From IMG/VR virus record IMGVR_UViG_3300021976_000019, positions 1 through 53,071 of that record: a stretch of DNA of 53,071 nucleotides; one strand, 5' to 3'. How positions within the stretch are numbered: the first letter of the stretch is position 1; every line of letters begins with the position of its first letter. Position numbers and translations under genes: made by a program. Below are positions 1-53,071 of this stretch, piece by piece. The notes beneath the pieces are model-generated. The model had not been told where the DNA came from. It did no database searches and saw only the letters and a program-made list of their open reading frames with translations. This stretch comes from a virus.

Positions 1-27
1 CCTTCCGCCGCGGAGGAGGCATCGGGC

Positions 28-552
28 CTACAACGTGATCTCGTACGTGGCCGCCCCCACGACCGACCCGTCTCCCTCGGGGATCTCCAACAGAGTGAGC
101 GCACTGCCCCCCACCGTGCTGATGATGGGCATGATGTCGAACTTGTGCACCACGTTGGCGGCGTCGTGGAACAGAGGCTTGATCAACTTGTAGACCTGGT
201 CGATCTTGTCCTCGGCGTTGTGCTTGGTCGGAGCTGAGTTCTCGTCACGGTCCGGGTCGGCGTAGATGTTCACCCGGAGCAGCGGGAACTCAGTGGTGTG
301 ATTCCGAGATGGTGACGACCAGGGTCCGTTGCAGAACAGGACTATGCAGACTTTGCCAGTGCCTTCGACCACGCGGTACGGGCGGCCCTCGGTGTCGCCA
401 GCGAAAACCCATCCATTCGGCCACTGGAGATCAGCACCGATGATCTTCTCCGGGTCACGCGGAACATCGGGGTCAGGGTTGTCGACCAGGTCGGTGAGCA
501 CACCGGAGTCCAGTAGGTGCTGGCGAGCGGCGTACACCATAGGGATGGGCAC
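28..552 (-). CDS. Probable tail terminator protein
   Basis: A 174-residue protein starting at a GTG. A good ribosome-binding site (AAGGGAGG) sits in the end of the preceding gene, so the two are translationally coupled. It is the fourth of four small genes between the capsid genes and the left edge, in the usual order adaptor, stopper, HK97 gp10-like, tail terminator. Size and position fit the protein that caps the tail tube at its head-proximal end. Several strands of alternating hydrophobic residues (VCIVLFCNG, LLRVNIYAD, ATYEITL) fit the mixed alpha/beta fold of that family. There is no diagnostic motif, so the call rests mainly on gene order. The tail tube gene would be expected just beyond the left edge. 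Confidence 0.55.
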   Translation of the reverse strand: MPIPMVYAARQHLLDSGVLTDLVDNPDPDVPRDPEKIIGADLQWPNGWVFAGDTEGRPYRVVEGTGKVCIVLFCNGPWSSPSRNHTTEFPLLRVNIYADPDRDENSAPTKHNAEDKIDQVYKLIKPLFHDAANVVHKFDIMPIISTVGGSALTLLEIPEGDGSVVGAATYEITL

Positions 553-553
553 C

Positions 554-955
554 TCAGCCTCCCTTCAGTGGGGAGTAGTGGGTGTCGATCGCGCTCTCAA
601 AGTCGTTTTCGAACTCGTCGAAGTCCATCCAGTGCTTGTGGGGGGTGAACGGCGGGACGTTGCGGTCGCCAGCTCGGGCGTACTCATATACCGCGTACGG
701 CGCCTCAGAGGTCTCGCCACCGTAGATGATCTCTCCGGACCAGGCGTTGCCCTTCAGGTCGCTCTGGGTGTGCCCAGAGGCCTGCAATCGGCCACTGATG
801 ACGTGCACCCGCTCCTGGGATGCACCGAACGCCTTGGCCAGCACCGCTTCCAGCTTGGCGGTGGTGACGAAGCTGACCTTCCCGACCTCGGCCATAGCCT
901 TGATCATCGCGTCCAGACCCTTGTTCTCGACGAAGATCGCGATTCGTTCAGCCAT
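554..955 (-). CDS. HK97 gp10-like neck / minor tail protein
   Basis: 134 residues. The start at 955 was chosen because AGGAGG lies 8 bases upstream of that ATG; the reading frame continues further upstream but overlaps the preceding gene. The pattern of an N-terminal helix, the segment VISGRLQASGHTQS, then IIYGG followed by APYAVYEYARAGDR and a final aromatic/His stretch (PPFTPHKHW) is the layout of HK97 gp10-type proteins. These sit between the head-tail stopper and the tail terminator in siphovirus gene order. The gene overlaps its neighbours at both ends, consistent with coupled translation. The exact structural role is inferred from position. Confidence 0.55.
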   Translation of the reverse strand: MAERIAIFVENKGLDAMIKAMAEVGKVSFVTTAKLEAVLAKAFGASQERVHVISGRLQASGHTQSDLKGNAWSGEIIYGGETSEAPYAVYEYARAGDRNVPPFTPHKHWMDFDEFENDFESAIDTHYSPLKGG

Positions 956-1355
956 CGCTGCCACCTCCTGTGAATCGAGCCCGCGGAGGTGGCACCTCCT
1001 GCACGCCGATCTCCAGGTGATGCAGGTCGGTAGGCCGCCACGCCTCGTCCAGCGCACCCTCCACCTTGAAGGTACCGGTCGGGCCCTTGACCATCTTGAT
1101 CCGGTCGCCGGACTTGATCGGCGCGTCGTTCAGGGCGAACCAGACACCGGATCGATCCTGCGGGCGCCCGGCCTCCTGGGTCCAGATCGGGTCCTTGCCC
1201 TTGCGGATGAAGTTCAGGTCCAGGAAGCACCGGATCGCGGTCTCGGTGACAGTCTCCCAGCTGTGCACCGGGCTGCCGTCATTGGTGGTCTCGACCAGCC
1301 GCAGGATGTGACAGCGGTGGCGCAGCATCCCTCTGAAGCTCAATGACTCCACCAC
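948..1355 (-). CDS. Probable head-to-tail stopper
   Basis: Up to 135 residues. The start is uncertain: GTG at 1355, TTG at 1343 (GGAG nearby) or ATG at 1328. The ATG would begin MLRHRCHILR, a typical opening for SPP1 gp16-like stopper proteins. The core contains a short beta-rich segment (AIRCFLDLNFI, SGDRIKMVKGPTGTFKVEGA) ending in a DLHHLEIGVQEV strand, which fits the small beta-barrel of head-completion proteins. The gene sits between the adaptor-like gene and the HK97 gp10-like gene, the expected position. It lacks a unique catalytic or binding motif, so the call depends on fold impression and gene order. Confidence 0.5.
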   Translation of the reverse strand: MVESLSFRGMLRHRCHILRLVETTNDGSPVHSWETVTETAIRCFLDLNFIRKGKDPIWTQEAGRPQDRSGVWFALNDAPIKSGDRIKMVKGPTGTFKVEGALDEAWRPTDLHHLEIGVQEVPPPRARFTGGGSDG

Positions 1356-1810
1356 CCGTAGGAGGGGTCGTGGCCGATGTGGTCCTCATGCCGTCCGTTG
1401 TAGCCGGGCTTGAACACCCACTCCGACGCCACAGCGTGCCCGTAATCGCCGTTGATCGCCTTGCTGAGGAAGTAGGCCACCGCCTCGTCGAAGGCGCTGA
1501 CACCGGTCTTCTCGCCCTCGCTGACAGCCTTCTGGGCCTTGCTATACGAATAACTTCCGATGCGCTCGGAGTTGAACGGAGAGAAGCTGGCCTCGGCGTC
1601 CTCATGACGCTCGGTAATCGCCCAGGCCATCTCCAGGACGGCCTGCTGCCAAATCCGGACCTCCAGGGGTCCGTCCAGTTCTTCCTGCTTGTCGATCCCC
1701 GTGGCCATGGTGAAAAGATCAGCGGCTCGCTGGATCGCCGTAGCGTCATCCGGAGGCTCGCGATACTTCTCCAGGTCCAACGGAGACGGGAGGATCAGAT
1801 CCGCCATCAT
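1340..1810 (-). CDS. Probable head-to-tail adaptor (gp6/gp15-like)
   Basis: 156 residues from the ATG at 1810, chosen because GGGAGG lies about five bases upstream; GTG 1816 and ATG 1807 are alternatives. The protein is helical, with a run of helices typical of connector adaptors (DATAIQRAADLFTMATGI, VRIWQQAVLEMAWAITERHEDAEA). The C-terminus is rich in His, Gly and Trp. Position between the capsid region and the stopper-like gene matches the ring-forming adaptor that binds beneath the portal. The assignment is positional plus general helical character. Confidence 0.45.
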   Translation of the reverse strand: MMADLILPSPLDLEKYREPPDDATAIQRAADLFTMATGIDKQEELDGPLEVRIWQQAVLEMAWAITERHEDAEASFSPFNSERIGSYSYSKAQKAVSEGEKTGVSAFDEAVAYFLSKAINGDYGHAVASEWVFKPGYNGRHEDHIGHDPSYGWWSH

Positions 1811-1835
1811 CCCCACCTCCCGTCTTCGTCAGTGA

Positions 1836-2510
1836 CTAGCGCTGAGCCTGCTGCTCCATCACCGCGCGGAGCTTCTCCTTGTCCTCTTCGCTGAGGGCCG
1901 GATCTTCCAGGTCGAACGTGTCGCCGGTCCACGGACCGTGGCTGAACATCATCCGGCCGTAGCGCACCCGCTGCTGAGTCGGCGTCAGGCGAGCCCAGTG
2001 GTCGTCCTCCTTCGGGACGTACTCCTGGCCGCGGTAGAAGACGTAGGCGCCGACCGTGAAGCCGTCGTCGACGAAGTGCACCACCGCGGGGAGCGGGCCT
2101 CGGTTCTGGATCTGGCCACCGGTTGCGAAGCCGCGGCCGTCCCGGTAGAGCTTGCCCAGCTCAGAGTTGGCGCGGTTGTCGTCGGGATTGTTGGTGCTGA
2201 CGTTGACGACCGTGTGGGCCTGGTTCTTCAGTGCCTCGGCCCGGACCTCAGCCTCGATCTCCGCACGAACCTGCGCCCGGATGTCCGCCATCGAGATCTC
2301 AGAGGCGGGATCGTGCTCGATCTTGGCCGCGACGCCAGAGACTTCGGAGACTTCCTCCGGCTCAGGGTCGGGAACCGACTCCGCCTTCTTCGCGGTCTTC
2401 TTGGCTGCGGTCTTCTTCACCGGAGCCGGTTCCTGCTTCTCGTCGTCGACCTCGCCCAGAGCGTCCTTCAGCAGGTCGTCCAGGTCATCGTGATCGTTCT
2501 CTGCGTTCAT
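1836..2510 (-). CDS. Hypothetical structural-region protein with acidic/Lys-Ala-rich N-terminus
   Basis: 224 residues; ATG with GAAGGAAG upstream. The first ~80 residues are low-complexity, first acidic (DDLDDLLKDALGEVDDE), then repeats of Lys and Ala (KKTAAKKTAKKA). Residues ~125-224 look like a small folded domain (GPLPAVVHFVDDGFTVGAYVFYRGQEYV). Proteins of this type sit between capsid and connector genes in several actinobacteriophages, but I do not know a function. One copy of the dispersed 15-mer (2340-2354) lies in this gene, read here as VSEVS. It may be a minor head or neck protein. Confidence 0.5.
   Translation of the reverse strand: MNAENDHDDLDDLLKDALGEVDDEKQEPAPVKKTAAKKTAKKAESVPDPEPEEVSEVSGVAAKIEHDPASEISMADIRAQVRAEIEAEVRAEALKNQAHTVVNVSTNNPDDNRANSELGKLYRDGRGFATGGQIQNRGPLPAVVHFVDDGFTVGAYVFYRGQEYVPKEDDHWARLTPTQQRVRYGRMMFSHGPWTGDTFDLEDPALSEEDKEKLRAVMEQQAQR
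2338..2354 (+). repeat. Dispersed 15-mer AGACTTCGGAGACTT, copy 1
   Basis: Exact copy of a 15-base word that recurs in unrelated genes of the window. It consists of two AGACTT words nine bases apart. Here it lies inside the gene at 1836-2510 and is read on the coding strand as Val-Ser-Glu-Val-Ser. Confidence 0.6.
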
Positions 2511-2530
2511 GACGCTTCCTTCGTTGTTGG

Positions 2531-2824
2531 TCAGCGGCCGTAGGACCGCGGGTCCGGGTTGACGTTGCTGACCGGGTTCTCCCCATCGATCCCGATCGGG
2601 CGTCCCTTGTCATCGGTCTCGACGGTGTCGCTCTGCACCTTCTTGACCTCTTCCTCACGCTTCTTGCGAGCGTCCTCCTGCTCCTTCTCCAACGCCTGGT
2701 CGGCCTTCAGGCGGGCCTCAGCGGCCTCCTGGGAAGCCTTCTCCACGTCGGTCAGGGTCCCGCTGTCGTCGCTGCTCTTGGGCTCGCTCGAAGCAGCCTT
2801 CTTCGCGGGCGTCGTCTCTGCCAT
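2531..2824 (-). CDS. Small charged coiled-coil-like hypothetical protein
   Basis: 97 residues; ATG with GAGAGGGAGA upstream. Very rich in Glu, Lys, Ala and Asp, with a long predicted helix (TDVEKASQEAAEARLKADQALEKEQ, continuing to about residue 68) and a disordered Pro/Asn-rich tail. It lies immediately downstream of the major capsid gene, separated from it by a strong hairpin. No recognisable domain. Its composition resembles small head-associated or scaffold-like proteins, but that is only an impression. Confidence 0.5.
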   Translation of the reverse strand: MAETTPAKKAASSEPKSSDDSGTLTDVEKASQEAAEARLKADQALEKEQEDARKKREEEVKKVQSDTVETDDKGRPIGIDGENPVSNVNPDPRSYGR

Positions 2825-2847
2825 GTCTCCCTCTCACTCCAATGAAC

Positions 2848-2880
2848 TGGACCCCGACCCGCCGGAGCGGACGGGGTCCA
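2848..2880 (-). terminator. Strong hairpin after the capsid gene (terminator or attenuator)
   Basis: Nine-base inverted repeat TGGACCCCG / CGGGGTCCA around a 15-base spacer, between the stop of the capsid gene and the start of the next gene. No U-tract follows on the minus strand, so it may be an attenuator or an RNA-stabilising 3' hairpin rather than a classical terminator. Confidence 0.55.
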
Positions 2881-2918
2881 ATGCCTTTTGCCTATGAAGT
2901 TGTGCTCAGCCTAAACGA

Positions 2919-3920
2919 TCAGGCCTTGACCGTGGCCACGACGATCTGCTCGGGGCGGGTCAGGACGGGAAGGGCCTGCTCCTCCAGGAGGTACTGGCGG
3001 GCGCTCGGGTCCTTCTCCTTCCAGGTCTTGGCGAAGCGACCGATGAAGTTGTCCGGCGCCTCGTCGTCAGCCGACGGACCGCGGACCAGCTCCAGCGGGT
3101 TGTTCTGGTTCAGCTCGGCGAAGAGCACCACGTTGTTCGGCAGGAAGCCCGTCGAGATGTGGGAACCGTCGGTCTGGCGGATGTCATACATCGTGTCGAC
3201 GACCCGCCAATCCATCCCCATGAAGCCGCGGAGGGTGCCGGACGCGAAGTACTCGTCCTTCATCCGATCGCTCATCAGGGAGATGCCATCACGAGTGAAG
3301 GAGGTGACGATGTAGTTCAGCGTGTCGCTGGTCGCGTACGCCGTCTTCACCTCGACATGGCCGTCGCGGAGGATGATCTTCTTCCACGCCTGGATGTTGG
3401 CCACGATCTCCTGCGGAGTGGCAACGTCCCACTCCTCGGCCGCGGTGACCTTGTGCGAAGCCGGGATCTTGTAGTCGATCGAGGCCTGCACGTCCGGAGA
3501 GTCGATGACCAGGGAGCCCTGGAGGCACTGCCAGAGTGCCCACTCCCAGAAGTTGTCGAATCGGGCGTTGAGGTCGCGAACCTCCTTGAGGACCTCTTCC
3601 TCAGCGTTGCGCAGGTTCTGGGCAGAACCTGGGGCCTTCAGCCAGTGGAGCGTGGTCGGCTTGAAGACCTTCTTCTCGCGGAGGTAGACGAGGTTCGCGC
3701 TCTCCATCGAGATACCGAGCCGCGGCACGACGTGCGCCTCGGAGTTCGGCACGTTCGGGGTCGCCATCGTCCGTGCACCGCGACGAACCTCCCACTGAAC
3801 GAACGGGTAAGGGGTGGTCCCCTTGGGCGTCCCGTTGAACAGCATCAGGTTCGCGGCTGGCGCGATCTTGGAGACGACGTTGCGAAAAACGTTCGGCTCC
3901 AGGAGGCTCGGCTCGGGCAT
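2919..3920 (-). CDS. Major capsid protein (lambda gpE-like)
   Basis: 333 residues; ATG preceded by AAGGAAGG. This forms the shell of the head. The sequence pattern is that of the lambda gpE capsid family. It has an N-terminal segment with TPYPFVQWEVRRG and a spine-helix region (NLRNAEEEVLKEVRDLNARFDNFWEWAL). A middle section carries DGISLMSDRMKDEY, and the protein closes with LPVLTRPEQIVVATVKA, whose T-R-P-(D/E) with following hydrophobic strand is typical of this family's C-terminus. The next gene upstream in transcription is a decoration-protein-like gene, and before that a protease/scaffold fusion, which is the standard order for lambda-type heads. Strong RBS and a downstream hairpin fit high expression. 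Confidence 0.85.
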   Translation of the reverse strand: MPEPSLLEPNVFRNVVSKIAPAANLMLFNGTPKGTTPYPFVQWEVRRGARTMATPNVPNSEAHVVPRLGISMESANLVYLREKKVFKPTTLHWLKAPGSAQNLRNAEEEVLKEVRDLNARFDNFWEWALWQCLQGSLVIDSPDVQASIDYKIPASHKVTAAEEWDVATPQEIVANIQAWKKIILRDGHVEVKTAYATSDTLNYIVTSFTRDGISLMSDRMKDEYFASGTLRGFMGMDWRVVDTMYDIRQTDGSHISTGFLPNNVVLFAELNQNNPLELVRGPSADDEAPDNFIGRFAKTWKEKDPSARQYLLEEQALPVLTRPEQIVVATVKA

Positions 3921-3962
3921 TTCGTTTCCTTCCTTTTCTGATCAGCGAAGCGAATGCCCGCT

Positions 3963-4352
3963 CTAGAACGAGATGTAGTCGAAACCCGGGATGTACTTAC
4001 CCTTGAGCGCGGTAGCCAGAGCCGCCGCGTTGGTGGCGGTGATCGCTGCAACCTTCGCGTTGATCACACCTCCGAAGAGCAAGTTGATCTGGTGGGCCTC
4101 GGCGGTGGCGTTGCACGCGGTCTCGTTGACGGCCGTGGCGTCGGCGAAAGCTGCCTTGACCCAGGTCTTCCCGTCGACGGAACGCTTCATCGGCTCACCC
4201 GCGCGGACGATTCCAACGCCTGCCAGAACCGTCCCGCCCTTCTTGAGCGGCGGGGGGTTGTAGGACGCGATGATCTCTTCCGGTGCGGTGACCACACGCT
4301 CCGGGCCCACACCAGGTGGCCGGAGGACATCACCCTCAAACTCGGCTGCCAT
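3963..4352 (-). CDS. Head decoration protein (lambda gpD-like)
   Basis: 129 residues with a clear RBS (AGGAGAGGAAG). The order of features matches lambda gpD-type trimeric decoration proteins. These are a loop-rich N-terminus, a GGTVLAGVGIVRAGEPMKRSVDGKTWVK-like strand pair (residues ~40-67), an Ala-rich middle with NLLFGG, then VINAKVAAIT. Such proteins bind the outside of the expanded capsid at three-fold positions and stabilise it after DNA packaging. It lies directly between the protease/scaffold and capsid genes, as in lambda-like heads. Confidence 0.7.
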   Translation of the reverse strand: MAAEFEGDVLRPPGVGPERVVTAPEEIIASYNPPPLKKGGTVLAGVGIVRAGEPMKRSVDGKTWVKAAFADATAVNETACNATAEAHQINLLFGGVINAKVAAITATNAAALATALKGKYIPGFDYISF

Positions 4353-4379
4353 GATTCTTCCTCTCCTGCTACTGGGGGG

Positions 4380-5423
4380 TTACTTCTTGTTGCCGTTGGC
4401 GATATCCGCCAGACGATCGATCTCGGCCTGCTGGGCCTCGCTCTGGCTGGACGTGTGAGTGGTCACGCCGTCCTCGGAGAGGGAGACGATCGGCTCCTCG
4501 GGGAGAAGCGCCTCGAACTGGTCACGGTTGCTGAGCGAAAGCTCCAGCATCGTGTCGCGCTGCTTGGGAAGGATGCGACCGGCATGCACCAGGTCATCGA
4601 TCTCCTTCTCGGCGTTCTTCCGGGTCAGCTCGACCACGGTCTCCTCCGAGGTGGAGAGCTTGCTGGACAGCTCGACCACCGCGTCGGCGACATCCTGGAG
4701 AGTCATCTCCTGGCCATCGGCGCCGAGCGCGTTGGACAGCGCGGTCAGATCCGCGGGCTCATCCTTCTTGGCCTGAAGAGCCTCAACATCGATGCCGTGC
4801 TCGTCCTTCAGGGCGGCGATCAACTCTTCCTTGGTCTTGGGCATCTCGTCCTCCAGGGGGTTCTCGGTCACCGCTCCGAGAAGAACGGTTTCTCCGGGAG
4901 TATCGGCGGAAGCCGCGATGACCTCTTCATAGCCGTCGAGGTTGGTGATGTAGGGCCGATTCGTCACTGCCATGTGCAGGAGAGTCGGGCCGACCTTCGC
5001 ACCGGTCTTGGTGTCGGTGTAGTCGAGGTTGAGCATCGCGGAGGCGCCGATCAGGGTCTTACCCAGCTGCTCGGCGTGCTCGGCGTTACGGGCGTCGAGG
5101 TAGGCGTAGACGCCCTTCCCCGCCTCGTAGTCGAGGTCGATCACCTGGCCGGTGTTTCGCAGTGGGTCCTCAGTGTGCTTGTTCTCGCCATCCACGATCG
5201 GGGCCTGGACGATGTCACACATGCCGTTGGAGAAGTTGGTCACCAGCTTCTCGGCGAAGTCCTCGTCGACGGTGATCTTCTTGCCAGGGAGCTTTGGGTG
5301 CTCGAAATCGCCGAAGTGGAGAATTTGCTTGCGGAACAGGCGTCCCTTGGGGGTGACGCCGTTGCGGCGCGCCAACTCGACGAAGCCTTCGTTGCCATCG
5401 CCCGCCATTACGACGTTGGTCAC
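4380..5423 (-). CDS. Prohead protease / scaffold fusion (Mu gpI-like)
   Basis: 347 residues from a GTG with an excellent RBS (CTAGGAGGTT). Residues ~1-160 resemble the Mu gpI-type maturation protease: a conserved beta-rich body, with LLHMAVTNRPYI near residues 148-159 corresponding to the family's LTN-P segment. Residues ~190-347 are a long, charged, helical region (KEELIAALKDEHGIDVEAL, VVELTRKNAEKEIDDLV) typical of a scaffolding domain. The protein would assemble inside the procapsid and then cleave itself and the scaffold. A CGCCGATACT motif lies 32 bases upstream of the start. Confidence 0.7.
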   Translation of the reverse strand: MTNVVMAGDGNEGFVELARRNGVTPKGRLFRKQILHFGDFEHPKLPGKKITVDEDFAEKLVTNFSNGMCDIVQAPIVDGENKHTEDPLRNTGQVIDLDYEAGKGVYAYLDARNAEHAEQLGKTLIGASAMLNLDYTDTKTGAKVGPTLLHMAVTNRPYITNLDGYEEVIAASADTPGETVLLGAVTENPLEDEMPKTKEELIAALKDEHGIDVEALQAKKDEPADLTALSNALGADGQEMTLQDVADAVVELSSKLSTSEETVVELTRKNAEKEIDDLVHAGRILPKQRDTMLELSLSNRDQFEALLPEEPIVSLSEDGVTTHTSSQSEAQQAEIDRLADIANGNKK

Positions 5424-5454
5424 GGGAACCTCCTAGATCGCTGTTCGATCCAGG

Positions 5455-5464
5455 AGTATCGGCG
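5455..5464 (-). promoter_or_regulatory. CGCCGATACT motif, copy 1
   Basis: Coding-strand CGCCGATACT in the short gap upstream of the protease/scaffold gene, 32 bases before its start. It abuts a small hairpin (GGCGC-CTT-GCGCC on the minus strand, 5461-5473). The same word recurs near other starts. GATACT could act as a -10 element, but no convincing -35 is visible. Confidence 0.35.
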
Positions 5465-5480
5465 CAAGGCGCCGCGGCGT

Positions 5481-5753
5481 TCAGATGGGCAGCTGGTCGG
5501 TGTCCCGCACGTCGTCCCAGGACCACACCGCGAGAGGGTTGGCTGAGCCCGCCAGCACATCAGTGATGTAGTTCCACTGAGCCGACTTGACCACCGACGT
5601 GGGAGTCAGGTTGAAGTTCAGAAGAACCGCTCGGGCTCCCTCGGGGTACTTGGACTCGTCAGCGTAGGCCGACCGCAGCACGCTCTGGTGGTGGACGAGC
5701 CACCAGATGCCCAGAACCTGGCCGTCGGCGCCGCGGTGCGTCAGGACCCTCAC
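5481..5753 (-). CDS. Hypothetical protein
   Basis: 90 residues, beginning at a GTG that overlaps the stop of the preceding gene by GTGA. Contains several Trp and Tyr residues (IWWLVHHQSVL, SAQWNYITDVL, LAVWSWDDVRD). No motif that I recognise. It lies between the giant 2641-residue gene plus its small partner and the protease gene, so it is presumably expressed with the head genes. Confidence 0.5.
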   Translation of the reverse strand: MRVLTHRGADGQVLGIWWLVHHQSVLRSAYADESKYPEGARAVLLNFNLTPTSVVKSAQWNYITDVLAGSANPLAVWSWDDVRDTDQLPI

Positions 5754-6091
5754 TCGTCCCCCTCAGAGCTGGCGATGATCTGCAGCCAGCGGTCGCGCCA
5801 TTCCTTCACGCTCGCACGGCCCTGGGGATTGCCGGAGCCGAGCGGGTAGAGAAACATCGCGTTGCCATCGGCGTCGGTGAGTTCCAAGCCGTCATCGCGC
5901 TTCTCGTAGCTGACGATGCGGACGGTCAACGGCATGGGGAAGTCGCCCGCGGGGAAGATCTCGGTGTCACCTTCAGCCGATTTGACCAGGAGATGGGCGG
6001 CCGGGTAGGACGATTCCTTGCGAGTGAACCTCGCCCCCGTGTCCTCCATGATCTTGTCGATCGCCGCCTGCAGGCCCATCAGCTCAGCCAC
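5750..6091 (-). CDS. Hypothetical protein following the giant gene
   Basis: 113 residues from a GTG inside the last codons of the 2641-residue gene. The middle has alternating strands (HLLVKSAEGDTEIFPAGDFPMPLTVRIVSYEKRDDGLELTD starts at about residue 34), and the end has a Trp-rich helix (VKEWRDRWLQIIASS). This looks like a compact alpha/beta domain. The tight coupling to the giant gene suggests that the two proteins work together, for example as a chaperone or co-packaged partner. That is inference only; I do not recognise the family. Confidence 0.5.
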   Translation of the reverse strand: MAELMGLQAAIDKIMEDTGARFTRKESSYPAAHLLVKSAEGDTEIFPAGDFPMPLTVRIVSYEKRDDGLELTDADGNAMFLYPLGSGNPQGRASVKEWRDRWLQIIASSEGDE

Positions 6092-9000
6092 TCTTCTTCA
6101 CCTCCGTGGTGCCCACCGGGACCCACTGCCCGTTGGCGCGCTTGATGTACTGCTTGCCTTCCCAGGTCTTCACCGTGCCGATCGCCGCTCCTCGATTCTT
6201 CTTCTGCAACTCCTGGGAGATCTTGGCGAAGTCCCAGACCTTGTCCAGCGTCTTCCGGACCTGTTCCTTGCCGTGGACGATCCGCTCTTCGATCGGAAGG
6301 CCCCGGATCTCGTTGACGCCACGGTCCTTGAAGAACTTGATCAACTGCTGGCGGGTGCCCTCATCGCCCGTCTTCACTACGGCGATGTCGTCGAAAAGAG
6401 AGGCTGAGTACTTGACCATCAGCTCATTGCTGGAGTTCTGGTAACCGCCTCCTCCTCCGGAGCCCTGGTTGTAGGAGTCCTCCAGGTCGAACGGAGCGTT
6501 CCCGGCCCGCTTGGAGGCGCGACCGTAACTGTCCTCGGCGAAGGCGTAGTTGGTGGTGCGAGCGAGCACATGTGGCTCCGCGTAGATGCCGCTGTAGCCC
6601 TGCTCGACACCCTGACGGAAGAACGCGAACTGGCCAGAGCCACCATCACGGTCCGAGTCGGGCGAGTTGGAGTCCTTGCCCCAGAGACCGGTGAACCGGA
6701 TCTTCTCCTCGTTGGCGGAGTAGACGCCCGCGGTCAGGTAGATCGAAGACCCATCCGTGCGCGAAGGTGTGAATCCTCCGTTGGCGTCTTTGGCCGTTTC
6801 CACGTCGAAGTCCGGTCGCATCCAGTACGGGCGGCCAGAGAGCGTGCTGTCGTTGCTGGACAGGTGGTTGCGGTGCTCGGAGAACTTTGGCGTCCAGTCG
6901 GCGTTGTCGACCGTCTCCTTGCCCCACCCCCCGGCGAAGGCCTCCCTGAGCTGCACAATTCGGGTGTCATCAGGAACGTTGGGGTCCAGCTGATTAATCG
7001 CATCACGGACCTTGGTCCACTTCGCCTTCAGCTTGCGACTGCCCAGCACCCCCGCCATCTGCTCCCAGTAGGTCCGCTCCAGCGAGGTCTCATCCGCGGG
7101 GGAGAGATCCACCCCCATGTCGCGGACCAGCTCCATTGCCTTGTCCATCTGGTCGGTGGAGCCATCCCAGTCCCGGACCTCAACCTGCAGCCGTCCGGCG
7201 TTGGTGAAGTTGCTGCCGTTGTCGGTCGCCGAATGCGGCGTGTAGTGCAACCGGACCCCAGGGTGGTCGGGAGAGGTGATCTCGTAGGAGTTGCTGCCGT
7301 ATGCAGCGGTGCTCAACTGGTCGGTGGAGTTGCCTTCGGCGTCGGCGCCGGAGGTGTGGGGCGTGCTGAACCCGGTCGCCACCACCTCGTACTTCTTGCC
7401 GGTGTGGTTGGTGACGGACTCCTGGGTGTCGGGCTTCTGCGCCGTCCAGCCAGAGGACTTCTTAGTGGACTCGTACAGGTCCTCCGTGACTGCCTTGTCA
7501 CTACTGTCAGTGAACCCCCAGTTGGAGTACTTACTCAGGGTTGACCCGTCCGGCCCGGTGATCGTTTCGACCACCTTGGGCTTGCCTTGGAGATCGATCC
7601 CCTTGGGTGGGTCGTACTTCGGCGCGGTCGACGGAACCTGAGGCGCGGCGGTGTAGGAGTTCATCGCCTCGGTGACCTTCTCGAAGTGCCCGATCATCTC
7701 CCCAGACCACCGCAGCCATGCCTGCTGCTCGTGCGGGGACTGGAAGGTCGGGACTCCGGCGCCACCTCCCTTCTGGACGAACATCGGGTCCTTGCTCAAC
7801 GAGTTCAGGATCGCGGCCTGGGTCAGCTTGAGGTCGTTCATCTGCTCGGTGGCGGTGTTGACCGTCGATTGGGTGTACTTGCCGTCGGCCGCGTGCACCG
7901 AGACAGTCTTGGCGAAGGCGACCAGGGCGTTCTGAGCGTTGGTGGTGTAGGTCAGCGTGCCGCCGTAGGTCGGCGTCGTGGCCGTGCTGGTCTTCGGCTT
8001 CTGAGCCTTGAGCCAGCTCTCCACGTCGGAGTCAGCCTGACCGCGGAGCTTCAGCTCACCGCGGAGAGTGTCGGTCTTCTTCGCGCTCTGAGTGGTGTAG
8101 AAGAACGCGTGTGCATCCTCGATCTGGTTGGAGGAGAAGAACAGCGACTTGCCGTAAGCCTTGTTCTGCTTGACCTCAGAAGCGAACTCTTCCGAAAGAT
8201 CGAGGTGGGCGTCCGTCTCGGTCTTGGAGGTCCGGAACGATGCGTCCTCGAACGGGAAGTCGTAGCCACCGTCGCTGTAGAGGTCCTCATAGAACTTGAG
8301 GAAGTCGTCGAAGGTGTCCTGCTTGCGCTGCATCGCGAGGTCGGTGAAAGTCTCGCGAGTCATCCCCGGTGGGTAGTAGGGCCGGTTCTTGAAGGCGAAT
8401 TCGAGGTTCTCACGCCAGGTGTCGTCGTGCCGGTTGGAAATGGCGTAGGCACGCTTCAGAGCAGCCTTGGCGACCTTGTCCAGGGTCTCCTTGTCGACCT
8501 TGCCCGCCTGGACCGACTTGTAGAAGTCCTCGTACCAGTTGGCTCCGAAGTTGCCCTTCAGGTAGTAGCCAACCTCCAGCTTGTCGCTACCCAGCGCCTT
8601 CCACGCCTGGCCCAAGTCAATCTTGACCACGTCGCCGTCCTTGGTCAGCAGGAACTGACCGGCGTGGGTGTCGTGGTTGGAGATGGCCCAATCGATCGTG
8701 TGCGAGGACATCGCCTCGACCAGCTGGTCCTCGGTCAGATCGGAGTAGCTCTTGCCGGTGAAGTCCGTGCTCGCATCGATCATCGACTGGACGTGGGAGT
8801 ACTCGCCGTCGATGTCGCGGACCGAGGATTGTGGGGTGTTCGGCATGAACAGCCGGGCGACCTCCATCGCCGCGTGCTCGGTGTCCGGCCGGAACGGGTC
8901 GAAGGGGTCAGGCTTCACCATGTAACGGATGCCATCAGCGTCGGTGTAGAACGCCTTCGGCCGCCCGCCTCCGAGATTCAGATACGGGATCTGGATCAGG

Positions 9001-12000
9001 TCACCGTTGATCCCGGTTTTCACCGCGGTCGGCTTGGAGGTCTTCTTCTGCTCCGTGCTACCAGGCGGAGTGATCAGGCTCATCATGTACTCGCCGACCT
9101 TCAGAGCTACGTCGGCGTTGGAGAGCCACTGCATCGCGTCCCACTCGATCGTCCCCTCGGGGAGGATGTCGAAGGCGTGATCCTTGAGAACCGACGGGTC
9201 TGAGGCGTACTCCGAGTCGTACCAATCCACCATCTCGTTGGCGAGATTCTCAGCTGTTGGGTTCTCCTCCGTTTTGATAGCGAGGTAACCCATCCACTGA
9301 GGGACGCCATTCCAAAGCCCGGCCTTGATGGCGCCGATCGGGTCCTCGGGCAGGCCGTCCCCGGTCTCCGAAGCGGTCGGCGTGCGGTACTGACCCTGCT
9401 GGTCCTTGAAGATGATCAGGTCCGCGGCGTCGGGCATCTCCTGCAGCAGCGTCTTGGCCTTGTTGGAGACTTCGGAGACTTTGACCGGATGCCCCTGCAG
9501 GATCTTGTTCAGGTCGACCAGCTCCTGGCCGCTGAAGCTCTCCTTGGGCGGGATCGATCCCTCGTTGTTCTCCAGCTGCTCCCACAGCGAATCGGCGAAG
9601 GTGAGTCCGGCCTTCTTAGCGTCGGCCTTGGTCACGAAATACGGCGCCTTGTAGACCTTGCCCCAACCCTGGTTCGCATCGGCCAGAGCGCCCTTGATGC
9701 CGAAAACCTGGAGCCCCATGAACTGACTGTCCGCAGTCTTGTAGAGCGGAACCTTCATCGTGCCCGCCAAGTCCTCCCAGCCCTTTGGCACGAACAGGTA
9801 GCCGAGATTCGACTGGTAGACCTCCATCCCCGGCGTCAGGGGGAACTGGCCCTCGGGGGCATCGAAGGTGAGCGCGCTCTCATTCCAGATCCCGCTCTTG
9901 ACCAGGTGGCCGACGACCGCGGGCAAGTCCAGCTCGTCGTAGTTCTCGTTGAGCTTGGCCAGGACCTTCTGGGCCTCGGGTGGGATGGTCTCGGCCATCG
10001 GGCCGTAGATGGCCTGAATTTGTGGCGAGAGGAGCGTGTCCTTGTCCCCCACGTCGACCACAGACTCGGTGCTCAGAGCCTGTTGGACGGCATTCCAGAG
10101 CGTCTGAGAGGTGTTCGGAGGCGGATCATCGGGGAACGGTGCCGGATTGACCGAGTTGGCCGGGGTCCAGGGATCACCGTTCTTGGCCGCGACCGCGTCG
10201 GAGACCTTGGACAGCAGCTGGCCCTTGATCGCCTGCTTCTTGTAGGCCTCAACCGCCCAAGAGTTGAGCTGCTTGTTGGGCGCGCCGAGCTTGTGCAGGG
10301 CGTACTTCTTCATGGCGTCCACGTCGAGGAAGGCCGCCCAGTCATCGCCCTGCTTCTCCAGGTACTGCTGGTACTCCTCCTTGGTGGCGTTGAACGGATC
10401 GCCACCGAAATCCGACTCTGACTCGACCGCGAACTTCCGCTCGCCCAGCGCCTTCGTCAGATGGTTCTGCAGGTACTTCATGTCGAAGTCCCAGGTCACC
10501 TTCTTGCCCCAGATGAAGCCGTGGTTCACGACGTAGTCGGGGTTGCCCCCCGCGTTGTACTCCTTGGCCGCGAGGACCATCCCCTGCAGCTCCTTGAGCC
10601 TGCTCACCATCTTGGTGATCTTGCTCTTCTGAGCCGTGGGCAGACCCAGAGTCTTGTCCTTCTTGGCATTCTCCAGCGTGGCGATGCCGTTGCTCACCGC
10701 GTCCAACATCTCGTCGGAGCCGAGAAAGCCCATCGCGGTCTGGCCATCTGGAAGGTTGTAGTAGCCGGGCAGCAGGCTGTACTGGTGACCCTCCATCGTC
10801 ACGTGCATCGCCTTGGCGATGTCGGCGAAGATGCCCTCGTTGTTGGTGTGCCAGCTCGAAGTCTTGATGTACGCCTCGACCGCATCCTCGTCGCCGAAGA
10901 GCTTGCCGACCTTTCCCGCAGGCACGTCCTTGGCGGTTTCCTTAGGGGCGGACTTCTTCGGTTCCTCCTTGGGCGGGGCAATGACGACGGACGAAGTCTT
11001 CTTCTTGGCGTCGGAGGAGTGGTGGGAGAAGTGGATCTCGAAGACTCCCAATCCCAGCTCGGGGACTGTGTTGATCTTGGTGGTGGCACCAGTCTCATCG
11101 ACCTCGCTGAGCGTGTACTCACCGTCGAGCTTGGAGTAGACCAGCTGCTTGGTCGCGAAGTCCGACGGAACGGTGACGACGGTCCCATCAGGCTGACCCT
11201 TGAGCCACTGACGGAACTCCTTCGGGCCAATTGGCACACCACTGTCGGACTTCGCATCAGTGGTGGAGTAGGCCACGTAGAGCTGCTTGATGTTGTGCGT
11301 TTCGAGCCCATCGCCCAGGATGTCATCACTAGCCCACGTGCCATCACTCTGCTTGCTCACCAGCTCGAAGGCACCACCCCCCACCGGGACATTGAGGTAG
11401 TCACCCGGCTTGGCCGCGGTCATCGCCTCGTCGAACTCGGCGAGGTTCAGCGTGGACAGATCCTTGTCTGTCACCTTGAACTTGACCTGCTCCGACTTCG
11501 GCGCGCCGTCGAAGACCTCGTGGTAGTTCGAGGGCTTGAGGTTGGTGCCTGCCTTCTGCTTCTTGCCCTTCACGTCGATCTTGTAGAGCATGTCGCCCTG
11601 GTCATTGACCACCAGGTAGGAGTGCGCCGTGAAGTTGTGCTGGAGCAGCTTCTCGTTCTCGCCGATCGTCACCTTCAGACCAGACGCCGGGTGGGTGAAC
11701 GTGTTGCCCTTCAGGAAGTCGTTGACATCGGGCAGCGCCTCGGCCGCCGGGTCGAAGGTCTCGGAGTTCAGCTCAGTGGTGTAGATCGTCTTGTAGTTGG
11801 ACTTCGGGATGTGCGGCGACCACTTGTACTTCTTGCCATGCTTGTTGACCTGGAACTTCTTGTTTCCTTGGGAATCAAGGATTGCGAACGACTCGGACGT
11901 GATCTTGTGCTGGAGGACCTGGTCACCCTTCTCCAACGGGAAGACAGTCTTGCTGACGGGATGGGTGAATCCCTCAGGGGAGATCAGCTGGCTGATCGCA

Positions 12001-14009
12001 TCCTTGCCCGCGACCGAGGTCAGCTCGCCATTGGGTTCGGGAGCGTCCAGCGGGTTGGCCGCGGTCAGCTTGTTCTTCTTGCCCGGCACGGAGACAGGCT
12101 CCGCCTTGATCGGAGTGAACTCCGGCTTCTCGCCCAGCTCGGTGATCTTGAGCCCAGTGGGAGGGTTGACCTCGTACCCCGCCTTCTCGTGCCACCAGAC
12201 CTTCGGGCCGGTCTTCTTGAGCTTGGAACCCATCTGGCTCTCAATGACGGTGCCGACCGGGAGCGCGTCCAGCTCCTCCTGTGTCTGGGGCTTGTCGCCG
12301 ACCTGGAGACCCTTAGGCTCGTCCTTCTTCGTGGACTCACCGAACTGCTTCTTGAGCAGATCCATCGTCTCGTCGAAGAGCTTCTTGGACTGCTCCTTGA
12401 GCGGAGGCGTGGGCTCGTCCACGACATCGTTGAAGTCGAACGGGTCTGGCTTGTCCTCGTCCTTCGGCTGCTGGACCTGGAAGAACTCACCGTCGTCCAA
12501 GAAGTCGAGCAGACTCAGGGAGGTGTCAGTGATCCCGTTGGGGCCATTATCGAGCCACTTCCCACTGTCTTGCTTGGTCCAGCTCTTGTCGAGATCCTCC
12601 TGCCGGACAACAGTGCCCACCGGGAAGGCGTCCAAACCCTGGGCACTGTCAACCTTGCGGGCCGCGGCCGCCGATGGTGCAGGCGGCGGAGTTGTGTCGG
12701 GTGCCTTCTTCCAGGGGTCCTCGGTCGGATTTGCCCAAGGATCAAGCCACGGGTCGACGCCCGTGTAACTGTGTGGATGGGCCGCTGGCGAGTCCGCGTC
12801 ATCCAGGCCGGTCTGGACCGGAGCAGGGTCGACCGTGCCTGGAGGTGGCGTTGCCCAAGGGTCGTCCAGCAGTTGCTTCTCCCAGTCCTCCATCGGCTCC
12901 GGCTGGGTCTCCACCGCCTCGACGTACTTGTCGGCTTCCTCGATCTCCTTCTCGGTCGGCTCGTCCTCGGACTTCTCACCGTCAGTTGGGTTGATCTGCC
13001 AGATGCCCTCGGAACCGTCGGAATCGGCTACAAGATCAGCGCTGGTGACCGTGAAGTCCTTGGCGTGTGTGCTCTTCCACAGGCCGTTCTCACCCTTGGT
13101 GTACTCAGCGCCCAGCCCGTACTCAGAGTCCTCGTAGACCACCTTGGTGCCCTCGGGGAGCCGGTCTGCGACCGCGGTGTTGAACTCGGCATCGGTGTAG
13201 GTCTTAGGCATCGGCGTGTCTTGGGACTTTGCCTTGCCCCAGATCGACACCGCGGGCGTCTCGGGGGCGTCCTTGCTGGAGGTGACCAGCGGCTTCTTGC
13301 TGAGGGGCTTCTTCTCCTGGTCAGGCGCGTCGGGGGCCGCGGTCTCCTTCTTGCCACCGACCTTGAGCAACTTCAGGTCGGCCGCGGCCCAGACACCTGC
13401 ATCAACACCGCCAGCGGAGACCCAGTGCCCGTCGCCGTTCTTGGTGAGGGTGTCTCCGCTCACCGCCTGAGTCTGTGAACCGGCGGGGAGGAAGGCCATC
13501 TGCTGTGCGGTGACCGGGTCGCCGACTTTGGCGCTGGTCAGGCCTTTCTTAGCCTGAGCCTCATCGTTGCCGGGAACCTCCACCGCGGGGGCGGAGTCGA
13601 CCTGGACCCAGGTCTTGTTGTTGAAGTACTTGTCGGCGTACTTGGCTGCCGTAGTGGTCGGCTGGTACTTGGTCTTCGACGGGTAAGTGGTCCAGCTGCC
13701 GTCGGGGTGTCGAACGTAGAGGTTCCCTACAGGAGTCTTCACCGCAATATCGCCGGGCTCCAGCTCGTAGTCGATCTCGACCTTGCCGGGGGAGGTGAAC
13801 TTCGCCTTCTTGTTGTGCCCGAACAGGAAGAGGCCGAAGCCCTTCTTGACGAAGTGCCCCTTCTGATTCCGCGGGTGAAGGATGGGGTCCCAGATCTCCC
13901 CTTCCTTGGTGTAGACGATCCCGGCCAGCTTGACCTCGTCCTTATCAGTACCGTTGTGGGACGCGTGCTTGGAGAGCTTGGTCAAAGTCTCCAAAGTCTT
14001 CGCGTTCAC
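6084..14009 (-). CDS. Giant 2641-residue virion-associated multidomain protein with kinase-like domain
   Basis: Starts at a GTG overlapping the preceding stop. Near the N-terminus is HPRNQKGHFVKKG (residues ~42-54), a motif resembling those seen in actinophage virion proteins. Residues ~70-650 hold divergent ~70-residue modules of the form LPxGTxV...Gx(W)...; examples start near residues 160, 280, 470 and 590. Two HP(V/A)S...LLQH modules lie near 690 and 770. Around 1680-1800 there is a kinase-like core with GIRYMVKP (Lys), NHDTHAGQFLL (catalytic H-D-x-H loop, ~1778) and VKIDLGQA (DFG-like, ~1795), similar to the PI3/4-kinase and FAM20-type fold. The C-terminal ~250 residues (GRPYWMRPDFD onward) form another uncharacterised domain. 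Lying among head genes, it may be packaged and injected; this is inference. One 15-mer repeat sits inside (9466-9482) and an inverted copy near the start. Confidence 0.7.
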   Translation of the reverse strand: MNAKTLETLTKLSKHASHNGTDKDEVKLAGIVYTKEGEIWDPILHPRNQKGHFVKKGFGLFLFGHNKKAKFTSPGKVEIDYELEPGDIAVKTPVGNLYVRHPDGSWTTYPSKTKYQPTTTAAKYADKYFNNKTWVQVDSAPAVEVPGNDEAQAKKGLTSAKVGDPVTAQQMAFLPAGSQTQAVSGDTLTKNGDGHWVSAGGVDAGVWAAADLKLLKVGGKKETAAPDAPDQEKKPLSKKPLVTSSKDAPETPAVSIWGKAKSQDTPMPKTYTDAEFNTAVADRLPEGTKVVYEDSEYGLGAEYTKGENGLWKSTHAKDFTVTSADLVADSDGSEGIWQINPTDGEKSEDEPTEKEIEEADKYVEAVETQPEPMEDWEKQLLDDPWATPPPGTVDPAPVQTGLDDADSPAAHPHSYTGVDPWLDPWANPTEDPWKKAPDTTPPPAPSAAAARKVDSAQGLDAFPVGTVVRQEDLDKSWTKQDSGKWLDNGPNGITDTSLSLLDFLDDGEFFQVQQPKDEDKPDPFDFNDVVDEPTPPLKEQSKKLFDETMDLLKKQFGESTKKDEPKGLQVGDKPQTQEELDALPVGTVIESQMGSKLKKTGPKVWWHEKAGYEVNPPTGLKITELGEKPEFTPIKAEPVSVPGKKNKLTAANPLDAPEPNGELTSVAGKDAISQLISPEGFTHPVSKTVFPLEKGDQVLQHKITSESFAILDSQGNKKFQVNKHGKKYKWSPHIPKSNYKTIYTTELNSETFDPAAEALPDVNDFLKGNTFTHPASGLKVTIGENEKLLQHNFTAHSYLVVNDQGDMLYKIDVKGKKQKAGTNLKPSNYHEVFDGAPKSEQVKFKVTDKDLSTLNLAEFDEAMTAAKPGDYLNVPVGGGAFELVSKQSDGTWASDDILGDGLETHNIKQLYVAYSTTDAKSDSGVPIGPKEFRQWLKGQPDGTVVTVPSDFATKQLVYSKLDGEYTLSEVDETGATTKINTVPELGLGVFEIHFSHHSSDAKKKTSSVVIAPPKEEPKKSAPKETAKDVPAGKVGKLFGDEDAVEAYIKTSSWHTNNEGIFADIAKAMHVTMEGHQYSLLPGYYNLPDGQTAMGFLGSDEMLDAVSNGIATLENAKKDKTLGLPTAQKSKITKMVSRLKELQGMVLAAKEYNAGGNPDYVVNHGFIWGKKVTWDFDMKYLQNHLTKALGERKFAVESESDFGGDPFNATKEEYQQYLEKQGDDWAAFLDVDAMKKYALHKLGAPNKQLNSWAVEAYKKQAIKGQLLSKVSDAVAAKNGDPWTPANSVNPAPFPDDPPPNTSQTLWNAVQQALSTESVVDVGDKDTLLSPQIQAIYGPMAETIPPEAQKVLAKLNENYDELDLPAVVGHLVKSGIWNESALTFDAPEGQFPLTPGMEVYQSNLGYLFVPKGWEDLAGTMKVPLYKTADSQFMGLQVFGIKGALADANQGWGKVYKAPYFVTKADAKKAGLTFADSLWEQLENNEGSIPPKESFSGQELVDLNKILQGHPVKVSEVSNKAKTLLQEMPDAADLIIFKDQQGQYRTPTASETGDGLPEDPIGAIKAGLWNGVPQWMGYLAIKTEENPTAENLANEMVDWYDSEYASDPSVLKDHAFDILPEGTIEWDAMQWLSNADVALKVGEYMMSLITPPGSTEQKKTSKPTAVKTGINGDLIQIPYLNLGGGRPKAFYTDADGIRYMVKPDPFDPFRPDTEHAAMEVARLFMPNTPQSSVRDIDGEYSHVQSMIDASTDFTGKSYSDLTEDQLVEAMSSHTIDWAISNHDTHAGQFLLTKDGDVVKIDLGQAWKALGSDKLEVGYYLKGNFGANWYEDFYKSVQAGKVDKETLDKVAKAALKRAYAISNRHDDTWRENLEFAFKNRPYYPPGMTRETFTDLAMQRKQDTFDDFLKFYEDLYSDGGYDFPFEDASFRTSKTETDAHLDLSEEFASEVKQNKAYGKSLFFSSNQIEDAHAFFYTTQSAKKTDTLRGELKLRGQADSDVESWLKAQKPKTSTATTPTYGGTLTYTTNAQNALVAFAKTVSVHAADGKYTQSTVNTATEQMNDLKLTQAAILNSLSKDPMFVQKGGGAGVPTFQSPHEQQAWLRWSGEMIGHFEKVTEAMNSYTAAPQVPSTAPKYDPPKGIDLQGKPKVVETITGPDGSTLSKYSNWGFTDSSDKAVTEDLYESTKKSSGWTAQKPDTQESVTNHTGKKYEVVATGFSTPHTSGADAEGNSTDQLSTAAYGSNSYEITSPDHPGVRLHYTPHSATDNGSNFTNAGRLQVEVRDWDGSTDQMDKAMELVRDMGVDLSPADETSLERTYWEQMAGVLGSRKLKAKWTKVRDAINQLDPNVPDDTRIVQLREAFAGGWGKETVDNADWTPKFSEHRNHLSSNDSTLSGRPYWMRPDFDVETAKDANGGFTPSRTDGSSIYLTAGVYSANEEKIRFTGLWGKDSNSPDSDRDGGSGQFAFFRQGVEQGYSGIYAEPHVLARTTNYAFAEDSYGRASKRAGNAPFDLEDSYNQGSGGGGGYQNSSNELMVKYSASLFDDIAVVKTGDEGTRQQLIKFFKDRGVNEIRGLPIEERIVHGKEQVRKTLDKVWDFAKISQELQKKNRGAAIGTVKTWEGKQYIKRANGQWVPVGTTEVKKSG
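9466..9482 (+). repeat. Dispersed 15-mer AGACTTCGGAGACTT, copy 2
   Basis: Exact copy inside the giant gene, read on the coding strand as Val-Ser-Glu-Val-Ser, the same frame as copy 1 although the two proteins are unrelated. Confidence 0.6.
13984..14001 (-). repeat. Dispersed 15-mer, inverted copy (AGACTTTGGAGACTT)
   Basis: The 15-mer with T at position 7, on the opposite strand from the other copies, at codons 4-9 of the giant gene. It is read here as Thr-Leu-Glu-Thr-Leu. Confidence 0.5.
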
Positions 14010-14422
14010 GCGCTCACCTTAGCAGCGCGGGACTGAAAATCCTGGTACAACCGGGGGACCGCCAGGACGCAGGCAGTGACCAGAGCCAGTGCCATGATCC
14101 CAGCGAAGGCTCCAGTCTTGTCGGCGTCCGGGCCAGCCAGTGCCTCGTACAGCGGACCGATGGAGAAGACACCCCAGGAACCAGCCGCAAAGATCAGGGC
14201 GACCGCTCGCACGTAGACGTGCCAGGAGACCAGGACGAAGACCCCCACGACGAGAAAGACGACCCCCCAGGCCTGCTGACCGTTAAGTCCTGGCGCCCAC
14301 GCCATCAGCTGGAACGCGCCGGTCAGGGCCCGGCTGACAAGCTGATAGGTCTCACCCAGGAACGAAAGGCCGACCAGGAGGCTGATGATGCCGACGAAGT
14401 GGTGGACCCGGAACTTCTCCAT
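14006..14422 (-). CDS. Small multi-pass membrane protein
   Basis: 138 residues; ATG with GGAAGAG upstream. Four hydrophobic segments are visible at about residues 7-27, 48-66, 70-90 and 104-122, separated by short loops. It lies between a peptidoglycan-binding-domain protein and the giant gene. Such a protein could be a holin or a membrane partner used during DNA entry. There is no endolysin next to it, so I keep the call general. Confidence 0.55.
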   Translation of the reverse strand: MEKFRVHHFVGIISLLVGLSFLGETYQLVSRALTGAFQLMAWAPGLNGQQAWGVVFLVVGVFVLVSWHVYVRAVALIFAAGSWGVFSIGPLYEALAGPDADKTGAFAGIMALALVTACVLAVPRLYQDFQSRAAKVSA

Positions 14423-14424
14423 GG

Positions 14425-14679
14425 TTACTCTTCCAGCTGGATGTGGAGCTTGGCCGCAGTGAGTGGGCCGACGAAGCCGTCAGCCTTGAGGTTCAGCTTG
14501 ATGTCCTGGTAGCTGCGGACCGCGGCGATCGTCTCAGCGTCGTAGACACCGGTCTCCTTGACCTGGATTCCGTAGTGTCTGGCTCGACGATTCAAGACGC
14601 GCTGGAACTCCATGATGTCCGTTCCGCTGGTGCCTTCCGCCTGCAGTCGATGTGCCACGAATCTCCTCCACCAGAACAT
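14425..14679 (-). CDS. Small peptidoglycan-binding-domain protein
   Basis: 84 residues; ATG with AAGGAGCGGG upstream. From about residue 22 it matches the PG_binding_1 pattern: EFQRVLNRRA..YGI, then TGVYDAETIAAVRSYQ and ADGFVGPLTAAKL. This three-helix domain is common in cell-wall hydrolases, where it anchors the enzyme to peptidoglycan. Here it stands alone without a catalytic domain. With the adjacent membrane protein it could help the virion or lysis apparatus contact the wall. The start sits 59 bases downstream of a CGCCGATACT motif. Confidence 0.6.
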   Translation of the reverse strand: MFWWRRFVAHRLQAEGTSGTDIMEFQRVLNRRARHYGIQVKETGVYDAETIAAVRSYQDIKLNLKADGFVGPLTAAKLHIQLEE

Positions 14680-14735
14680 CCCGCTCCTTCCGACCCAGAG
14701 CGGAATCTTTGCCTCCCGAGCCCGCCCTCACCGGA

Positions 14736-15203
14736 TCAGTATCGGCGGCTGGAACGTTTCTGCGAGACCCGTCGGTGTGGCCTGAAACGGATTTCCAGGT
14801 CAGGAATGACGCTGACCTTCAGCTCCCGGAGAACGGTATCCGGGAACAGCGCGGCACCGAGTCCCTCGACCCTGCCCCAGTCATCGACCGCGAAGTGGGA
14901 ACTGGCCCAGAACCGGGCGCTCTCCTCGTGGTAGTTCTTCTCGGTCACCGAGGTAGCGACCCAGGTCTTGTTGCCGCGGTGCCAGGCCGGAGCCTCGGGA
15001 TCGGTCTTGTGGCCGGGCCGGATGACCTGCCAGTGACCGGGGTAGGCGCCACGGGCCGGGAGCCACTCGATGTAGACGCTGAGCAAACCGCGCTTGCGCG
15101 CCCAGAGCGCCAGGTCCGCAGGCATCACGATTCCACGGGACATCAGCGCCTGACGGTTCGCCTTGTCGCGGAACCGCTCCCTGACCGGCCGGAACTCAGA
15201 CAT
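14736..15203 (-). CDS. Hypothetical protein
   Basis: 155 residues starting MSEFRPVRERFRDK, at an ATG overlapping the preceding stop (TGATG). The longer in-frame start at 15248 was rejected because it lies inside the preceding gene. The protein is basic and Trp-rich (HWQVIRPGHKTDP, AWHRGNKTWVATSVTEKNYHEESARFW). No known motif. It sits in a coupled cluster of small genes with the MuF-like protein, so a head-associated role is possible. Confidence 0.5.
   Translation of the reverse strand: MSEFRPVRERFRDKANRQALMSRGIVMPADLALWARKRGLLSVYIEWLPARGAYPGHWQVIRPGHKTDPEAPAWHRGNKTWVATSVTEKNYHEESARFWASSHFAVDDWGRVEGLGAALFPDTVLRELKVSVIPDLEIRFRPHRRVSQKRSSRRY
14738..14747 (-). promoter_or_regulatory. CGCCGATACT motif, copy 2
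   Basis: Overlaps the stop codon of the gene at 14736-15203, 59 bases before the start of the peptidoglycan-binding protein. Here it is followed by GATC, as in copy 5. Confidence 0.3.
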
Positions 15204-15553
15204 CAATCCTTCTTGCGGGCCTTGTTCTTCGCCTTCAAGGCTTCCCAAGAAATCAACGCAGCCTGGGCCTTCGCTCGGGTGTCCGGGTCAACGTCTCCCC
15301 TGCCGGAGGCCCAGCGCTTAATAGCTCCAATCGCGAGCGCGATAGCCCGTGACAGCGGGACGCCCCGCTTCTTCTCAATCGATCGCGCGATCTCGCGGAC
15401 GTATCCGGGCAGCTCACCGCTCTCTTCAACCCAGTTCTTTTTGGGTGAGCGGTCCAAGCTGGCTCGGCTGCCCAGCTCGACGATCAGGTCGCGGTCGTCC
15501 TGGGTCAGTGAGAGCAGGTCTTCCAGCTGCTCAACTGCACTGTTCTCGGTCAT
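15203..15553 (-). CDS. Small conserved phage protein with NWVE..GELPGYVREIA motif
   Basis: 116 residues; ATG with GAGGAGGG upstream. The centre contains RSPKKNWVEESGELPGYV and REIARSIEKKRG, followed by SRAIALAIGAIKRWASG. This pattern recurs, as far as I remember, in actinobacteriophage head-region proteins, both as small free-standing proteins and as a domain of giant virion proteins. The basic surface (KAKNKARKKD at the end) could bind DNA. The function is not established. It lies between the MuF-like gene and another small gene, all overlapping. Confidence 0.5.
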   Translation of the reverse strand: MTENSAVEQLEDLLSLTQDDRDLIVELGSRASLDRSPKKNWVEESGELPGYVREIARSIEKKRGVPLSRAIALAIGAIKRWASGRGDVDPDTRAKAQAALISWEALKAKNKARKKD

Positions 15554-16221
15554 GGGGCCCTCCTCGTTCCAGCAGTATCGACCAGCGCGTCGTACTCCTC
15601 CTGTGTGAAAGCTTCAAGCCAGCACTGACACGAAGGATGAAGGGGTGGCCCAAAAAGACCGCCATAGATGCGGGTCCAGCCGACCTTGCGGGCCTCGGCC
15701 GCAAACGACCTTCCAACGGGCAGAACGACCCCGTGGAGGGCTCGGCAGTAGCTGCAGGTATTCGGGGCCAGCTGGGACACCCAGCGCTTGTACGAAGCTC
15801 TCAGGCCCATCCACTCGACCTGGCGACGGAGCCAGTCGAGGAACCACTGAATCCGCAGCACGATTCGAGATCCCCAGACCTCATGTGGGGTCGGGTCCTC
15901 ACGCCACTCGCCGATCCGCGCATCGTTGAAGGTGATGTCCTCGCGGAACTTGGTCAGCGTCAGCGCGGTGTCACGACGCATCGCGCGGCCAGCTGCAACC
16001 GGGAGCGCTCCGGCGACCACGATCACCGCAGCGGAGGCGTCGGCCAGCCACAGTTCGACCGCGGCGATGGCGTCACGCACGTCGGATCGCTCACGCAGCT
16101 CGGTGGCCGTCTTCTCGGGGTTGTTGATCACCACCAGCCGGAGCAGTGCAAGCGCGTCGGGGAGACTCTGGCCTTCTGGTTCGAGCGAATCCACCAGGGC
16201 CAGCAGCTCTTGGGGGTCCAC
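15550..16221 (-). CDS. MuF-like head morphogenesis protein
   Basis: 223 residues from a GTG overlapping the previous stop (TAGTG). The C-terminal part has the Cys/His signature of MuF-type minor head proteins: APNTCSYCRALHGVVLPVG at about residues 151-169, followed by FGPPLHPSCQCWL at about 189-201. The N-terminal part is helical. MuF proteins sit inside the head near the portal and are needed for morphogenesis or are injected with DNA. The gene follows the portal and the large ART/zincin gene, as expected for this family. Confidence 0.7.
   Translation of the reverse strand: MDPQELLALVDSLEPEGQSLPDALALLRLVVINNPEKTATELRERSDVRDAIAAVELWLADASAAVIVVAGALPVAAGRAMRRDTALTLTKFREDITFNDARIGEWREDPTPHEVWGSRIVLRIQWFLDWLRRQVEWMGLRASYKRWVSQLAPNTCSYCRALHGVVLPVGRSFAAEARKVGWTRIYGGLFGPPLHPSCQCWLEAFTQEEYDALVDTAGTRRAP
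15574..15583 (-). promoter_or_regulatory. CGCCGATACT-like motif, copy 3 (divergent)
   Basis: Coding-strand GGTCGATACT, keeping CGATACT of the motif, inside the end of the MuF-like gene. It lies 21 bases upstream of the start at 15553. Confidence 0.25.
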
Positions 16222-16445
16222 TACAGCGCCTTGCTCCCCAGAGCCTCACGGAACTTGTCGAAAGCGTCCCGCTCCAGCGCCTTGCGGCTATCGAACTCGT
16301 AGACCAGATCGTTCTCCTGGTCCGGCCGCGGCTCATCATGGCGCTCCGCCCGCATGGCGTTCAGCGGGATCTCCTCGGGAAAGGCGGCGCAAGTCGCCGG
16401 GCTCATCCTCAGCGCGCACGAATCGCAGATCATCGGAAGCTGCAT
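16221..16445 (-). CDS. Small Cys-rich protein
   Basis: 74 residues. The N-terminus MICDSCALRMSPATCAAFPEEIP has a CxxC pair plus a third Cys, a possible metal site. The rest is charged. Short proteins of this kind between portal-region and MuF genes recur in actinobacteriophages, as far as I remember. No function known to me. Confidence 0.5.
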   Translation of the reverse strand: MQLPMICDSCALRMSPATCAAFPEEIPLNAMRAERHDEPRPDQENDLVYEFDSRKALERDAFDKFREALGSKAL

Positions 16446-19400
16446 CAGTCCTCCTTCAGATCCTGGGCGACGCTACGGTCGAACTCCTCGGCCAGCTCGT
16501 CCAACATCTCCTGGATCGTAGAGCCGAAGATGAGGGCGATGCGACGTGGCGTCTCAGCGCCGATGTACTCGGCCCAGGCCTCGGCGATCACCTCGCGCTC
16601 GTTGGTGGCGCTGTAGCTGGACAGGCCGGAGCTGAAGCTGGTCCGGGCCTTGTCGAACATGACCGCAAACCGCAGCCGAGCGTCGTTGGAGAAGTCGGGA
16701 GACAGACCGAACTCATTGGCGATCGCCGTGGCCAGCCGTGAGTAGAACCTGTCCTGAAGCTCAGCGCTGCCCTGGGACAGCATCATGTTCTCCCAGATGT
16801 GGCCGGTCTCGTGGTTGACGATCGCCTGGTAGGGAGTGGCCGCGGATGGGACCATCCAACCCGTCGACTGGGAAGCCAGGACGACGCCAGGGAAGTCGTC
16901 TCCGTCCAGCGTGTCGGGCAGATGGAGGGTCTGGTTACGACCGTCATTGTCGTCAGAGCGAACGAAGGCCAGAGTGCCGGGACTCATCTGCGCCAGGCTC
17001 TTATTGGTCTGGGAGTGGCCACCGACATACGTCACCGGGAACCGCTTGGCCACTGACTCAGGCACGAACTTCGCCGCGTCCCGGATGGCGTTACGGGCCT
17101 TGGACTTGATGTCCTTGGTGCCACCAACCGCGGCTGGGAACCCAGACAGACCGTGCTCGTCGGGGTCCCGGATGGCGGCATGGGTGTAGGTCTTCGGCGG
17201 GTTGCCGGACGGGGCCTGGCGGGCGTTGAACAGGACCTCGGCCGGGGAGAGACCGGGGAAGAATCCCTTGGCCAGACGCGCGGACAGCTGGAGGGAGTTG
17301 ATTGGGGTGCCGTCGGAGCGGCGCCACCCGGAGCTGGTGGCGCGGAAGCTCTCGTGGCCGACCTGCAGGGTCATGCCCTCAGGCGGGTCCTCAAGCTCAG
17401 GCTGCAGCTGGCTCAGCAGATCGGCGATCGACGCCTTCTTCTTGTGCGTCCACACCGGGGTGAGGAAGGCATCAGGCTTGAGGATTCCGTCCGGCCACAG
17501 CTCCTCGCCGATGTCCTCAGGCTCCTGCCGATTGTCATAGTCGAAAGCACGCTGGGCGTCGAGAATCAGATAGCCGAGAGCACTGTTGACATCCTCGCCA
17601 ACCACAGTGCTGGAGCCGTTGAAGCTGTCCTTGATCAGCGCGACCCGCTCGCCCTCGGCGTTCTCCACCAGGTACCCCTGGTCATCGCCGTAGCCGTGGA
17701 CCTGGAAGACCTTGTCGCCGGGGCTGAGCCGGTAGTCCTGGCCCTTGAACGAGAGCAGGCCGGATGCGGTGACCAGGTACTCATCACCGAGCTTGGGCGG
17801 CGTCTTGGAGCCCTCACGGACGGCGGGAGGAGGTGGTCGAGTGTCGGTCAGGGGACGACCAGTGGTCTCGGTGAGGTAGCGGCGCATCGCCGACTCGATC
17901 GGCTTGGGGTTCATGTCCGACCGGGTCTGCACCGTGGTCGGGTTGAGCCTCTCGCCTTGATCTTGGAAGTAGCCGTAGCCGATGACTTCGCCCTCTTCAT
18001 CGGTGGCCCAGACATCGAAGCCACCTCCAGTGACCGCGGCCTTGCCCACCGTGACGCCGTTGTAGGTCTTCTCCTCGCCCTCCATGCCACCGCGGTTCAT
18101 GATCGTGCGACGGTGCATCTTCTGGAAGTTCCAGCGACGCTGCTCTTCGTTGGAGAGCAGGTCGCCGGGGGGCGCGATCATTGGAGTGATCTTCTTGGTG
18201 TCCTTGGTCGGACCCCAGTAGCCCCACTCGATCAGGTCGTTGCCGCCGTTGCGGACGGTCTTGGCCGGGACCTGCGTCTCGATCACATCGAAGTCGCCGC
18301 CGTCTGGCATGGCCCCGATGGCGTGCTGCTGGGCGTAGGCCTTGGAGATGGAGACCCAATCGCCCTCGCGGAACTCGCTGACGCCCTTCGGGACCGCTCG
18401 GTAGACCGTGATCGGGGTGTTGTCCGGCTTCCCGCGAAGGCTCTGGACGGTGTCGACCGACTCCTTCTGGATGCCGCCTTCGCCGAAGGAGTACAGGTCG
18501 GGCCGGTCGTAGACATCGTCGGGGAAGACCGTGCCGTTGGCCAGGTTGTTGATCTGCGGGCCCTCTTCATCGGGCCGGTGCGAGCCCCAGGTGGCCTCTG
18601 CAGCCTCGTTCAACGCGTCCTTGACCTTACCCCTGGCCTCCTCGCCCGTGAGCCCTGCATCGGGCGTAGGGCGATCCTCGGGCGGGGCGTTGGTCAGAGA
18701 CTTCTCGGAGTCCTCGTGGGCAGCCAACTTCTCGATCTTGTCGCGGCCGAGCAGCTCCAACGCCTTCTCGTCGGTGACGGTGGTGCCGACCTCGTCGGGC
18801 TGGTCCTTGCTGTAGTCGATCGTCCAGCCGTCCTCCTGCTTGGTCAGGAGACGGTTCGGGCCGCGGCTGGTCTTGCCGACGGGGCGGTTGGCCAGGAAGT
18901 CGATCAGCCGCTGCATCGCGGCGTCGGTGGTCTTCTCGGGAGCGTCTGGAGACTTCTCGCCATCGCGGAGAGGCTTGACCTGCTGCTTGTGCTCTGGGGC
19001 GTCCCCCTCATGCAATCGATCGAAGGAGCGCTTCGGGCGCGGCAGGGCTGGCCGGTCGGGCTGATCGAAGGAGCGCTTCGGCGCCTCGGGCATGGCCGCG
19101 GCGAAGATCTGGGTGGTGATCCCCTTCTGGGCGGCCAGCTGGGGACCACCGAGCGCGCTGACCAGATCCCGCAGCTGGACGTAGGAGCGGACATCGACCA
19201 GCTTGCCGGTCTTGTTGCTCCGACGCTTGTAGGAGGAGATCTTGACCGGGCTGGCCAGCTCGATCGTCTGAGCGCTGATCTTCTGAGCGGCCGCGATCAC
19301 CTTGGCCGTCTTGTCGGAGACGGAGGGCTTCGGCAGAGTCTTGTGCTGCAGCGCTCTGAGCGCCCGGACGGCGGCCTCGGAGCCGGGGACACCGTCCAGG

Positions 19401-19675
19401 CTCGCCAGGAGCTTGTCGGCGACACCCAAGGCCTCCGGCGACACCTCATCGTCCGGGGACTCCATCTCCAGCTCTTCGACTGGCTCGATCCAGACGTTGG
19501 GGATGGACCGGCCGTTGGCGAAAGTGCCTGGCTTGGCCGCGATCGGCGGACGGCCGGGCAGCGTCAGGACCGAGTCGGCCGCCTCCTGGTTGCCGCGCTG
19601 GTGCGGCTTGACGTTGACGACCTGGCCGGTCGAGGTGCGGCGCTGGTAGCCGGGGATCTCCTCCTCGTTGGCCAT
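16445..19675 (-). CDS. Large virion protein with ADP-ribosyltransferase-like and zincin metalloprotease domains
   Basis: 1076 residues; the ATG overlaps the portal stop (TGATG). N-terminal ~320 residues are low-complexity, with a repeated PKRSFD segment near 195-215. Around residues 350-500 is an ART-like domain: TPITVYRAVPKG (Arg ~424), GDWVSISKAYAQQHA (Ser-x-Ser strand ~443) and DLIEWGYWG (Glu ~480), in the order of R-S-E ADP-ribosyltransferases and MuF-linked toxins. Near 953 is VNHETGHIWEN, a zincin HExxH motif, with EVIAEAWAEY (~1027-1036) as a likely third-ligand helix. Mixed effector domains in a head-module gene are characteristic of polyvalent phage proteins thought to be injected. 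Targets are unknown. Confidence 0.7.
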   Translation of the reverse strand: MANEEEIPGYQRRTSTGQVVNVKPHQRGNQEAADSVLTLPGRPPIAAKPGTFANGRSIPNVWIEPVEELEMESPDDEVSPEALGVADKLLASLDGVPGSEAAVRALRALQHKTLPKPSVSDKTAKVIAAAQKISAQTIELASPVKISSYKRRSNKTGKLVDVRSYVQLRDLVSALGGPQLAAQKGITTQIFAAAMPEAPKRSFDQPDRPALPRPKRSFDRLHEGDAPEHKQQVKPLRDGEKSPDAPEKTTDAAMQRLIDFLANRPVGKTSRGPNRLLTKQEDGWTIDYSKDQPDEVGTTVTDEKALELLGRDKIEKLAAHEDSEKSLTNAPPEDRPTPDAGLTGEEARGKVKDALNEAAEATWGSHRPDEEGPQINNLANGTVFPDDVYDRPDLYSFGEGGIQKESVDTVQSLRGKPDNTPITVYRAVPKGVSEFREGDWVSISKAYAQQHAIGAMPDGGDFDVIETQVPAKTVRNGGNDLIEWGYWGPTKDTKKITPMIAPPGDLLSNEEQRRWNFQKMHRRTIMNRGGMEGEEKTYNGVTVGKAAVTGGGFDVWATDEEGEVIGYGYFQDQGERLNPTTVQTRSDMNPKPIESAMRRYLTETTGRPLTDTRPPPPAVREGSKTPPKLGDEYLVTASGLLSFKGQDYRLSPGDKVFQVHGYGDDQGYLVENAEGERVALIKDSFNGSSTVVGEDVNSALGYLILDAQRAFDYDNRQEPEDIGEELWPDGILKPDAFLTPVWTHKKKASIADLLSQLQPELEDPPEGMTLQVGHESFRATSSGWRRSDGTPINSLQLSARLAKGFFPGLSPAEVLFNARQAPSGNPPKTYTHAAIRDPDEHGLSGFPAAVGGTKDIKSKARNAIRDAAKFVPESVAKRFPVTYVGGHSQTNKSLAQMSPGTLAFVRSDDNDGRNQTLHLPDTLDGDDFPGVVLASQSTGWMVPSAATPYQAIVNHETGHIWENMMLSQGSAELQDRFYSRLATAIANEFGLSPDFSNDARLRFAVMFDKARTSFSSGLSSYSATNEREVIAEAWAEYIGAETPRRIALIFGSTIQEMLDELAEEFDRSVAQDLKED

Positions 19676-21225
19676 CAGATCCCTGCATCCACAGGGTTCA
19701 GCTTCATGTCCGGTCGGGAGAGGAACAACTCGTTGGCCTTGGCCACCAGCTCGTCCATCGCCGCGGTCATCGCGGCCACGTCACCAGGAGGCTTGGACGG
19801 ACCTGGAGGACCAGCAGGGGGACCGCCGGGGCCTGGCGGAGCGCCTTCCTCGCCGAGCGGACCGGCCATGGCCTGCATCTTGGCCTGCTCCTCGGCCATC
19901 GCAGCCTGCTGCTCCGCGGCCTCCTTCTCGCGCTTCTCGATCTCCTCGTAGTCGATGTCCAGACCGAGGTCCTCGGTGACCTTCTTCTCCAGCTCACGGA
20001 CGAACTCCGGCGTGCTGTTGAGGATCGAGCTGACCACCACGGTGTTGAACATCTCCTTGATCGCCTCACGGGCGTGGTCGGAGAGCTTCCCCGGCTTGAA
20101 CACGGGGTACTTCTTGGAGTCGAAGTTGAAATTGATGAACTGGGGCATCAGGTGGTGCGTCAGCGTCTCACCGACATCGGTCGCCATCGTCTCCAGGCAG
20201 AGCAGGAACATGTCGGCCTTGGCGTCCTGACCGGTGTTCTCGATCAGCACCGTCCGGCTCTCGTTGTCGAAGAAGCTGGCCAGGATCGACTTGCTCATCT
20301 GCAGGTTGTGGTGATCGATCAGCTTCATGAAGTCGAAGTTGGCCGAGCCGCTGAAGTTGTCCACCTCGTAGCCGGGGAGCAGGGCCATCGAGGTGTTGAA
20401 GGCGAACTCCTGCAGGGAGCGGACGAAGGCCAACACCTCGCTTGGCCGGGCGCCCGGTGGGATCTTGCCGATTCGTCCTGGAACCGCGGCGAACTGGGCC
20501 GCCAGGTGGGCGATGTAGTAGAGCTTCCGCTTGGCGTCGAAATGCGGGTAGGCCGACTCGAACGCGCTCACCCCGTAGAACGGGTTCATCTCGTCGTGGT
20601 GAACGAAGGTGAGCGTCTTGGCTGGCTCAAACGTCTCGTCGATCGCGGTGCCATCGGGGGACATAGCGACCTGTCGGAAGCCTGCGTAGCCACCGTGCTT
20701 GTCGGTCTTGAAGGTGATCGTCCGCGGGTCCCGGTAGGCGAGCTTGCGCAGCACGTACTTGCCCTTGAGTGGGCCGTCGGTCGGGCACGTCCGGACGATC
20801 TCGAAGGCAGCGAACCCGTCGGTGAGGGAGAGCAGGATCTGCCGGATCAGCTTGCCACGCGGGACACTCATGCCACCGGAGGAGGGAGGCAGCGTCCACA
20901 TCTGATTGGCGAACTCAGTCTCCTTCGCCGCGTCACCATCCTCGGGCTCAATCCACTCCCCCGTCTGGAGAGCAAGCCGCAGAGGGAGGGTGACGAGCTG
21001 GGTGAGCGCCTTGGACTGACCGTCGCGACGACGCATCTCGACCAGCTGGTCGAGGGTGACCAGCGGCTTGTTCAGGATCAGGGCAGTGCCATCACCCATC
21101 CAGTCGAGCCAGGAGGCTCCACCAGGGATCAGGGGCCCCGTGCCCAACTCAACGTTCAGCTCCAGCGGGACCGCCTTCTCGTCCTGCTGGCTCCCGTTGA
21201 TCGGAGCGTTCTCGGGCAGTGCCAT
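19675..21225 (-). CDS. Portal protein (DUF935 / Mu gp29-like)
   Basis: 516 residues from the ATG at 21225, chosen for its RBS (GAGGGGAAG); the longer frame from 21252 overlaps the terminase gene. The dodecameric portal forms the DNA entry channel. The pattern of the Mu gp29/DUF935 family is visible: LDQLVEMRRRDGQSKALTQLV, residues ~110-150 with the GKLIRQILLSLTDGFAAFEIV helix, LAYRDPRTITFKTDKHGG, then VHHDEMNPFYGVSAFESAYPHF. The C-terminus is Gln/Ala then Pro/Gly-rich. Directly downstream of the terminase and upstream of head morphogenesis genes. Confidence 0.8.
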   Translation of the reverse strand: MALPENAPINGSQQDEKAVPLELNVELGTGPLIPGGASWLDWMGDGTALILNKPLVTLDQLVEMRRRDGQSKALTQLVTLPLRLALQTGEWIEPEDGDAAKETEFANQMWTLPPSSGGMSVPRGKLIRQILLSLTDGFAAFEIVRTCPTDGPLKGKYVLRKLAYRDPRTITFKTDKHGGYAGFRQVAMSPDGTAIDETFEPAKTLTFVHHDEMNPFYGVSAFESAYPHFDAKRKLYYIAHLAAQFAAVPGRIGKIPPGARPSEVLAFVRSLQEFAFNTSMALLPGYEVDNFSGSANFDFMKLIDHHNLQMSKSILASFFDNESRTVLIENTGQDAKADMFLLCLETMATDVGETLTHHLMPQFINFNFDSKKYPVFKPGKLSDHAREAIKEMFNTVVVSSILNSTPEFVRELEKKVTEDLGLDIDYEEIEKREKEAAEQQAAMAEEQAKMQAMAGPLGEEGAPPGPGGPPAGPPGPSKPPGDVAAMTAAMDELVAKANELFLSRPDMKLNPVDAGI

Positions 21226-21235
21226 GTACTTCCCC

Positions 21236-23170
21236 TCACCCACCGAAACCAAGTTCTGTCAGGCTCTCACGTGAGGCCAGTCCCAGGGACAGGGAACCGC
21301 CGAAGCCGAGCCCGCTGGAGTGATTGTTCGCCATCACCGCGTAGTGGGACAGCTGGTCCTCGATCTTGAGCTTCTCCAGGTTGGAGCCTTCGTCGCCGCC
21401 CATCTCCAGCGCTCCGCAGACCGATCCGGCCAAGGCATCGGACTCGTCCTTGCTGCCGGGGATCGGGTGGTCGATCTTGCCGTTGGGGAGCTTGCGCAGG
21501 GAGGAGATCTCACGGATTAGCAGCGGCCGGAAGTAGCCCTCCAGCCGGTTGTCCTCGATCACGTCCCGGAGCGCGAAGTAGCCGTCAGGCTTGCGGTCGA
21601 GGGAAAGGAGCTTGGATTCGATCTCGCGGCTGAGCAGGATCTGCATCATGTCCAGCGACTGCCAGCCGTCGAAGGTAGCTGAGGCCACGTAGAACTCCCT
21701 GGAGATCAGCTCCCAGATCAGCTGGCGGTACCAACGGATCTGCACCTCACGGGCGGCGATCTCACCCGTGTCAGGGTTCACCGCCTTGAGGTCGGCCTCG
21801 AAGCTGAAGGTGAAGTCGTTCTTGACGATCGGTCGCCGCTCGAACACGTCAGTCGCATCGTTGGGCTGGGTCTCGATCCAGGTCCGGACGTGTGACATGG
21901 CTACGCCAGCGCGGTCGCCGTTCTTGGCCAGGTCCCCGTGCAGACAGTAGGCCGAACCCGGCATTGCCACAAGATCGTGGTGGAAGTGGAACCGCACCTG
22001 CCAGCCACGGATCTCGGGCGGAGCACCTTCCTCCAGGGGCATCTTGTCCGGCAGGCCCCAGAAGTACTCCACGGCGATCGGGTCGGGGATGACATCGGAG
22101 AAAGCGTGGGCGATCGCGAGGTCGTTTCGCATGAAGCGGTTGACGGCGCCGGACGGCTTGCACTCATACATCGCCGCGGCCATCTCGGGATCTTCGTCGT
22201 AGTCGTCCTGGAACTTCTCCCGAACCACGTCCCTACGCGGATTCACATCCCAGGTGGAGTACGGCCCCGAGAGGTAGTACTGCGACTCGGTACCGATCGC
22301 CTTGGCCTTGATGATGCTCTGCTCGCCGCTGTACATCGCCTGCTGGATCGCGTCGCCCTTGAACCGCGGGTAGCTGATCTGGGCCACCTTGAAGCTGGTG
22401 GGGAACCGGGAGCGGGCGGAAGAACGGAGCATCTTGACGATGCCCTCGGCGGTCTTCTTGGCCCGACCCTCGGCGACGATGCCTGCGCGCGCCAGCTCGT
22501 CGTTGGTCTTGAACGCGCTCACCTCGTCGGCGATCCCAACCAGGATGTTCAGGCCCTCCTGGGTGTCCACCTCGGAGTGACCGGAGATCAGCTCGATGTT
22601 CTTCTCCAGCCGGATGGTGGTGGCCATCTCGCCGGGGACCACACCGTCACGCAGCATGTGGCTCAGGTGCTTGTTGGTGGCGAACAGCCGCCGCATCGGG
22701 GAGAAGAAGGCTCGCCGGGCCTGGTCGCCTGACGCTGCGATGTTGAGCAGGTGGATGTCGTCGGTCCGGGGGAAGCCGAAGTAGTCCTGCGGGCTGCGCA
22801 GGCAGCTCAGCAGGTCCGCGGCTCGGGTCACGCCCAGGCGGCAGCAGGAGTCCTTACCGGCACCCTTGCCCCATTCGGCCACCAGCATGTGCTTCATCGG
22901 TCCGACCGCCCAGTGAGCGCCGAACTCCTCGACCATGGCGATGTAGGTCTCGGGCAGGTAGATCTGCTCCAGCTTGTGGACGAAGTCGAATTGGATTCCG
23001 GAGAGCCGCGGGTTGCCCAGGTACGCGTTGTCAGCGATGAACGCCGTCAACGGGACTGGCTCACGCTCGAAGATGTCCGACAGCGCCGACGCAGGCGTGC
23101 CGTCCATCTGCAGATCATCACGGAGCATGTCCGCGATGATCCGGTTGTGATAGGAGGAAGAAGCAGTCAT
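21236..23170 (-). CDS. terL: Terminase large subunit
   Basis: 644 residues; the start overlaps the preceding stop (TAATG). It is the ATP-driven DNA packaging motor plus nuclease. The ATPase half has MLVAEWGKGAGKDSCCRL, a Walker A-like loop near residue 88, and ILVGIADEVSAFKTNDE, a Walker B with catalytic Glu near 210. The nuclease half has YCLHGDLAKNGDRAGVAMS (first acidic cluster, ~410) and SKDESDALAGSVCGA (~580), in RNase H-fold order. The gene precedes the portal gene, as in most tailed phages. Confidence 0.85.
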   Translation of the reverse strand: MTASSSYHNRIIADMLRDDLQMDGTPASALSDIFEREPVPLTAFIADNAYLGNPRLSGIQFDFVHKLEQIYLPETYIAMVEEFGAHWAVGPMKHMLVAEWGKGAGKDSCCRLGVTRAADLLSCLRSPQDYFGFPRTDDIHLLNIAASGDQARRAFFSPMRRLFATNKHLSHMLRDGVVPGEMATTIRLEKNIELISGHSEVDTQEGLNILVGIADEVSAFKTNDELARAGIVAEGRAKKTAEGIVKMLRSSARSRFPTSFKVAQISYPRFKGDAIQQAMYSGEQSIIKAKAIGTESQYYLSGPYSTWDVNPRRDVVREKFQDDYDEDPEMAAAMYECKPSGAVNRFMRNDLAIAHAFSDVIPDPIAVEYFWGLPDKMPLEEGAPPEIRGWQVRFHFHHDLVAMPGSAYCLHGDLAKNGDRAGVAMSHVRTWIETQPNDATDVFERRPIVKNDFTFSFEADLKAVNPDTGEIAAREVQIRWYRQLIWELISREFYVASATFDGWQSLDMMQILLSREIESKLLSLDRKPDGYFALRDVIEDNRLEGYFRPLLIREISSLRKLPNGKIDHPIPGSKDESDALAGSVCGALEMGGDEGSNLEKLKIEDQLSHYAVMANNHSSGLGFGGSLSLGLASRESLTELGFGG

Positions 23171-23616
23171 TACGACCCCGACGCGCCGATGCTCTCCACC
23201 AGCCGCTTGCGGACCGTCTGAGCCACCTCGGGCTCCATTCCACGAACCGCGTTCTTGATCCCGCGGACCACGTCGGCGTAGATCCCCTCGCGGATCTTGC
23301 TCTCGTCGGCGACGCCGATCCGGGTCTTGCGCAGATCAGCGGCCATCGTGACCCAGAGCTGCATCATGGCCTTGTAGGCCTGGTCGCGACCCATGGCGCC
23401 TGCGGACTCCCGGTCACGCATGTAGAAGAACAGGCTGGTGACCCGCTCGATCGCCATCAGCTCCAGCGTGTCGGCGTCCGGGTTCTCCTGCCGGAGCCGC
23501 GCACAGACGATCGAATGCAGCAGCCGGAGGTTCTCGTCCTTGATGAAACTCTCGGGAACGCTCCAGAAGTCGTCGGGAACGCCACCATCAGCCAGTGAGT
23601 TGGTCTGGTCGCTCAT
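23170..23616 (-). CDS. Possible terminase small subunit
   Basis: 148 helical residues immediately upstream of the large terminase gene and overlapping it. The protein has no recognisable helix-turn-helix, but is mostly helices with charged surfaces (LRLLHSIVCARLRQENPDAD, RKTRIGVADESKIREGIYAD). Position is the only argument for a small-terminase role; it could also be an unrelated protein. Confidence 0.4.
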   Translation of the reverse strand: MSDQTNSLADGGVPDDFWSVPESFIKDENLRLLHSIVCARLRQENPDADTLELMAIERVTSLFFYMRDRESAGAMGRDQAYKAMMQLWVTMAADLRKTRIGVADESKIREGIYADVVRGIKNAVRGMEPEVAQTVRKRLVESIGASGS

Positions 23617-24736
23617 CGGTTACCTCCAGCTCGTCGAACATCTCCGCGAAGGTCAACCTCCCTGGCTCCTGGAGCGCCAAAGACTTTGGAGACTTTTTCG
23701 CGGTCTCTTCCTGCACCTGGAGTATCGGCGCTGACGTAGAAGTCTCTCGAAACTGCGAGATGAGCACGATCATCATGGCCTCGACCTGGGCCCGGAGGTA
23801 ACGCGGGGAGCCTGACAGCGTCCGGGAATCCCAGAGGATCTTCATCACCGCGATCAGCTTGTCGGTACTGAGGGCGTTCTGGTCGAACCGGGTGTGGAAC
23901 TCCTCGATCAGCCCGGCAATCAGGTCGGAGATGTCGGAGGAAGTGACCAGGAACTCGCTCAACAGCTGATGGGCCTTGGCTGGGTCACCCGCCAGCAGAG
24001 CGGAGACGATCCGCGGGGGGAGATCGCTGCGGCCAGTAAGCACCCGCAGCTGATCCAGGGTGTCGATCCGGGAGAGGTTCGCCTGGTCGAGAAGGATCAA
24101 CGACTCCCGCAGGCCACCCTCACTCGCGTGGGCGATGGCCGTGAGGATCTCATCCGACATTGCCAGCTGCTCCGCGGTGTTGACCTGACGGATGCGAGCC
24201 AGCACGTCGGTGATCGCGATGGTGCGGAAGTCGATCGGCATCGAGCGGGTTGCCACCGTTGCCAGGATCTTCTCCGGCTGCGTGGTGAGCAGGACGAAGA
24301 CCACCAGCGGAGGCGGCTCCTCCAGCATCTTCAGCAAGGCGTTGAAAGCGGCTGTGCTGAGCGCGTGGGCTTCGTCCAGTAGAAACACCTGCCAGTTCCC
24401 TGGAACCGCCATGAGCGCCATCTCACGCAGGGCCCGGATGTCGTCAATCCCGTTGCTGGTTGCAGCGTCAACCTCGTGTACGAGAAGGGAGGCGCCTTGC
24501 TGGACCTCCAGGCAAGACTCACACGTTGCGCAGGCGTCACCGAGGTGGGGCTGGGAGCAGTTGAGGGCGGCCGCGAGGATGCGAGCAGCACTCGTTTTTC
24601 CTACCCCACTCGGTCCGCGGAAGAGCATGGCGGCTGGGATACGGCCGCTGTGCACCATCGCCTGCAAGACAACGCGCGCGGAGGGCTGACCGACCAGGTC
24701 CGCGAAACGGTGTGGTCGGTACCGAAGGGTCAGCAT
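23588..24736 (-). CDS. dnaX: DNA polymerase III gamma/tau-like clamp loader subunit
   Basis: 382 residues. Opens with LRYRPHRFADLVGQPSARVVLQ, the standard DnaX start, then GPSGVGKTSAARILA (Walker A, ~41-55), a zinc module CATCESC preceded by a further Cys, VFLLDEAHALSTAAFNALLKMLEEPPP (Walker B) and a sensor TTQPEKI. The sequence ends soon after the clamp-loader collar and lacks a long tau-type tail. It would load the phage-encoded beta clamp (25867-26985); a delta-like partner lies at 52021-52950. Clamp loaders of bacterial type are unusual in phages. A 15-mer repeat and a CGCCGATACT motif lie near its 3' end. Confidence 0.85.
   Translation of the reverse strand: MLTLRYRPHRFADLVGQPSARVVLQAMVHSGRIPAAMLFRGPSGVGKTSAARILAAALNCSQPHLGDACATCESCLEVQQGASLLVHEVDAATSNGIDDIRALREMALMAVPGNWQVFLLDEAHALSTAAFNALLKMLEEPPPLVVFVLLTTQPEKILATVATRSMPIDFRTIAITDVLARIRQVNTAEQLAMSDEILTAIAHASEGGLRESLILLDQANLSRIDTLDQLRVLTGRSDLPPRIVSALLAGDPAKAHQLLSEFLVTSSDISDLIAGLIEEFHTRFDQNALSTDKLIAVMKILWDSRTLSGSPRYLRAQVEAMMIVLISQFRETSTSAPILQVQEETAKKSPKSLALQEPGRLTFAEMFDELEVTDERPDQLTG
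23679..23697 (+). repeat. Dispersed 15-mer, copy 3 (AGACTTTGGAGACTT)
   Basis: One-base variant of the 15-mer near the 3' end of the clamp-loader gene. It is read as Lys-Ser-Pro-Lys-Ser, a different frame from copies 1 and 2. Confidence 0.55.
23721..23730 (-). promoter_or_regulatory. CGCCGATACT motif, copy 4
   Basis: Exact copy inside the 3' end of the clamp-loader gene, about 105 bases before the start of the possible small terminase gene. Confidence 0.3.
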
Positions 24737-25017
24737 CAGAAGAAGCTTCCCGAAGAGCTGACGACAAGGGCAAAGTACAAGAAGACCGCGAACAGCAGAC
24801 CGAGAGCGATCGTCACCCCCAGAATGATGATCATCACGAGTCGGATCGAAGCAAGCTGATCCTCCAACCGACCGAAGTGGGACTCCAGGCGACCGAAATG
24901 ATCTTCCAGCCGACCGAAGTGGTTCTCCAACCGACCAAAGTGATCCTCCAGCCGACCAAGCGGAGCCGATACCCCGGTGGAGGTTTTCTCGGAATCGACG
25001 TTCTCCGGGTCACTCAT
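24736..25017 (-). CDS. Membrane-anchored heptad-repeat coiled-coil protein
   Basis: 93 residues. Residues ~20-55 are five copies of a seven-residue repeat GRLEDHF (variants GRLENHF, GRLESHF, GRLEDQL), with Leu and Phe at fixed positions, making a short coiled coil. One transmembrane helix follows (IRLVMIIILGVTIALGLLFAVFLYFAL, starting at about residue 58), then a few polar residues. The protein is likely tail-anchored with the coiled coil on the cytoplasmic side. It lies between the SbcC-like C-terminal half and the clamp loader, with overlapping ends. The role is unknown; small coiled-coil membrane proteins in phages can be spanin-like or superinfection factors. Confidence 0.6.
   Translation of the reverse strand: MSDPENVDSEKTSTGVSAPLGRLEDHFGRLENHFGRLEDHFGRLESHFGRLEDQLASIRLVMIIILGVTIALGLLFAVFLYFALVVSSSGSFF
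24862..24966 (-). repeat. 21-base tandem repeat, five units
   Basis: Five consecutive 21-base units differing at a few positions, encoding the heptad repeats of the gene at 24736-25017. Because the unit is a multiple of three bases, copy-number change would keep the frame and only lengthen or shorten the coiled coil. Confidence 0.8.
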
Positions 25018-25646
25018 GACACCTCCTGCACGGTCGTGACACCATCTGTCTGGGTGAAGCGGTAGACCTGGTCAGCATCCTCTCCAAAAACCTCCGAGTG
25101 TGAAACCAGCACCACCTGGAGATCCGAACGATCGACCAGCTCCTTGATGAAGGCACTAAGGCCGGGTTGGTAATCCAGGGAAACCTGGCTGAAGCTCTCG
25201 TCCAGGAACAGGACCGGCCGCAGGCCAGGGGTGAGCAGGACGAGTACAGCCTGGATGAGGAATCCGGCCACCGCGGCCACGCCGCCACCTCGGGCATCCA
25301 TGATCGAAGTCTCCAGGGTCTCGGCGCCGTTCTTCGACACCAGCACGAAGTCGATCTCGGAGCGCTTGCCGACCAGCTTGGTCTCCAGCCGGAGGTAGAG
25401 GTCCTCCCCGAAGATGGTCTGCAGACCCTTGGAGACGATCGCCTCGATCTTGCCTTGAACCTCGGCCTGGCGCTCGTCGGCGTAGAGGTTGAGCAGCGAC
25501 GCGATCTGCTCCAGGTCGTCCACTCGTTCGGTCAGGTCCTCGGCCTGCTGGACGGCGTCTCGGTATTGGGTAATCAGCAACCGGGCCTGGCCAGAGCGGC
25601 GCTCGTAGTCGGCGCGGGCCGCGGCCACCTCGGCCTGGATGCTCAC
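25014..25646 (-). CDS. SbcC/Rad50-like ATPase, C-terminal half
   Basis: 210 residues from GTG. The first ~70 residues are coiled coil (QAEDLTERVDDLEQIASLL). Then come ABC-ATPase C-lobe features: MDARGGGVAAVAGFLIQAVL (signature-motif position, ~118), RPVLFLDESFSQVS (Walker B with Glu, ~143-156) and LQVVLVSHSEVFGEDAD (H-loop His, ~177). No Walker A is present. The complementary Walker A half is encoded separately at 37298-38257, about 12 kb upstream, and an SbcD-like nuclease at 31135-32073. The three could assemble into an SbcCD/Mre11-Rad50-type complex with a split ATPase; this is inference from complementary motifs. Confidence 0.7.
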   Translation of the reverse strand: MSIQAEVAAARADYERRSGQARLLITQYRDAVQQAEDLTERVDDLEQIASLLNLYADERQAEVQGKIEAIVSKGLQTIFGEDLYLRLETKLVGKRSEIDFVLVSKNGAETLETSIMDARGGGVAAVAGFLIQAVLVLLTPGLRPVLFLDESFSQVSLDYQPGLSAFIKELVDRSDLQVVLVSHSEVFGEDADQVYRFTQTDGVTTVQEVS

Positions 25647-25870
25647 CGGTACCTCGTCTCGCGGTACTGGTTGACCTCGCCGCGACGGAGCTTGGTCAGC
25701 TCGTAGTAGCGAAGCCTGTTGTGATGCTGGGCCACCTGCTCCTCGATCGAGACCGTGTCAGCGTCGGCCCAGGCGGGACGGCCAAGGTCATGAAGGATGA
25801 AGGTGCCACCGATCGTGGGACGGAAGTTCTCGTCGCCAGGAAGGTCTGGGCCGGGATCTCGTTCAGTCAC
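25643..25870 (-). CDS. Small hypothetical protein
   Basis: 75 residues from a GTG at 25870, which overlaps the stop of the sliding clamp gene by GTGA. A start at 25882 is also possible. Contains GGTFILHDLGRPAW and a basic end (YYELTKLRRGEVNQYRETRYR). No recognised domain. It sits between clamp and SbcC-like half in one overlapping operon. Confidence 0.45.
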   Translation of the reverse strand: MTERDPGPDLPGDENFRPTIGGTFILHDLGRPAWADADTVSIEEQVAQHHNRLRYYELTKLRRGEVNQYRETRYR

Positions 25871-26985
25871 TTCCGCCACCAATCCACCCGAACCTGCTGG
25901 AGTACCCCGGCTCGGTCGTCGGACCGGATCAGCACCGAGCTGGGGTTGAACTTCGCGTCCTCACCGAACTTCAGGACCAGCTTCTCGTCCTCGAACAGCT
26001 GCAGCAAGCTGCTCAGGTGCTCGTGGTTGAACATCATCGTGCGAGCCCCACCCGGCCAGCTGGCCGTCACCCGCTCCTGGGCCCAGTCGCCGGGCTGCTG
26101 TCGGGTGGACACGTCGACCGAGTCGTACTGGGTCTCACCGAGCGTCAGCCGGATCGCCTTGGTGCTGGGGTCCGCGGAGATCCGGAGCCTCCGGATCGCT
26201 CCCAAAAGATCGGTGCGGGTGATCTTCAGCTCGGTGTTGTTCGCCATCGCCGGGATCAGGTAGGCGTGCGCGATGTCGGGGAAGACCTGCTGGCTCTTCC
26301 GGGTCGCCACCATCACGTCGCCCGCGCGGACCGAGATCGTGGTCTCGTCGGGGACGCCCAGCTCGATCGTGTCGGCGTCACTACGCTCCAGCAGCGGCAT
26401 AACCTCATCGACGAAGCGAACCGGGAGCGCCACGTCCAGCATGTCGGAGTTGGGCAGGTTCGCCTCGTGATAGCGGCGGCCGTCGGAGGCCTGGACCTTG
26501 CCCTTGCGGATGCCGATCTGCTCCAGCCGCGGGTGGAAGGTGCCTCGGGCCGCGGCCGACTTCACCGCGCTGAGAGCACGGAGCAGGTGCTCGCGATCGA
26601 GCAGGTAGACCACCGACTCCTGGAGCGCGTCGATCTTGGGGAACTGGCTCAGCGAGGGCGTCTTCCACGACCACCGGGCCTGGCCGACGGCGAGGGCCTT
26701 GCAGATCCCGTCCTCGCCCCAGATCACGAAGACGGGAGAGCTGCTCGACGCCAGACAGGCAATCAGGTCGTGCACCGGGATCAGGATGGTCCCCGGCTCG
26801 GATACCCGCTTGGGCGGAGCGGTCACCTCGACCGAGGTGATCTGGTCAGTGGCGCTGATCTTGAGCAAATCCTCGGTGACCTCAAGCTTGGCGTGACCGA
26901 GGATCGGCACGTCCTTCTTGGGCACGATCTTGCCGACCACGTCCAGGGCCTGCTTGAGGATCACCCGATCGAACGCCGCCTTCAC
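25867..26985 (-). CDS. dnaN: DNA polymerase III beta sliding clamp
   Basis: 372 residues, the normal length for a bacterial beta clamp. Begins MKAAFDRVILKQALDVVGKIVPKKDVPILGHAKLEV, the typical first-domain opening, and has the three repeated clamp domains. Domain 2 includes GTFHPRLEQIGIRKGKVQASDGRRYH, matching the conserved VATDGHRL-type segment, here with AsnAspGly replaced by SDGRR. It would encircle DNA and tether the phage polymerase. Phage genomes more often use a host clamp or T4-type clamp, so a full DnaN is notable. The start overlaps the preceding gene. Confidence 0.85.
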   Translation of the reverse strand: MKAAFDRVILKQALDVVGKIVPKKDVPILGHAKLEVTEDLLKISATDQITSVEVTAPPKRVSEPGTILIPVHDLIACLASSSSPVFVIWGEDGICKALAVGQARWSWKTPSLSQFPKIDALQESVVYLLDREHLLRALSAVKSAAARGTFHPRLEQIGIRKGKVQASDGRRYHEANLPNSDMLDVALPVRFVDEVMPLLERSDADTIELGVPDETTISVRAGDVMVATRKSQQVFPDIAHAYLIPAMANNTELKITRTDLLGAIRRLRISADPSTKAIRLTLGETQYDSVDVSTRQQPGDWAQERVTASWPGGARTMMFNHEHLSSLLQLFEDEKLVLKFGEDAKFNPSSVLIRSDDRAGVLQQVRVDWWRK

Positions 26986-27218
26986 AGCAGCGCTCGGATC
27001 TCGTCGACCTTGGCCTGGATCTGATCTTGCAGCTTCTTCTCCAGCTCCACGGCCTGGTCAAGATCATCACACCCCAGCTCGACCAGCTCAGTCATCCGAG
27101 CGTCGTACTGCTCCTTGCGGTGCCGGATGTCGGCCATCGTGCGGTGGTACTCAGCGTCCAGCTTCTCGCGCTGGCGCTTCAGCGAGACCAGGACTTCCTC
27201 GTTCGACTCACTGCTCAC
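26982..27218 (-). CDS. Small coiled-coil protein
   Basis: 78 residues, nearly all helical and highly charged (LVSLKRQREKLDAEYHRTMADIRHRKEQYDARMTEL in residues ~10-45, then ELEKKLQDQIQAKVDEIRALL). A single Cys. Lies between the Cas4/RecB-like nuclease and the sliding clamp with overlapping ends. No known family; it could be a subunit or adaptor of either neighbour. Confidence 0.5.
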   Translation of the reverse strand: MSSESNEEVLVSLKRQREKLDAEYHRTMADIRHRKEQYDARMTELVELGCDDLDQAVELEKKLQDQIQAKVDEIRALL

Positions 27219-28126
27219 AGCTGTACCTCGTTCGACTTCTCGGCCTCCTCGACCTGCATCAGGTCGAAGTCAGCACGGTCGAAGGTGACGCGGTTCCGAC
27301 CCTGGGTGTCCTTGGAGATCGGGTTCACGAACCGCGGACACGCCGCCTTGGTCGGGCAGTTCCAGCACTCGTTCTTGTCTTCGGTCAGCTCCCAGTGACC
27401 CGCCCAGACGTTGTGGCAGTAGCCAATGATCCGGGAGATCATCTCGCGACGATCGTCGTTGGTGACGGTCAGGTTGATCTCGGTCTCGTCCAGCAACGGG
27501 CACCAGAAGGCATGCTCGACCGGTCGGACTCCGGTGTGGCCGCGGAAGGCCAGATCGTAAAAGATCAGCTGAGCAAGGGTGGACTTGATGTAGGAGTCCC
27601 GCCGGGTGATCTTGAGGTCGTAGAGCCCGTACTGGCCCTGCTCGAAGTGAGTCGCCACGTCGACAGCACCGAAGATCTCGATCTGAACCGTCTCGCCGTT
27701 CAGGCCTGGGATGCCGACCACCGAGGTGAACCGGAACTCCGGCTTGAAGGCGAACGGGGTGACCTTCTTCAGCAGAATCGGCTCCAGCGTCTTCAGCGCG
27801 GTCCGCACGTCCTCCAGCACTGTGAGCTGGTCGGTATTGTGGTTGCCCTTCCATTTGATCACGTACTCGGCGTCCGGACCGGTGTGGCGTTCCCACTCCT
27901 CATCGAGGTACTCCAGCATCCCGCCGGAATTGAACCTGCCAGCGCTGAGCCAACTGCGCATGCACCGGTCAGCCAAAGTTCCTGGGAGAAAGTTGCGGCC
28001 GTCTGTGACCGGGCTCTTCTTGCCCTGCATCAACAGCTTGGTCCGCTGCCTGCACTTCTCGTAGTTCTGCAGCCGGGACCAGGACAGCCGGATGCGTTGC
28101 GGAGCGTCCACGCAGACCGCAGTCAT
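27215..28126 (-). CDS. Cas4/RecB-like Fe-S PD-(D/E)xK exonuclease
   Basis: 303 residues. The N-terminus IRLSWSRLQNYEKCRQRTKL is the typical opening of Cas4/AddB-like nucleases and supplies the first Cys (~residue 21). Catalytic residues appear as EIFGAVDVA and LYDLKITRR (D-x-K, ~170). Near the end, ECWNCPTKAACPRF supplies three more cysteines, completing a four-Cys Fe-S cluster layout. Such enzymes act as DNA end-processing exonucleases in recombination or replication. It is in an operon with sliding clamp and methyltransferase. Confidence 0.75.
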   Translation of the reverse strand: MTAVCVDAPQRIRLSWSRLQNYEKCRQRTKLLMQGKKSPVTDGRNFLPGTLADRCMRSWLSAGRFNSGGMLEYLDEEWERHTGPDAEYVIKWKGNHNTDQLTVLEDVRTALKTLEPILLKKVTPFAFKPEFRFTSVVGIPGLNGETVQIEIFGAVDVATHFEQGQYGLYDLKITRRDSYIKSTLAQLIFYDLAFRGHTGVRPVEHAFWCPLLDETEINLTVTNDDRREMISRIIGYCHNVWAGHWELTEDKNECWNCPTKAACPRFVNPISKDTQGRNRVTFDRADFDLMQVEEAEKSNEVQL

Positions 28127-29403
28127 TCCACTCTCCTGACACGCAGTTGGATCAGAGGGATGTGCTCTGCCTCTTTCTCAATGACCACCGTCTTGAATCC
28201 CTCCAGCAGTGCGGCCTCAGCCGTCGTACCGGACCCAGCGAACGGGTCGAGCACGAACCCATCGGGAGGGGTGACCAGCCGGACCAGCCACCGCATCAGC
28301 GCCAGCGGCTTGACGGTCGGATGGGCTACACCATCGACCACCGGGCGTTCCTTCTTCGGGGCCTTCGCCACGTACATGAATCGGGACGCGCCGCCGGTGT
28401 CGTCGTGCCCGGTCCGGGGGAGATCCTTCGCTGTCCACGCGTCATCGTTCATGATCCCGAGTGCCTTGGTGCTCTTGCCGCCGGACTTGCTGACGGTTCG
28501 CCCCGACTGCTCGTCGAGCGCGGCCGCCTGGTCCTCGTCCAAGATCACGTTCGCGGGCCAGCGGCCTGACGGCATAGGCCCGCCCATGGTTGCCTGATTC
28601 GCCTTGGTCCACTCGTCGTCGGCGTAGACACCGTTCGTGCCTCCGCCATGGCGGACCCGGCCAGGCTCGGCCCCTTGCCCCTCAATCCGGCACCCATCGA
28701 TGTTCAGTGCCCCAGTGCCGTGCTCCAGCACGTTCGCCACGACCGTGCCCCGGATCGGCTTGCGAGCCACGATGATCGGTTCGAACGCGGGCTTGAGCGC
28801 GGTGCCCCAGCCCTGCCACTGCTCGGCCTCGGGCGTCGCCGGGGTGGTCTCGACGGACGGAGGACGCGCTACCACGTTGCCCATATGGCCTGCGCTGCGA
28901 CCTGATGCCGGGCCTTGGTTGAAGGTCCCTCCGTCGCCGTACGTCTTGAGCCCGATCACTTCCCGCGTCGCCCCGGCCGCCTTGTCGATCGCCTTCGACA
29001 CGTCCATCGACTTCGGGAATCCCGACCCGTACAGCCACGCGATTGAGTCGCGGATCTCGAACCCACCCAGGCGGATCGCCAGCGTCATCAGGTCGAAAGT
29101 GCGTGATCCGGCGAAGCTCAACAGGTACCCACCCGGCTTGAGCACCCGCAAGCACTCCTTCCAGACGGCGGGACCGGGAACGAAGCTGTCCCAGGACTTG
29201 CCCATGAACCCGTTGCCCTTGTGGACGTAGTCATCACCCGCCAGCCAGTGCTTCATCACCTCGACCATGTCGGGCTCCCTGCTCAGACCGTACGGAGGGT
29301 CAGTGACGATCGCGTGGATGGTCTCCGCCTTCAGTTTCCGCAGCACGTCGAGACAGTCGCCTTCGATGATGGCCACACGCTCAGACTTCTCGACCACCCG
29401 CAT
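28123..29403 (-). CDS. DNA methyltransferase (beta-class, DPPY)
   Basis: 426 residues. N-terminal AIIEGDCLDVLRKLKAETIHAIVTDPPYGL gives the catalytic DPPY motif (~residue 37-40), followed by LKPGGYLLSFAGS. Near the C-terminus PLALMRWLVRLVTPPDGFVLDPFAGSGTTAEAA carries the S-adenosylmethionine-binding FAGSGTT loop. The order catalytic motif first, AdoMet motif last is that of beta-class N4-cytosine or N6-adenine enzymes. The ~200-residue insert between them likely holds the target-recognition domain. No restriction enzyme is adjacent, so it is probably an orphan enzyme protecting phage DNA. Target sequence unknown. Confidence 0.8.
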   Translation of the reverse strand: MRVVEKSERVAIIEGDCLDVLRKLKAETIHAIVTDPPYGLSREPDMVEVMKHWLAGDDYVHKGNGFMGKSWDSFVPGPAVWKECLRVLKPGGYLLSFAGSRTFDLMTLAIRLGGFEIRDSIAWLYGSGFPKSMDVSKAIDKAAGATREVIGLKTYGDGGTFNQGPASGRSAGHMGNVVARPPSVETTPATPEAEQWQGWGTALKPAFEPIIVARKPIRGTVVANVLEHGTGALNIDGCRIEGQGAEPGRVRHGGGTNGVYADDEWTKANQATMGGPMPSGRWPANVILDEDQAAALDEQSGRTVSKSGGKSTKALGIMNDDAWTAKDLPRTGHDDTGGASRFMYVAKAPKKERPVVDGVAHPTVKPLALMRWLVRLVTPPDGFVLDPFAGSGTTAEAALLEGFKTVVIEKEAEHIPLIQLRVRRVE

Positions 29404-29870
29404 CAGTACCGCAGCTCAAGAGCCTCGGGCGCGTACGCCCGGACGACCAGGGTGGGGATGCCCAGCTCCTGCTCGACCGCGGTCCGGATGTTCCAGGAGT
29501 CCTCCAGCAGAAGCTTGATGTCGTACTCCACCATCAGCGCACGCAGCCCGGTCAGCTTGTAGCCAACGGTTCCCAGTCCTGAGTTCCCGTCCATCACAAG
29601 CCGATCGAAGCGAACATCGTGCCTGGCCATCCAGGCTTCGGTCTCAGGCCGTGATTCCTCCGGCCGAGAGGTCAAAAGAATGATCTTGTAGTGGGGCTTC
29701 AAAAGACTCAGCAGTGGGACCGTGGCGGTGGGAAGATCGTCAGCGCACGCCTTGGCGTAAGCGGTCCAGTCGGTGTTCTCCCGCTCTTCCCCCTGGAGGA
29801 TCAGACCCTGTCGGTGCAAGGTGTCAGCCAAGGTGCTGTCGATGTCGGCCACGACGGCTGCAGGCTTCAT
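29403..29870 (-). CDS. HAD-family phosphatase resembling polynucleotide 3'-phosphatase
   Basis: 155 residues. AAVVADIDSTLADT holds the HAD motif DxDxT (catalytic aspartates ~9 and 11). IILLTSRPEESRPETEAWMARH carries the motif II Thr/Ser, and LLLEDSWNIRTA matches motif IV-type Asp. The segment with DWTAYAKACADD before motif II and the R-PEES-ETE-W spacing recall the 3'-phosphatase domain of T4 polynucleotide kinase, without the kinase half. Such an enzyme would remove 3'-phosphates from broken nucleic acid. It has its own promoter-like sequence (29907-29936) and overlaps the methyltransferase gene by one base. A general HAD phosphatase on nucleotides is the alternative. Confidence 0.65.
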   Translation of the reverse strand: MKPAAVVADIDSTLADTLHRQGLILQGEERENTDWTAYAKACADDLPTATVPLLSLLKPHYKIILLTSRPEESRPETEAWMARHDVRFDRLVMDGNSGLGTVGYKLTGLRALMVEYDIKLLLEDSWNIRTAVEQELGIPTLVVRAYAPEALELRY

Positions 29871-29906
29871 AGAGTGACCCTTCGGCAGATTGAATTGGTC
29901 CTCGGG

Positions 29907-29936
29907 AGCCTAGCCGTCTGTGTGTCGGATCGTCAA
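29907..29936 (-). promoter_or_regulatory. Sigma70-type promoter before the HAD gene
   Basis: TTGACG (29931-29936), 18-base spacer, TAGGCT (29907-29912). The -35 overlaps the stop codon of the release-factor gene and the start of the HAD gene is 37 bases downstream of the -10. Confidence 0.6.
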
Positions 29937-30560
29937 CTAACCAGGGAGCCGAGACGACCCTTCAGAGCCTGCTTCATGCTGGCGCTGCGACCGGGCCCGG
30001 AGACCTGGTCGCGCCAGGCCGTCCAGGTCCAGGATCGACCCTGCTCGAAGACCTCCTGGCGGCCTTGGTTGGCCCGCTGAGCGACGTTCTCGGCCTGTCG
30101 GCGACCCAGCTCCGTCTCCAGCCTGGTCCACGCCACACGGCGATTCTCATGCTGGGAGCGGGACTCCACCGCGGTGACCACCACACCGGTTGGCTTGTGG
30201 GTGAGCCGGACCGCAGAATCAGTCTTGTTCCGGTGCTGTCCACCCGGCCCGGTGTCGCGATAGGTGTGCACCAGCACGTCGCCCTTATCGAGCTGGAGAG
30301 ACTTCGGAGACTTCTCGTCCAGGGCGACCACGGTCACGATGCTGGAATGACGCCGCCCGCGCTTCTCGGTGTCAGGGACCCGCTGGATGCGGTGCGTCCC
30401 GGCCAGGGTTGCGAGGGAGCGGTCAAAGACGGTGGAGAACCAGGACCCGGCCGTCGACCTCGACGGGACGGCCGGAGAAGGTACTGATGGCGGAGGCCAG
30501 CTCGGCCGCGAACTGCTCAGCGTCCGCTCCGCCATCGCCTGCATGGATCTCCAGTCTCAT
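29933..30560 (-). CDS. Short peptide-chain release factor with a +1 programmed frameshift
   Basis: The first 45 codons start at ATG 30560 and encode MRLEIHAGDGGADAEQFAAE, which matches the class I release-factor segment around the conserved AGxGGxEA. They end at CTT TGA. A +1 shift at CTTTGAC joins them to the second frame, beginning DRSLATLAGTHRIQRVPDTEK and giving a 208-residue product. This includes the GGQ motif (GPGGQHRNKTDSAVR), which triggers peptidyl-tRNA hydrolysis, and a P-D-T tripeptide at the RF1 PxT stop-recognition position. Domain 1 of full-size RF1/RF2 is missing, so the size is close to PrfH-type rescue factors. Located 10 bases after the preceding gene. Without the shift, only a short peptide would be made. 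Confidence 0.8.
30297..30314 (+). repeat. Dispersed 15-mer AGACTTCGGAGACTT, copy 4
   Basis: Exact copy inside the release-factor gene, read as Lys-Ser-Pro-Lys-Ser. It lies between the stop-recognition region and the GGQ motif. Confidence 0.6.
30422..30428 (-). promoter_or_regulatory. Recoding site CTT-TGA-C (+1 frameshift)
   Basis: CTTTGAC with CTT in the P site and TGA next, the same heptamer as the bacterial prfB frameshift site. Homology to release factors continues from the zero frame upstream to the +1 frame downstream exactly across this site. The stimulatory Shine-Dalgarno-like AGGGGG found three bases upstream in E. coli prfB is not obvious here. Confidence 0.75.
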
Positions 30561-30570
30561 GCCGGAGAGG

Positions 30571-31116
30571 TTACCGCCGATACGACCGGAACGCTTCCTC
30601 CAGCATGGGGTAGATCCGGTTCAGCCGGGCGAAGGCGTCATTCTCCGAGTAGCTGTCGTCAGCCGACACCAGGAAGTCGTTGCCTTCGAAGCGGTTGTCG
30701 AAGTTGACTGAGATACCCGAGAAACCACCCTCCCGGCGCTCGACAGATCCAGGCGTGCCGGATTTAGTCCGAGTGGCGCGGTAGTGCGGCTGGTCGGGAA
30801 TCAAGAAGTCGTCGTTGTACCAAACCTGAGCCAGCGTCCGGTAATGCAGCCCGATCAGGTTCTGGGCGACGACCTGAGCGGTGTCGGGATTCAGGCCGCG
30901 GGACTCGATCATCAGGTGACCGGACTGACCGACCACGATCAGGTGAGCCCCACACTCAGGGAAGGGGGAGCTGGGAAGTTCGCCCTCCGAGGAGGTGGCC
31001 TTCGTCAACGGGTCACCCCAAAAGATCGGGCTGATGCAGGCCGGGTGGTGGAGCCGGATGACGTAGGAGTGGATGGTGACCTTGGCCGTGTCGACGGCGA
31101 CGCTGTCTGCGCTCAT
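30571..31116 (-). CDS. Hypothetical protein
   Basis: 181 residues beginning MSADSVAVDTAKVTIHSYVI. Mixed alpha/beta with several aromatic residues (HLIVVGQSGHLMIESRGLNPD, LAQVWYNDDFLIPDQPHYRA, GGFSGISVNFDNRFEGNDFL). I recognise no motif. It lies between the SbcD-like gene and the release-factor gene, and a CGCCGATACT motif sits 9 bases upstream of its start. Confidence 0.5.
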   Translation of the reverse strand: MSADSVAVDTAKVTIHSYVIRLHHPACISPIFWGDPLTKATSSEGELPSSPFPECGAHLIVVGQSGHLMIESRGLNPDTAQVVAQNLIGLHYRTLAQVWYNDDFLIPDQPHYRATRTKSGTPGSVERREGGFSGISVNFDNRFEGNDFLVSADDSYSENDAFARLNRIYPMLEEAFRSYRR

Positions 31117-31124
31117 GCCCGATC

Positions 31125-31134
31125 AGTATCGGCG
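31125..31134 (-). promoter_or_regulatory. CGCCGATACT motif, copy 5
   Basis: Exact copy in the 18-base gap between the SbcD-like stop and the start at 31116. This is too close to the start for a conventional promoter, so if functional it would act at the RNA level or give a leaderless-like transcript. Confidence 0.35.
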
Positions 31135-32073
31135 CTACAGGACCGACTCGATGATCTCGCGCAACTCAGCCTTAGCCCGTGGTGACAGCTCAGTGCTCTC
31201 AGCGTGGGCGATGACCTGCTCCATGCTGAGGCTGGTCAGGGAGACCTTGCCGACCGACTCCAGGAACTCGTCGAGCTTCTCCTCACGCTCCTGCTTCTGA
31301 GCCACCTCAGCCAGCCGGAAGACTTCCGCGGCCGGGCGATGCGGAACGTCCACCGAGGTGAATGGGCAACCAGTGGCGTCTGGATCGAACAGGGTGATCT
31401 TGGGCTCTCGCTTCAGCGTCTCCTCGTGCAAGGAGCCACGGGAGATCGCGCCGTTGTTGCAGACCCAGGCATCGTGGCTACGGAAGAACCCGTAGCTGTC
31501 GTGGATATGCCCCATAGCCACTGGGACGCCCTCCGTGACGATCTGAGAGGCGTCCAGGTGCGGGTACGGGGGATTGATGCCAGAGGGGAAAATCGCGGCG
31601 TGGACGGCGATCAAGGCCGGACGGGTCCCGACCAGGGTCTCGTCACAGGCCACGTTCATGTGCGTCTGGAGATCCTCCAGGTCATCGGTGTAGGGAATGC
31701 CGTAGATCCCAGTCTCGGTGTCCAGACCCTGCAGCAGGGTGATGTTCGAGCTGAGCGCCAGCGTGCCGAGCGGCTGAGTCGGGATGGACTCCAGCCGGTC
31801 CTGCTGCAGGTCATGGTTGCCGGGGACGATCAGGACCCGGCCGCGGAAGGCGGCGAGGATCTCCGCGGTCCGGCGAACTAGGCCGTGGCTCGTCCGATGT
31901 GGGACCTTCACGTGGAAAACGTCACCAAGTTGAGTGATTGACTCAGCATTCACCTGGTTGGCGTAGTCGACGATCCACTCCAGCTTGGTGAGGATGTCAT
32001 CGGAGTAATCATCGGTCCTCGAACTGGGTGGGTTGTCCGAAAGATGCAGATCGCCGACCAACACGTGCACCAT
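31135..32073 (-). CDS. SbcD/Mre11-like metallophosphoesterase
   Basis: 312 residues, start overlapping the HNH stop (TGATG). All calcineurin-like metal motifs are present in order: GDLHLSD (~7), LGDVFH (~49), PGNHDLQQ (~84), VHAAIFP (~154) and MGHIHDSYG (~186). The C-terminal ~90 residues form a helical region such as those used by SbcD to bind SbcC. The nuclease partner would be the split SbcC-like ATPase encoded at 37298-38257 and 25014-25646. Expected activity is DNA end and hairpin processing during replication or recombination. Confidence 0.8.
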   Translation of the reverse strand: MVHVLVGDLHLSDNPPSSRTDDYSDDILTKLEWIVDYANQVNAESITQLGDVFHVKVPHRTSHGLVRRTAEILAAFRGRVLIVPGNHDLQQDRLESIPTQPLGTLALSSNITLLQGLDTETGIYGIPYTDDLEDLQTHMNVACDETLVGTRPALIAVHAAIFPSGINPPYPHLDASQIVTEGVPVAMGHIHDSYGFFRSHDAWVCNNGAISRGSLHEETLKREPKITLFDPDATGCPFTSVDVPHRPAAEVFRLAEVAQKQEREEKLDEFLESVGKVSLTSLSMEQVIAHAESTELSPRAKAELREIIESVL

Positions 32074-32696
32074 CAGGCATCTTCTTTCAGCAGCTGACTC
32101 AAGCGATTTTTGCGGGTGGACTCCGACTTACACGTGCGGCACCACCGACTAATCCCAGTTTTGGTCTTCCTGATCATGTCGTAGGGATGTCCCCGTGGGC
32201 AACGACTCTTGATCTGGTTGTGGTGCCTCCCCTTTGCCACTTTGTCCTGCATGTTCTTGGTTCGAGTACCCAGCACGAGATGGGCGGGGTTGCAACAAGA
32301 CGGGTTGTCACAGGTGTGCATGGACTCCTCAACCGAGGTCAGCGGCCGACCAAGCTTCAACCGCAGGGCGAACCGATGAGCGGTGGTTGTCTTCTCGCCG
32401 TCGTAGAAGACTCCGTACCCAGCGTTCTTCTTGGACTTGGTCCACTCCCAGCAGTCATCCTCGCCGCGGATCTCTACCTTGGGCCAGAACCTCTCCTCAG
32501 GTGGAAGAGCTGGAGCCCCATTCCTCTTGGGTCCGAACAACTCCCGCTTCCGCCGAGCCTCCTCACGATTCCTCCGATTCTGCTGATCCCGCATGCAGAT
32601 CCGGCACATCCTGGCGCCATCACTCTTGCGGACGAAGGTGGTCTCGGGAACCCACTCATGTCCGTGGGCGCAGTGGGTCTTCTTCACGAACGTCAC
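32073..32696 (-). CDS. HNH endonuclease (free-standing, homing type)
   Basis: 207 residues. Starts at a GTG without a visible ribosome-binding site; a TAGTGT lies just upstream, so the mRNA may be leaderless. The core contains AHRFALRLKLG and HTCDNPSCCNPAHLVLGTRTKNMQDKVAKGRH (beginning near residue 126), with the H-N-H residues and a zinc-binding Cys group. N-terminal (THCAHGHEW, RMCRICMRD) and C-terminal (SRCPRGHPYDM, SRWCRTCKSE) CxxxH/CxxC pairs flank it. Such genes are typically mobile homing endonucleases inserted between essential phage genes, here between the TROVE and SbcD-like genes. No intron or intein is visible beside it. Confidence 0.8.
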   Translation of the reverse strand: MTFVKKTHCAHGHEWVPETTFVRKSDGARMCRICMRDQQNRRNREEARRKRELFGPKRNGAPALPPEERFWPKVEIRGEDDCWEWTKSKKNAGYGVFYDGEKTTTAHRFALRLKLGRPLTSVEESMHTCDNPSCCNPAHLVLGTRTKNMQDKVAKGRHHNQIKSRCPRGHPYDMIRKTKTGISRWCRTCKSESTRKNRLSQLLKEDA

Positions 32697-32723
32697 AGTT
32701 GCACACTACATGATGACGACGCG

Positions 32724-32924
32724 TTACCGTGGCAAGGTGCTACGCACAATCTTGGCTATCAGCTCCGGGCTGCACCCGATGATCCGAGCCAGGCGTTTGT
32801 AGGTCCAGTAGTGGGAGTCTTCTCGCCGTAGTTGACGCAGCAGCTCATCCCTACGCTCCCGATGACGTGCAGCGGCGAGGGACGCTTCGTGCTCGTCCCT
32901 CGCCGCCGCGGCCCTGACATCCAT
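32724..32924 (-). CDS. Small basic protein with possible HTH
   Basis: 66 residues just downstream of the TROVE gene. Strongly charged helix (EASLAAARHRERRDELLRQL) followed by HYWTYKRLARIIGCSPELIAKIV, which has the spacing of a helix-turn-helix. It could be a small DNA- or RNA-binding regulator, or a piece left from insertion of the HNH gene. Family unknown. Confidence 0.4.
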   Translation of the reverse strand: MDVRAAAARDEHEASLAAARHRERRDELLRQLRREDSHYWTYKRLARIIGCSPELIAKIVRSTLPR

Positions 32925-32933
32925 CGTGGACTT

Positions 32934-34529
32934 CTAGATCCGTCCAGCCGAAAAATCGGCCAACAGCTGTGGCGCAGCGCTGTCGAGCCCGGCCAGGTCC
33001 ATCGATCCCGGATCGTTCGGATCGGCGATGGAGAACTTCGTTGCCGTCATCCCCCACACCACGTTCCGAGCCGGAATTCCGGTCTTGTCGCGGTACTTCT
33101 TCAGCGCCTGGTGCGGGTGGATTCCGCCGTACCACGTCTCGTTATCGGTCAGGGTCGAGAAAGTGTCAACCTCCAGCCCCTGACGAAGTGCCTCGACCAT
33201 TGGCAAAGCGCAGTCGGTTCCGGCGAACGGCAGGTTCGACACCGACCGGATCACATCGTCCAGCCGCTGGCGCGGGCTGATCGACAGCTCCCGGAAGGTG
33301 GTCGAGAAGCCGTAGACCGCGACCTCGGGCTCGGTGGCCACCGTGATCAGCGCCATCGCGGCCGAAGCCTCCCGCGGCGTAACCGGGCTGTCCGACATGT
33401 AGCTCGCCCCCATCGATCCTGAGACATCCAGGCCGATCAGGGTCCGCTTGTTGGCGGGCCGGACGTTGCCGAAGGACAGGTAGAACGCCTTGTCCAGCGC
33501 ATCAGCGATCTGCCGCACGGGAGCCCACGAGGTCTGGCCCCGGAAGCTCTGGCCCGACGCGTAGGTCCGCTGAGCGACCAGCACGTTGAACGGGTGCACC
33601 CGGCCCTTGGTCAGGTACTCCTGGTTGCCCAGCTGCTCGACGATCGCCGCCGTCCGGTTGCCCTTCTTCAGGCCGCTGGCCACGACCTCCAGCCGGGTCA
33701 GCCGCGGGAGCTGACGAATCAGCGCCGTCATTGGCAGACCCTGGTCGACCAGAGCCTCCCAGACCTTGCGCTCCTTGAGCGCCTCATCCGGCAGCATCTC
33801 CCAGCTCAGACCAAAGTCAGTGACCAGTCCAGCCCAGGTGTCGACCGTGGTCGCCTCCTGCGCCTTCAGGTAGCCGTGGACGATCCGTGGCAGGTTCTCC
33901 GAGACCGTGCCCTGGGTCACCCACTTGTAGAGCGCGTTGCGCTGCTCGTTGTCGGTCTTCGGGTGGAAGAGCCGAAGCAGGTCACGCTGGGTGAAACCTT
34001 CGCGGCTGCGGTACTTCACCAACTGGTAGGCCAGAGCGTCGGGACGCTTGACCTCGTACCAACGCCGAGCGGCCTTCTTCAGGCCGGTGCCACCGAGACC
34101 ACGGAACTGCTTGAGGTACTTGGCGAACATGGCGAAGTGCGTGCCGATGCGAAGGACTTCTGGCATGGCGTCGAAGGCGGCCTTGCGTCCGGCCTCGTTC
34201 TTCGAAGCCGCGGCTGCGGCGAGGGCGAAGATGGTGGCGTTCTGCTTGGGAGCGCGACCCTCGATCGAGATCTCCTTGATGATCTCCACCAGACGCTCGG
34301 GGCTGTGCTCGGCCCAGGCGAGGATCTCGGCTGCGTTCTCCTTGGTCAGTTCCTGCACGCCCTGGTAGAACGATGCGGCCGAACCGAGAATGAGGAACCG
34401 GCGGATGCGGTCCTCGGGCGAGATCTCAAAGACGAATCCGCCAGCGTTGTTCACGACCTGGCGAGGATCGGCCTGCTCGCGCTGAGGAGTCTGCCGGGTA
34501 CGGATGGCGGTGAGTGGATCGTTGGTCAT
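32934..34529 (-). CDS. rsr: TROVE-domain Ro60/Rsr RNA-binding protein
   Basis: 531 residues from the ATG at 34529 (GGAG upstream); the longer reading frame extends into the RNA array and was rejected. Length is that of Ro60 orthologs. The N-terminal ~300 residues form the HEAT-repeat ring of the TROVE domain (FVFEISPEDRIRRFLILGSAASFYQG begins it near residue 29). The C-terminal von Willebrand A domain has an intact metal site: GLDVSGSMGAS (DxSxS, ~363), FAGTDCALPM (Thr, ~438) and LTDNETWYGG (Asp, ~461). Ro60 binds misfolded RNA ends in its central hole and Y RNAs on its outer surface. Six Y-RNA-like units lie immediately upstream on the same strand, and the leader carries a copy of the motif. 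Confidence 0.9.
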   Translation of the reverse strand: MTNDPLTAIRTRQTPQREQADPRQVVNNAGGFVFEISPEDRIRRFLILGSAASFYQGVQELTKENAAEILAWAEHSPERLVEIIKEISIEGRAPKQNATIFALAAAAASKNEAGRKAAFDAMPEVLRIGTHFAMFAKYLKQFRGLGGTGLKKAARRWYEVKRPDALAYQLVKYRSREGFTQRDLLRLFHPKTDNEQRNALYKWVTQGTVSENLPRIVHGYLKAQEATTVDTWAGLVTDFGLSWEMLPDEALKERKVWEALVDQGLPMTALIRQLPRLTRLEVVASGLKKGNRTAAIVEQLGNQEYLTKGRVHPFNVLVAQRTYASGQSFRGQTSWAPVRQIADALDKAFYLSFGNVRPANKRTLIGLDVSGSMGASYMSDSPVTPREASAAMALITVATEPEVAVYGFSTTFRELSISPRQRLDDVIRSVSNLPFAGTDCALPMVEALRQGLEVDTFSTLTDNETWYGGIHPHQALKKYRDKTGIPARNVVWGMTATKFSIADPNDPGSMDLAGLDSAAPQLLADFSAGRI

Positions 34530-34546
34530 GGTGGTCTCCGTTCTTT

Positions 34547-34579
34547 TCGGTCTACGCAAGGATGGTCCTCGCAGACAAG
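34547..34579 (-). promoter_or_regulatory. Ro-type motif hairpin in the TROVE leader
   Basis: Hairpin GTCTGCGAGG / CCTTGCGTAGAC with a five-base loop, flanked by CTT on its 5' side and CGA on its 3' side. This reconstitutes the paired motif of the RNA array (AGAC-CGA opposite CTT-GTCT) with the strand order reversed. It ends 18 bases before the TROVE start codon, just before the ribosome-binding site, so TROVE protein could bind its own mRNA. Confidence 0.5.
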
Positions 34580-34730
34580 TGGGGGTCCCAGACAAGGGAG
34601 TGAGGACTCGAAATTTTACGGTTGCTCTACCACTGAGCTACGCGCCCGAAGTTGTCGGGCGGGCAGGATTCGAACCTGCGACCCACTGTTTCCTTGGTAA
34701 CGAATCTTCGTCGGTCTGGGGTTACACCCA
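34580..34730 (-). ncRNA. Y-RNA-like unit 6 with circularly permuted tRNA module
   Basis: Outer stem CCCAGAC / GTCTGGG with TGGG / CCCA beyond, followed inside by CGA opposite CTT. The interior contains a near-complete tRNA in permuted order. First comes the 3' side of an anticodon-like stem (34885 series not included; here 34685-34689, ACAGT), then a five-base variable loop, then a T arm GCAGG-TTCGAAT-CCTGC (34663-34679). A seven-pair acceptor-like stem follows, capped by the loop CAACT (34650-34654). Next is a D arm TAGCTCAGTGGTAGAGC, and finally ACCGT, which pairs with ACAGT at four of five positions. The open ends therefore leave through the anticodon stem, not the acceptor stem, as in bacterial YrlA-type Y RNAs. 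The last unit before the TROVE gene. Confidence 0.75.
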
Positions 34731-34880
34731 TCAGGAACTACAGACGAGGGGTTGCGTCCCGATCAAAGCTCTTTCGCGGAGGGATTCGAACCCCCGACAT
34801 CCGGAGGTTTAGGTCCGGCGTTCTGCCTCTGAACTATGCGAAAATAACGGAAAGTCGCTTCGGTCTGTAGATCCTGAAGG
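34727..34880 (-). ncRNA. Y-RNA-like unit 5 enclosing a tRNA-like element in normal order
   Basis: Outer stem of up to 20 positions (CAGGATCTACAGAC / GTCTGTAGTTCCTG at its core, one mismatch) followed by CGA and CTC (CTCGTC instead of CTTGTC). Unlike units 3 and 6, the interior holds a standard-order tRNA-like element (34771-34843). The extensive end pairing argues that this is one of the array units and not an independent tRNA gene. Confidence 0.65.
34771..34843 (-). tRNA. tRNA-like element with 8-nt anticodon loop
   Basis: Acceptor TTTCGCA / CGCGAAA (six of seven pairs), D arm GTTC-AGAGGCA-GAAC, anticodon stem CCGGA / TCCGG enclosing CCTAAACC, variable loop ATGTC, T arm GGGGG-TTCGAAT-CCCTC, discriminator G, no encoded CCA. 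The anticodon loop has eight bases instead of seven, so the anticodon is ambiguous (U33 before AAA would be the nearest reading). It may be a mimic and not a decoding tRNA, or a frameshift-suppressor-type tRNA. Confidence 0.55.
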
Positions 34881-34883
34881 ATG

Positions 34884-35012
34884 CACCTGAGAGGGAGAGA
34901 CAAGAGATGAGCAGTCGAGGTTCACCCCCGCCTACCAGGCTCTGAACCTGGCGGCCAGGGACTCTGTAATCACAGGGTTAACGACCGCTCCGCGGTCTCT
35001 CCTTCGAAGGTG
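34884..35012 (-). ncRNA. Y-RNA-like unit 4
   Basis: Outer stem GGAGAGAC / GTCTCTCC extended by CACCT / AGGTG, then CGC opposite CTT. The interior has a GACCGC-GGA-GCGGTC hairpin option, the shared GTTA, a CTGT-GATT-ACAG hairpin and a T-arm-like hairpin GCCAGG-TTCAGA-GCCTGG. A D arm and a capped acceptor stem are not clearly visible, so the tRNA-like module is degenerate or different. Confidence 0.6.
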
Positions 35013-35021
35013 AAGCACCCA

Positions 35022-35160
35022 TCAGGACCACCAGACAAAGGGGCGAGGACCCGAAATGCCGCTCTACCAGGTACTGCTGCGGCGAACACGGGAGCCTTGA
35101 CCACCGTATCGGATTCGAACCAATTAGTTAACGGATCGCTCATCGGTCTGGAAATCCTGA
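35022..35160 (-). ncRNA. Y-RNA-like unit 3 with permuted tRNA-like module
   Basis: Outer stem TCAGGATTTCCAGAC / GTCTGGTGGTCCTGA (15 positions, one mismatch) followed by CGA opposite TTT. Inside, in permuted order: T arm ATTGG-TTCGAAT-CCGAT (35108-35124), acceptor-like stem ACGGTGG / CTCCCGT with a six-base cap, and D-like arm GCCGC...GCGGC with a GG-containing loop. The 3' tail ATTTCGGGTCCTC closely matches that of unit 6 (ATTTCGAGTCCTC), so units 3 and 6 are probably duplicates. Confidence 0.7.
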
Positions 35161-35255
35161 AGGGTGGAGAGATGGAGACAAGGAAACGAATGCCGGGGAT
35201 TCTCTGCAATGGTAAGATAACCGACTTTCAGCGGTCTCCACCTCTCAACCTTCAG
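35157..35255 (-). ncRNA. Y-RNA-like unit 2 (short)
   Basis: Outer stem GAGAGGTGGAGAC / GTCTCCATCTCTC, extended by CTGAAGG / CC-C-TTCAG, then CGC opposite CTT. About 99 bases, the shortest unit, with no recognisable T or D arm. Its 3' part (CCCCGGCATTC...CCTTGTCTC) resembles unit 1. Its last four bases can alternatively pair in unit 3. Confidence 0.6.
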
Positions 35256-35257
35256 TT

Positions 35258-35379
35258 GCTAAGACAGAGACAAGGAATGCCAACCGGGGTTTAATCTGGG
35301 ACCACCCAACGACGGGATCGAACCGCCCGACTCTCATTCAAAGGGAGTTAACCGATTATGCTTCGGTCTCTGCTTCAGC
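35258..35379 (-). ncRNA. Y-RNA-like unit 1
   Basis: Outer stem GCTGAAGCAGAGAC / GTCTCTGTCTTAGC (14 positions, one mismatch) followed by CGA opposite CTT. Inside: CCGA...TCGG hairpin then GTTA, T arm GGCGG-TTCGATC-CCGTC, and a five-pair acceptor-like stem TTGGG / CCCAG capped by TGGT. A D arm is not obvious. The first unit after the promoter at 35414-35443. Confidence 0.65.
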
Positions 35380-35413
35380 GTTCACTGTTGAGTTGTTTGG
35401 TGGTGCAGACGTT

Positions 35414-35443
35414 ACTCTAGTACTGCCAGTTGTCAGGTGTCAA
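35414..35443 (-). promoter_or_regulatory. Promoter of the Y-RNA-like array
   Basis: Perfect -35 TTGACA (35438-35443), 18-base spacer, -10 TAGAGT (35414-35419). Transcription would begin near 35407, about 28 bases before the first unit, and read through all six units into the TROVE gene. The region 34530-35456 contains no protein gene; the RNA array fills it. Confidence 0.75.
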
Positions 35444-35456
35444 GAAGGTTTTCTGG

Positions 35457-36053
35457 TCAGATCACTTCGGCTTCGAGGCCAGCACCGACGGCGAAGGTTG
35501 CGGCCTCACGCGGGGTCTCGAAGGTCGTGACCCAGTTGGTGCCTCGGACGTAGTACTTGTACCGGGTTCCCTCCATCTTGCCCAGGAAATCTCCCAGGAG
35601 CGTATCGACCTGGGCCAGGCAATCGTCCTTGATCACGTAGAGGCCCGCAGTCTGGGCGTCGTCGTTCTGGAAGTCGCCACCGCTGGCGCAGTCACCCTCC
35701 TTCTCGGACACAGCCATGGGGTAGGCACCGACGAATCCCTCACGTGCCTCGGCGTAGGTCAGGTAGGTGGATGGCGGCTGCGGCGACGGCGTCTCGGGAA
35801 TCGGGGTCTCAGCGACTGGCGTCTCGGGCGGGGGCACATACGGAGTGGGGGAAGCCGCGGGGGCGATGGGCACCGTGGTCCTCGACTGAGCCACCTGGAG
35901 AGCGAGATAGGAAACCAGAGCGACGAGGAGGAGAGCGGCCACCGCGATCACGATGATCTTCGCCACGGGACTCTTCTTCGGCGGGACCGGCGGCTGCTGT
36001 GGGTACTGCGGCTGTACGGGCGGCTGGGGCGCCCCGTACTGGGGCTGGGACAT
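35457..36053 (-). CDS. Membrane-anchored Pro-rich protein
   Basis: 198 residues; ATG with AAGGAGGCC upstream. Residues ~1-28 are Gln/Pro/Tyr-rich (cytoplasmic), residues 30-52 a single transmembrane segment (VAKIIVIAVAALLLVALVSYLAL), then a Pro/Thr-rich linker (~60-95) and an extracytoplasmic domain (~96-198) with two Cys residues and YKYYVRGTNWVTTFETP. This resembles small anchored proteins of actinobacteria and their phages. It could modify the host envelope, for example in superinfection exclusion; no direct evidence. It shares an upstream promoter-like block with the HNH/DUF1524 gene. Confidence 0.6.
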   Translation of the reverse strand: MSQPQYGAPQPPVQPQYPQQPPVPPKKSPVAKIIVIAVAALLLVALVSYLALQVAQSRTTVPIAPAASPTPYVPPPETPVAETPIPETPSPQPPSTYLTYAEAREGFVGAYPMAVSEKEGDCASGGDFQNDDAQTAGLYVIKDDCLAQVDTLLGDFLGKMEGTRYKYYVRGTNWVTTFETPREAATFAVGAGLEAEVI

Positions 36054-36097
36054 GTGATTGGCCTCCTTGGGAAGCTCACGCGATGTGGGCTACCTGC

Positions 36098-36126
36098 AGG
36101 ATGAGCTTCTAATTTCGGTTTGTCAA
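36098..36126 (-). promoter_or_regulatory. Promoter-like block A
   Basis: TTGACA (36121-36126), 17-base spacer, CATCCT (36098-36103; only the key A and T of a -10). The spacer start ACCGAAATTAGA is nearly the same as in block B at 37286-37315. It lies just after a terminator and upstream of the gene at 35457-36053. Confidence 0.5.
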
Positions 36127-36135
36127 CTACAACGG

Positions 36136-36180
36136 AAAAACAGAGTGGGCCGAGAGAAATTTCCACTCGACCCACTCTGT
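36136..36180 (-). terminator. Rho-independent terminator
   Basis: 15-position stem ACAGAGTGGGTCGAG / CTCGGCCCACTCTGT with an 11-base loop, followed by TTTTT on the minus strand. It lies 13 bases after the HNH/DUF1524 gene and before promoter-like block A. Confidence 0.9.
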
Positions 36181-36192
36181 GTCAAGGCACGA

Positions 36193-37242
36193 TCAGAAGT
36201 AGGGAAGCCAGCGGTTCCGCTCTCCGTCGGACTTGCAGATGTAGGTGTTCCCGTTCCGCGGGTCGAGGCCGCGCTTGCCGACATCAGAGGCCTTGCAGAA
36301 GGCACCACCACGGATCGGACCGTCGACCAGCTCGGGCTCCTTCTCCGGCTTGGGCTCCTTGGTCTTCTTCGGCTTGGGTGCGGACTCCTCGGTGTCAGAG
36401 TCCGGATCGGGAACCTTGGCATCATCCGCGGTTGGCGGACGCTGGCCCTCACACCCGCCCAGGATCTCAGCCATCTTGTCGTGCTCGGCCTTGGTAACCC
36501 ACAGCTCGAACTCGGCCTTCACCGCGATCTGTCGGGATACGTAATCACAACGGATGCCCTTCGCCGGGGGAAGCCACGTGGCGGCGTCTCCGTCGCCCTT
36601 GGACGCGTTGGTAGGGCCGTCGACGGCGAGCAGGTTCAGGAACGAGTTAGCGAACTCCTCACGCCTGCCCTCGTCCCACTGCTGAGCGCCCTTCTGCCAG
36701 GCATCAGAGAGGGCCACCACGTGATCGATCTGGACCTCGCTGGCGTCGGCCTTCTCGAAGTCGATCTCCTCACCTGTGTACGGGTCCTTCAGCGTGCCCT
36801 CGATCACGACGCAGCCGTCAGAGTTGTATCGCGTGACGATGTCAGTCAGGTCCCGGCGGAGCACATCATCACGCTGCCCACAGCCGTTGCGGTCGATGTC
36901 CTTCCAGCTCTGACCGAACTCGTTCCGATCGTAACCAGTCTTCGGGGCGCGTCCCTTGACCTCAAGGCTCGCCAGCTGTGCCAACGAAGTGCCGGGCTCA
37001 GGATCAGGCTCCGTCGGTGTAGGAGTTGGTGTCGCGCTAGGAGCCGCGATGGTCTCTGTGGGCGTCGGCGTGGGAGTAGGCGCCGCGGAGATGGTCGTCA
37101 CAGGCGCGTTCGAAGTCAACGAACCGATCACGAGGGCGGTACACCCCCCGAACAAGAGCAGCAGAGCCCCACCAACCACGACCAGAACGATCAGCCAAGT
37201 GGGCCACTTATTCTTGGGCGGAGCCGGGACAGGGTGCGACAT
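36193..37242 (-). CDS. Membrane-anchored HNH (DUF1524-like) nuclease-domain protein
   Basis: 349 residues from ATG 37242 (AAAGGAG upstream; the longer frame is rejected). A hydrophobic segment at ~14-38 (WLIVLVVVGGALLLLFGGC) anchors the protein. A Thr/Pro/Glu linker follows. Residues ~120-260 are the DUF1524/HNH nuclease domain: YDRNEFGQSWKDIDRNGCGQRDDVL, SEVQIDHVVALSDAW (IDHxVxL, ~195) and NLLAVDGPTNASKGDGDAATWLPP (Asn, ~225-248). The C-terminus has GAFCKASDVGKRGLD with two Cys. It would act outside the cytoplasmic membrane or in the envelope, perhaps against incoming foreign DNA; that role is inference. Downstream terminator ends the transcript. Confidence 0.75.
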   Translation of the reverse strand: MSHPVPAPPKNKWPTWLIVLVVVGGALLLLFGGCTALVIGSLTSNAPVTTISAAPTPTPTPTETIAAPSATPTPTPTEPDPEPGTSLAQLASLEVKGRAPKTGYDRNEFGQSWKDIDRNGCGQRDDVLRRDLTDIVTRYNSDGCVVIEGTLKDPYTGEEIDFEKADASEVQIDHVVALSDAWQKGAQQWDEGRREEFANSFLNLLAVDGPTNASKGDGDAATWLPPAKGIRCDYVSRQIAVKAEFELWVTKAEHDKMAEILGGCEGQRPPTADDAKVPDPDSDTEESAPKPKKTKEPKPEKEPELVDGPIRGGAFCKASDVGKRGLDPRNGNTYICKSDGERNRWLPYF

Positions 37243-37285
37243 GGATTGGTCTCCTTTGGGTGGTGTCGCTCTCTGCGACTCCAAA

Positions 37286-37315
37286 AGGATGACATATCTA
37301 GTTTCGGTGTGTCAA
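37286..37315 (-). promoter_or_regulatory. Promoter-like block B
   Basis: TTGACA (37310-37315), 18-base spacer, CATCCT (37286-37291). The TTGACA overlaps the last codons of the SbcC-like N-terminal half. Shares TTGACAMACCGAAAYTAGA with block A. Confidence 0.5.
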
Positions 37316-38257
37316 GTCCGACGTGTCGGCTCCGCAGACTGGGCACTTCCCCGCGGCCCGCAGGTGCTCGTCGTACTCAATCTCCATCACCGCGATCTGC
37401 TCCTTGAGGCTCCGCACGGTGCCAGCCTGCTCCTGGATCGACCGCTTCAAGCTCTGGGCTGAGCTACGGGCCAGCTCGACCTTCTTCAGCACGGCGTTCA
37501 AGATCACGACCTCTTCCAGCAGCTTCGACACGTCAGGGGGCTCCACGGCTTCCAGCTCAGCCAGCGCGGTGCTGGCCTTCGCGATCTCTCCTACGGTACG
37601 CCGAAGACTTCGGAGACTTTCCTCCAGCTGCGACAACTCAGCCAGCTGCTCCTCCGCGGCGATGACCTGTTTCTTGCGGGCCGGGAGGTCGGCGAACTCC
37701 TTGATCCGGCCACGGTAGGACTCCACATCGACCTTGCGGACCCGGAGGGTGGAGGAGGCTTCACCACGGCGCCGGTTGGCCTCTCTGACGGCGGCGTGCA
37801 GCAGGGAGACGTTGGTGAGGGAGCCGATCACCTGAGCGGCCTGAGAGCCTGTCTCGGCCAGCAGGAAGGGTCTGTCGAACTGGAAGCTGAAGGTCACGTC
37901 GGTGTCGGCGATGAGGGGAACTCGTGCGATTTTCGCAACACCGTCCGGAACCGTCCGGCCGGACTTAGTGAAGGTCTCCTCGGTCTCGCCGTTGATCAGA
38001 CGGTAGGTACTCAGTGACTTCCCACGCTCGATCCGCACCGTGGGCCCGTCGTCGAACTCCACGTCGATCACAGCCTTGGCCGACCCCTGGCGGACGTTGG
38101 CCGGGACGATCGTGTTCCGCAGGCACGCGCGCAGGGCGCGCAGGAAGGCACTCTTACCGCTGCTGCTTCTGCCTACCAGGACCGTAAAAGATCCGAACGA
38201 GACCTTGGCGTCCTTGATCGACTGGAAGTCGCGGACGTGCGCTGATGAAACCTTCAC
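37298..38257 (-). CDS. SbcC/Rad50-like ATPase, N-terminal half with zinc-hook motif
   Basis: 319 residues from GTG. Opens MKVSSAHVRDFQSIKDAKVSFGSFTVLVGRSSSGKSAFLR: an SMC-like N-lobe with Walker A GRSSSGKS (~29-36). Residues ~165-300 are coiled coil, ending in CPVCGADTSDL (~306), a CxxC zinc hook. The protein stops there, lacking the second coiled coil and the Walker B/signature lobe, which are encoded by the separate gene at 25014-25646. In normal SbcC the hook lies in the middle of the chain, so this is a split version. One 15-mer repeat copy lies inside. Partner SbcD-like nuclease at 31135-32073. Confidence 0.75.
   Translation of the reverse strand: MKVSSAHVRDFQSIKDAKVSFGSFTVLVGRSSSGKSAFLRALRACLRNTIVPANVRQGSAKAVIDVEFDDGPTVRIERGKSLSTYRLINGETEETFTKSGRTVPDGVAKIARVPLIADTDVTFSFQFDRPFLLAETGSQAAQVIGSLTNVSLLHAAVREANRRRGEASSTLRVRKVDVESYRGRIKEFADLPARKKQVIAAEEQLAELSQLEESLRSLRRTVGEIAKASTALAELEAVEPPDVSKLLEEVVILNAVLKKVELARSSAQSLKRSIQEQAGTVRSLKEQIAVMEIEYDEHLRAAGKCPVCGADTSDLTHRN
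37602..37621 (+). repeat. Dispersed 15-mer AGACTTCGGAGACTT, copy 5
   Basis: Exact copy inside the SbcC-like N-terminal half, read as Ser-Leu-Arg-Ser-Leu, a third reading frame. Confidence 0.6.
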
Positions 38258-38285
38258 ACCCTGTATCCGGGTGGTTGGGGGTGGA

Positions 38286-41200
38286 TCAGGCGATGATGAC
38301 CAAGGTCCCGTCGTCGTAGACGTTGTCCTCGAAGAGGTTGCCGTTAGCGTCGAGCCAGCCAGTGGTCGTCCCGATCACTCCGGTGAACCCACCCACATTC
38401 TTTTGGAAGACGTTACGGCGGACAATCACGTTGGTCGGGTTGGACCCGAACGGCTTGGCTGGGTTGTAGCCCAAGCTGATTCCGTAGGCGCCAGGCGTGG
38501 CCTTGAGGAAGGAATCCTCAACCAACACATTGGCGATGGGTCCGAAATCGCCGAAGAACGAACAGTCGGTGGAGACACCACCGCCGAAGCCGTTGTCCTC
38601 CTGGTTGGCGTGCATGACGCAGCGGCGGACGGTGATCCCGTCACCACCGTTGGACAGGAACGCGTTCTCATGCCAGTCGGACTCGGGACCGAGATACTGG
38701 TCGTACATCCAGGTGTCTTCGACGAGAGTGTTGCTGCCGCCGATAACGGTGTTCGCGCCTCCGTGCAAGTTGCACCAACGGATGGTGATGTTGCCATATC
38801 CGACGCAGGGGACGTTGGCATTCCCGGCGTAGATCTCGCTGTACTCGATGACACAGTCACGGTCGAGCCCAATCGGGTCGCAGTCGATCCGGCCGATGAT
38901 GTTGCAGCGGGTGATCGTAATGTGGGCACCCGCGGCGACCTGGTAATGGCCAACCATCGTCTTGCTGTCGATGGTCTGGGTGCCGGTCAGGGTGGTGCCA
39001 CCGACATACGGGGTGAGGGAAACTCCCGTAGGCTGCCAACCGACCTGGGACAGCGCAGGCCATGGAGTCTTGATCCGGAACGCCGCACCGACCATCCGCC
39101 GGGTATCGGCCACCTTGGAACCGACGACAGCGAGCGCGGTACCGGACACTGTCTTCAACTTGATGGTGCCGAGCTGGCGCTCGTAGCTGGCTCGAACCTC
39201 TCCCGTGGCGCCGTTGACGGCTTCCCACGTCACATGGACAGTGTCTCCGGAATCAGCGAACTTCAGACGGCTGTAGGAGGCTCCACCGTCACCTGTAGTG
39301 ATCGAAGCGATGTCCCAGTTGCCAGTGTCCCAGAGGGTGTTGGAGCCCTGGTCGAAGCCAGACGCGTTGAGGGTGGGGACACCGATGAAGTTGTGGTGTG
39401 GTGAACCGTCCTCGGGACGACCGACCGTGCGGGTGCCGGAGTCGGCTTTGATGTCGTGGGAATCGCCGCCGACCATGATCAATCGCTTACGGATGCCGGG
39501 CTTGGTGGAGATCCACGCGTCCAGTGCCGCGGTCTCGTCCTCGAAGCTGTTCCAGCGGCCGTTGTGAGCGTTGTGGTTGGGGAAGCTGCAGAACCAGACG
39601 ATCACCGGTTCGGTGGCTGCCTCCAGGGTGTCCTTGATCCACTCGATCTGGGTCGGACCAAACATATCTCCCGTGTCGGGGGCGATATCGGGGTCGTCGC
39701 GCAAGGTCCAGGCGTCGGTGTGGATGAAGCGCACCCGACCGATCCGCCAGGTCCGGTACTGGGCGTCGGAGACGGGGTAGGCCGCGGTCCCCGCCAACTC
39801 CCGGAACCGGGTGACGGTCAGTGCGTTGGTGGTGCCGTTGTTGACCTCGTCGGTGTCCACGTCGTCGTTGGAGATCCGGTCGTGGTTGTCCCAGATGTAG
39901 TCCATCGGGAGGTCCTTCATCAGCGTCTTCATGTTCGCCGTGGTGAGCGAGGAGAGCATGCCTGCACGCCAGGCGGTCTCGTCCAGCGCATCGGCGTAGT
40001 GGATGTCTCCCATGTGACAGAGGAACCGCGCGTTCTCGGTGGCGACCCGCGCCAAGGAGGCGTGGTTCGATCCGGTCTGCTGGCAGGACCCGGCGATCAC
40101 GGTGAAGTTGGGGACATCCGGGCCGGTGGTGTAGCCGGTGAGTTGGTAGTCGGTCTGCAGGACACCGTCGATCTCGAAGCCAATGAAGTACTTGGTGTTG
40201 GCCGTCAGACCAGTGGCGCGTGCGGTAGCCCAGTTGCTGGAAGCGATCGTGCCATCGAAGTAGTCCGGGTCGGTCAGCGCCGAATCGGTCGCCACGGCGA
40301 TCCGCAAAGCGTCCCCCTGGGTGAGGATCGCACCGACCTGGATGTTGGTGTCGTCGAAGCTCGGCATGAAGGCTGTAGTGACGATCCCCGCGTCGGCGGC
40401 CTGATAGGGCTTCAGCGTCAACGTCAAAGCGAGCGCGTTACCGGAGGCACCGTTGAAGGTGGTGGTGACCGCGGGGATCGAGGTCGACGGAATGGCACTC
40501 GTGGAACAGATGTTCGAGCAGACGTTGCCCGCGTCGGCCGACTTGCCGTAGGCGTCGAGGAAGAAGTCGAAGCCGGTGGCGGCGATCGAAGCGACCGCGG
40601 AGGCTGCCGCGGCCCGGCAGGTCGCCAGGTGCATTGAGTAGCGCGGGAGGGCGTCGGCGGTCATCGCAGCGGCGGTGACAAAGGTCTGGGAGACACCACC
40701 ACGGGTGCCGTAGGTGCCGATGTCTTCGATCCCGGAGATCATCGTGCCGTCGAGGAAGTACATCCCGACCCAGAGCTTGGAGTAGGTCCCGTTACCGATG
40801 TCGATATTGACCGTGGAGCCGCCGGTGTACTGCTTGGCCAGCACGCAGGTCCACATGTTGTTGGCCTGGGTCTCGGTCAGGACGGTCTGCCAGCCAGTCC
40901 TGGTCAACGTGGTGGTCGCGCCTGTGGACCACGAGATGTTGGCAACGATCCAGTCGCCTACCTCGATTCCGGCCGGGACAGTGATCGGAACCGTGTACTG
41001 GCCGGGGGCAGCAGCATCCGGGTTCTGGCCGTAGGCGGAAGCCAGGAACGGGGTCTTGCGGGTCTCGATGTCCACCCAGTACTGACCTTGGTTGAACTGG
41101 GCGTTGGGGAATCCGATGGACGCTCCGTAAAAGAACGAGCCCTGATCGGAGATGGAATCGGGGGAAGAAGGAGCAGTCAGGTACTCATTGGTGATGCCAG

Positions 41201-41567
41201 AACCACCAGGTCCGGAGGAGAAGTAGCTACCGGTAGCGACGTATCCAGCCGCGGGGTGGAAAACAGCCGCCTTATAGCGCTTGGCTGGGTCAAGCAGGAC
41301 CGTGTCGAGGATCTTGTGGCGTTGCCATCCGGAGCCGGACGGGGTGAGAGACCCGGAGTAAAGCAAGGTGCCGGTGTTGCCGTCGCCAGTGATCTCATAG
41401 ATCGCACAGGTGCGGGCAGACGAGGAGACAGTTCCAGTGGTGGGTTGGAAGTACCAGACGCCAGCGGCCTCGGACCGCTCGGTGACGAAGAACTCCAGGC
41501 CAAGGGTGACCGGATCGTCCACCTCACCAACTGTCGGAGGAGACGCCCCGGCGAAGAGACGTACCAC
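38286..41567 (-). CDS. Tail fibre/spike with PhoD-like phosphatase and beta-helix domains
   Basis: 1093 residues from GTG, overlapping the collagen-like gene. Residues ~1-165 form a beta-rich DUF4082-like domain (FFVTERSEAAGVWYFQPTTG). Residues ~490-720 are a PhoD-type metallophosphatase with IAGSCQQTG (~494), HMGDIHYAD (~521), YIWDNHDRISNDD (~560), FCSFPNHNAH and IMVGGDSHDIKAD (~701). Residues ~830-1093 look like a right-handed beta-helix (repeats of ITITRCNIIGR, CVIEYSEIYAG, ITIRWCNLHGG). It probably hydrolyses phosphoester polymers of the host surface, such as teichoic-acid-like or phospholipid material, during adsorption. Substrate not determined. Confidence 0.8.
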   Translation of the reverse strand: MVRLFAGASPPTVGEVDDPVTLGLEFFVTERSEAAGVWYFQPTTGTVSSSARTCAIYEITGDGNTGTLLYSGSLTPSGSGWQRHKILDTVLLDPAKRYKAAVFHPAAGYVATGSYFSSGPGGSGITNEYLTAPSSPDSISDQGSFFYGASIGFPNAQFNQGQYWVDIETRKTPFLASAYGQNPDAAAPGQYTVPITVPAGIEVGDWIVANISWSTGATTTLTRTGWQTVLTETQANNMWTCVLAKQYTGGSTVNIDIGNGTYSKLWVGMYFLDGTMISGIEDIGTYGTRGGVSQTFVTAAAMTADALPRYSMHLATCRAAAASAVASIAATGFDFFLDAYGKSADAGNVCSNICSTSAIPSTSIPAVTTTFNGASGNALALTLTLKPYQAADAGIVTTAFMPSFDDTNIQVGAILTQGDALRIAVATDSALTDPDYFDGTIASSNWATARATGLTANTKYFIGFEIDGVLQTDYQLTGYTTGPDVPNFTVIAGSCQQTGSNHASLARVATENARFLCHMGDIHYADALDETAWRAGMLSSLTTANMKTLMKDLPMDYIWDNHDRISNDDVDTDEVNNGTTNALTVTRFRELAGTAAYPVSDAQYRTWRIGRVRFIHTDAWTLRDDPDIAPDTGDMFGPTQIEWIKDTLEAATEPVIVWFCSFPNHNAHNGRWNSFEDETAALDAWISTKPGIRKRLIMVGGDSHDIKADSGTRTVGRPEDGSPHHNFIGVPTLNASGFDQGSNTLWDTGNWDIASITTGDGGASYSRLKFADSGDTVHVTWEAVNGATGEVRASYERQLGTIKLKTVSGTALAVVGSKVADTRRMVGAAFRIKTPWPALSQVGWQPTGVSLTPYVGGTTLTGTQTIDSKTMVGHYQVAAGAHITITRCNIIGRIDCDPIGLDRDCVIEYSEIYAGNANVPCVGYGNITIRWCNLHGGANTVIGGSNTLVEDTWMYDQYLGPESDWHENAFLSNGGDGITVRRCVMHANQEDNGFGGGVSTDCSFFGDFGPIANVLVEDSFLKATPGAYGISLGYNPAKPFGSNPTNVIVRRNVFQKNVGGFTGVIGTTTGWLDANGNLFEDNVYDDGTLVIIA

Positions 41568-41569
41568 AG

Positions 41570-43075
41570 CTACACCAGCCTCTGGATGATGATTCCTCCG
41601 GTGGGCACGCCGGAATCGTCGTCCTCAGGCCCCAGCACGTAGAAGTTGATCGCCTCCTGGGCTTCGGCGAAGTCGGCACCTGCAGCGATCACCACCGGCT
41701 TGTTTTCAATCTCATCCCAGTCGGAGGCTCCGGACGCACCGGTTGCACCCGTGGCTCCGGTAGCGCCGGTGGGGCCAGCCGGGCCGGTCTCACCTTGCTC
41801 ACCGGCTGGACCAGTTGCTCCGGTCGCACCGGTGGCTCCAGGTGCTCCGTCTTCGCCGTCGGCACCGTCAGCTCCGGCCGGACCAGTCGATCCGGTAGCG
41901 CCAGTCGAACCAGTTGCTCCGGTAGGGCCAGTTGCGCCAGTCGCTCCGGCAACGCCTTGCTCACCGGCTGGACCAGTTGCTCCGGTAGGGCCAACAATGG
42001 ACCCGAGATCGATGAAGGCCGGGTTGGACCAAACGTGCAAATGGTCGTCGTCCTCGGTCTTCCACGCCTTGCCGTTGTCGTCCGCGTCAAGACCACCAGG
42101 CAGGGAGGCAGCGTCGGCAACTGTGCCGACCACGGTGAAGCCCGTGCCCGCGGGTCCCTCAGGACCGGTAGCTCCGGTCGAGCCCGTGGGTCCAGTCGGT
42201 CCTGCGGGGCCGTCTACGCCCTGTGGGCCCTGGATACCGGGGTCACCCTTGATTCCCTGAGGACCCGTGGGTCCAGTCGGTCCAGTGGCACCTGTAGATC
42301 CTGCAGGGCCAGTGGAGCCGGTGGCACCAGTAGCCCCCGTAGTGCCAGTGGGGCCAGCGACTCCCTGGGGACCAGCCGGGCCGGTCGATCCGGTGGCACC
42401 AGTCGTGCCGGTGGGGCCGGTAGGACCAGTTGGTCCCGTGGGACCTTCCGGGCCCTGCACCTGACCGATGGAGATGAAGTGATCGCCGTTCACCCAGATG
42501 TACAGCTCCAGGTCGGCCTCAACCATGTAGCCGAATCCGTTGTCGTCCGCGGTGAGGTCGTCAGGCAGATCGTCGACAGTGGCGACCGTGTCGATCACCT
42601 GGATCGGTGGGCCGGGTACTCCTTGAGGACCGGTGAGGCCAGTGGGACCGGTGGGGCCCGCGATGACGACCAGGCCCTGGGTGGAACCCTCCACGGCCAG
42701 TGCATCACCAATGTTGAGGGGAGATCCGTCACCCAACGGAACGGCGATGACCACCCCACCACCCGGCAGGACCGAGTGGTTGATCCTGATCGAGACATCG
42801 CCGACCAGGTCGGGGTCGTTGTAAACGATGACCTCGGCCCACCACTTACCCTGCGTTCCCTCGCCAACATCGCCCGTAGTCAGGATGGCCGGGCGGTCCT
42901 TAGCAAACAGCGTCGCCTTCTGAGTCACCGCGTAGTAGGGCGTGCCCAGGTGGGTGACTGTTGGTGGAGACGTGATCGGGTCGCCATAGACATCGATCCA
43001 CTGAGCCCAGATGATCCGAGTGGAGACTGAAGGAACACCAGGGACATTAGGAGTCGGGTCAGGCGGGATGGTCAC
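41570..43075 (-). CDS. Collagen-like tail fibre protein
   Basis: 501 residues; GTG with AGGGAG upstream. N-terminal ~150 residues are a beta-rich attachment domain. Then two Gly-X-Y blocks (about 200-300 and 355-455), rich in GPTG, GATG and GPAG triplets, are separated by a copy of a small module ending [18 protein letters not shown]. This module resembles [18 protein letters not shown] before the first block. The C-terminus has [17 protein letters not shown]. Collagen-like triplets form a trimeric rod, here a fibre shaft. It is encoded next to the PhoD/beta-helix protein, which may bind at its tip. Confidence 0.8.
41700..42460 (-). repeat. Collagen-like Gly-X-Y coding repeats
   Basis: Two runs of 9-18-base repeating units encoding Gly-X-Y triplets, interrupted by a non-repetitive module at about 41990-42150. 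Such arrays readily change length by recombination without frameshift. Confidence 0.75.
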
Positions 43076-43101
43076 GACGTGCTCCCTATGTCAGTGATGG
43101 C

Positions 43102-43152
43102 GTCTCACCAGCCCGCTGCCGGGGTTGTTGGCCAGGAGCGGGCTTGTGAGAC
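43102..43152 (-). terminator. Long hairpin before the collagen-like gene
   Basis: Near-perfect 16-position inverted repeat GTCTCACAAGCCCGCT / AGCGGGCTGGTGAGAC in the gap between genes. No U-tract follows, so it may be an attenuator, processing site or poorly canonical terminator. Confidence 0.5.
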
Positions 43153-43174
43153 TCCAAAAGATTGAAGAGGGACC

Positions 43175-43450
43175 TCAGTCCCGCTTCAGGTACCCGAAGG
43201 ACTCCCCGCCGAGATTCGGATTGGCCTCACGAGTCACAGCCTTGGTCTGGTCCTCGTCCCGCTTCCGCTGGTCCTCGCGGGCCTGCTTGATCGCATCCTC
43301 GGAAGGGCCGTCGGAGTTCGAGCTGGACTCCGCCTGAGCCTGCTGAGCCTCGGTCGGATTGGCCGACGGCTCGGCCATCGGGTTCGCCTGACCGGAGACC
43401 TCCGACTCAGGAGTCACGTCAGACGGGGCTTCGTTGGTTCCTCTTGCCAT
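43175..43450 (-). CDS. Small hydrophilic protein
   Basis: 91 residues from ATG 43450, selected for its GAGGAGG ribosome-binding site; it overlaps the end of the preceding gene in another frame. Highly charged and low-complexity (TPESEVSGQANPMAEPSAN, EDAIKQAREDQRKRDEDQT), likely disordered. A CGCCGATACT motif lies 44 bases upstream of the start. No function recognised. Confidence 0.5.
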   Translation of the reverse strand: MARGTNEAPSDVTPESEVSGQANPMAEPSANPTEAQQAQAESSSNSDGPSEDAIKQAREDQRKRDEDQTKAVTREANPNLGGESFGYLKRD

Positions 43451-43748
43451 GGGTGGCCTCCTCAGTCGGCTGGAGTTGCTCGTCTGATGAGGGAGTATCG
43501 GCGGTCGGCTGCTCGTCCTCAGAAGTCTCTGGAGTCTCTTCCTCAGGTTCGGGCTCCGCGGGTTCTGGCTCACGCTCGACGCTGAAGGCCTTCCAGTCCC
43601 GGATTCCGGCGATGGTCCTCGGGTAAGCACCATCCTGCTGCCGGGAGACGATCAGCCCCAGGGAGTTAACGCTGACCTCGTTGCCGTCGGGAAAGACCCA
43701 GGATGGAGCCTCATGAAGATCATCATCGACCCAGACCTTGACCACCAC
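43419..43748 (-). CDS. Small protein with acidic Pro/Glu tail
   Basis: 109 residues. The first ~55 residues look folded and beta-rich (VVKVWVDDDLHEAPSWVFPDG, SVNSLGLIVSRQQDGAYPRT), the rest is an acidic Pro/Glu/Thr-rich tail. Family unknown. Overlaps the next gene by 32 bases. Confidence 0.5.
   Translation of the reverse strand: MVVKVWVDDDLHEAPSWVFPDGNEVSVNSLGLIVSRQQDGAYPRTIAGIRDWKAFSVEREPEPAEPEPEEETPETSEDEQPTADTPSSDEQLQPTEEATHGKRNQRSPV
43494..43503 (-). promoter_or_regulatory. CGCCGATACT motif, copy 6
   Basis: Exact copy inside the acidic tail of the gene at 43419-43748, 44 bases upstream of the start at 43450. Confidence 0.3.
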
Positions 43749-43750
43749 AG

Positions 43751-44044
43751 TTACCTCCCAAACGCATCGGCGAGGATCGCGTCGATGTCACTCTCCTCGC
43801 CGGAGTTGAACATGATCTTACGGGCCGGATCGAAGTGGGTGATCTTCTGACACGCCACAACGTGAGCGCACCGCGGGATTCGCGCCTCGCAGCTGCACAT
43901 CCACTCGCCCTCGAACAGCACGGTGTACGGCATCGCGGACGACCCCGCCACCTGGAACTCTCCGCGGGCGGCCGAGACCTCGACCACAGAGACGCGTCCC
44001 TGGGCGAGGTAGTTCTCGGCCTTTCGCTCGATCGATTCGGACAT
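43751..44044 (-). CDS. SWIM-type zinc-finger protein
   Basis: 97 residues. MCSCEARIPRCAHVVACQKI (~residue 48-67) has the CxCxnCxH arrangement of SWIM zinc fingers, which bind DNA or protein partners. Preceded by a beta-strand pair (VSVVEVSAARGEFQVAGSSAMPYTV) and followed by an acidic tail (EESDIDAILADAFG). Located in the recombination cluster next to the DUF932-like gene. A regulatory or recombination accessory role is plausible. Confidence 0.6.
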   Translation of the reverse strand: MSESIERKAENYLAQGRVSVVEVSAARGEFQVAGSSAMPYTVLFEGEWMCSCEARIPRCAHVVACQKITHFDPARKIMFNSGEESDIDAILADAFGR

Positions 44045-44046
44045 GA

Positions 44047-45177
44047 CTACCGCAGGTTGAGCCTGTGGCAGGAGTCGCAGCGATCGCTCATGGTGTGAGG
44101 GATGACGCCGCCGACCCGCATCGTGGTCTCGGCCACCTTGTCCGACAGCCGCGGGTCGTTGGCCGCCTGGGTCACGGCCTGCATCAGGCCGTAGGCAGTC
44201 AGGTCGTCGGACTCGACCAGAGAGTCCACGACGTTCTGGCGCGCGGGCGCGGGGACGCCCATGGAGCGGAACACGTCCTTGACCACGTCGTTCAGCTCAC
44301 CCTCCAGTGAGACCTGGGTGAGGGCCTGAACATCGTCCAGCTCCCGCTCCAGGTCGCCCAGGACAGACGTGGTGGACATCCCGGCCCAGTCGAGTACGTC
44401 GTCATAGTCCTGGCCCTGCACGCGGCGGTTGTAGTCCCCGGAGGTGGCGTGCTGGCTGATCGCTCCGTTGGTGCACCACCAGGAGAACAGGTAGCCACTG
44501 ACGTTGAGCTTGGTGTCCGCGGACGACATCAAGCTGTTGGTCAGCTGGATGCCAACGCTCCAATCGTCCGGGACCTCGACGGAATGCCGCGCGGTGTCCA
44601 AGGTCCGCTTGAACGCCGGGATGATGATCCGCAGCGCGGTGCGCTCCAGGCTGTGGAACATCTTGTAATCCACATAGAGCTGCTCGTCGCCGTACTTCTC
44701 CCGGATCGATCCGACCACACGCTCCACCAGTGGCAGGTTGGGGAAGCTGAACAGGCTGTTCTTCATGAACGCGACGCCGACGCCGTCCTTGCTCAGCATC
44801 CGCATCCCGTTGGCCTGCTTGACTCCGTTGTGGCGGACCCACCAGTTGAGGTTGGCCTGGATCAGTGGGCCTGGCGAGCGCAGGACATAGTCCTTGGTCA
44901 GGCCGATGCTGGAGGTCATCTTCAGCAAGGCTTCCTTGGTCAGCCGGACCTCGTCACCGCCCTTGACCTTGACCGTGCAGTTGGTCTCGGTGTCCGGGGC
45001 GGCCTCCTTCATGCCGTTGTCGGTCCACCCGTGTGGGAGCTTGAACTCGACATCGTCGGAGCCATCAAGGTTGAACTCGCTGTCGTCCAGCGGCTCAGTC
45101 TCGCGGAGGATGCTCATCGCATCGTCGAGGGTGAGGAGGTGCCCTTCCTCCTTCACAGCTTCAAGATCAACAGTCAT
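44047..45177 (-). CDS. DUF932-like phage/plasmid protein
   Basis: 376 residues. Core pattern of the DUF932 family: SFPNLPLVERVVGSIREKYGDEQLYVDYKMFHSLERTALRIIIP, with SVGIQLTNSLMSSADTKLNVSGYLFSWWCTNGAI in the middle (these begin near residues 143 and 210). The C-terminus has CDSCHRLNLR, a CxxC that may bind zinc. DUF932 proteins are common in phages and plasmids beside recombination genes; biochemical function is not established to my knowledge. Here it follows recA directly. Confidence 0.65.
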   Translation of the reverse strand: MTVDLEAVKEEGHLLTLDDAMSILRETEPLDDSEFNLDGSDDVEFKLPHGWTDNGMKEAAPDTETNCTVKVKGGDEVRLTKEALLKMTSSIGLTKDYVLRSPGPLIQANLNWWVRHNGVKQANGMRMLSKDGVGVAFMKNSLFSFPNLPLVERVVGSIREKYGDEQLYVDYKMFHSLERTALRIIIPAFKRTLDTARHSVEVPDDWSVGIQLTNSLMSSADTKLNVSGYLFSWWCTNGAISQHATSGDYNRRVQGQDYDDVLDWAGMSTTSVLGDLERELDDVQALTQVSLEGELNDVVKDVFRSMGVPAPARQNVVDSLVESDDLTAYGLMQAVTQAANDPRLSDKVAETTMRVGGVIPHTMSDRCDSCHRLNLR

Positions 45178-45204
45178 GCGATCAGCTCTCCTTCCAGTTG
45201 ACGT

Positions 45205-46353
45205 TCAGTCATCGCGGACCTCCCCCGTGTCTGGGTCGATGTCGGGGTTGAAGTCAACGTCATCGGTGACCTTGTCATCGGTCCAGTTGTCGATCAGTTC
45301 CTTGGCCTTGGCCACCCACTTATCCAGCGTCTCGGAGTCGGTCTCCAACAGCCTGATGACGTTCTCCGTTTTGACGATGAGAGTCTCCTCCCCCGTCGGC
45401 GACAGATCCGCGGGGATGGTATGCCGACCTCCCGTTTGGGTGACCTTGATCCCCCTGTGCGCCTTGACCGCGTGGTAGGCGCTGTACGGCTGGCTGAACC
45501 CCTTGCCAAACCTGACCTGCATGTGGGCCAGCCGCTGCGGGAGGGCGACCTTGTTCTTGGTCACCTTGGCCCGGATGTTCGCCGCGGTCTGGATGTTCTC
45601 CTCTTCCTGAGTGACGCTGTTGAGCTGCTTGGCGCCCACGCTCGTTCCGATCATGAACTGAATCCGCATGTCGGAGTAGAACGCGATCCCGGAACCACCT
45701 GGCGTGTACGTCTTCTTCACCCGGCTGTAGCTCGGACCCGTCTCGATGTAGTCGAGGATGTGATTCACCAGGATCAGCGAACTCTGGGTGCGGTGCAGCA
45801 TCCCCTTGGAAGTGCGCAGAAGCTGGGTGATCAGCTTGGCCCGCTCCCCCACGGAGACCGATCCGGAGACAGCCTCGATCTCCTTCTTGGTGGCCATCGC
45901 CGCGACCGAATCGACGATCCCGAACGCCAGGTGCCCGGCCTTGGTCAGATCCCGGAAGATCTGGGCACCCTGCTCCAGGTTGTCCGGCTGGACGTAGATG
46001 AACGTGCTGGCATCGTTCACGTCCAGACCGAGCGTCGCACAGTAGTTCTCGTCCAGGCTGTACTCATAGTCCAGGTAGAGGATCGCACCCTCGTCCAGAC
46101 CGGCCAGCACACGCTTCTGGTGCGTCGCCGCAGTGCCGAGAGCCGCGGTGGTCTTTCCTGACTGGGAAACCCCGAACAGCTCGATCACTCGGCCGCGGGG
46201 GAGTCCTCCGATTCCGGTGGCGGAGTCCAATGAGAGGTTCCCGGTGCTGAACGCCTTCACGTTCATATCGAAGTCGGCCAGACTCCCCACCCGCAGGTCG
46301 GAGTCCTTCTTCCGGAGCGCGGCCAACGTCTGAGCCAGGGTCTTCTCAGCCAT
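45205..46353 (-). CDS. recA: RecA-like recombinase
   Basis: 382 residues from ATG 46353; the longer in-frame start at 46473 overlaps the resolvase gene and was rejected. GIGGLPRGRVIELFGVSQSGKTTAALG holds Walker A (GVSQSGKTT, ~65-73). LYLDYEYSLDENYCATLGLD is the conserved acidic segment, and LAFGIVDSVAAM the Walker B, followed by SSLILVNHILDYI and GGSGIAFYSDMRIQF (L2-type region). C-terminal acidic tail. It would pair homologous DNA during phage recombination and repair. Overlaps the RuvC-like gene by eight bases. Confidence 0.85.
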   Translation of the reverse strand: MAEKTLAQTLAALRKKDSDLRVGSLADFDMNVKAFSTGNLSLDSATGIGGLPRGRVIELFGVSQSGKTTAALGTAATHQKRVLAGLDEGAILYLDYEYSLDENYCATLGLDVNDASTFIYVQPDNLEQGAQIFRDLTKAGHLAFGIVDSVAAMATKKEIEAVSGSVSVGERAKLITQLLRTSKGMLHRTQSSLILVNHILDYIETGPSYSRVKKTYTPGGSGIAFYSDMRIQFMIGTSVGAKQLNSVTQEEENIQTAANIRAKVTKNKVALPQRLAHMQVRFGKGFSQPYSAYHAVKAHRGIKVTQTGGRHTIPADLSPTGEETLIVKTENVIRLLETDSETLDKWVAKAKELIDNWTDDKVTDDVDFNPDIDPDTGEVRDD

Positions 46354-46918
46354 CGTCCTCACCCCATCGGACGGAGTCCAGCGACTCCAGGTTCTTCTTC
46401 GGCAGCTCCACCAGATGATGGCCGAGATGGGCCGCTCCGATCCCGGCAAGGGCCAGGGCGTCGGACTCGTCATTGTTCTTGAACTCGACCGCGGCGTAGC
46501 GCCGGGTCATCGCGATCAGGATCTCGTCCTTGGAGGCGTTGCCCTTGCCGGTGGCGTACTTCTTCACCGACTGGATCGGCACCTCGACGACCCGGAACCT
46601 ACGCTCGGCCAGGCTGTGAACGACCAGCCACCAGAGACCAGAACGGTCGTGGGGGTGGCCGTTGCGGGAGTTGAACGCGGGCGACTCCACCAAGATCAAG
46701 TCCGGCTTGGTGTCGATCACCTGGTTGACGATCCGAGTGGCCAGCAGCTTAAGCCGATCGTGCCGCTCGACCAAGGTGGCGGTGTCCTTGCCCTTGGTCC
46801 CGTAGGAGGAGACCTTGATCTCGGACTCGGTTCCGGCGGCACCGTCCTTGAGGTAGACCTCAGCCACACCCGTGGAGGTGAGGCTGAGGTCCAACCCGAC
46901 AATCGTGAGAGGAGACAA
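46346..46918 (-). CDS. RuvC-like Holliday junction resolvase
   Basis: 190 residues. RNase H-fold acidic residues in order: IVGLDLSLTSTG (Asp ~9), LILVESPAFNSRNG (Glu ~73), and NNDESDALALAGIGA (two Asp ~150). KKYATGKGNASKDEILIAM is the typical lysine-rich segment before the last motif. Expected to cleave four-way junctions, allowing packaging of branched DNA. It lies between the SSB-like gene and recA. Confidence 0.8.
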   Translation of the reverse strand: MSPLTIVGLDLSLTSTGVAEVYLKDGAAGTESEIKVSSYGTKGKDTATLVERHDRLKLLATRIVNQVIDTKPDLILVESPAFNSRNGHPHDRSGLWWLVVHSLAERRFRVVEVPIQSVKKYATGKGNASKDEILIAMTRRYAAVEFKNNDESDALALAGIGAAHLGHHLVELPKKNLESLDSVRWGEDDG

Positions 46919-46920
46919 GA

Positions 46921-47913
46921 TCAGGCCTCAAGATCAGCCAGGAGGTCGTCCAGGTCCTCGACACCGGACTTCGGCGTCTTCGGCTCTTCCTTGACCTCTT
47001 CCTTCGGCTCCTCCCTGGAGGCAGCGAACTCCTCCAACCCGGAAAGATCATCCGGAGCCTTCTCAGCCTTCGGCTCCTCCTTGGGAGTGGTGGAACCGCT
47101 GAGGAGATCCTCGATGTCATCGGCCGCGGTGCTGGTGTTGGTGTTCACCGGGGAGGACGGCATCGAGCCGGGATGACCGAAGGCGCGGTTGTAGGTATCG
47201 ACGATGTCCTGGACCACGCTCTTCAGCTCGTAGGCCTCGACCCGGCGACCCAGCAGGGGGGAGAGATCCTCAGCGCGCTGGGCCTTGATGATCGCGACCG
47301 TCTGCTTCATCCGCTCCTCACTGGAACGCCACTCGCAGGAGGCACCAGGAGTGATTTCGTACTTCTGGAAGGTCTTGTTCTCGCACGGACCGAGGTTCAG
47401 ATCCTTCTCGTTGAGCTTGCCGTGCTCGACCCGGATGTCCACCAGGCTGGAGAAGCGGGACTCGGCGAACTCCCAGGCCAGCAACTTGGCGCCATAAGGC
47501 TCCAGGAGGTTGAAGCTGTTCTTTTTGGTCTCGTACTTCAACACATGGACCACGAAGCGGCGCTTGGCCACCTCCACCGCGGCGCCGTTCTCGGCCGCGA
47601 GCTGACAGGCCGGGCAGTTCTCCTTGTCGACGCCCTTGTCCTTCAGGACCTCGATCTCGCCCAGGCAGATGTACTTGCCGACGAAATCGTTCTTCGGGAC
47701 CTCGCGAGTCTTCTCGAAGGCCTTGCCGTACTTCTCGGTCACCATGATCGGCTGACCGTTCTCAGTGATGATCTTCCGCAGGGTGTGGACGTACTCCATG
47801 ATCGGCTGGTCGATCACGCAGACGCGGGCCTTCTCCTGGGACTCCAGCGTGAGCTTGTCGTAGTCGAACATGCCCTTCCGCTTGTAGCCCTCGTCGAAAT
47901 CGATCTGTGGCAT
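46921..47913 (-). CDS. Probable single-stranded-DNA-binding protein
   Basis: 330 residues with an excellent RBS (GGAGG). An N-terminal region with many aromatics and basic residues includes KENCPACQLAAENG (CxxC, ~119-122), as in gp32-type zinc-containing SSBs. RFVVHVLKYETKKNSFNLLEPYG is strand-rich. The C-terminal ~70 residues are acidic and end DLDDLLADLEA, like the protein-interaction tail of SSBs. Context next to resolvase, RecA and polymerase supports the role. Homology to T4 gp32 is only by layout. Confidence 0.6.
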   Translation of the reverse strand: MPQIDFDEGYKRKGMFDYDKLTLESQEKARVCVIDQPIMEYVHTLRKIITENGQPIMVTEKYGKAFEKTREVPKNDFVGKYICLGEIEVLKDKGVDKENCPACQLAAENGAAVEVAKRRFVVHVLKYETKKNSFNLLEPYGAKLLAWEFAESRFSSLVDIRVEHGKLNEKDLNLGPCENKTFQKYEITPGASCEWRSSEERMKQTVAIIKAQRAEDLSPLLGRRVEAYELKSVVQDIVDTYNRAFGHPGSMPSSPVNTNTSTAADDIEDLLSGSTTPKEEPKAEKAPDDLSGLEEFAASREEPKEEVKEEPKTPKSGVEDLDDLLADLEA

Positions 47914-47931
47914 GTAGAACCTCCATCGTGT

Positions 47932-47982
47932 GAGCCTCCCCCACAGGGGCTGGCTCGGACCTTTGTTGGGGAGAAGCTCCCC
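47932..47982 (-). promoter_or_regulatory. Two hairpins in the SSB leader
   Basis: GGGGAG-CTT-CTCCCC (47968-47982) and GAGCC-AG-CCCC-TGT-GGGG-GA-GGCTC (47932-47956) lie in tandem before the ribosome-binding site. No U-tract. They may tune translation of the SSB-like gene. Confidence 0.35.
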
Positions 47983-48012
47983 TCACTATGTATCCGGGTC
48001 AGTGGGTGCGGA

Positions 48013-48516
48013 TCAGCCGGTATTTGGTTCCCAGTTCAACAACCGGACGCGGATCTCGACATCGCGCACCGCGCGGTCCAGCTCACGGTGCTTGATCCGG
48101 CCGTACTCCAGCGCTGCTTCGAGGTCGGCGAGCCGTTTCTCGATCTGGCGGACCTTGGTCCGCTCCTCCATCGTGGCCGCGGCCAGCCGGGAGTTCTTCT
48201 CCTGGGCGGAGGAGTAGTCCTCCAGCGGGAACCGCTTGGAGCCGGTGGTGACCGCGGTGGCATTGGCCGTCTCCAGCTCCCCCTTGCGATCGACCAGGAT
48301 GCCCTGTAGTCGACCGCGGATGCGGACCAGCTCGGCGATCAACTCAGAGATGCGAGACATCGCCGAGCGGGTGATCAAGAGCCGGTTGTGCAGGTCCTGG
48401 TGGGTCTCGCCCAGGTTGGGCGGATCAAGATCATTGACCAGCTCGGCGGCACGGGAGACCTCGGAGACATTGCGCTGGATGACCGCCAGCACCTGGTCTT
48501 CCTGGGTCTGGGTCAC
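48013..48516 (-). CDS. Coiled-coil hypothetical protein
   Basis: 167 residues from GTG overlapping the preceding stop. Long helices with heptad spacing (HNRLLITRSAMSRISELIAELVRIRGRLQGI from about residue 43, and TMEERTKVRQIEKRLADLEAALEYGRIKHRELDR near 112-145). Ends with RVRLLNWEPNTG. Unknown family, placed between a small gene and the SSB-like gene in the replication cluster. A 15-mer-like variant lies at 48454-48470. Confidence 0.5.
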   Translation of the reverse strand: MTQTQEDQVLAVIQRNVSEVSRAAELVNDLDPPNLGETHQDLHNRLLITRSAMSRISELIAELVRIRGRLQGILVDRKGELETANATAVTTGSKRFPLEDYSSAQEKNSRLAAATMEERTKVRQIEKRLADLEAALEYGRIKHRELDRAVRDVEIRVRLLNWEPNTG

Positions 48517-48752
48517 TTCTCGAAGGCCTGCTTCAGCACCGTGAGCCGCTCCGAGGCCCGCTCCTTGGAGATCGCGTTGGCTCGGTAGAGGTAGTCCACC
48601 ACCATCATGTCGGCCTTGGCGGCCAGCTTGCGGAACTGAGCCACACTGGTCAGCTGGTTCCAGCCCTCGACCTCTTCCTTGATGTCCAGGTCGTACAGCT
48701 CGACCGAGATCGTCCGGCCTCCACCGAGGGAGGCGCCAGTCTTCACCTTCAT
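48513..48752 (-). CDS. Small hypothetical protein
   Basis: 79 residues beginning MKVKTGASLGGGRTISVELYDLDIKEEVEGW, followed by a helical C-terminus (VAQFRKLAAKADMMVVDYLYRANAISKER begins at about residue 37). Overlaps the polymerase gene upstream. Found between polymerase and coiled-coil protein; possibly a polymerase accessory protein, without direct evidence. Confidence 0.45.
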   Translation of the reverse strand: MKVKTGASLGGGRTISVELYDLDIKEEVEGWNQLTSVAQFRKLAAKADMMVVDYLYRANAISKERASERLTVLKQAFEK

Positions 48753-51700
48753 GCGGTACTCACTTCCACGACGTATTCTTCCGACGCGTCCTGGATCGCA
48801 CCCATCAGATCGCCATCGACGCTCACAGTGATCGGCGTCGGCTTCTGGTCCTCGCCCAAGGCGATGACCACGGGAACCTCACCAGGGTGGGACTTCAGGA
48901 CCTTGATCAACTCCTGGAAACGGTCCCGTGCCGGGGGCTCCAAGAATCGCAGTGTCAACTTACTCGGTTTTTCAAAAGATTGCACTTGGGGGTCCTCTTC
49001 GCCCCACGGGATGCACGATCCCCACCGCGGTCCGTACTCCCAGTCGACGGCGAAGGGTGGGAAGTCACCGAGGTGCTCGGGGATGGGGAAGGACACCTGA
49101 GGCTCCAGCGCGTCCTTGACCTCGGCCAGGTCCAGCTCATCGGAGACCTCGAAGATCAGCGCGTCGTGCTGGTTCATCAGCAGCCGAACCTTGGTGTTCC
49201 ACCAACCACGCTTCACCATCGCCCGCTTCGCGCGCACCATGGCCAGCTTGGTGATGTCAGCGCCGCCACCCTGCACCGGGATGTTGACGAACATGCGCTC
49301 GGCCTTGGACCGGATCGCGCGGTTGTCGCTGAGAAGCTCCCAGATCCGGGACCGGCGACCGAGAAAGGAGTAGACCATCCCCTTGTCGAATCCTTCCCGC
49401 TTCACCCTGGTGAACCACTCCGCCACCTTGGTGAACTTGCCGAAGTAGAGGTTGTAGAGCTTCTCGGCCTCGTCCTTGGAGATCCCCAGCTGGGTACTCA
49501 TCCCCTTCGGCGACTGGCCGTAGACGTTGCCGAAGCCGATCGTCTTACCCTTCTGCCGCTGCTCGTCGGTGACCTCCTCGATCGGGACCCCGAACATCAA
49601 TGCCGCGGTGGCGCGGTGAACGTCGATGCCGTCCCTGAAGGCGCCGATCAGGTAGGGCTCCTGGGACAGCCCGGCCAGCACACGCATCTCCTGCGCCCGG
49701 TAGTCGAAGCTCAGCAGGGTGTAGCCAGGCGAGGCCACCAGGTAGTCCCGCGCGTTGCCCGCCCAGTAGTCGTGGCCGTTGGTGCCGATGGCCTTGACGT
49801 GCTTGACGAAGGCCGCATCTCCCTCCTTGCCGGGCGGAAACTCGGTGTAGTCACGAGTGACCGTGGTGAACCACCACTTCTTGGTGATGTTCTGCACGTT
49901 CGGAGCGTCGGAGGCGAACCGGCCGGACTGGACCCTGACCTGGTTGAAGCTGGGATGCACCTTGCCGTCGTAGGAGGTGTTGATCTTGCTCCAGAGCTGG
50001 AACCACTCGCCCATCTTCTTGGTCTTGCGGTAGTTGATCAGCTGCTCGACCGCAGGGTGTTGGTGTCGGATGGCCTCCAACGACGCCTCCGAGGTCGACG
50101 GCTGGGGGTTGGACTCATGCTTGGTCATCATCGCCGGGACCAGGCCAAGACCTTCGTCCTGGTTGAACAGCAGACTGCGCAGCTGGGGGACGGAGCGGAA
50201 GTTGAAGCCGGGGAGTTCGCGACCGGCGCCCTCCTCGAACAGGCGTCGGGTCTCGGCCTCCATCCGGTCGTAGAACCGCTCGAAGTCCTCCACACCGCGG
50301 TCGATGCCCTCCCAGTCCACCGCGACACCGGTCTCGGCCATGTCGAGCAGGACACCGATGATCTCCCGCTCCAGCTGGTAGATGAAGCCGAGCGACGGCG
50401 GCTTCACACCGTCGGCCAGGAGCAACGGACGCTGATGTTGATCAAGCCGCAGTCCCCAGGTCACGTCGTCACACACGTAGTTGATCACTTCGGGGGTGAG
50501 CGGGAGCACGTTGTAGCGGATGGCCTCCATCTGGGCCTGGGTGAGCTTCTTCCCGTCGACCTCGAACAGGTGCATGATCTCGGTCTGGGCGTAGTTGAAC
50601 CAGAAGCCGGACAGGTACTTCAGGGCGTGAAACTGGCTCTCACCCAAGACGTAGGACTGGACCACGGTGTCCTGGAGGTGGTCCCACGGCGGGTGGATGG
50701 CGGGGCCGTGTCCCTTGCGCTCCAGGGCGGCCAGGTTACGCAGCTCGAAGACGCTGTTCCCAGTCAGGACCCCTCCCGCCAAGGTGAACCGCTCAGGACC
50801 GTCGTGAACGGTCGCGCAAAACACCTCCACATTGCTACTCGAAGGACCAACCGAAACCACACGCCACGAGAGTGCTGGGTCCTTGCTGAGCACGATGTGG
50901 TGCATCCAGACACCTTCGGGCTGATAGCCAGAAGGCTCAAACCTCCGTGACGACCCTGCAACCACCCAGCCACCCCGAACAGCATTCCTCTCCAACCACG
51001 CAACACCCTCACTGCTGGTTGTAGTCAGGCTCCGAGTGTGATCCTTCGGCTGGTACCCGCCCGACCGCGAACCGTCCAGAAGCTGCCAACCCTCGATGAA
51101 GTCGGCCACGTACTGGTCACCCACATCGTCAGAGGGAAGCTGCTTCATGTTGGTCTGGGAAGTGTGCAGGGCCACCGGATCGCCGTGAGACGAAGGAGGG
51201 TAGGTGTAGGAGTCGAACCGATCCTTGAACTCCTCCTTCCAGCCACAAAGACGAATCTGGTGACAGTAGTGCTGGGCGTGCTTCGGCTGCTTACTACACA
51301 AGGACCCGTCCGCGAAGATCAACCCGTGGATGAAGGCCTCAGAGTGCTTGTCCACGGACACAATCGGAACCGCGGCCTTGACCGCATCCTTGATTCGCTT
51401 CCTACCGACGTAGTAGATCAGCGAGGTGGAGAGTTCGTCAGTGGTCAAGATCCGACCACTGACCATCTCCCACCGATGGTTGTCAGTGGCTCTAAAGACG
51501 TGGCGGATGAACGAACGGGACCGACCGTTAGGGGCGAGCACCACTTCCCTGACAGGGGCGGTACCGAAAGATCGGATGTCGGCCTTCATCCAAGCGGAGC
51601 CGTTCCAGACCTCCTGAACGGTTCCGGCCAGCTCATCCAGACGACTCAGACCGCGGTCACGGGTAAGGAACTCCGCATCACCACTGAAGCAGTTGTGGTT

Positions 51701-52024
51701 GGTCATCTCCAACGTCTCCAGGACCGGCTTCATGATCGGCCAGACCTTCTCCGGATCGAGGTTCTCGCCGAAGTCGTGCAGCAGTGGGACGTAGCGGGCC
51801 CAACGCACGTCGTTAGTGATCGAGAACCCGACCACAAACTGGAGCGGCCAGTAGATGTCCAGCGATCCCTTCCGCCGGTCCGGGCCGGTGTATCCGGTCT
51901 CCACGTCGAAGGAGATCGTTTTGCCTTGGCTCATCAGCAGGTCGGCGAGTTTCTTCACCCCGTCCAGGGATCTCACCATCCCGTAGTTTCCGACGAAGTC
52001 GGACAGGTCAGGAGTTTCGATCAT
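48749..52024 (-). CDS. polA: Family A DNA polymerase with intein and DnaE-like C-terminal extension
   Basis: 1091 residues from ATG 52024 (ATGA overlap with the preceding stop; GTG 52036 is an alternative). Exonuclease: ISFDVETGYTG (exo I, ~40), NHN|SVFELRN (exo II, split by the intein, with Glu where many enzymes have Asp) and YVCDDVTWGL (exo III, ~520). Polymerase: DYRAQEMRVLAG (motif A, ~770), RQKGKTIGFGNVYGQ (motif B, ~828), NQHDALIFEV (motif C, ~955). After excision of a 312-residue intein the mature enzyme is ~779 residues. The last ~75 residues (LTLRFLEPPARD, LKSHPGEVPVVIALGED) resemble the HPG-containing C-terminal domain of DnaE polymerases. No 5' nuclease domain. Confidence 0.85.
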   Translation of the reverse strand: MIETPDLSDFVGNYGMVRSLDGVKKLADLLMSQGKTISFDVETGYTGPDRRKGSLDIYWPLQFVVGFSITNDVRWARYVPLLHDFGENLDPEKVWPIMKPVLETLEMTNHNCFSGDAEFLTRDRGLSRLDELAGTVQEVWNGSAWMKADIRSFGTAPVREVVLAPNGRSRSFIRHVFRATDNHRWEMVSGRILTTDELSTSLIYYVGRKRIKDAVKAAVPIVSVDKHSEAFIHGLIFADGSLCSKQPKHAQHYCHQIRLCGWKEEFKDRFDSYTYPPSSHGDPVALHTSQTNMKQLPSDDVGDQYVADFIEGWQLLDGSRSGGYQPKDHTRSLTTTSSEGVAWLERNAVRGGWVVAGSSRRFEPSGYQPEGVWMHHIVLSKDPALSWRVVSVGPSSSNVEVFCATVHDGPERFTLAGGVLTGNSVFELRNLAALERKGHGPAIHPPWDHLQDTVVQSYVLGESQFHALKYLSGFWFNYAQTEIMHLFEVDGKKLTQAQMEAIRYNVLPLTPEVINYVCDDVTWGLRLDQHQRPLLLADGVKPPSLGFIYQLEREIIGVLLDMAETGVAVDWEGIDRGVEDFERFYDRMEAETRRLFEEGAGRELPGFNFRSVPQLRSLLFNQDEGLGLVPAMMTKHESNPQPSTSEASLEAIRHQHPAVEQLINYRKTKKMGEWFQLWSKINTSYDGKVHPSFNQVRVQSGRFASDAPNVQNITKKWWFTTVTRDYTEFPPGKEGDAAFVKHVKAIGTNGHDYWAGNARDYLVASPGYTLLSFDYRAQEMRVLAGLSQEPYLIGAFRDGIDVHRATAALMFGVPIEEVTDEQRQKGKTIGFGNVYGQSPKGMSTQLGISKDEAEKLYNLYFGKFTKVAEWFTRVKREGFDKGMVYSFLGRRSRIWELLSDNRAIRSKAERMFVNIPVQGGGADITKLAMVRAKRAMVKRGWWNTKVRLLMNQHDALIFEVSDELDLAEVKDALEPQVSFPIPEHLGDFPPFAVDWEYGPRWGSCIPWGEEDPQVQSFEKPSKLTLRFLEPPARDRFQELIKVLKSHPGEVPVVIALGEDQKPTPITVSVDGDLMGAIQDASEEYVVEVSTA
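50756..51691 (-). mobile_element. Intein with LAGLIDADG homing endonuclease
   Basis: 312 residues inserted exactly in exo motif II: upstream flank NHN, first residue Cys (CFSGDAEFLT), last residues VLTGN, then Ser as +1 nucleophile. Removing it restores NHNSVFELRN. The penultimate residue is Gly where His is more usual. Two LAGLIDADG-like helices (FIHGLIFADGS and VADFIEGWQLLDGS) mark a homing endonuclease. Block-B-like FRATDNHRW supports splicing. Confidence 0.85.
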
Positions 52025-52950
52025 CTGCATCCCCACAATCTCGATACGGTCGGCACAACTTCGGGCTGGTAGAGCCGTTCAAAGCCCACGCTCAACGCCC
52101 GGCGACAGCGCTGGACAGTCTCGTTCGGGTAGTGCACGAGGAGTGGCTTCAGCTCGATCACCCGATAGGGCTTCAGACCAGCCTTGCTGGCCAGCTGCTT
52201 GGGTCCTGGCTTTCCGGCCAGATGCGGCCGGATCAGGGAAAGGTCGAACAGGGCGGTCTCCAGCCGCTTGAACAGCGATCGCGCTTGGTCAGCCGAGAGT
52301 GCGGCCGGGGTCCGGCGCCGGGCCAGGAAGTTCCGGTAGACCGACTCCACCTCCGACATCGGCACAACGATGTCGATGATCTGTCGGACTCGACGATCAC
52401 GCATCGGCAAACCTCCCGTCATCCCGAGGTAGGGCAGCCGCGCCCAGAAGAGTGGCTCGATCCGGTAGCCCGCTCGCTTGCAGGCGTACTCGGCATCAAC
52501 CTCGACGATATGGAAGGTCTCTGACACCCACCGGATCAGATTTCCCCGGCCGACCTCGCCGGGCGGATCGGCGACGCTGAGGTAGGTACCCTGGCGGCCA
52601 GCTTTCACCTTCACAGCCTTGGCCTGATCGGTGTCGGGCACCGCGGTGCCGGTGAGCACCAGTGACTGGCCGGGCGCCTTGTGTGCAGTGAGGTAGAGGT
52701 CGATTAGGCTCCAGTCGTCATCACTCATCGACTCGACCCCGCGGACGATCAGCACCTGGGACTCCGTCCCCACACCTACCAGGGTCGAAAGATCGTCGTA
52801 GGAGAGTGGAGGGCGAAGGTTGATCTGATGGTCAGCCTTGGCGGTTACCACGGCGACGAGAAGGTCGACGACGGCGCCGACCGAGCCCACCAGCAGGTAG
52901 ACCTTCCGACCTGGGACCACCTTGTCCCAAGAAGCGAGCCAGTCAGCCAC
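52021..52950 (-). CDS. Probable clamp-loader delta-like subunit
   Basis: 309 residues from GTG overlapping the preceding stop. No Walker motif. Layout resembles HolA: an N-terminal Rossmann-like part (KVYLLVGSVGAVVDLLVAVV, TESQVLIVRGVESMSDDDW, APGQSLVLTGTAVPDTDQAKAV), followed by a helical C-terminal collar-like part (SADQARSLFKRLETALFDLSLIRP). Next to the polymerase, and matching the presence of a gamma/tau loader (23588-24736) and beta clamp (25867-26985). The call is by layout and context. Confidence 0.5.
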   Translation of the reverse strand: MADWLASWDKVVPGRKVYLLVGSVGAVVDLLVAVVTAKADHQINLRPPLSYDDLSTLVGVGTESQVLIVRGVESMSDDDWSLIDLYLTAHKAPGQSLVLTGTAVPDTDQAKAVKVKAGRQGTYLSVADPPGEVGRGNLIRWVSETFHIVEVDAEYACKRAGYRIEPLFWARLPYLGMTGGLPMRDRRVRQIIDIVVPMSEVESVYRNFLARRRTPAALSADQARSLFKRLETALFDLSLIRPHLAGKPGPKQLASKAGLKPYRVIELKPLLVHYPNETVQRCRRALSVGFERLYQPEVVPTVSRLWGCR

Positions 52951-53071
52951 GAAGCGCCCCCAGGAAGAGCTGGATCAGGTTGCGGGCCTGGTGCTCGTTG
53001 CGCGGATCGGGCTCGGGATGGCGGAGGAAGGACGCGGCCAGCGCCTGCGGGATCTGGGAAAGGACGTTGTC
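52943..53071 (-). CDS. 3' end of a gene cut by the window edge
   Basis: The last 42 codons and stop of a gene entering from the right edge, in frame to the edge: starts DNVLSQIPQALAASFLRHPE and ends LIQLFLGALRG. Overlaps the GTG of the delta-like gene. Too short to identify; mostly helical. Confidence 0.6.
   Translation of the reverse strand, partial: DNVLSQIPQALAASFLRHPEPDPRNEHQARNLIQLFLGALRG

What the first reader, a model, noticed from the sequence alone, without database searches (positions are those of the whole stretch)
34580..35443. Tandem array of six Y-RNA-like noncoding RNAs next to a phage Ro60 (TROVE) gene
Six consecutive units on the minus strand share one plan. A 7-20 bp stem formed by the unit's own ends closes with AGAC / GTCT, and inside it lies CG(A/C) opposite CTT (CTC in unit 5, TTT in unit 3). 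Stem sequences differ between units but always pair, which is covariation-like evidence of structure. From memory, the Ro60-binding site of Y RNAs has GUCCGA opposite CUUGAC; here it is GACCGA opposite CUUGUC. A near-consensus promoter precedes the array and the TROVE gene follows it. Known bacterial and phage Rsr loci usually have one or two Y RNAs, so a six-copy array would be new to me. It could let Ro60 carry several different tRNA-like gates or cargo adaptors.
Basis: partly seen in the sequence, partly recalled or inferred. Interest (0 to 1): 0.95.

Follow-up and report, generated by a model that had tools for sequence, protein, structure and literature searches.

The report
Six Y RNAs beside phage Ro60
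This uncultivated phage carries, just in front of its gene for the RNA-binding protein Ro60, six small RNA genes of the Y RNA type that share one Ro60-binding handle but carry different, often tRNA-like, heads; similar multi-copy sets turn out to be common but mostly unannotated in phages and bacteria that have Ro60.

Summary
The array is real. A structure-aware scan finds only these six on either strand of the 53 kb window (scores 19.9-24.8; chance about 0.003 per 10 kb per strand at 20). A covariance model trained only on other loci finds all six full-length (E 6e-17 to 4e-4) and nothing else significant. The gene 57 nt downstream encodes a full-length Ro60/Rsr protein.

The reading as Y RNAs (YrlA/Deinococcus type) is well supported by sequence; transcription and Rsr binding are untested. 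u6 and u3 carry circularly permuted tRNA-like heads, u1 and u4 reduced ones, u5 a complete normal-order tRNA, u2 none.

The copy-number novelty is weaker than claimed: 57 of 82 viral and 58 of 80 bacterial Ro loci surveyed carry such units, often 3-7, up to about 9 in one bacterial MAG. Six is high, not unique. Most likely the phage Ro is loaded with interchangeable Y RNA adaptors that gate it and tether RNA-decay or tRNA-handling partners; this is inferred, not shown.

The parts
35414..35443 (-). promoter-like site TTGACA-18-TAGAGT upstream of the array
   Evidence: 10/12 matches, 0.4 expected by chance
35261..35375 (-). u1: Y RNA unit, 64-nt head with hairpin, T arm and short capped acceptor-like hairpin, no D arm (reduced permuted type)
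   Evidence: model R2 E 1e-6
35170..35243 (-). u2: minimal Y RNA unit, 24-nt head; outer stem extends further, to about 20 bp (about 35255-35157)
   Evidence: model R1 E 1.6e-7
35026..35156 (-). u3: Y RNA unit with permuted tRNA-like head (T arm, acceptor-like hairpin, D-like arm)
   Evidence: model R2 E 7e-6
34891..35005 (-). u4: Y RNA unit, 64-nt head with hairpin and T-like arm (reduced)
   Evidence: score 24.8; model R2 E 5e-6, filters off
34735..34873 (-). u5: Y RNA unit whose head is a normal-order tRNA (34844-34770), Deinococcus Y RNA type
   Evidence: (RF01053 E 1e-3); model R2 E 0.02 whole window, 3.5e-4 filters off
34587..34720 (-). u6: Y RNA unit with full permuted tRNA head (T arm, acceptor capped by CAACT, D arm), YrlA type
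   Evidence: (RF02553 E 1.7e-5); model R2 78.5 bits, E 3e-15
32934..34529 (-). Ro60/Rsr protein gene (TROVE + vWA), 531 aa
   Evidence: (2NVO 3e-112)

Best explanation
The region is a tandem array of six Y RNA genes, probably transcribed together from the promoter-like site at 35443, possibly reading on into the phage Ro60/Rsr gene. Each unit folds into an outer stem, an asymmetric internal loop (CGA or CGC facing CTT-like) and an inner stem capped by TTA; this is the handle that Ro grips. Each carries its own head: permuted tRNA (u3, u6), reduced permuted tRNA (u1, u4), normal-order tRNA (u5), or almost nothing (u2). The phage Rsr would bind one Y RNA at a time: the handle stabilises the RNA and covers part of the outer surface of the Rsr ring (gate), while the head acts as a tether, tRNA-like heads recruiting host PNPase or tRNA-handling enzymes, minimal Y RNAs occupying Rsr without a tether. 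The phage thus makes a population of Ro particles with different partners, to redirect structured-RNA or tRNA decay during infection. Shown by sequence: the handles, the head types, the Rsr gene, and recurrence of the arrangement elsewhere. Inferred: transcription and processing, Rsr binding, gating, tethering, any benefit to the phage. I put the identity as Y RNAs at about 0.95 and this tether/gate mechanism at about 0.5; the figure below is for the statement as a whole.
For: Six units and nothing else in the window. Models built without window sequences recover all six. Matches to YrlA and Deinococcus Y RNA models. Permuted-tRNA test, 0 of 200 shuffles. Full-length Rsr next door, with the Y-RNA contact histidine (H187 in human and mouse, PMC4030889) at H189 and K172, R176 invariant in 22 Ro proteins of phages and virus contigs. 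The same arrangement in 57/82 viral and 58/80 bacterial Ro loci. Covariation in 42 minimal units of other loci (those units were chosen by pairing). YrlA stem binds Rsr, its tRNA-like domain binds PNPase and is modified by DusA and TruB (PMC8394870). In a Listeria phage the Rsr-like protein is in virions and early, highly transcribed RNAs upstream of its gene were guessed to be Y RNAs (PMC12282133).
Against: No transcript or binding data for this phage. Rfam scores of u5 and u6 stay below the curated cut-offs of the Y RNA families and u1-u4 have no Y family match at E 5. The Rsr hit is below the NCBIfam equivalog cut-off (486 of 900 bits). Mixed short and long heads per viral array are no commoner than random assortment (40 against 39.4 loci), so head diversity is not itself evidence of function. 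No PNPase gene was noticed in the window (only part of it was annotated), so any nuclease partner would have to come from the host.
Confidence: 0.65

Rival explanations
1. Same Y RNAs, different purpose: the tRNA-like heads are decoys that soak up host tRNA-cleaving defence enzymes or other tRNA-binding proteins, with Rsr acting mainly as a stabiliser.
For: Heads carry tRNA T and D arms; u5 keeps a whole tRNA with an anticodon arm. The Wolin group raised competitive inhibition of an anticodon nuclease by YrlA as a possibility (PMC7790460).
Against: The permuted heads lack an anticodon arm, its place being taken by the Ro handle; u2 and the minimal class (142 of 341 units) have no tRNA part at all.
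Confidence: 0.15
2. Dosage or drift: only one or two units work, and the others are duplicated copies kept for RNA dose or decaying.
For: Direct repeats at 283-291 nt spacing point to block duplication u3-u4 to u5-u6; u1 and u4 have reduced heads; heads share only 23-67% identity; short and long heads assort as if at random.
Against: The handle is intact in all six (outer AGAC/GTCT, inner 5/5 pairs, TTA), and arrays of similar size recur in unrelated loci.
Confidence: 0.17
3. The region is a decayed phage tRNA cluster and the stems are incidental.
For: One unit is called a tRNA by standard tools, and T-arm-like sequences occur in several units.
Against: Six handle hits within 0.8 kb and none elsewhere; permuted arm order in u3 and u6; u2 has no tRNA part yet fits the minimal Y model; the Ro gene is adjacent.
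Confidence: 0.02

Closest known systems
YrlA (Rfam RF02553), as in the Salmonella rsr-yrlBA-rtcBA operon
   Same: Basal stem plus T arm, capped acceptor, D arm in permuted order; u6 matches the model over its full length (E 1.7e-5); adjacent to rsr.
   Different: Six units instead of two; no rtcBA seen beside it; scores below the family cut-off; heads of several kinds.
Deinococcus radiodurans Y RNA (Rfam RF01053)
   Same: u5 matches end to end (E 1e-3), with tRNA-like arms in normal order inside the Y stem (reading of the model layout).
   Different: u5 is a near-complete tRNA (49 bits) and stands among permuted types in one array; score below cut-off.
Y RNA units of actinophage Ro loci (BearBQ, Mareelih, McWolfish, FuzzBuster; unannotated)
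   Same: Same handle plan and same mix of permuted and minimal units next to a Ro-like gene.
   Different: Many use CGG...CAC instead of CGA/CGC...CTT in the internal loop, and most arrays are shorter.
Nematode sRNA RF01656 (that it belongs to the stem-bulge RNAs, relatives of animal Y RNAs, is from memory)
   Same: Same two-stem handle with CCGGA, UUAUC and CUUG; reaches its cut-off on minimal units of a viral (L111) and a bacterial (L155) Ro locus.
   Different: No window unit itself matches RF00019 or RF01656.

Membership tests
Bacterial/phage Y RNA | Stem made by the two ends, asymmetric internal loop, second stem (Ro-binding handle) | tested here: met
   All six units
Bacterial/phage Y RNA | Encoded next to a Ro60/Rsr gene | tested here: met
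   57 nt upstream of a full-length Rsr gene
Bacterial/phage Y RNA | Bound by Ro60/Rsr | not testable with these tools
   Only indirect: Y-contact histidine at H189, K172 and R176 kept
Bacterial/phage Y RNA | Expressed as small RNAs | not testable with these tools
   Promoter-like site only
YrlA (RF02553) | Permuted T arm, acceptor, D arm module | tested here: met
   Met for u6 and u3 (R2); u1 and u4 reduced, u2 lacks it, u5 is in normal order
YrlA (RF02553) | Rfam gathering score 69 bits | tested here: not met
   u6 34.2 bits; many phage and bacterial units in my survey also fall short
Deinococcus Y RNA (RF01053) | Rfam gathering score 80 bits | tested here: not met
   u5 32.4 bits
Ro60/Rsr protein | TROVE plus vWA domains over full length | tested here: met
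   2NVO 3e-112 residues 6-530; Pfam TROVE and vWA_Ro60
Ro60/Rsr protein | NCBIfam NF041674 equivalog cut-off (900 bits) | tested here: not met
   486.6 bits, E 8e-146, matched over the full profile
Functional tRNA (u5) | Seven-base anticodon loop and readable anticodon | tested here: not met
   8-nt loop CCTAAACC, anticodon undetermined; no encoded CCA

The most novel reading that the evidence does not exclude
Phage Ro60 loci are modular adaptor systems: one ring protein is programmed by a tandem set of Y RNAs whose equivalent handles present different captured tRNA-derived heads, including a nearly intact normal-order tRNA, each recruiting a different host RNA-processing enzyme during infection.
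Probability: 0.25. Interest if true: 0.85.

Novelty: new variant of a known kind. Interest (0 to 1): 0.6.

Why it matters
To my knowledge it is not known what phages do with Ro60. The locus shows that Ro-linked Y RNAs come as expanded arrays with diverse heads in phages and bacteria: 36 of 82 viral Ro loci surveyed have three or more units, and at least some are annotated as small hypothetical proteins or left blank. Two questions become testable in cultivated actinophages: does one Ro ring use many Y RNAs, and do different heads bring different enzymes? In a Listeria phage an Rsr-like protein was found in virions, and early, highly transcribed RNAs upstream of its gene were guessed to be Y RNAs (PMC12282133), so expression at the right time is plausible. 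The normal-order tRNA inside u5, beside permuted ones, also gives a lead on how tRNA mimics are acquired.

Tried and rejected
(1) Rfam at curated cut-offs finds only the tRNA in u5; a relaxed search was needed. (2) Single-sequence folding gives z-scores of only -0.2 (u3) and -0.4 (u5). (3) Model R1 from minimal units cannot reach units with long heads, hence R2. (4) The strict scanner (CGA/CGC...CTT-like) missed named actinophages because many use CGG...CAC; it was relaxed. (5) Listeria phage P100: the presumed Rsr (gp165) gave no Y hits nearby with the first scanner; its Y RNAs, if any, follow another plan. (6) Selection for mixed heads: not supported, 40 against 39.4 expected. (7) MAFFT alignment A2 put inner stems out of register and was not used for a model. 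(8) Chen 2014 and Wolin 2013 are not held in the library, so how many Y RNAs per locus they reported could not be checked. (9) One unit flagged normal-order, L092 1285-1430, is probably a chance stem round a tRNA and is not relied on. (10) A structure prediction of the protein was not run; the full-length sequence match to 2NVO made it unnecessary.

Full report
What was checked. On the minus strand, between a 198-aa ORF (ends 35457) and the Ro60 gene (ATG 34529), lies about 0.93 kb with no convincing protein gene. Reading it and scanning it confirms six units, u1-u6, with CGA/CTT positions 35365/35274, 35233/35182, 35145/35039, 34994/34904, 34862/34748 and 34713/34596. Each has an outer stem whose four innermost pairs are always AGAC/GTCT and whose next four pairs vary and mostly compensate. 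Each also has an inner stem ending at TTA and a 7-9 nt 3' strand of the internal loop ending CTT, TTT or CTC.

Chance. With a scanner that asks for outer stem, CG(A/C), inner stem, TTA and a CTT-like 3' loop, only these six are found on either strand of the 53 kb window. The false-positive rate on 360 Mb of simulated sequence is 0.0027 per 10 kb per strand at score 20; the six score 19.9-24.8. Swapping 3' halves among the units destroys pairing (2/720 and 1/720 permutations reach the true value). Because units were selected by pairing, independent models were also made: R1 from 42 minimal units (A3) and R2 from 30 permuted-type units (A4), none from the window. RNAalifold on A4, unprompted, gave the outer stem, inner stem, T arm, acceptor and D arm. 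R2 then found u6 (78.5 bits, 3e-15), u1 (1e-6), u3 (7e-6) and u5 (0.02) across the whole window, and all six with filters off in a 1 kb search (E 6e-17 to 3.5e-4) with nothing else below 1. R1 found u2 (1.6e-7).

Heads. u6 reads T arm, 7-bp acceptor capped by CAACT, D arm: a circularly permuted tRNA as in YrlA (Rfam RF02553, E 1.7e-5). Rotating the head and inserting a placeholder anticodon arm makes u6 and u3 ARAGORN tRNAs at the default threshold with 22-23 cut positions; 0 of 200 shuffles of each did so. u5 is the opposite: a tRNA in normal order (49 bits) inside the handle, resembling Deinococcus Y RNA (RF01053, E 1e-3), but with an 8-nt anticodon loop and undetermined anticodon, so unlikely to decode. 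u1 keeps a hairpin, a T arm and a short capped acceptor-like hairpin; u4 keeps a hairpin and a T-like arm; u2 has only a 24-nt loop. Of 341 units in the survey, window included, 72 have permuted heads, 142 are minimal and only 3 were flagged normal-order: window u5, L156 (Minicystis), and L092, which is doubtful. L132 also has a tRNA match inside a unit. Direct repeats suggest that the array grew by block duplication, u3-u4 to u5-u6.

The protein. The 531-aa product aligns end to end with D. radiodurans Rsr (2NVO, 3e-112) and human RO60 (7e-94), with Pfam TROVE and vWA_Ro60. H187, the conserved Y-RNA-contact histidine of human and mouse Ro60 (PMC4030889), falls on H189 in that alignment; K172 and R176 are invariant among 22 Ro proteins from phages and virus contigs (that their counterparts K170 and R174 contact Y RNA is from memory). 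The closest relative among the listed phage records is Gordonia phage BearBQ at 54.5% identity; 352 phage records carry a relative. The window is an IMG/VR virus record with no close relative in the phage records for the parts tested.

How unusual is six? Ro loci were fetched from IMG/VR (82 distinct), named phages (10) and bacterial genomes (80). With the general scanner at 19.5 (chance about 0.03 per 10 kb per strand, interpolated), 57/82, 7/10 and 58/80 loci have at least one unit; antisense controls gave 0, 0 and 5 hits. Viral counts run 1:10, 2:11, 3:15, 4:11, 5:5, 6:3, 7:2. R2 confirms large sets: at least 7 in L036, 8 in L017, 9 in L132 (an Anaerolineae MAG) and 6 in Gordonia phage Mareelih among its tRNAs and tmRNA, and it also finds units in Farewell, Teutsch and Pumpernickel that the scanner missed. 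So multi-Y arrays are the rule in this sample, and six is high but not unique. These loci are the best matches to one query, not a random sample of Ro loci.

Literature. What I could read describes a Salmonella rsr-yrlBA operon with two Y RNAs (PMC7790460), reports that mycobacteriophage Y RNAs have been identified (PMC12282133, citing Chen 2014), and guesses at Y RNAs in a Listeria phage (PMC12282133). The key papers (Chen 2014, Wolin 2013) are not held, so prior reports of arrays cannot be excluded.

Wider kinship. Minimal units match a Rfam model of a nematode RNA (RF01656) at or above its cut-off in a viral (L111) and a bacterial (L155) locus, with the same CCGGA / UUAUC / CUUG layout. This supports one shared handle plan across phage, bacterial and animal Ro RNAs.

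Mechanism. Established for relatives: Rsr binds the basal stem of Y RNA; the tRNA-like domain binds PNPase (RYPER); DusA and TruB act on YrlA (PMC8394870); Y RNAs lie on the outer surface of the Ro ring, partly overlapping the site for misfolded RNAs (PMC4030889). Inferred here: the phage Rsr is loaded with any of six Y RNAs; the handle is conserved and the head varies, so the head sets the partner. Not shown: transcription, processing, binding, partners, benefit. Mixed head types per viral array match random assortment, so diversity of heads is not itself proof of function. Rivals: decoys for tRNA-cleaving or tRNA-binding host enzymes; dosage or drift; a decayed tRNA cluster (rejected).

Verdict. 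Observation confirmed; interpretation right in kind, overstated in rarity. New variant of a known kind; interest 0.6.

Noticed in passing
L025 2604-2931 (Mycobacterium phage McWolfish MK112548, about 128221-128548): Three predicted Y RNA units overlap two annotated small hypothetical proteins (genes 228 and 229); those ORFs are probably spurious, and the same may hold in the many related cluster C phages.
   Followed up: partly
window 34579-34547 (-): A hairpin GTCTGCG...CGTAGAC flanked outside by CTT and CGA (an inside-out Ro-type site) sits just before the TROVE start codon; possible autoregulatory site or chance.
   Followed up: no
window 29933-30544 (-): Truncated release-factor-like protein with an RF-1 domain (closest to RF1/RF2; PrfH 80 bits, below cut-off), about 2.4 kb from the Ro gene; PrfH-like factors belong to RNA-repair themes elsewhere (from memory).
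   Followed up: partly
window 31135-32073 and 37298-38257 (-): SbcD/Mre11-like phosphoesterase and Rad50/SbcC-like ATPase lie on either side of the Ro locus.
   Followed up: partly
window 36193-37284 (-): Protein with a GmrSD_C/HNH nuclease domain and a long low-complexity N-terminal part.
   Followed up: no
one search hits H5-H9 (matching window u6): Unannotated stretches of Arthrobacter phage Atuin, Klebsiella phage KP2025, Xanthomonas phage 10KY502B and Ruegeria phage vB_RpoP-V13 match the permuted tRNA head of u6 at 77-85%; probably further YrlA-like RNAs.
   Followed up: no
L132 (Anaerolineae MAG, JAIOHM010000230) 3263-6450: Nine full-length model hits on both sides of a bacterial rsr gene, the largest set seen.
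   Followed up: partly
L021 about 2720, L035 about 3600, L039 about 3640: Related loci share a palindrome-like element close to TGTAAYGCGTTACAGT just upstream of the Y array (possible operator-promoter, seen by eye); not seen in the window.
   Followed up: no
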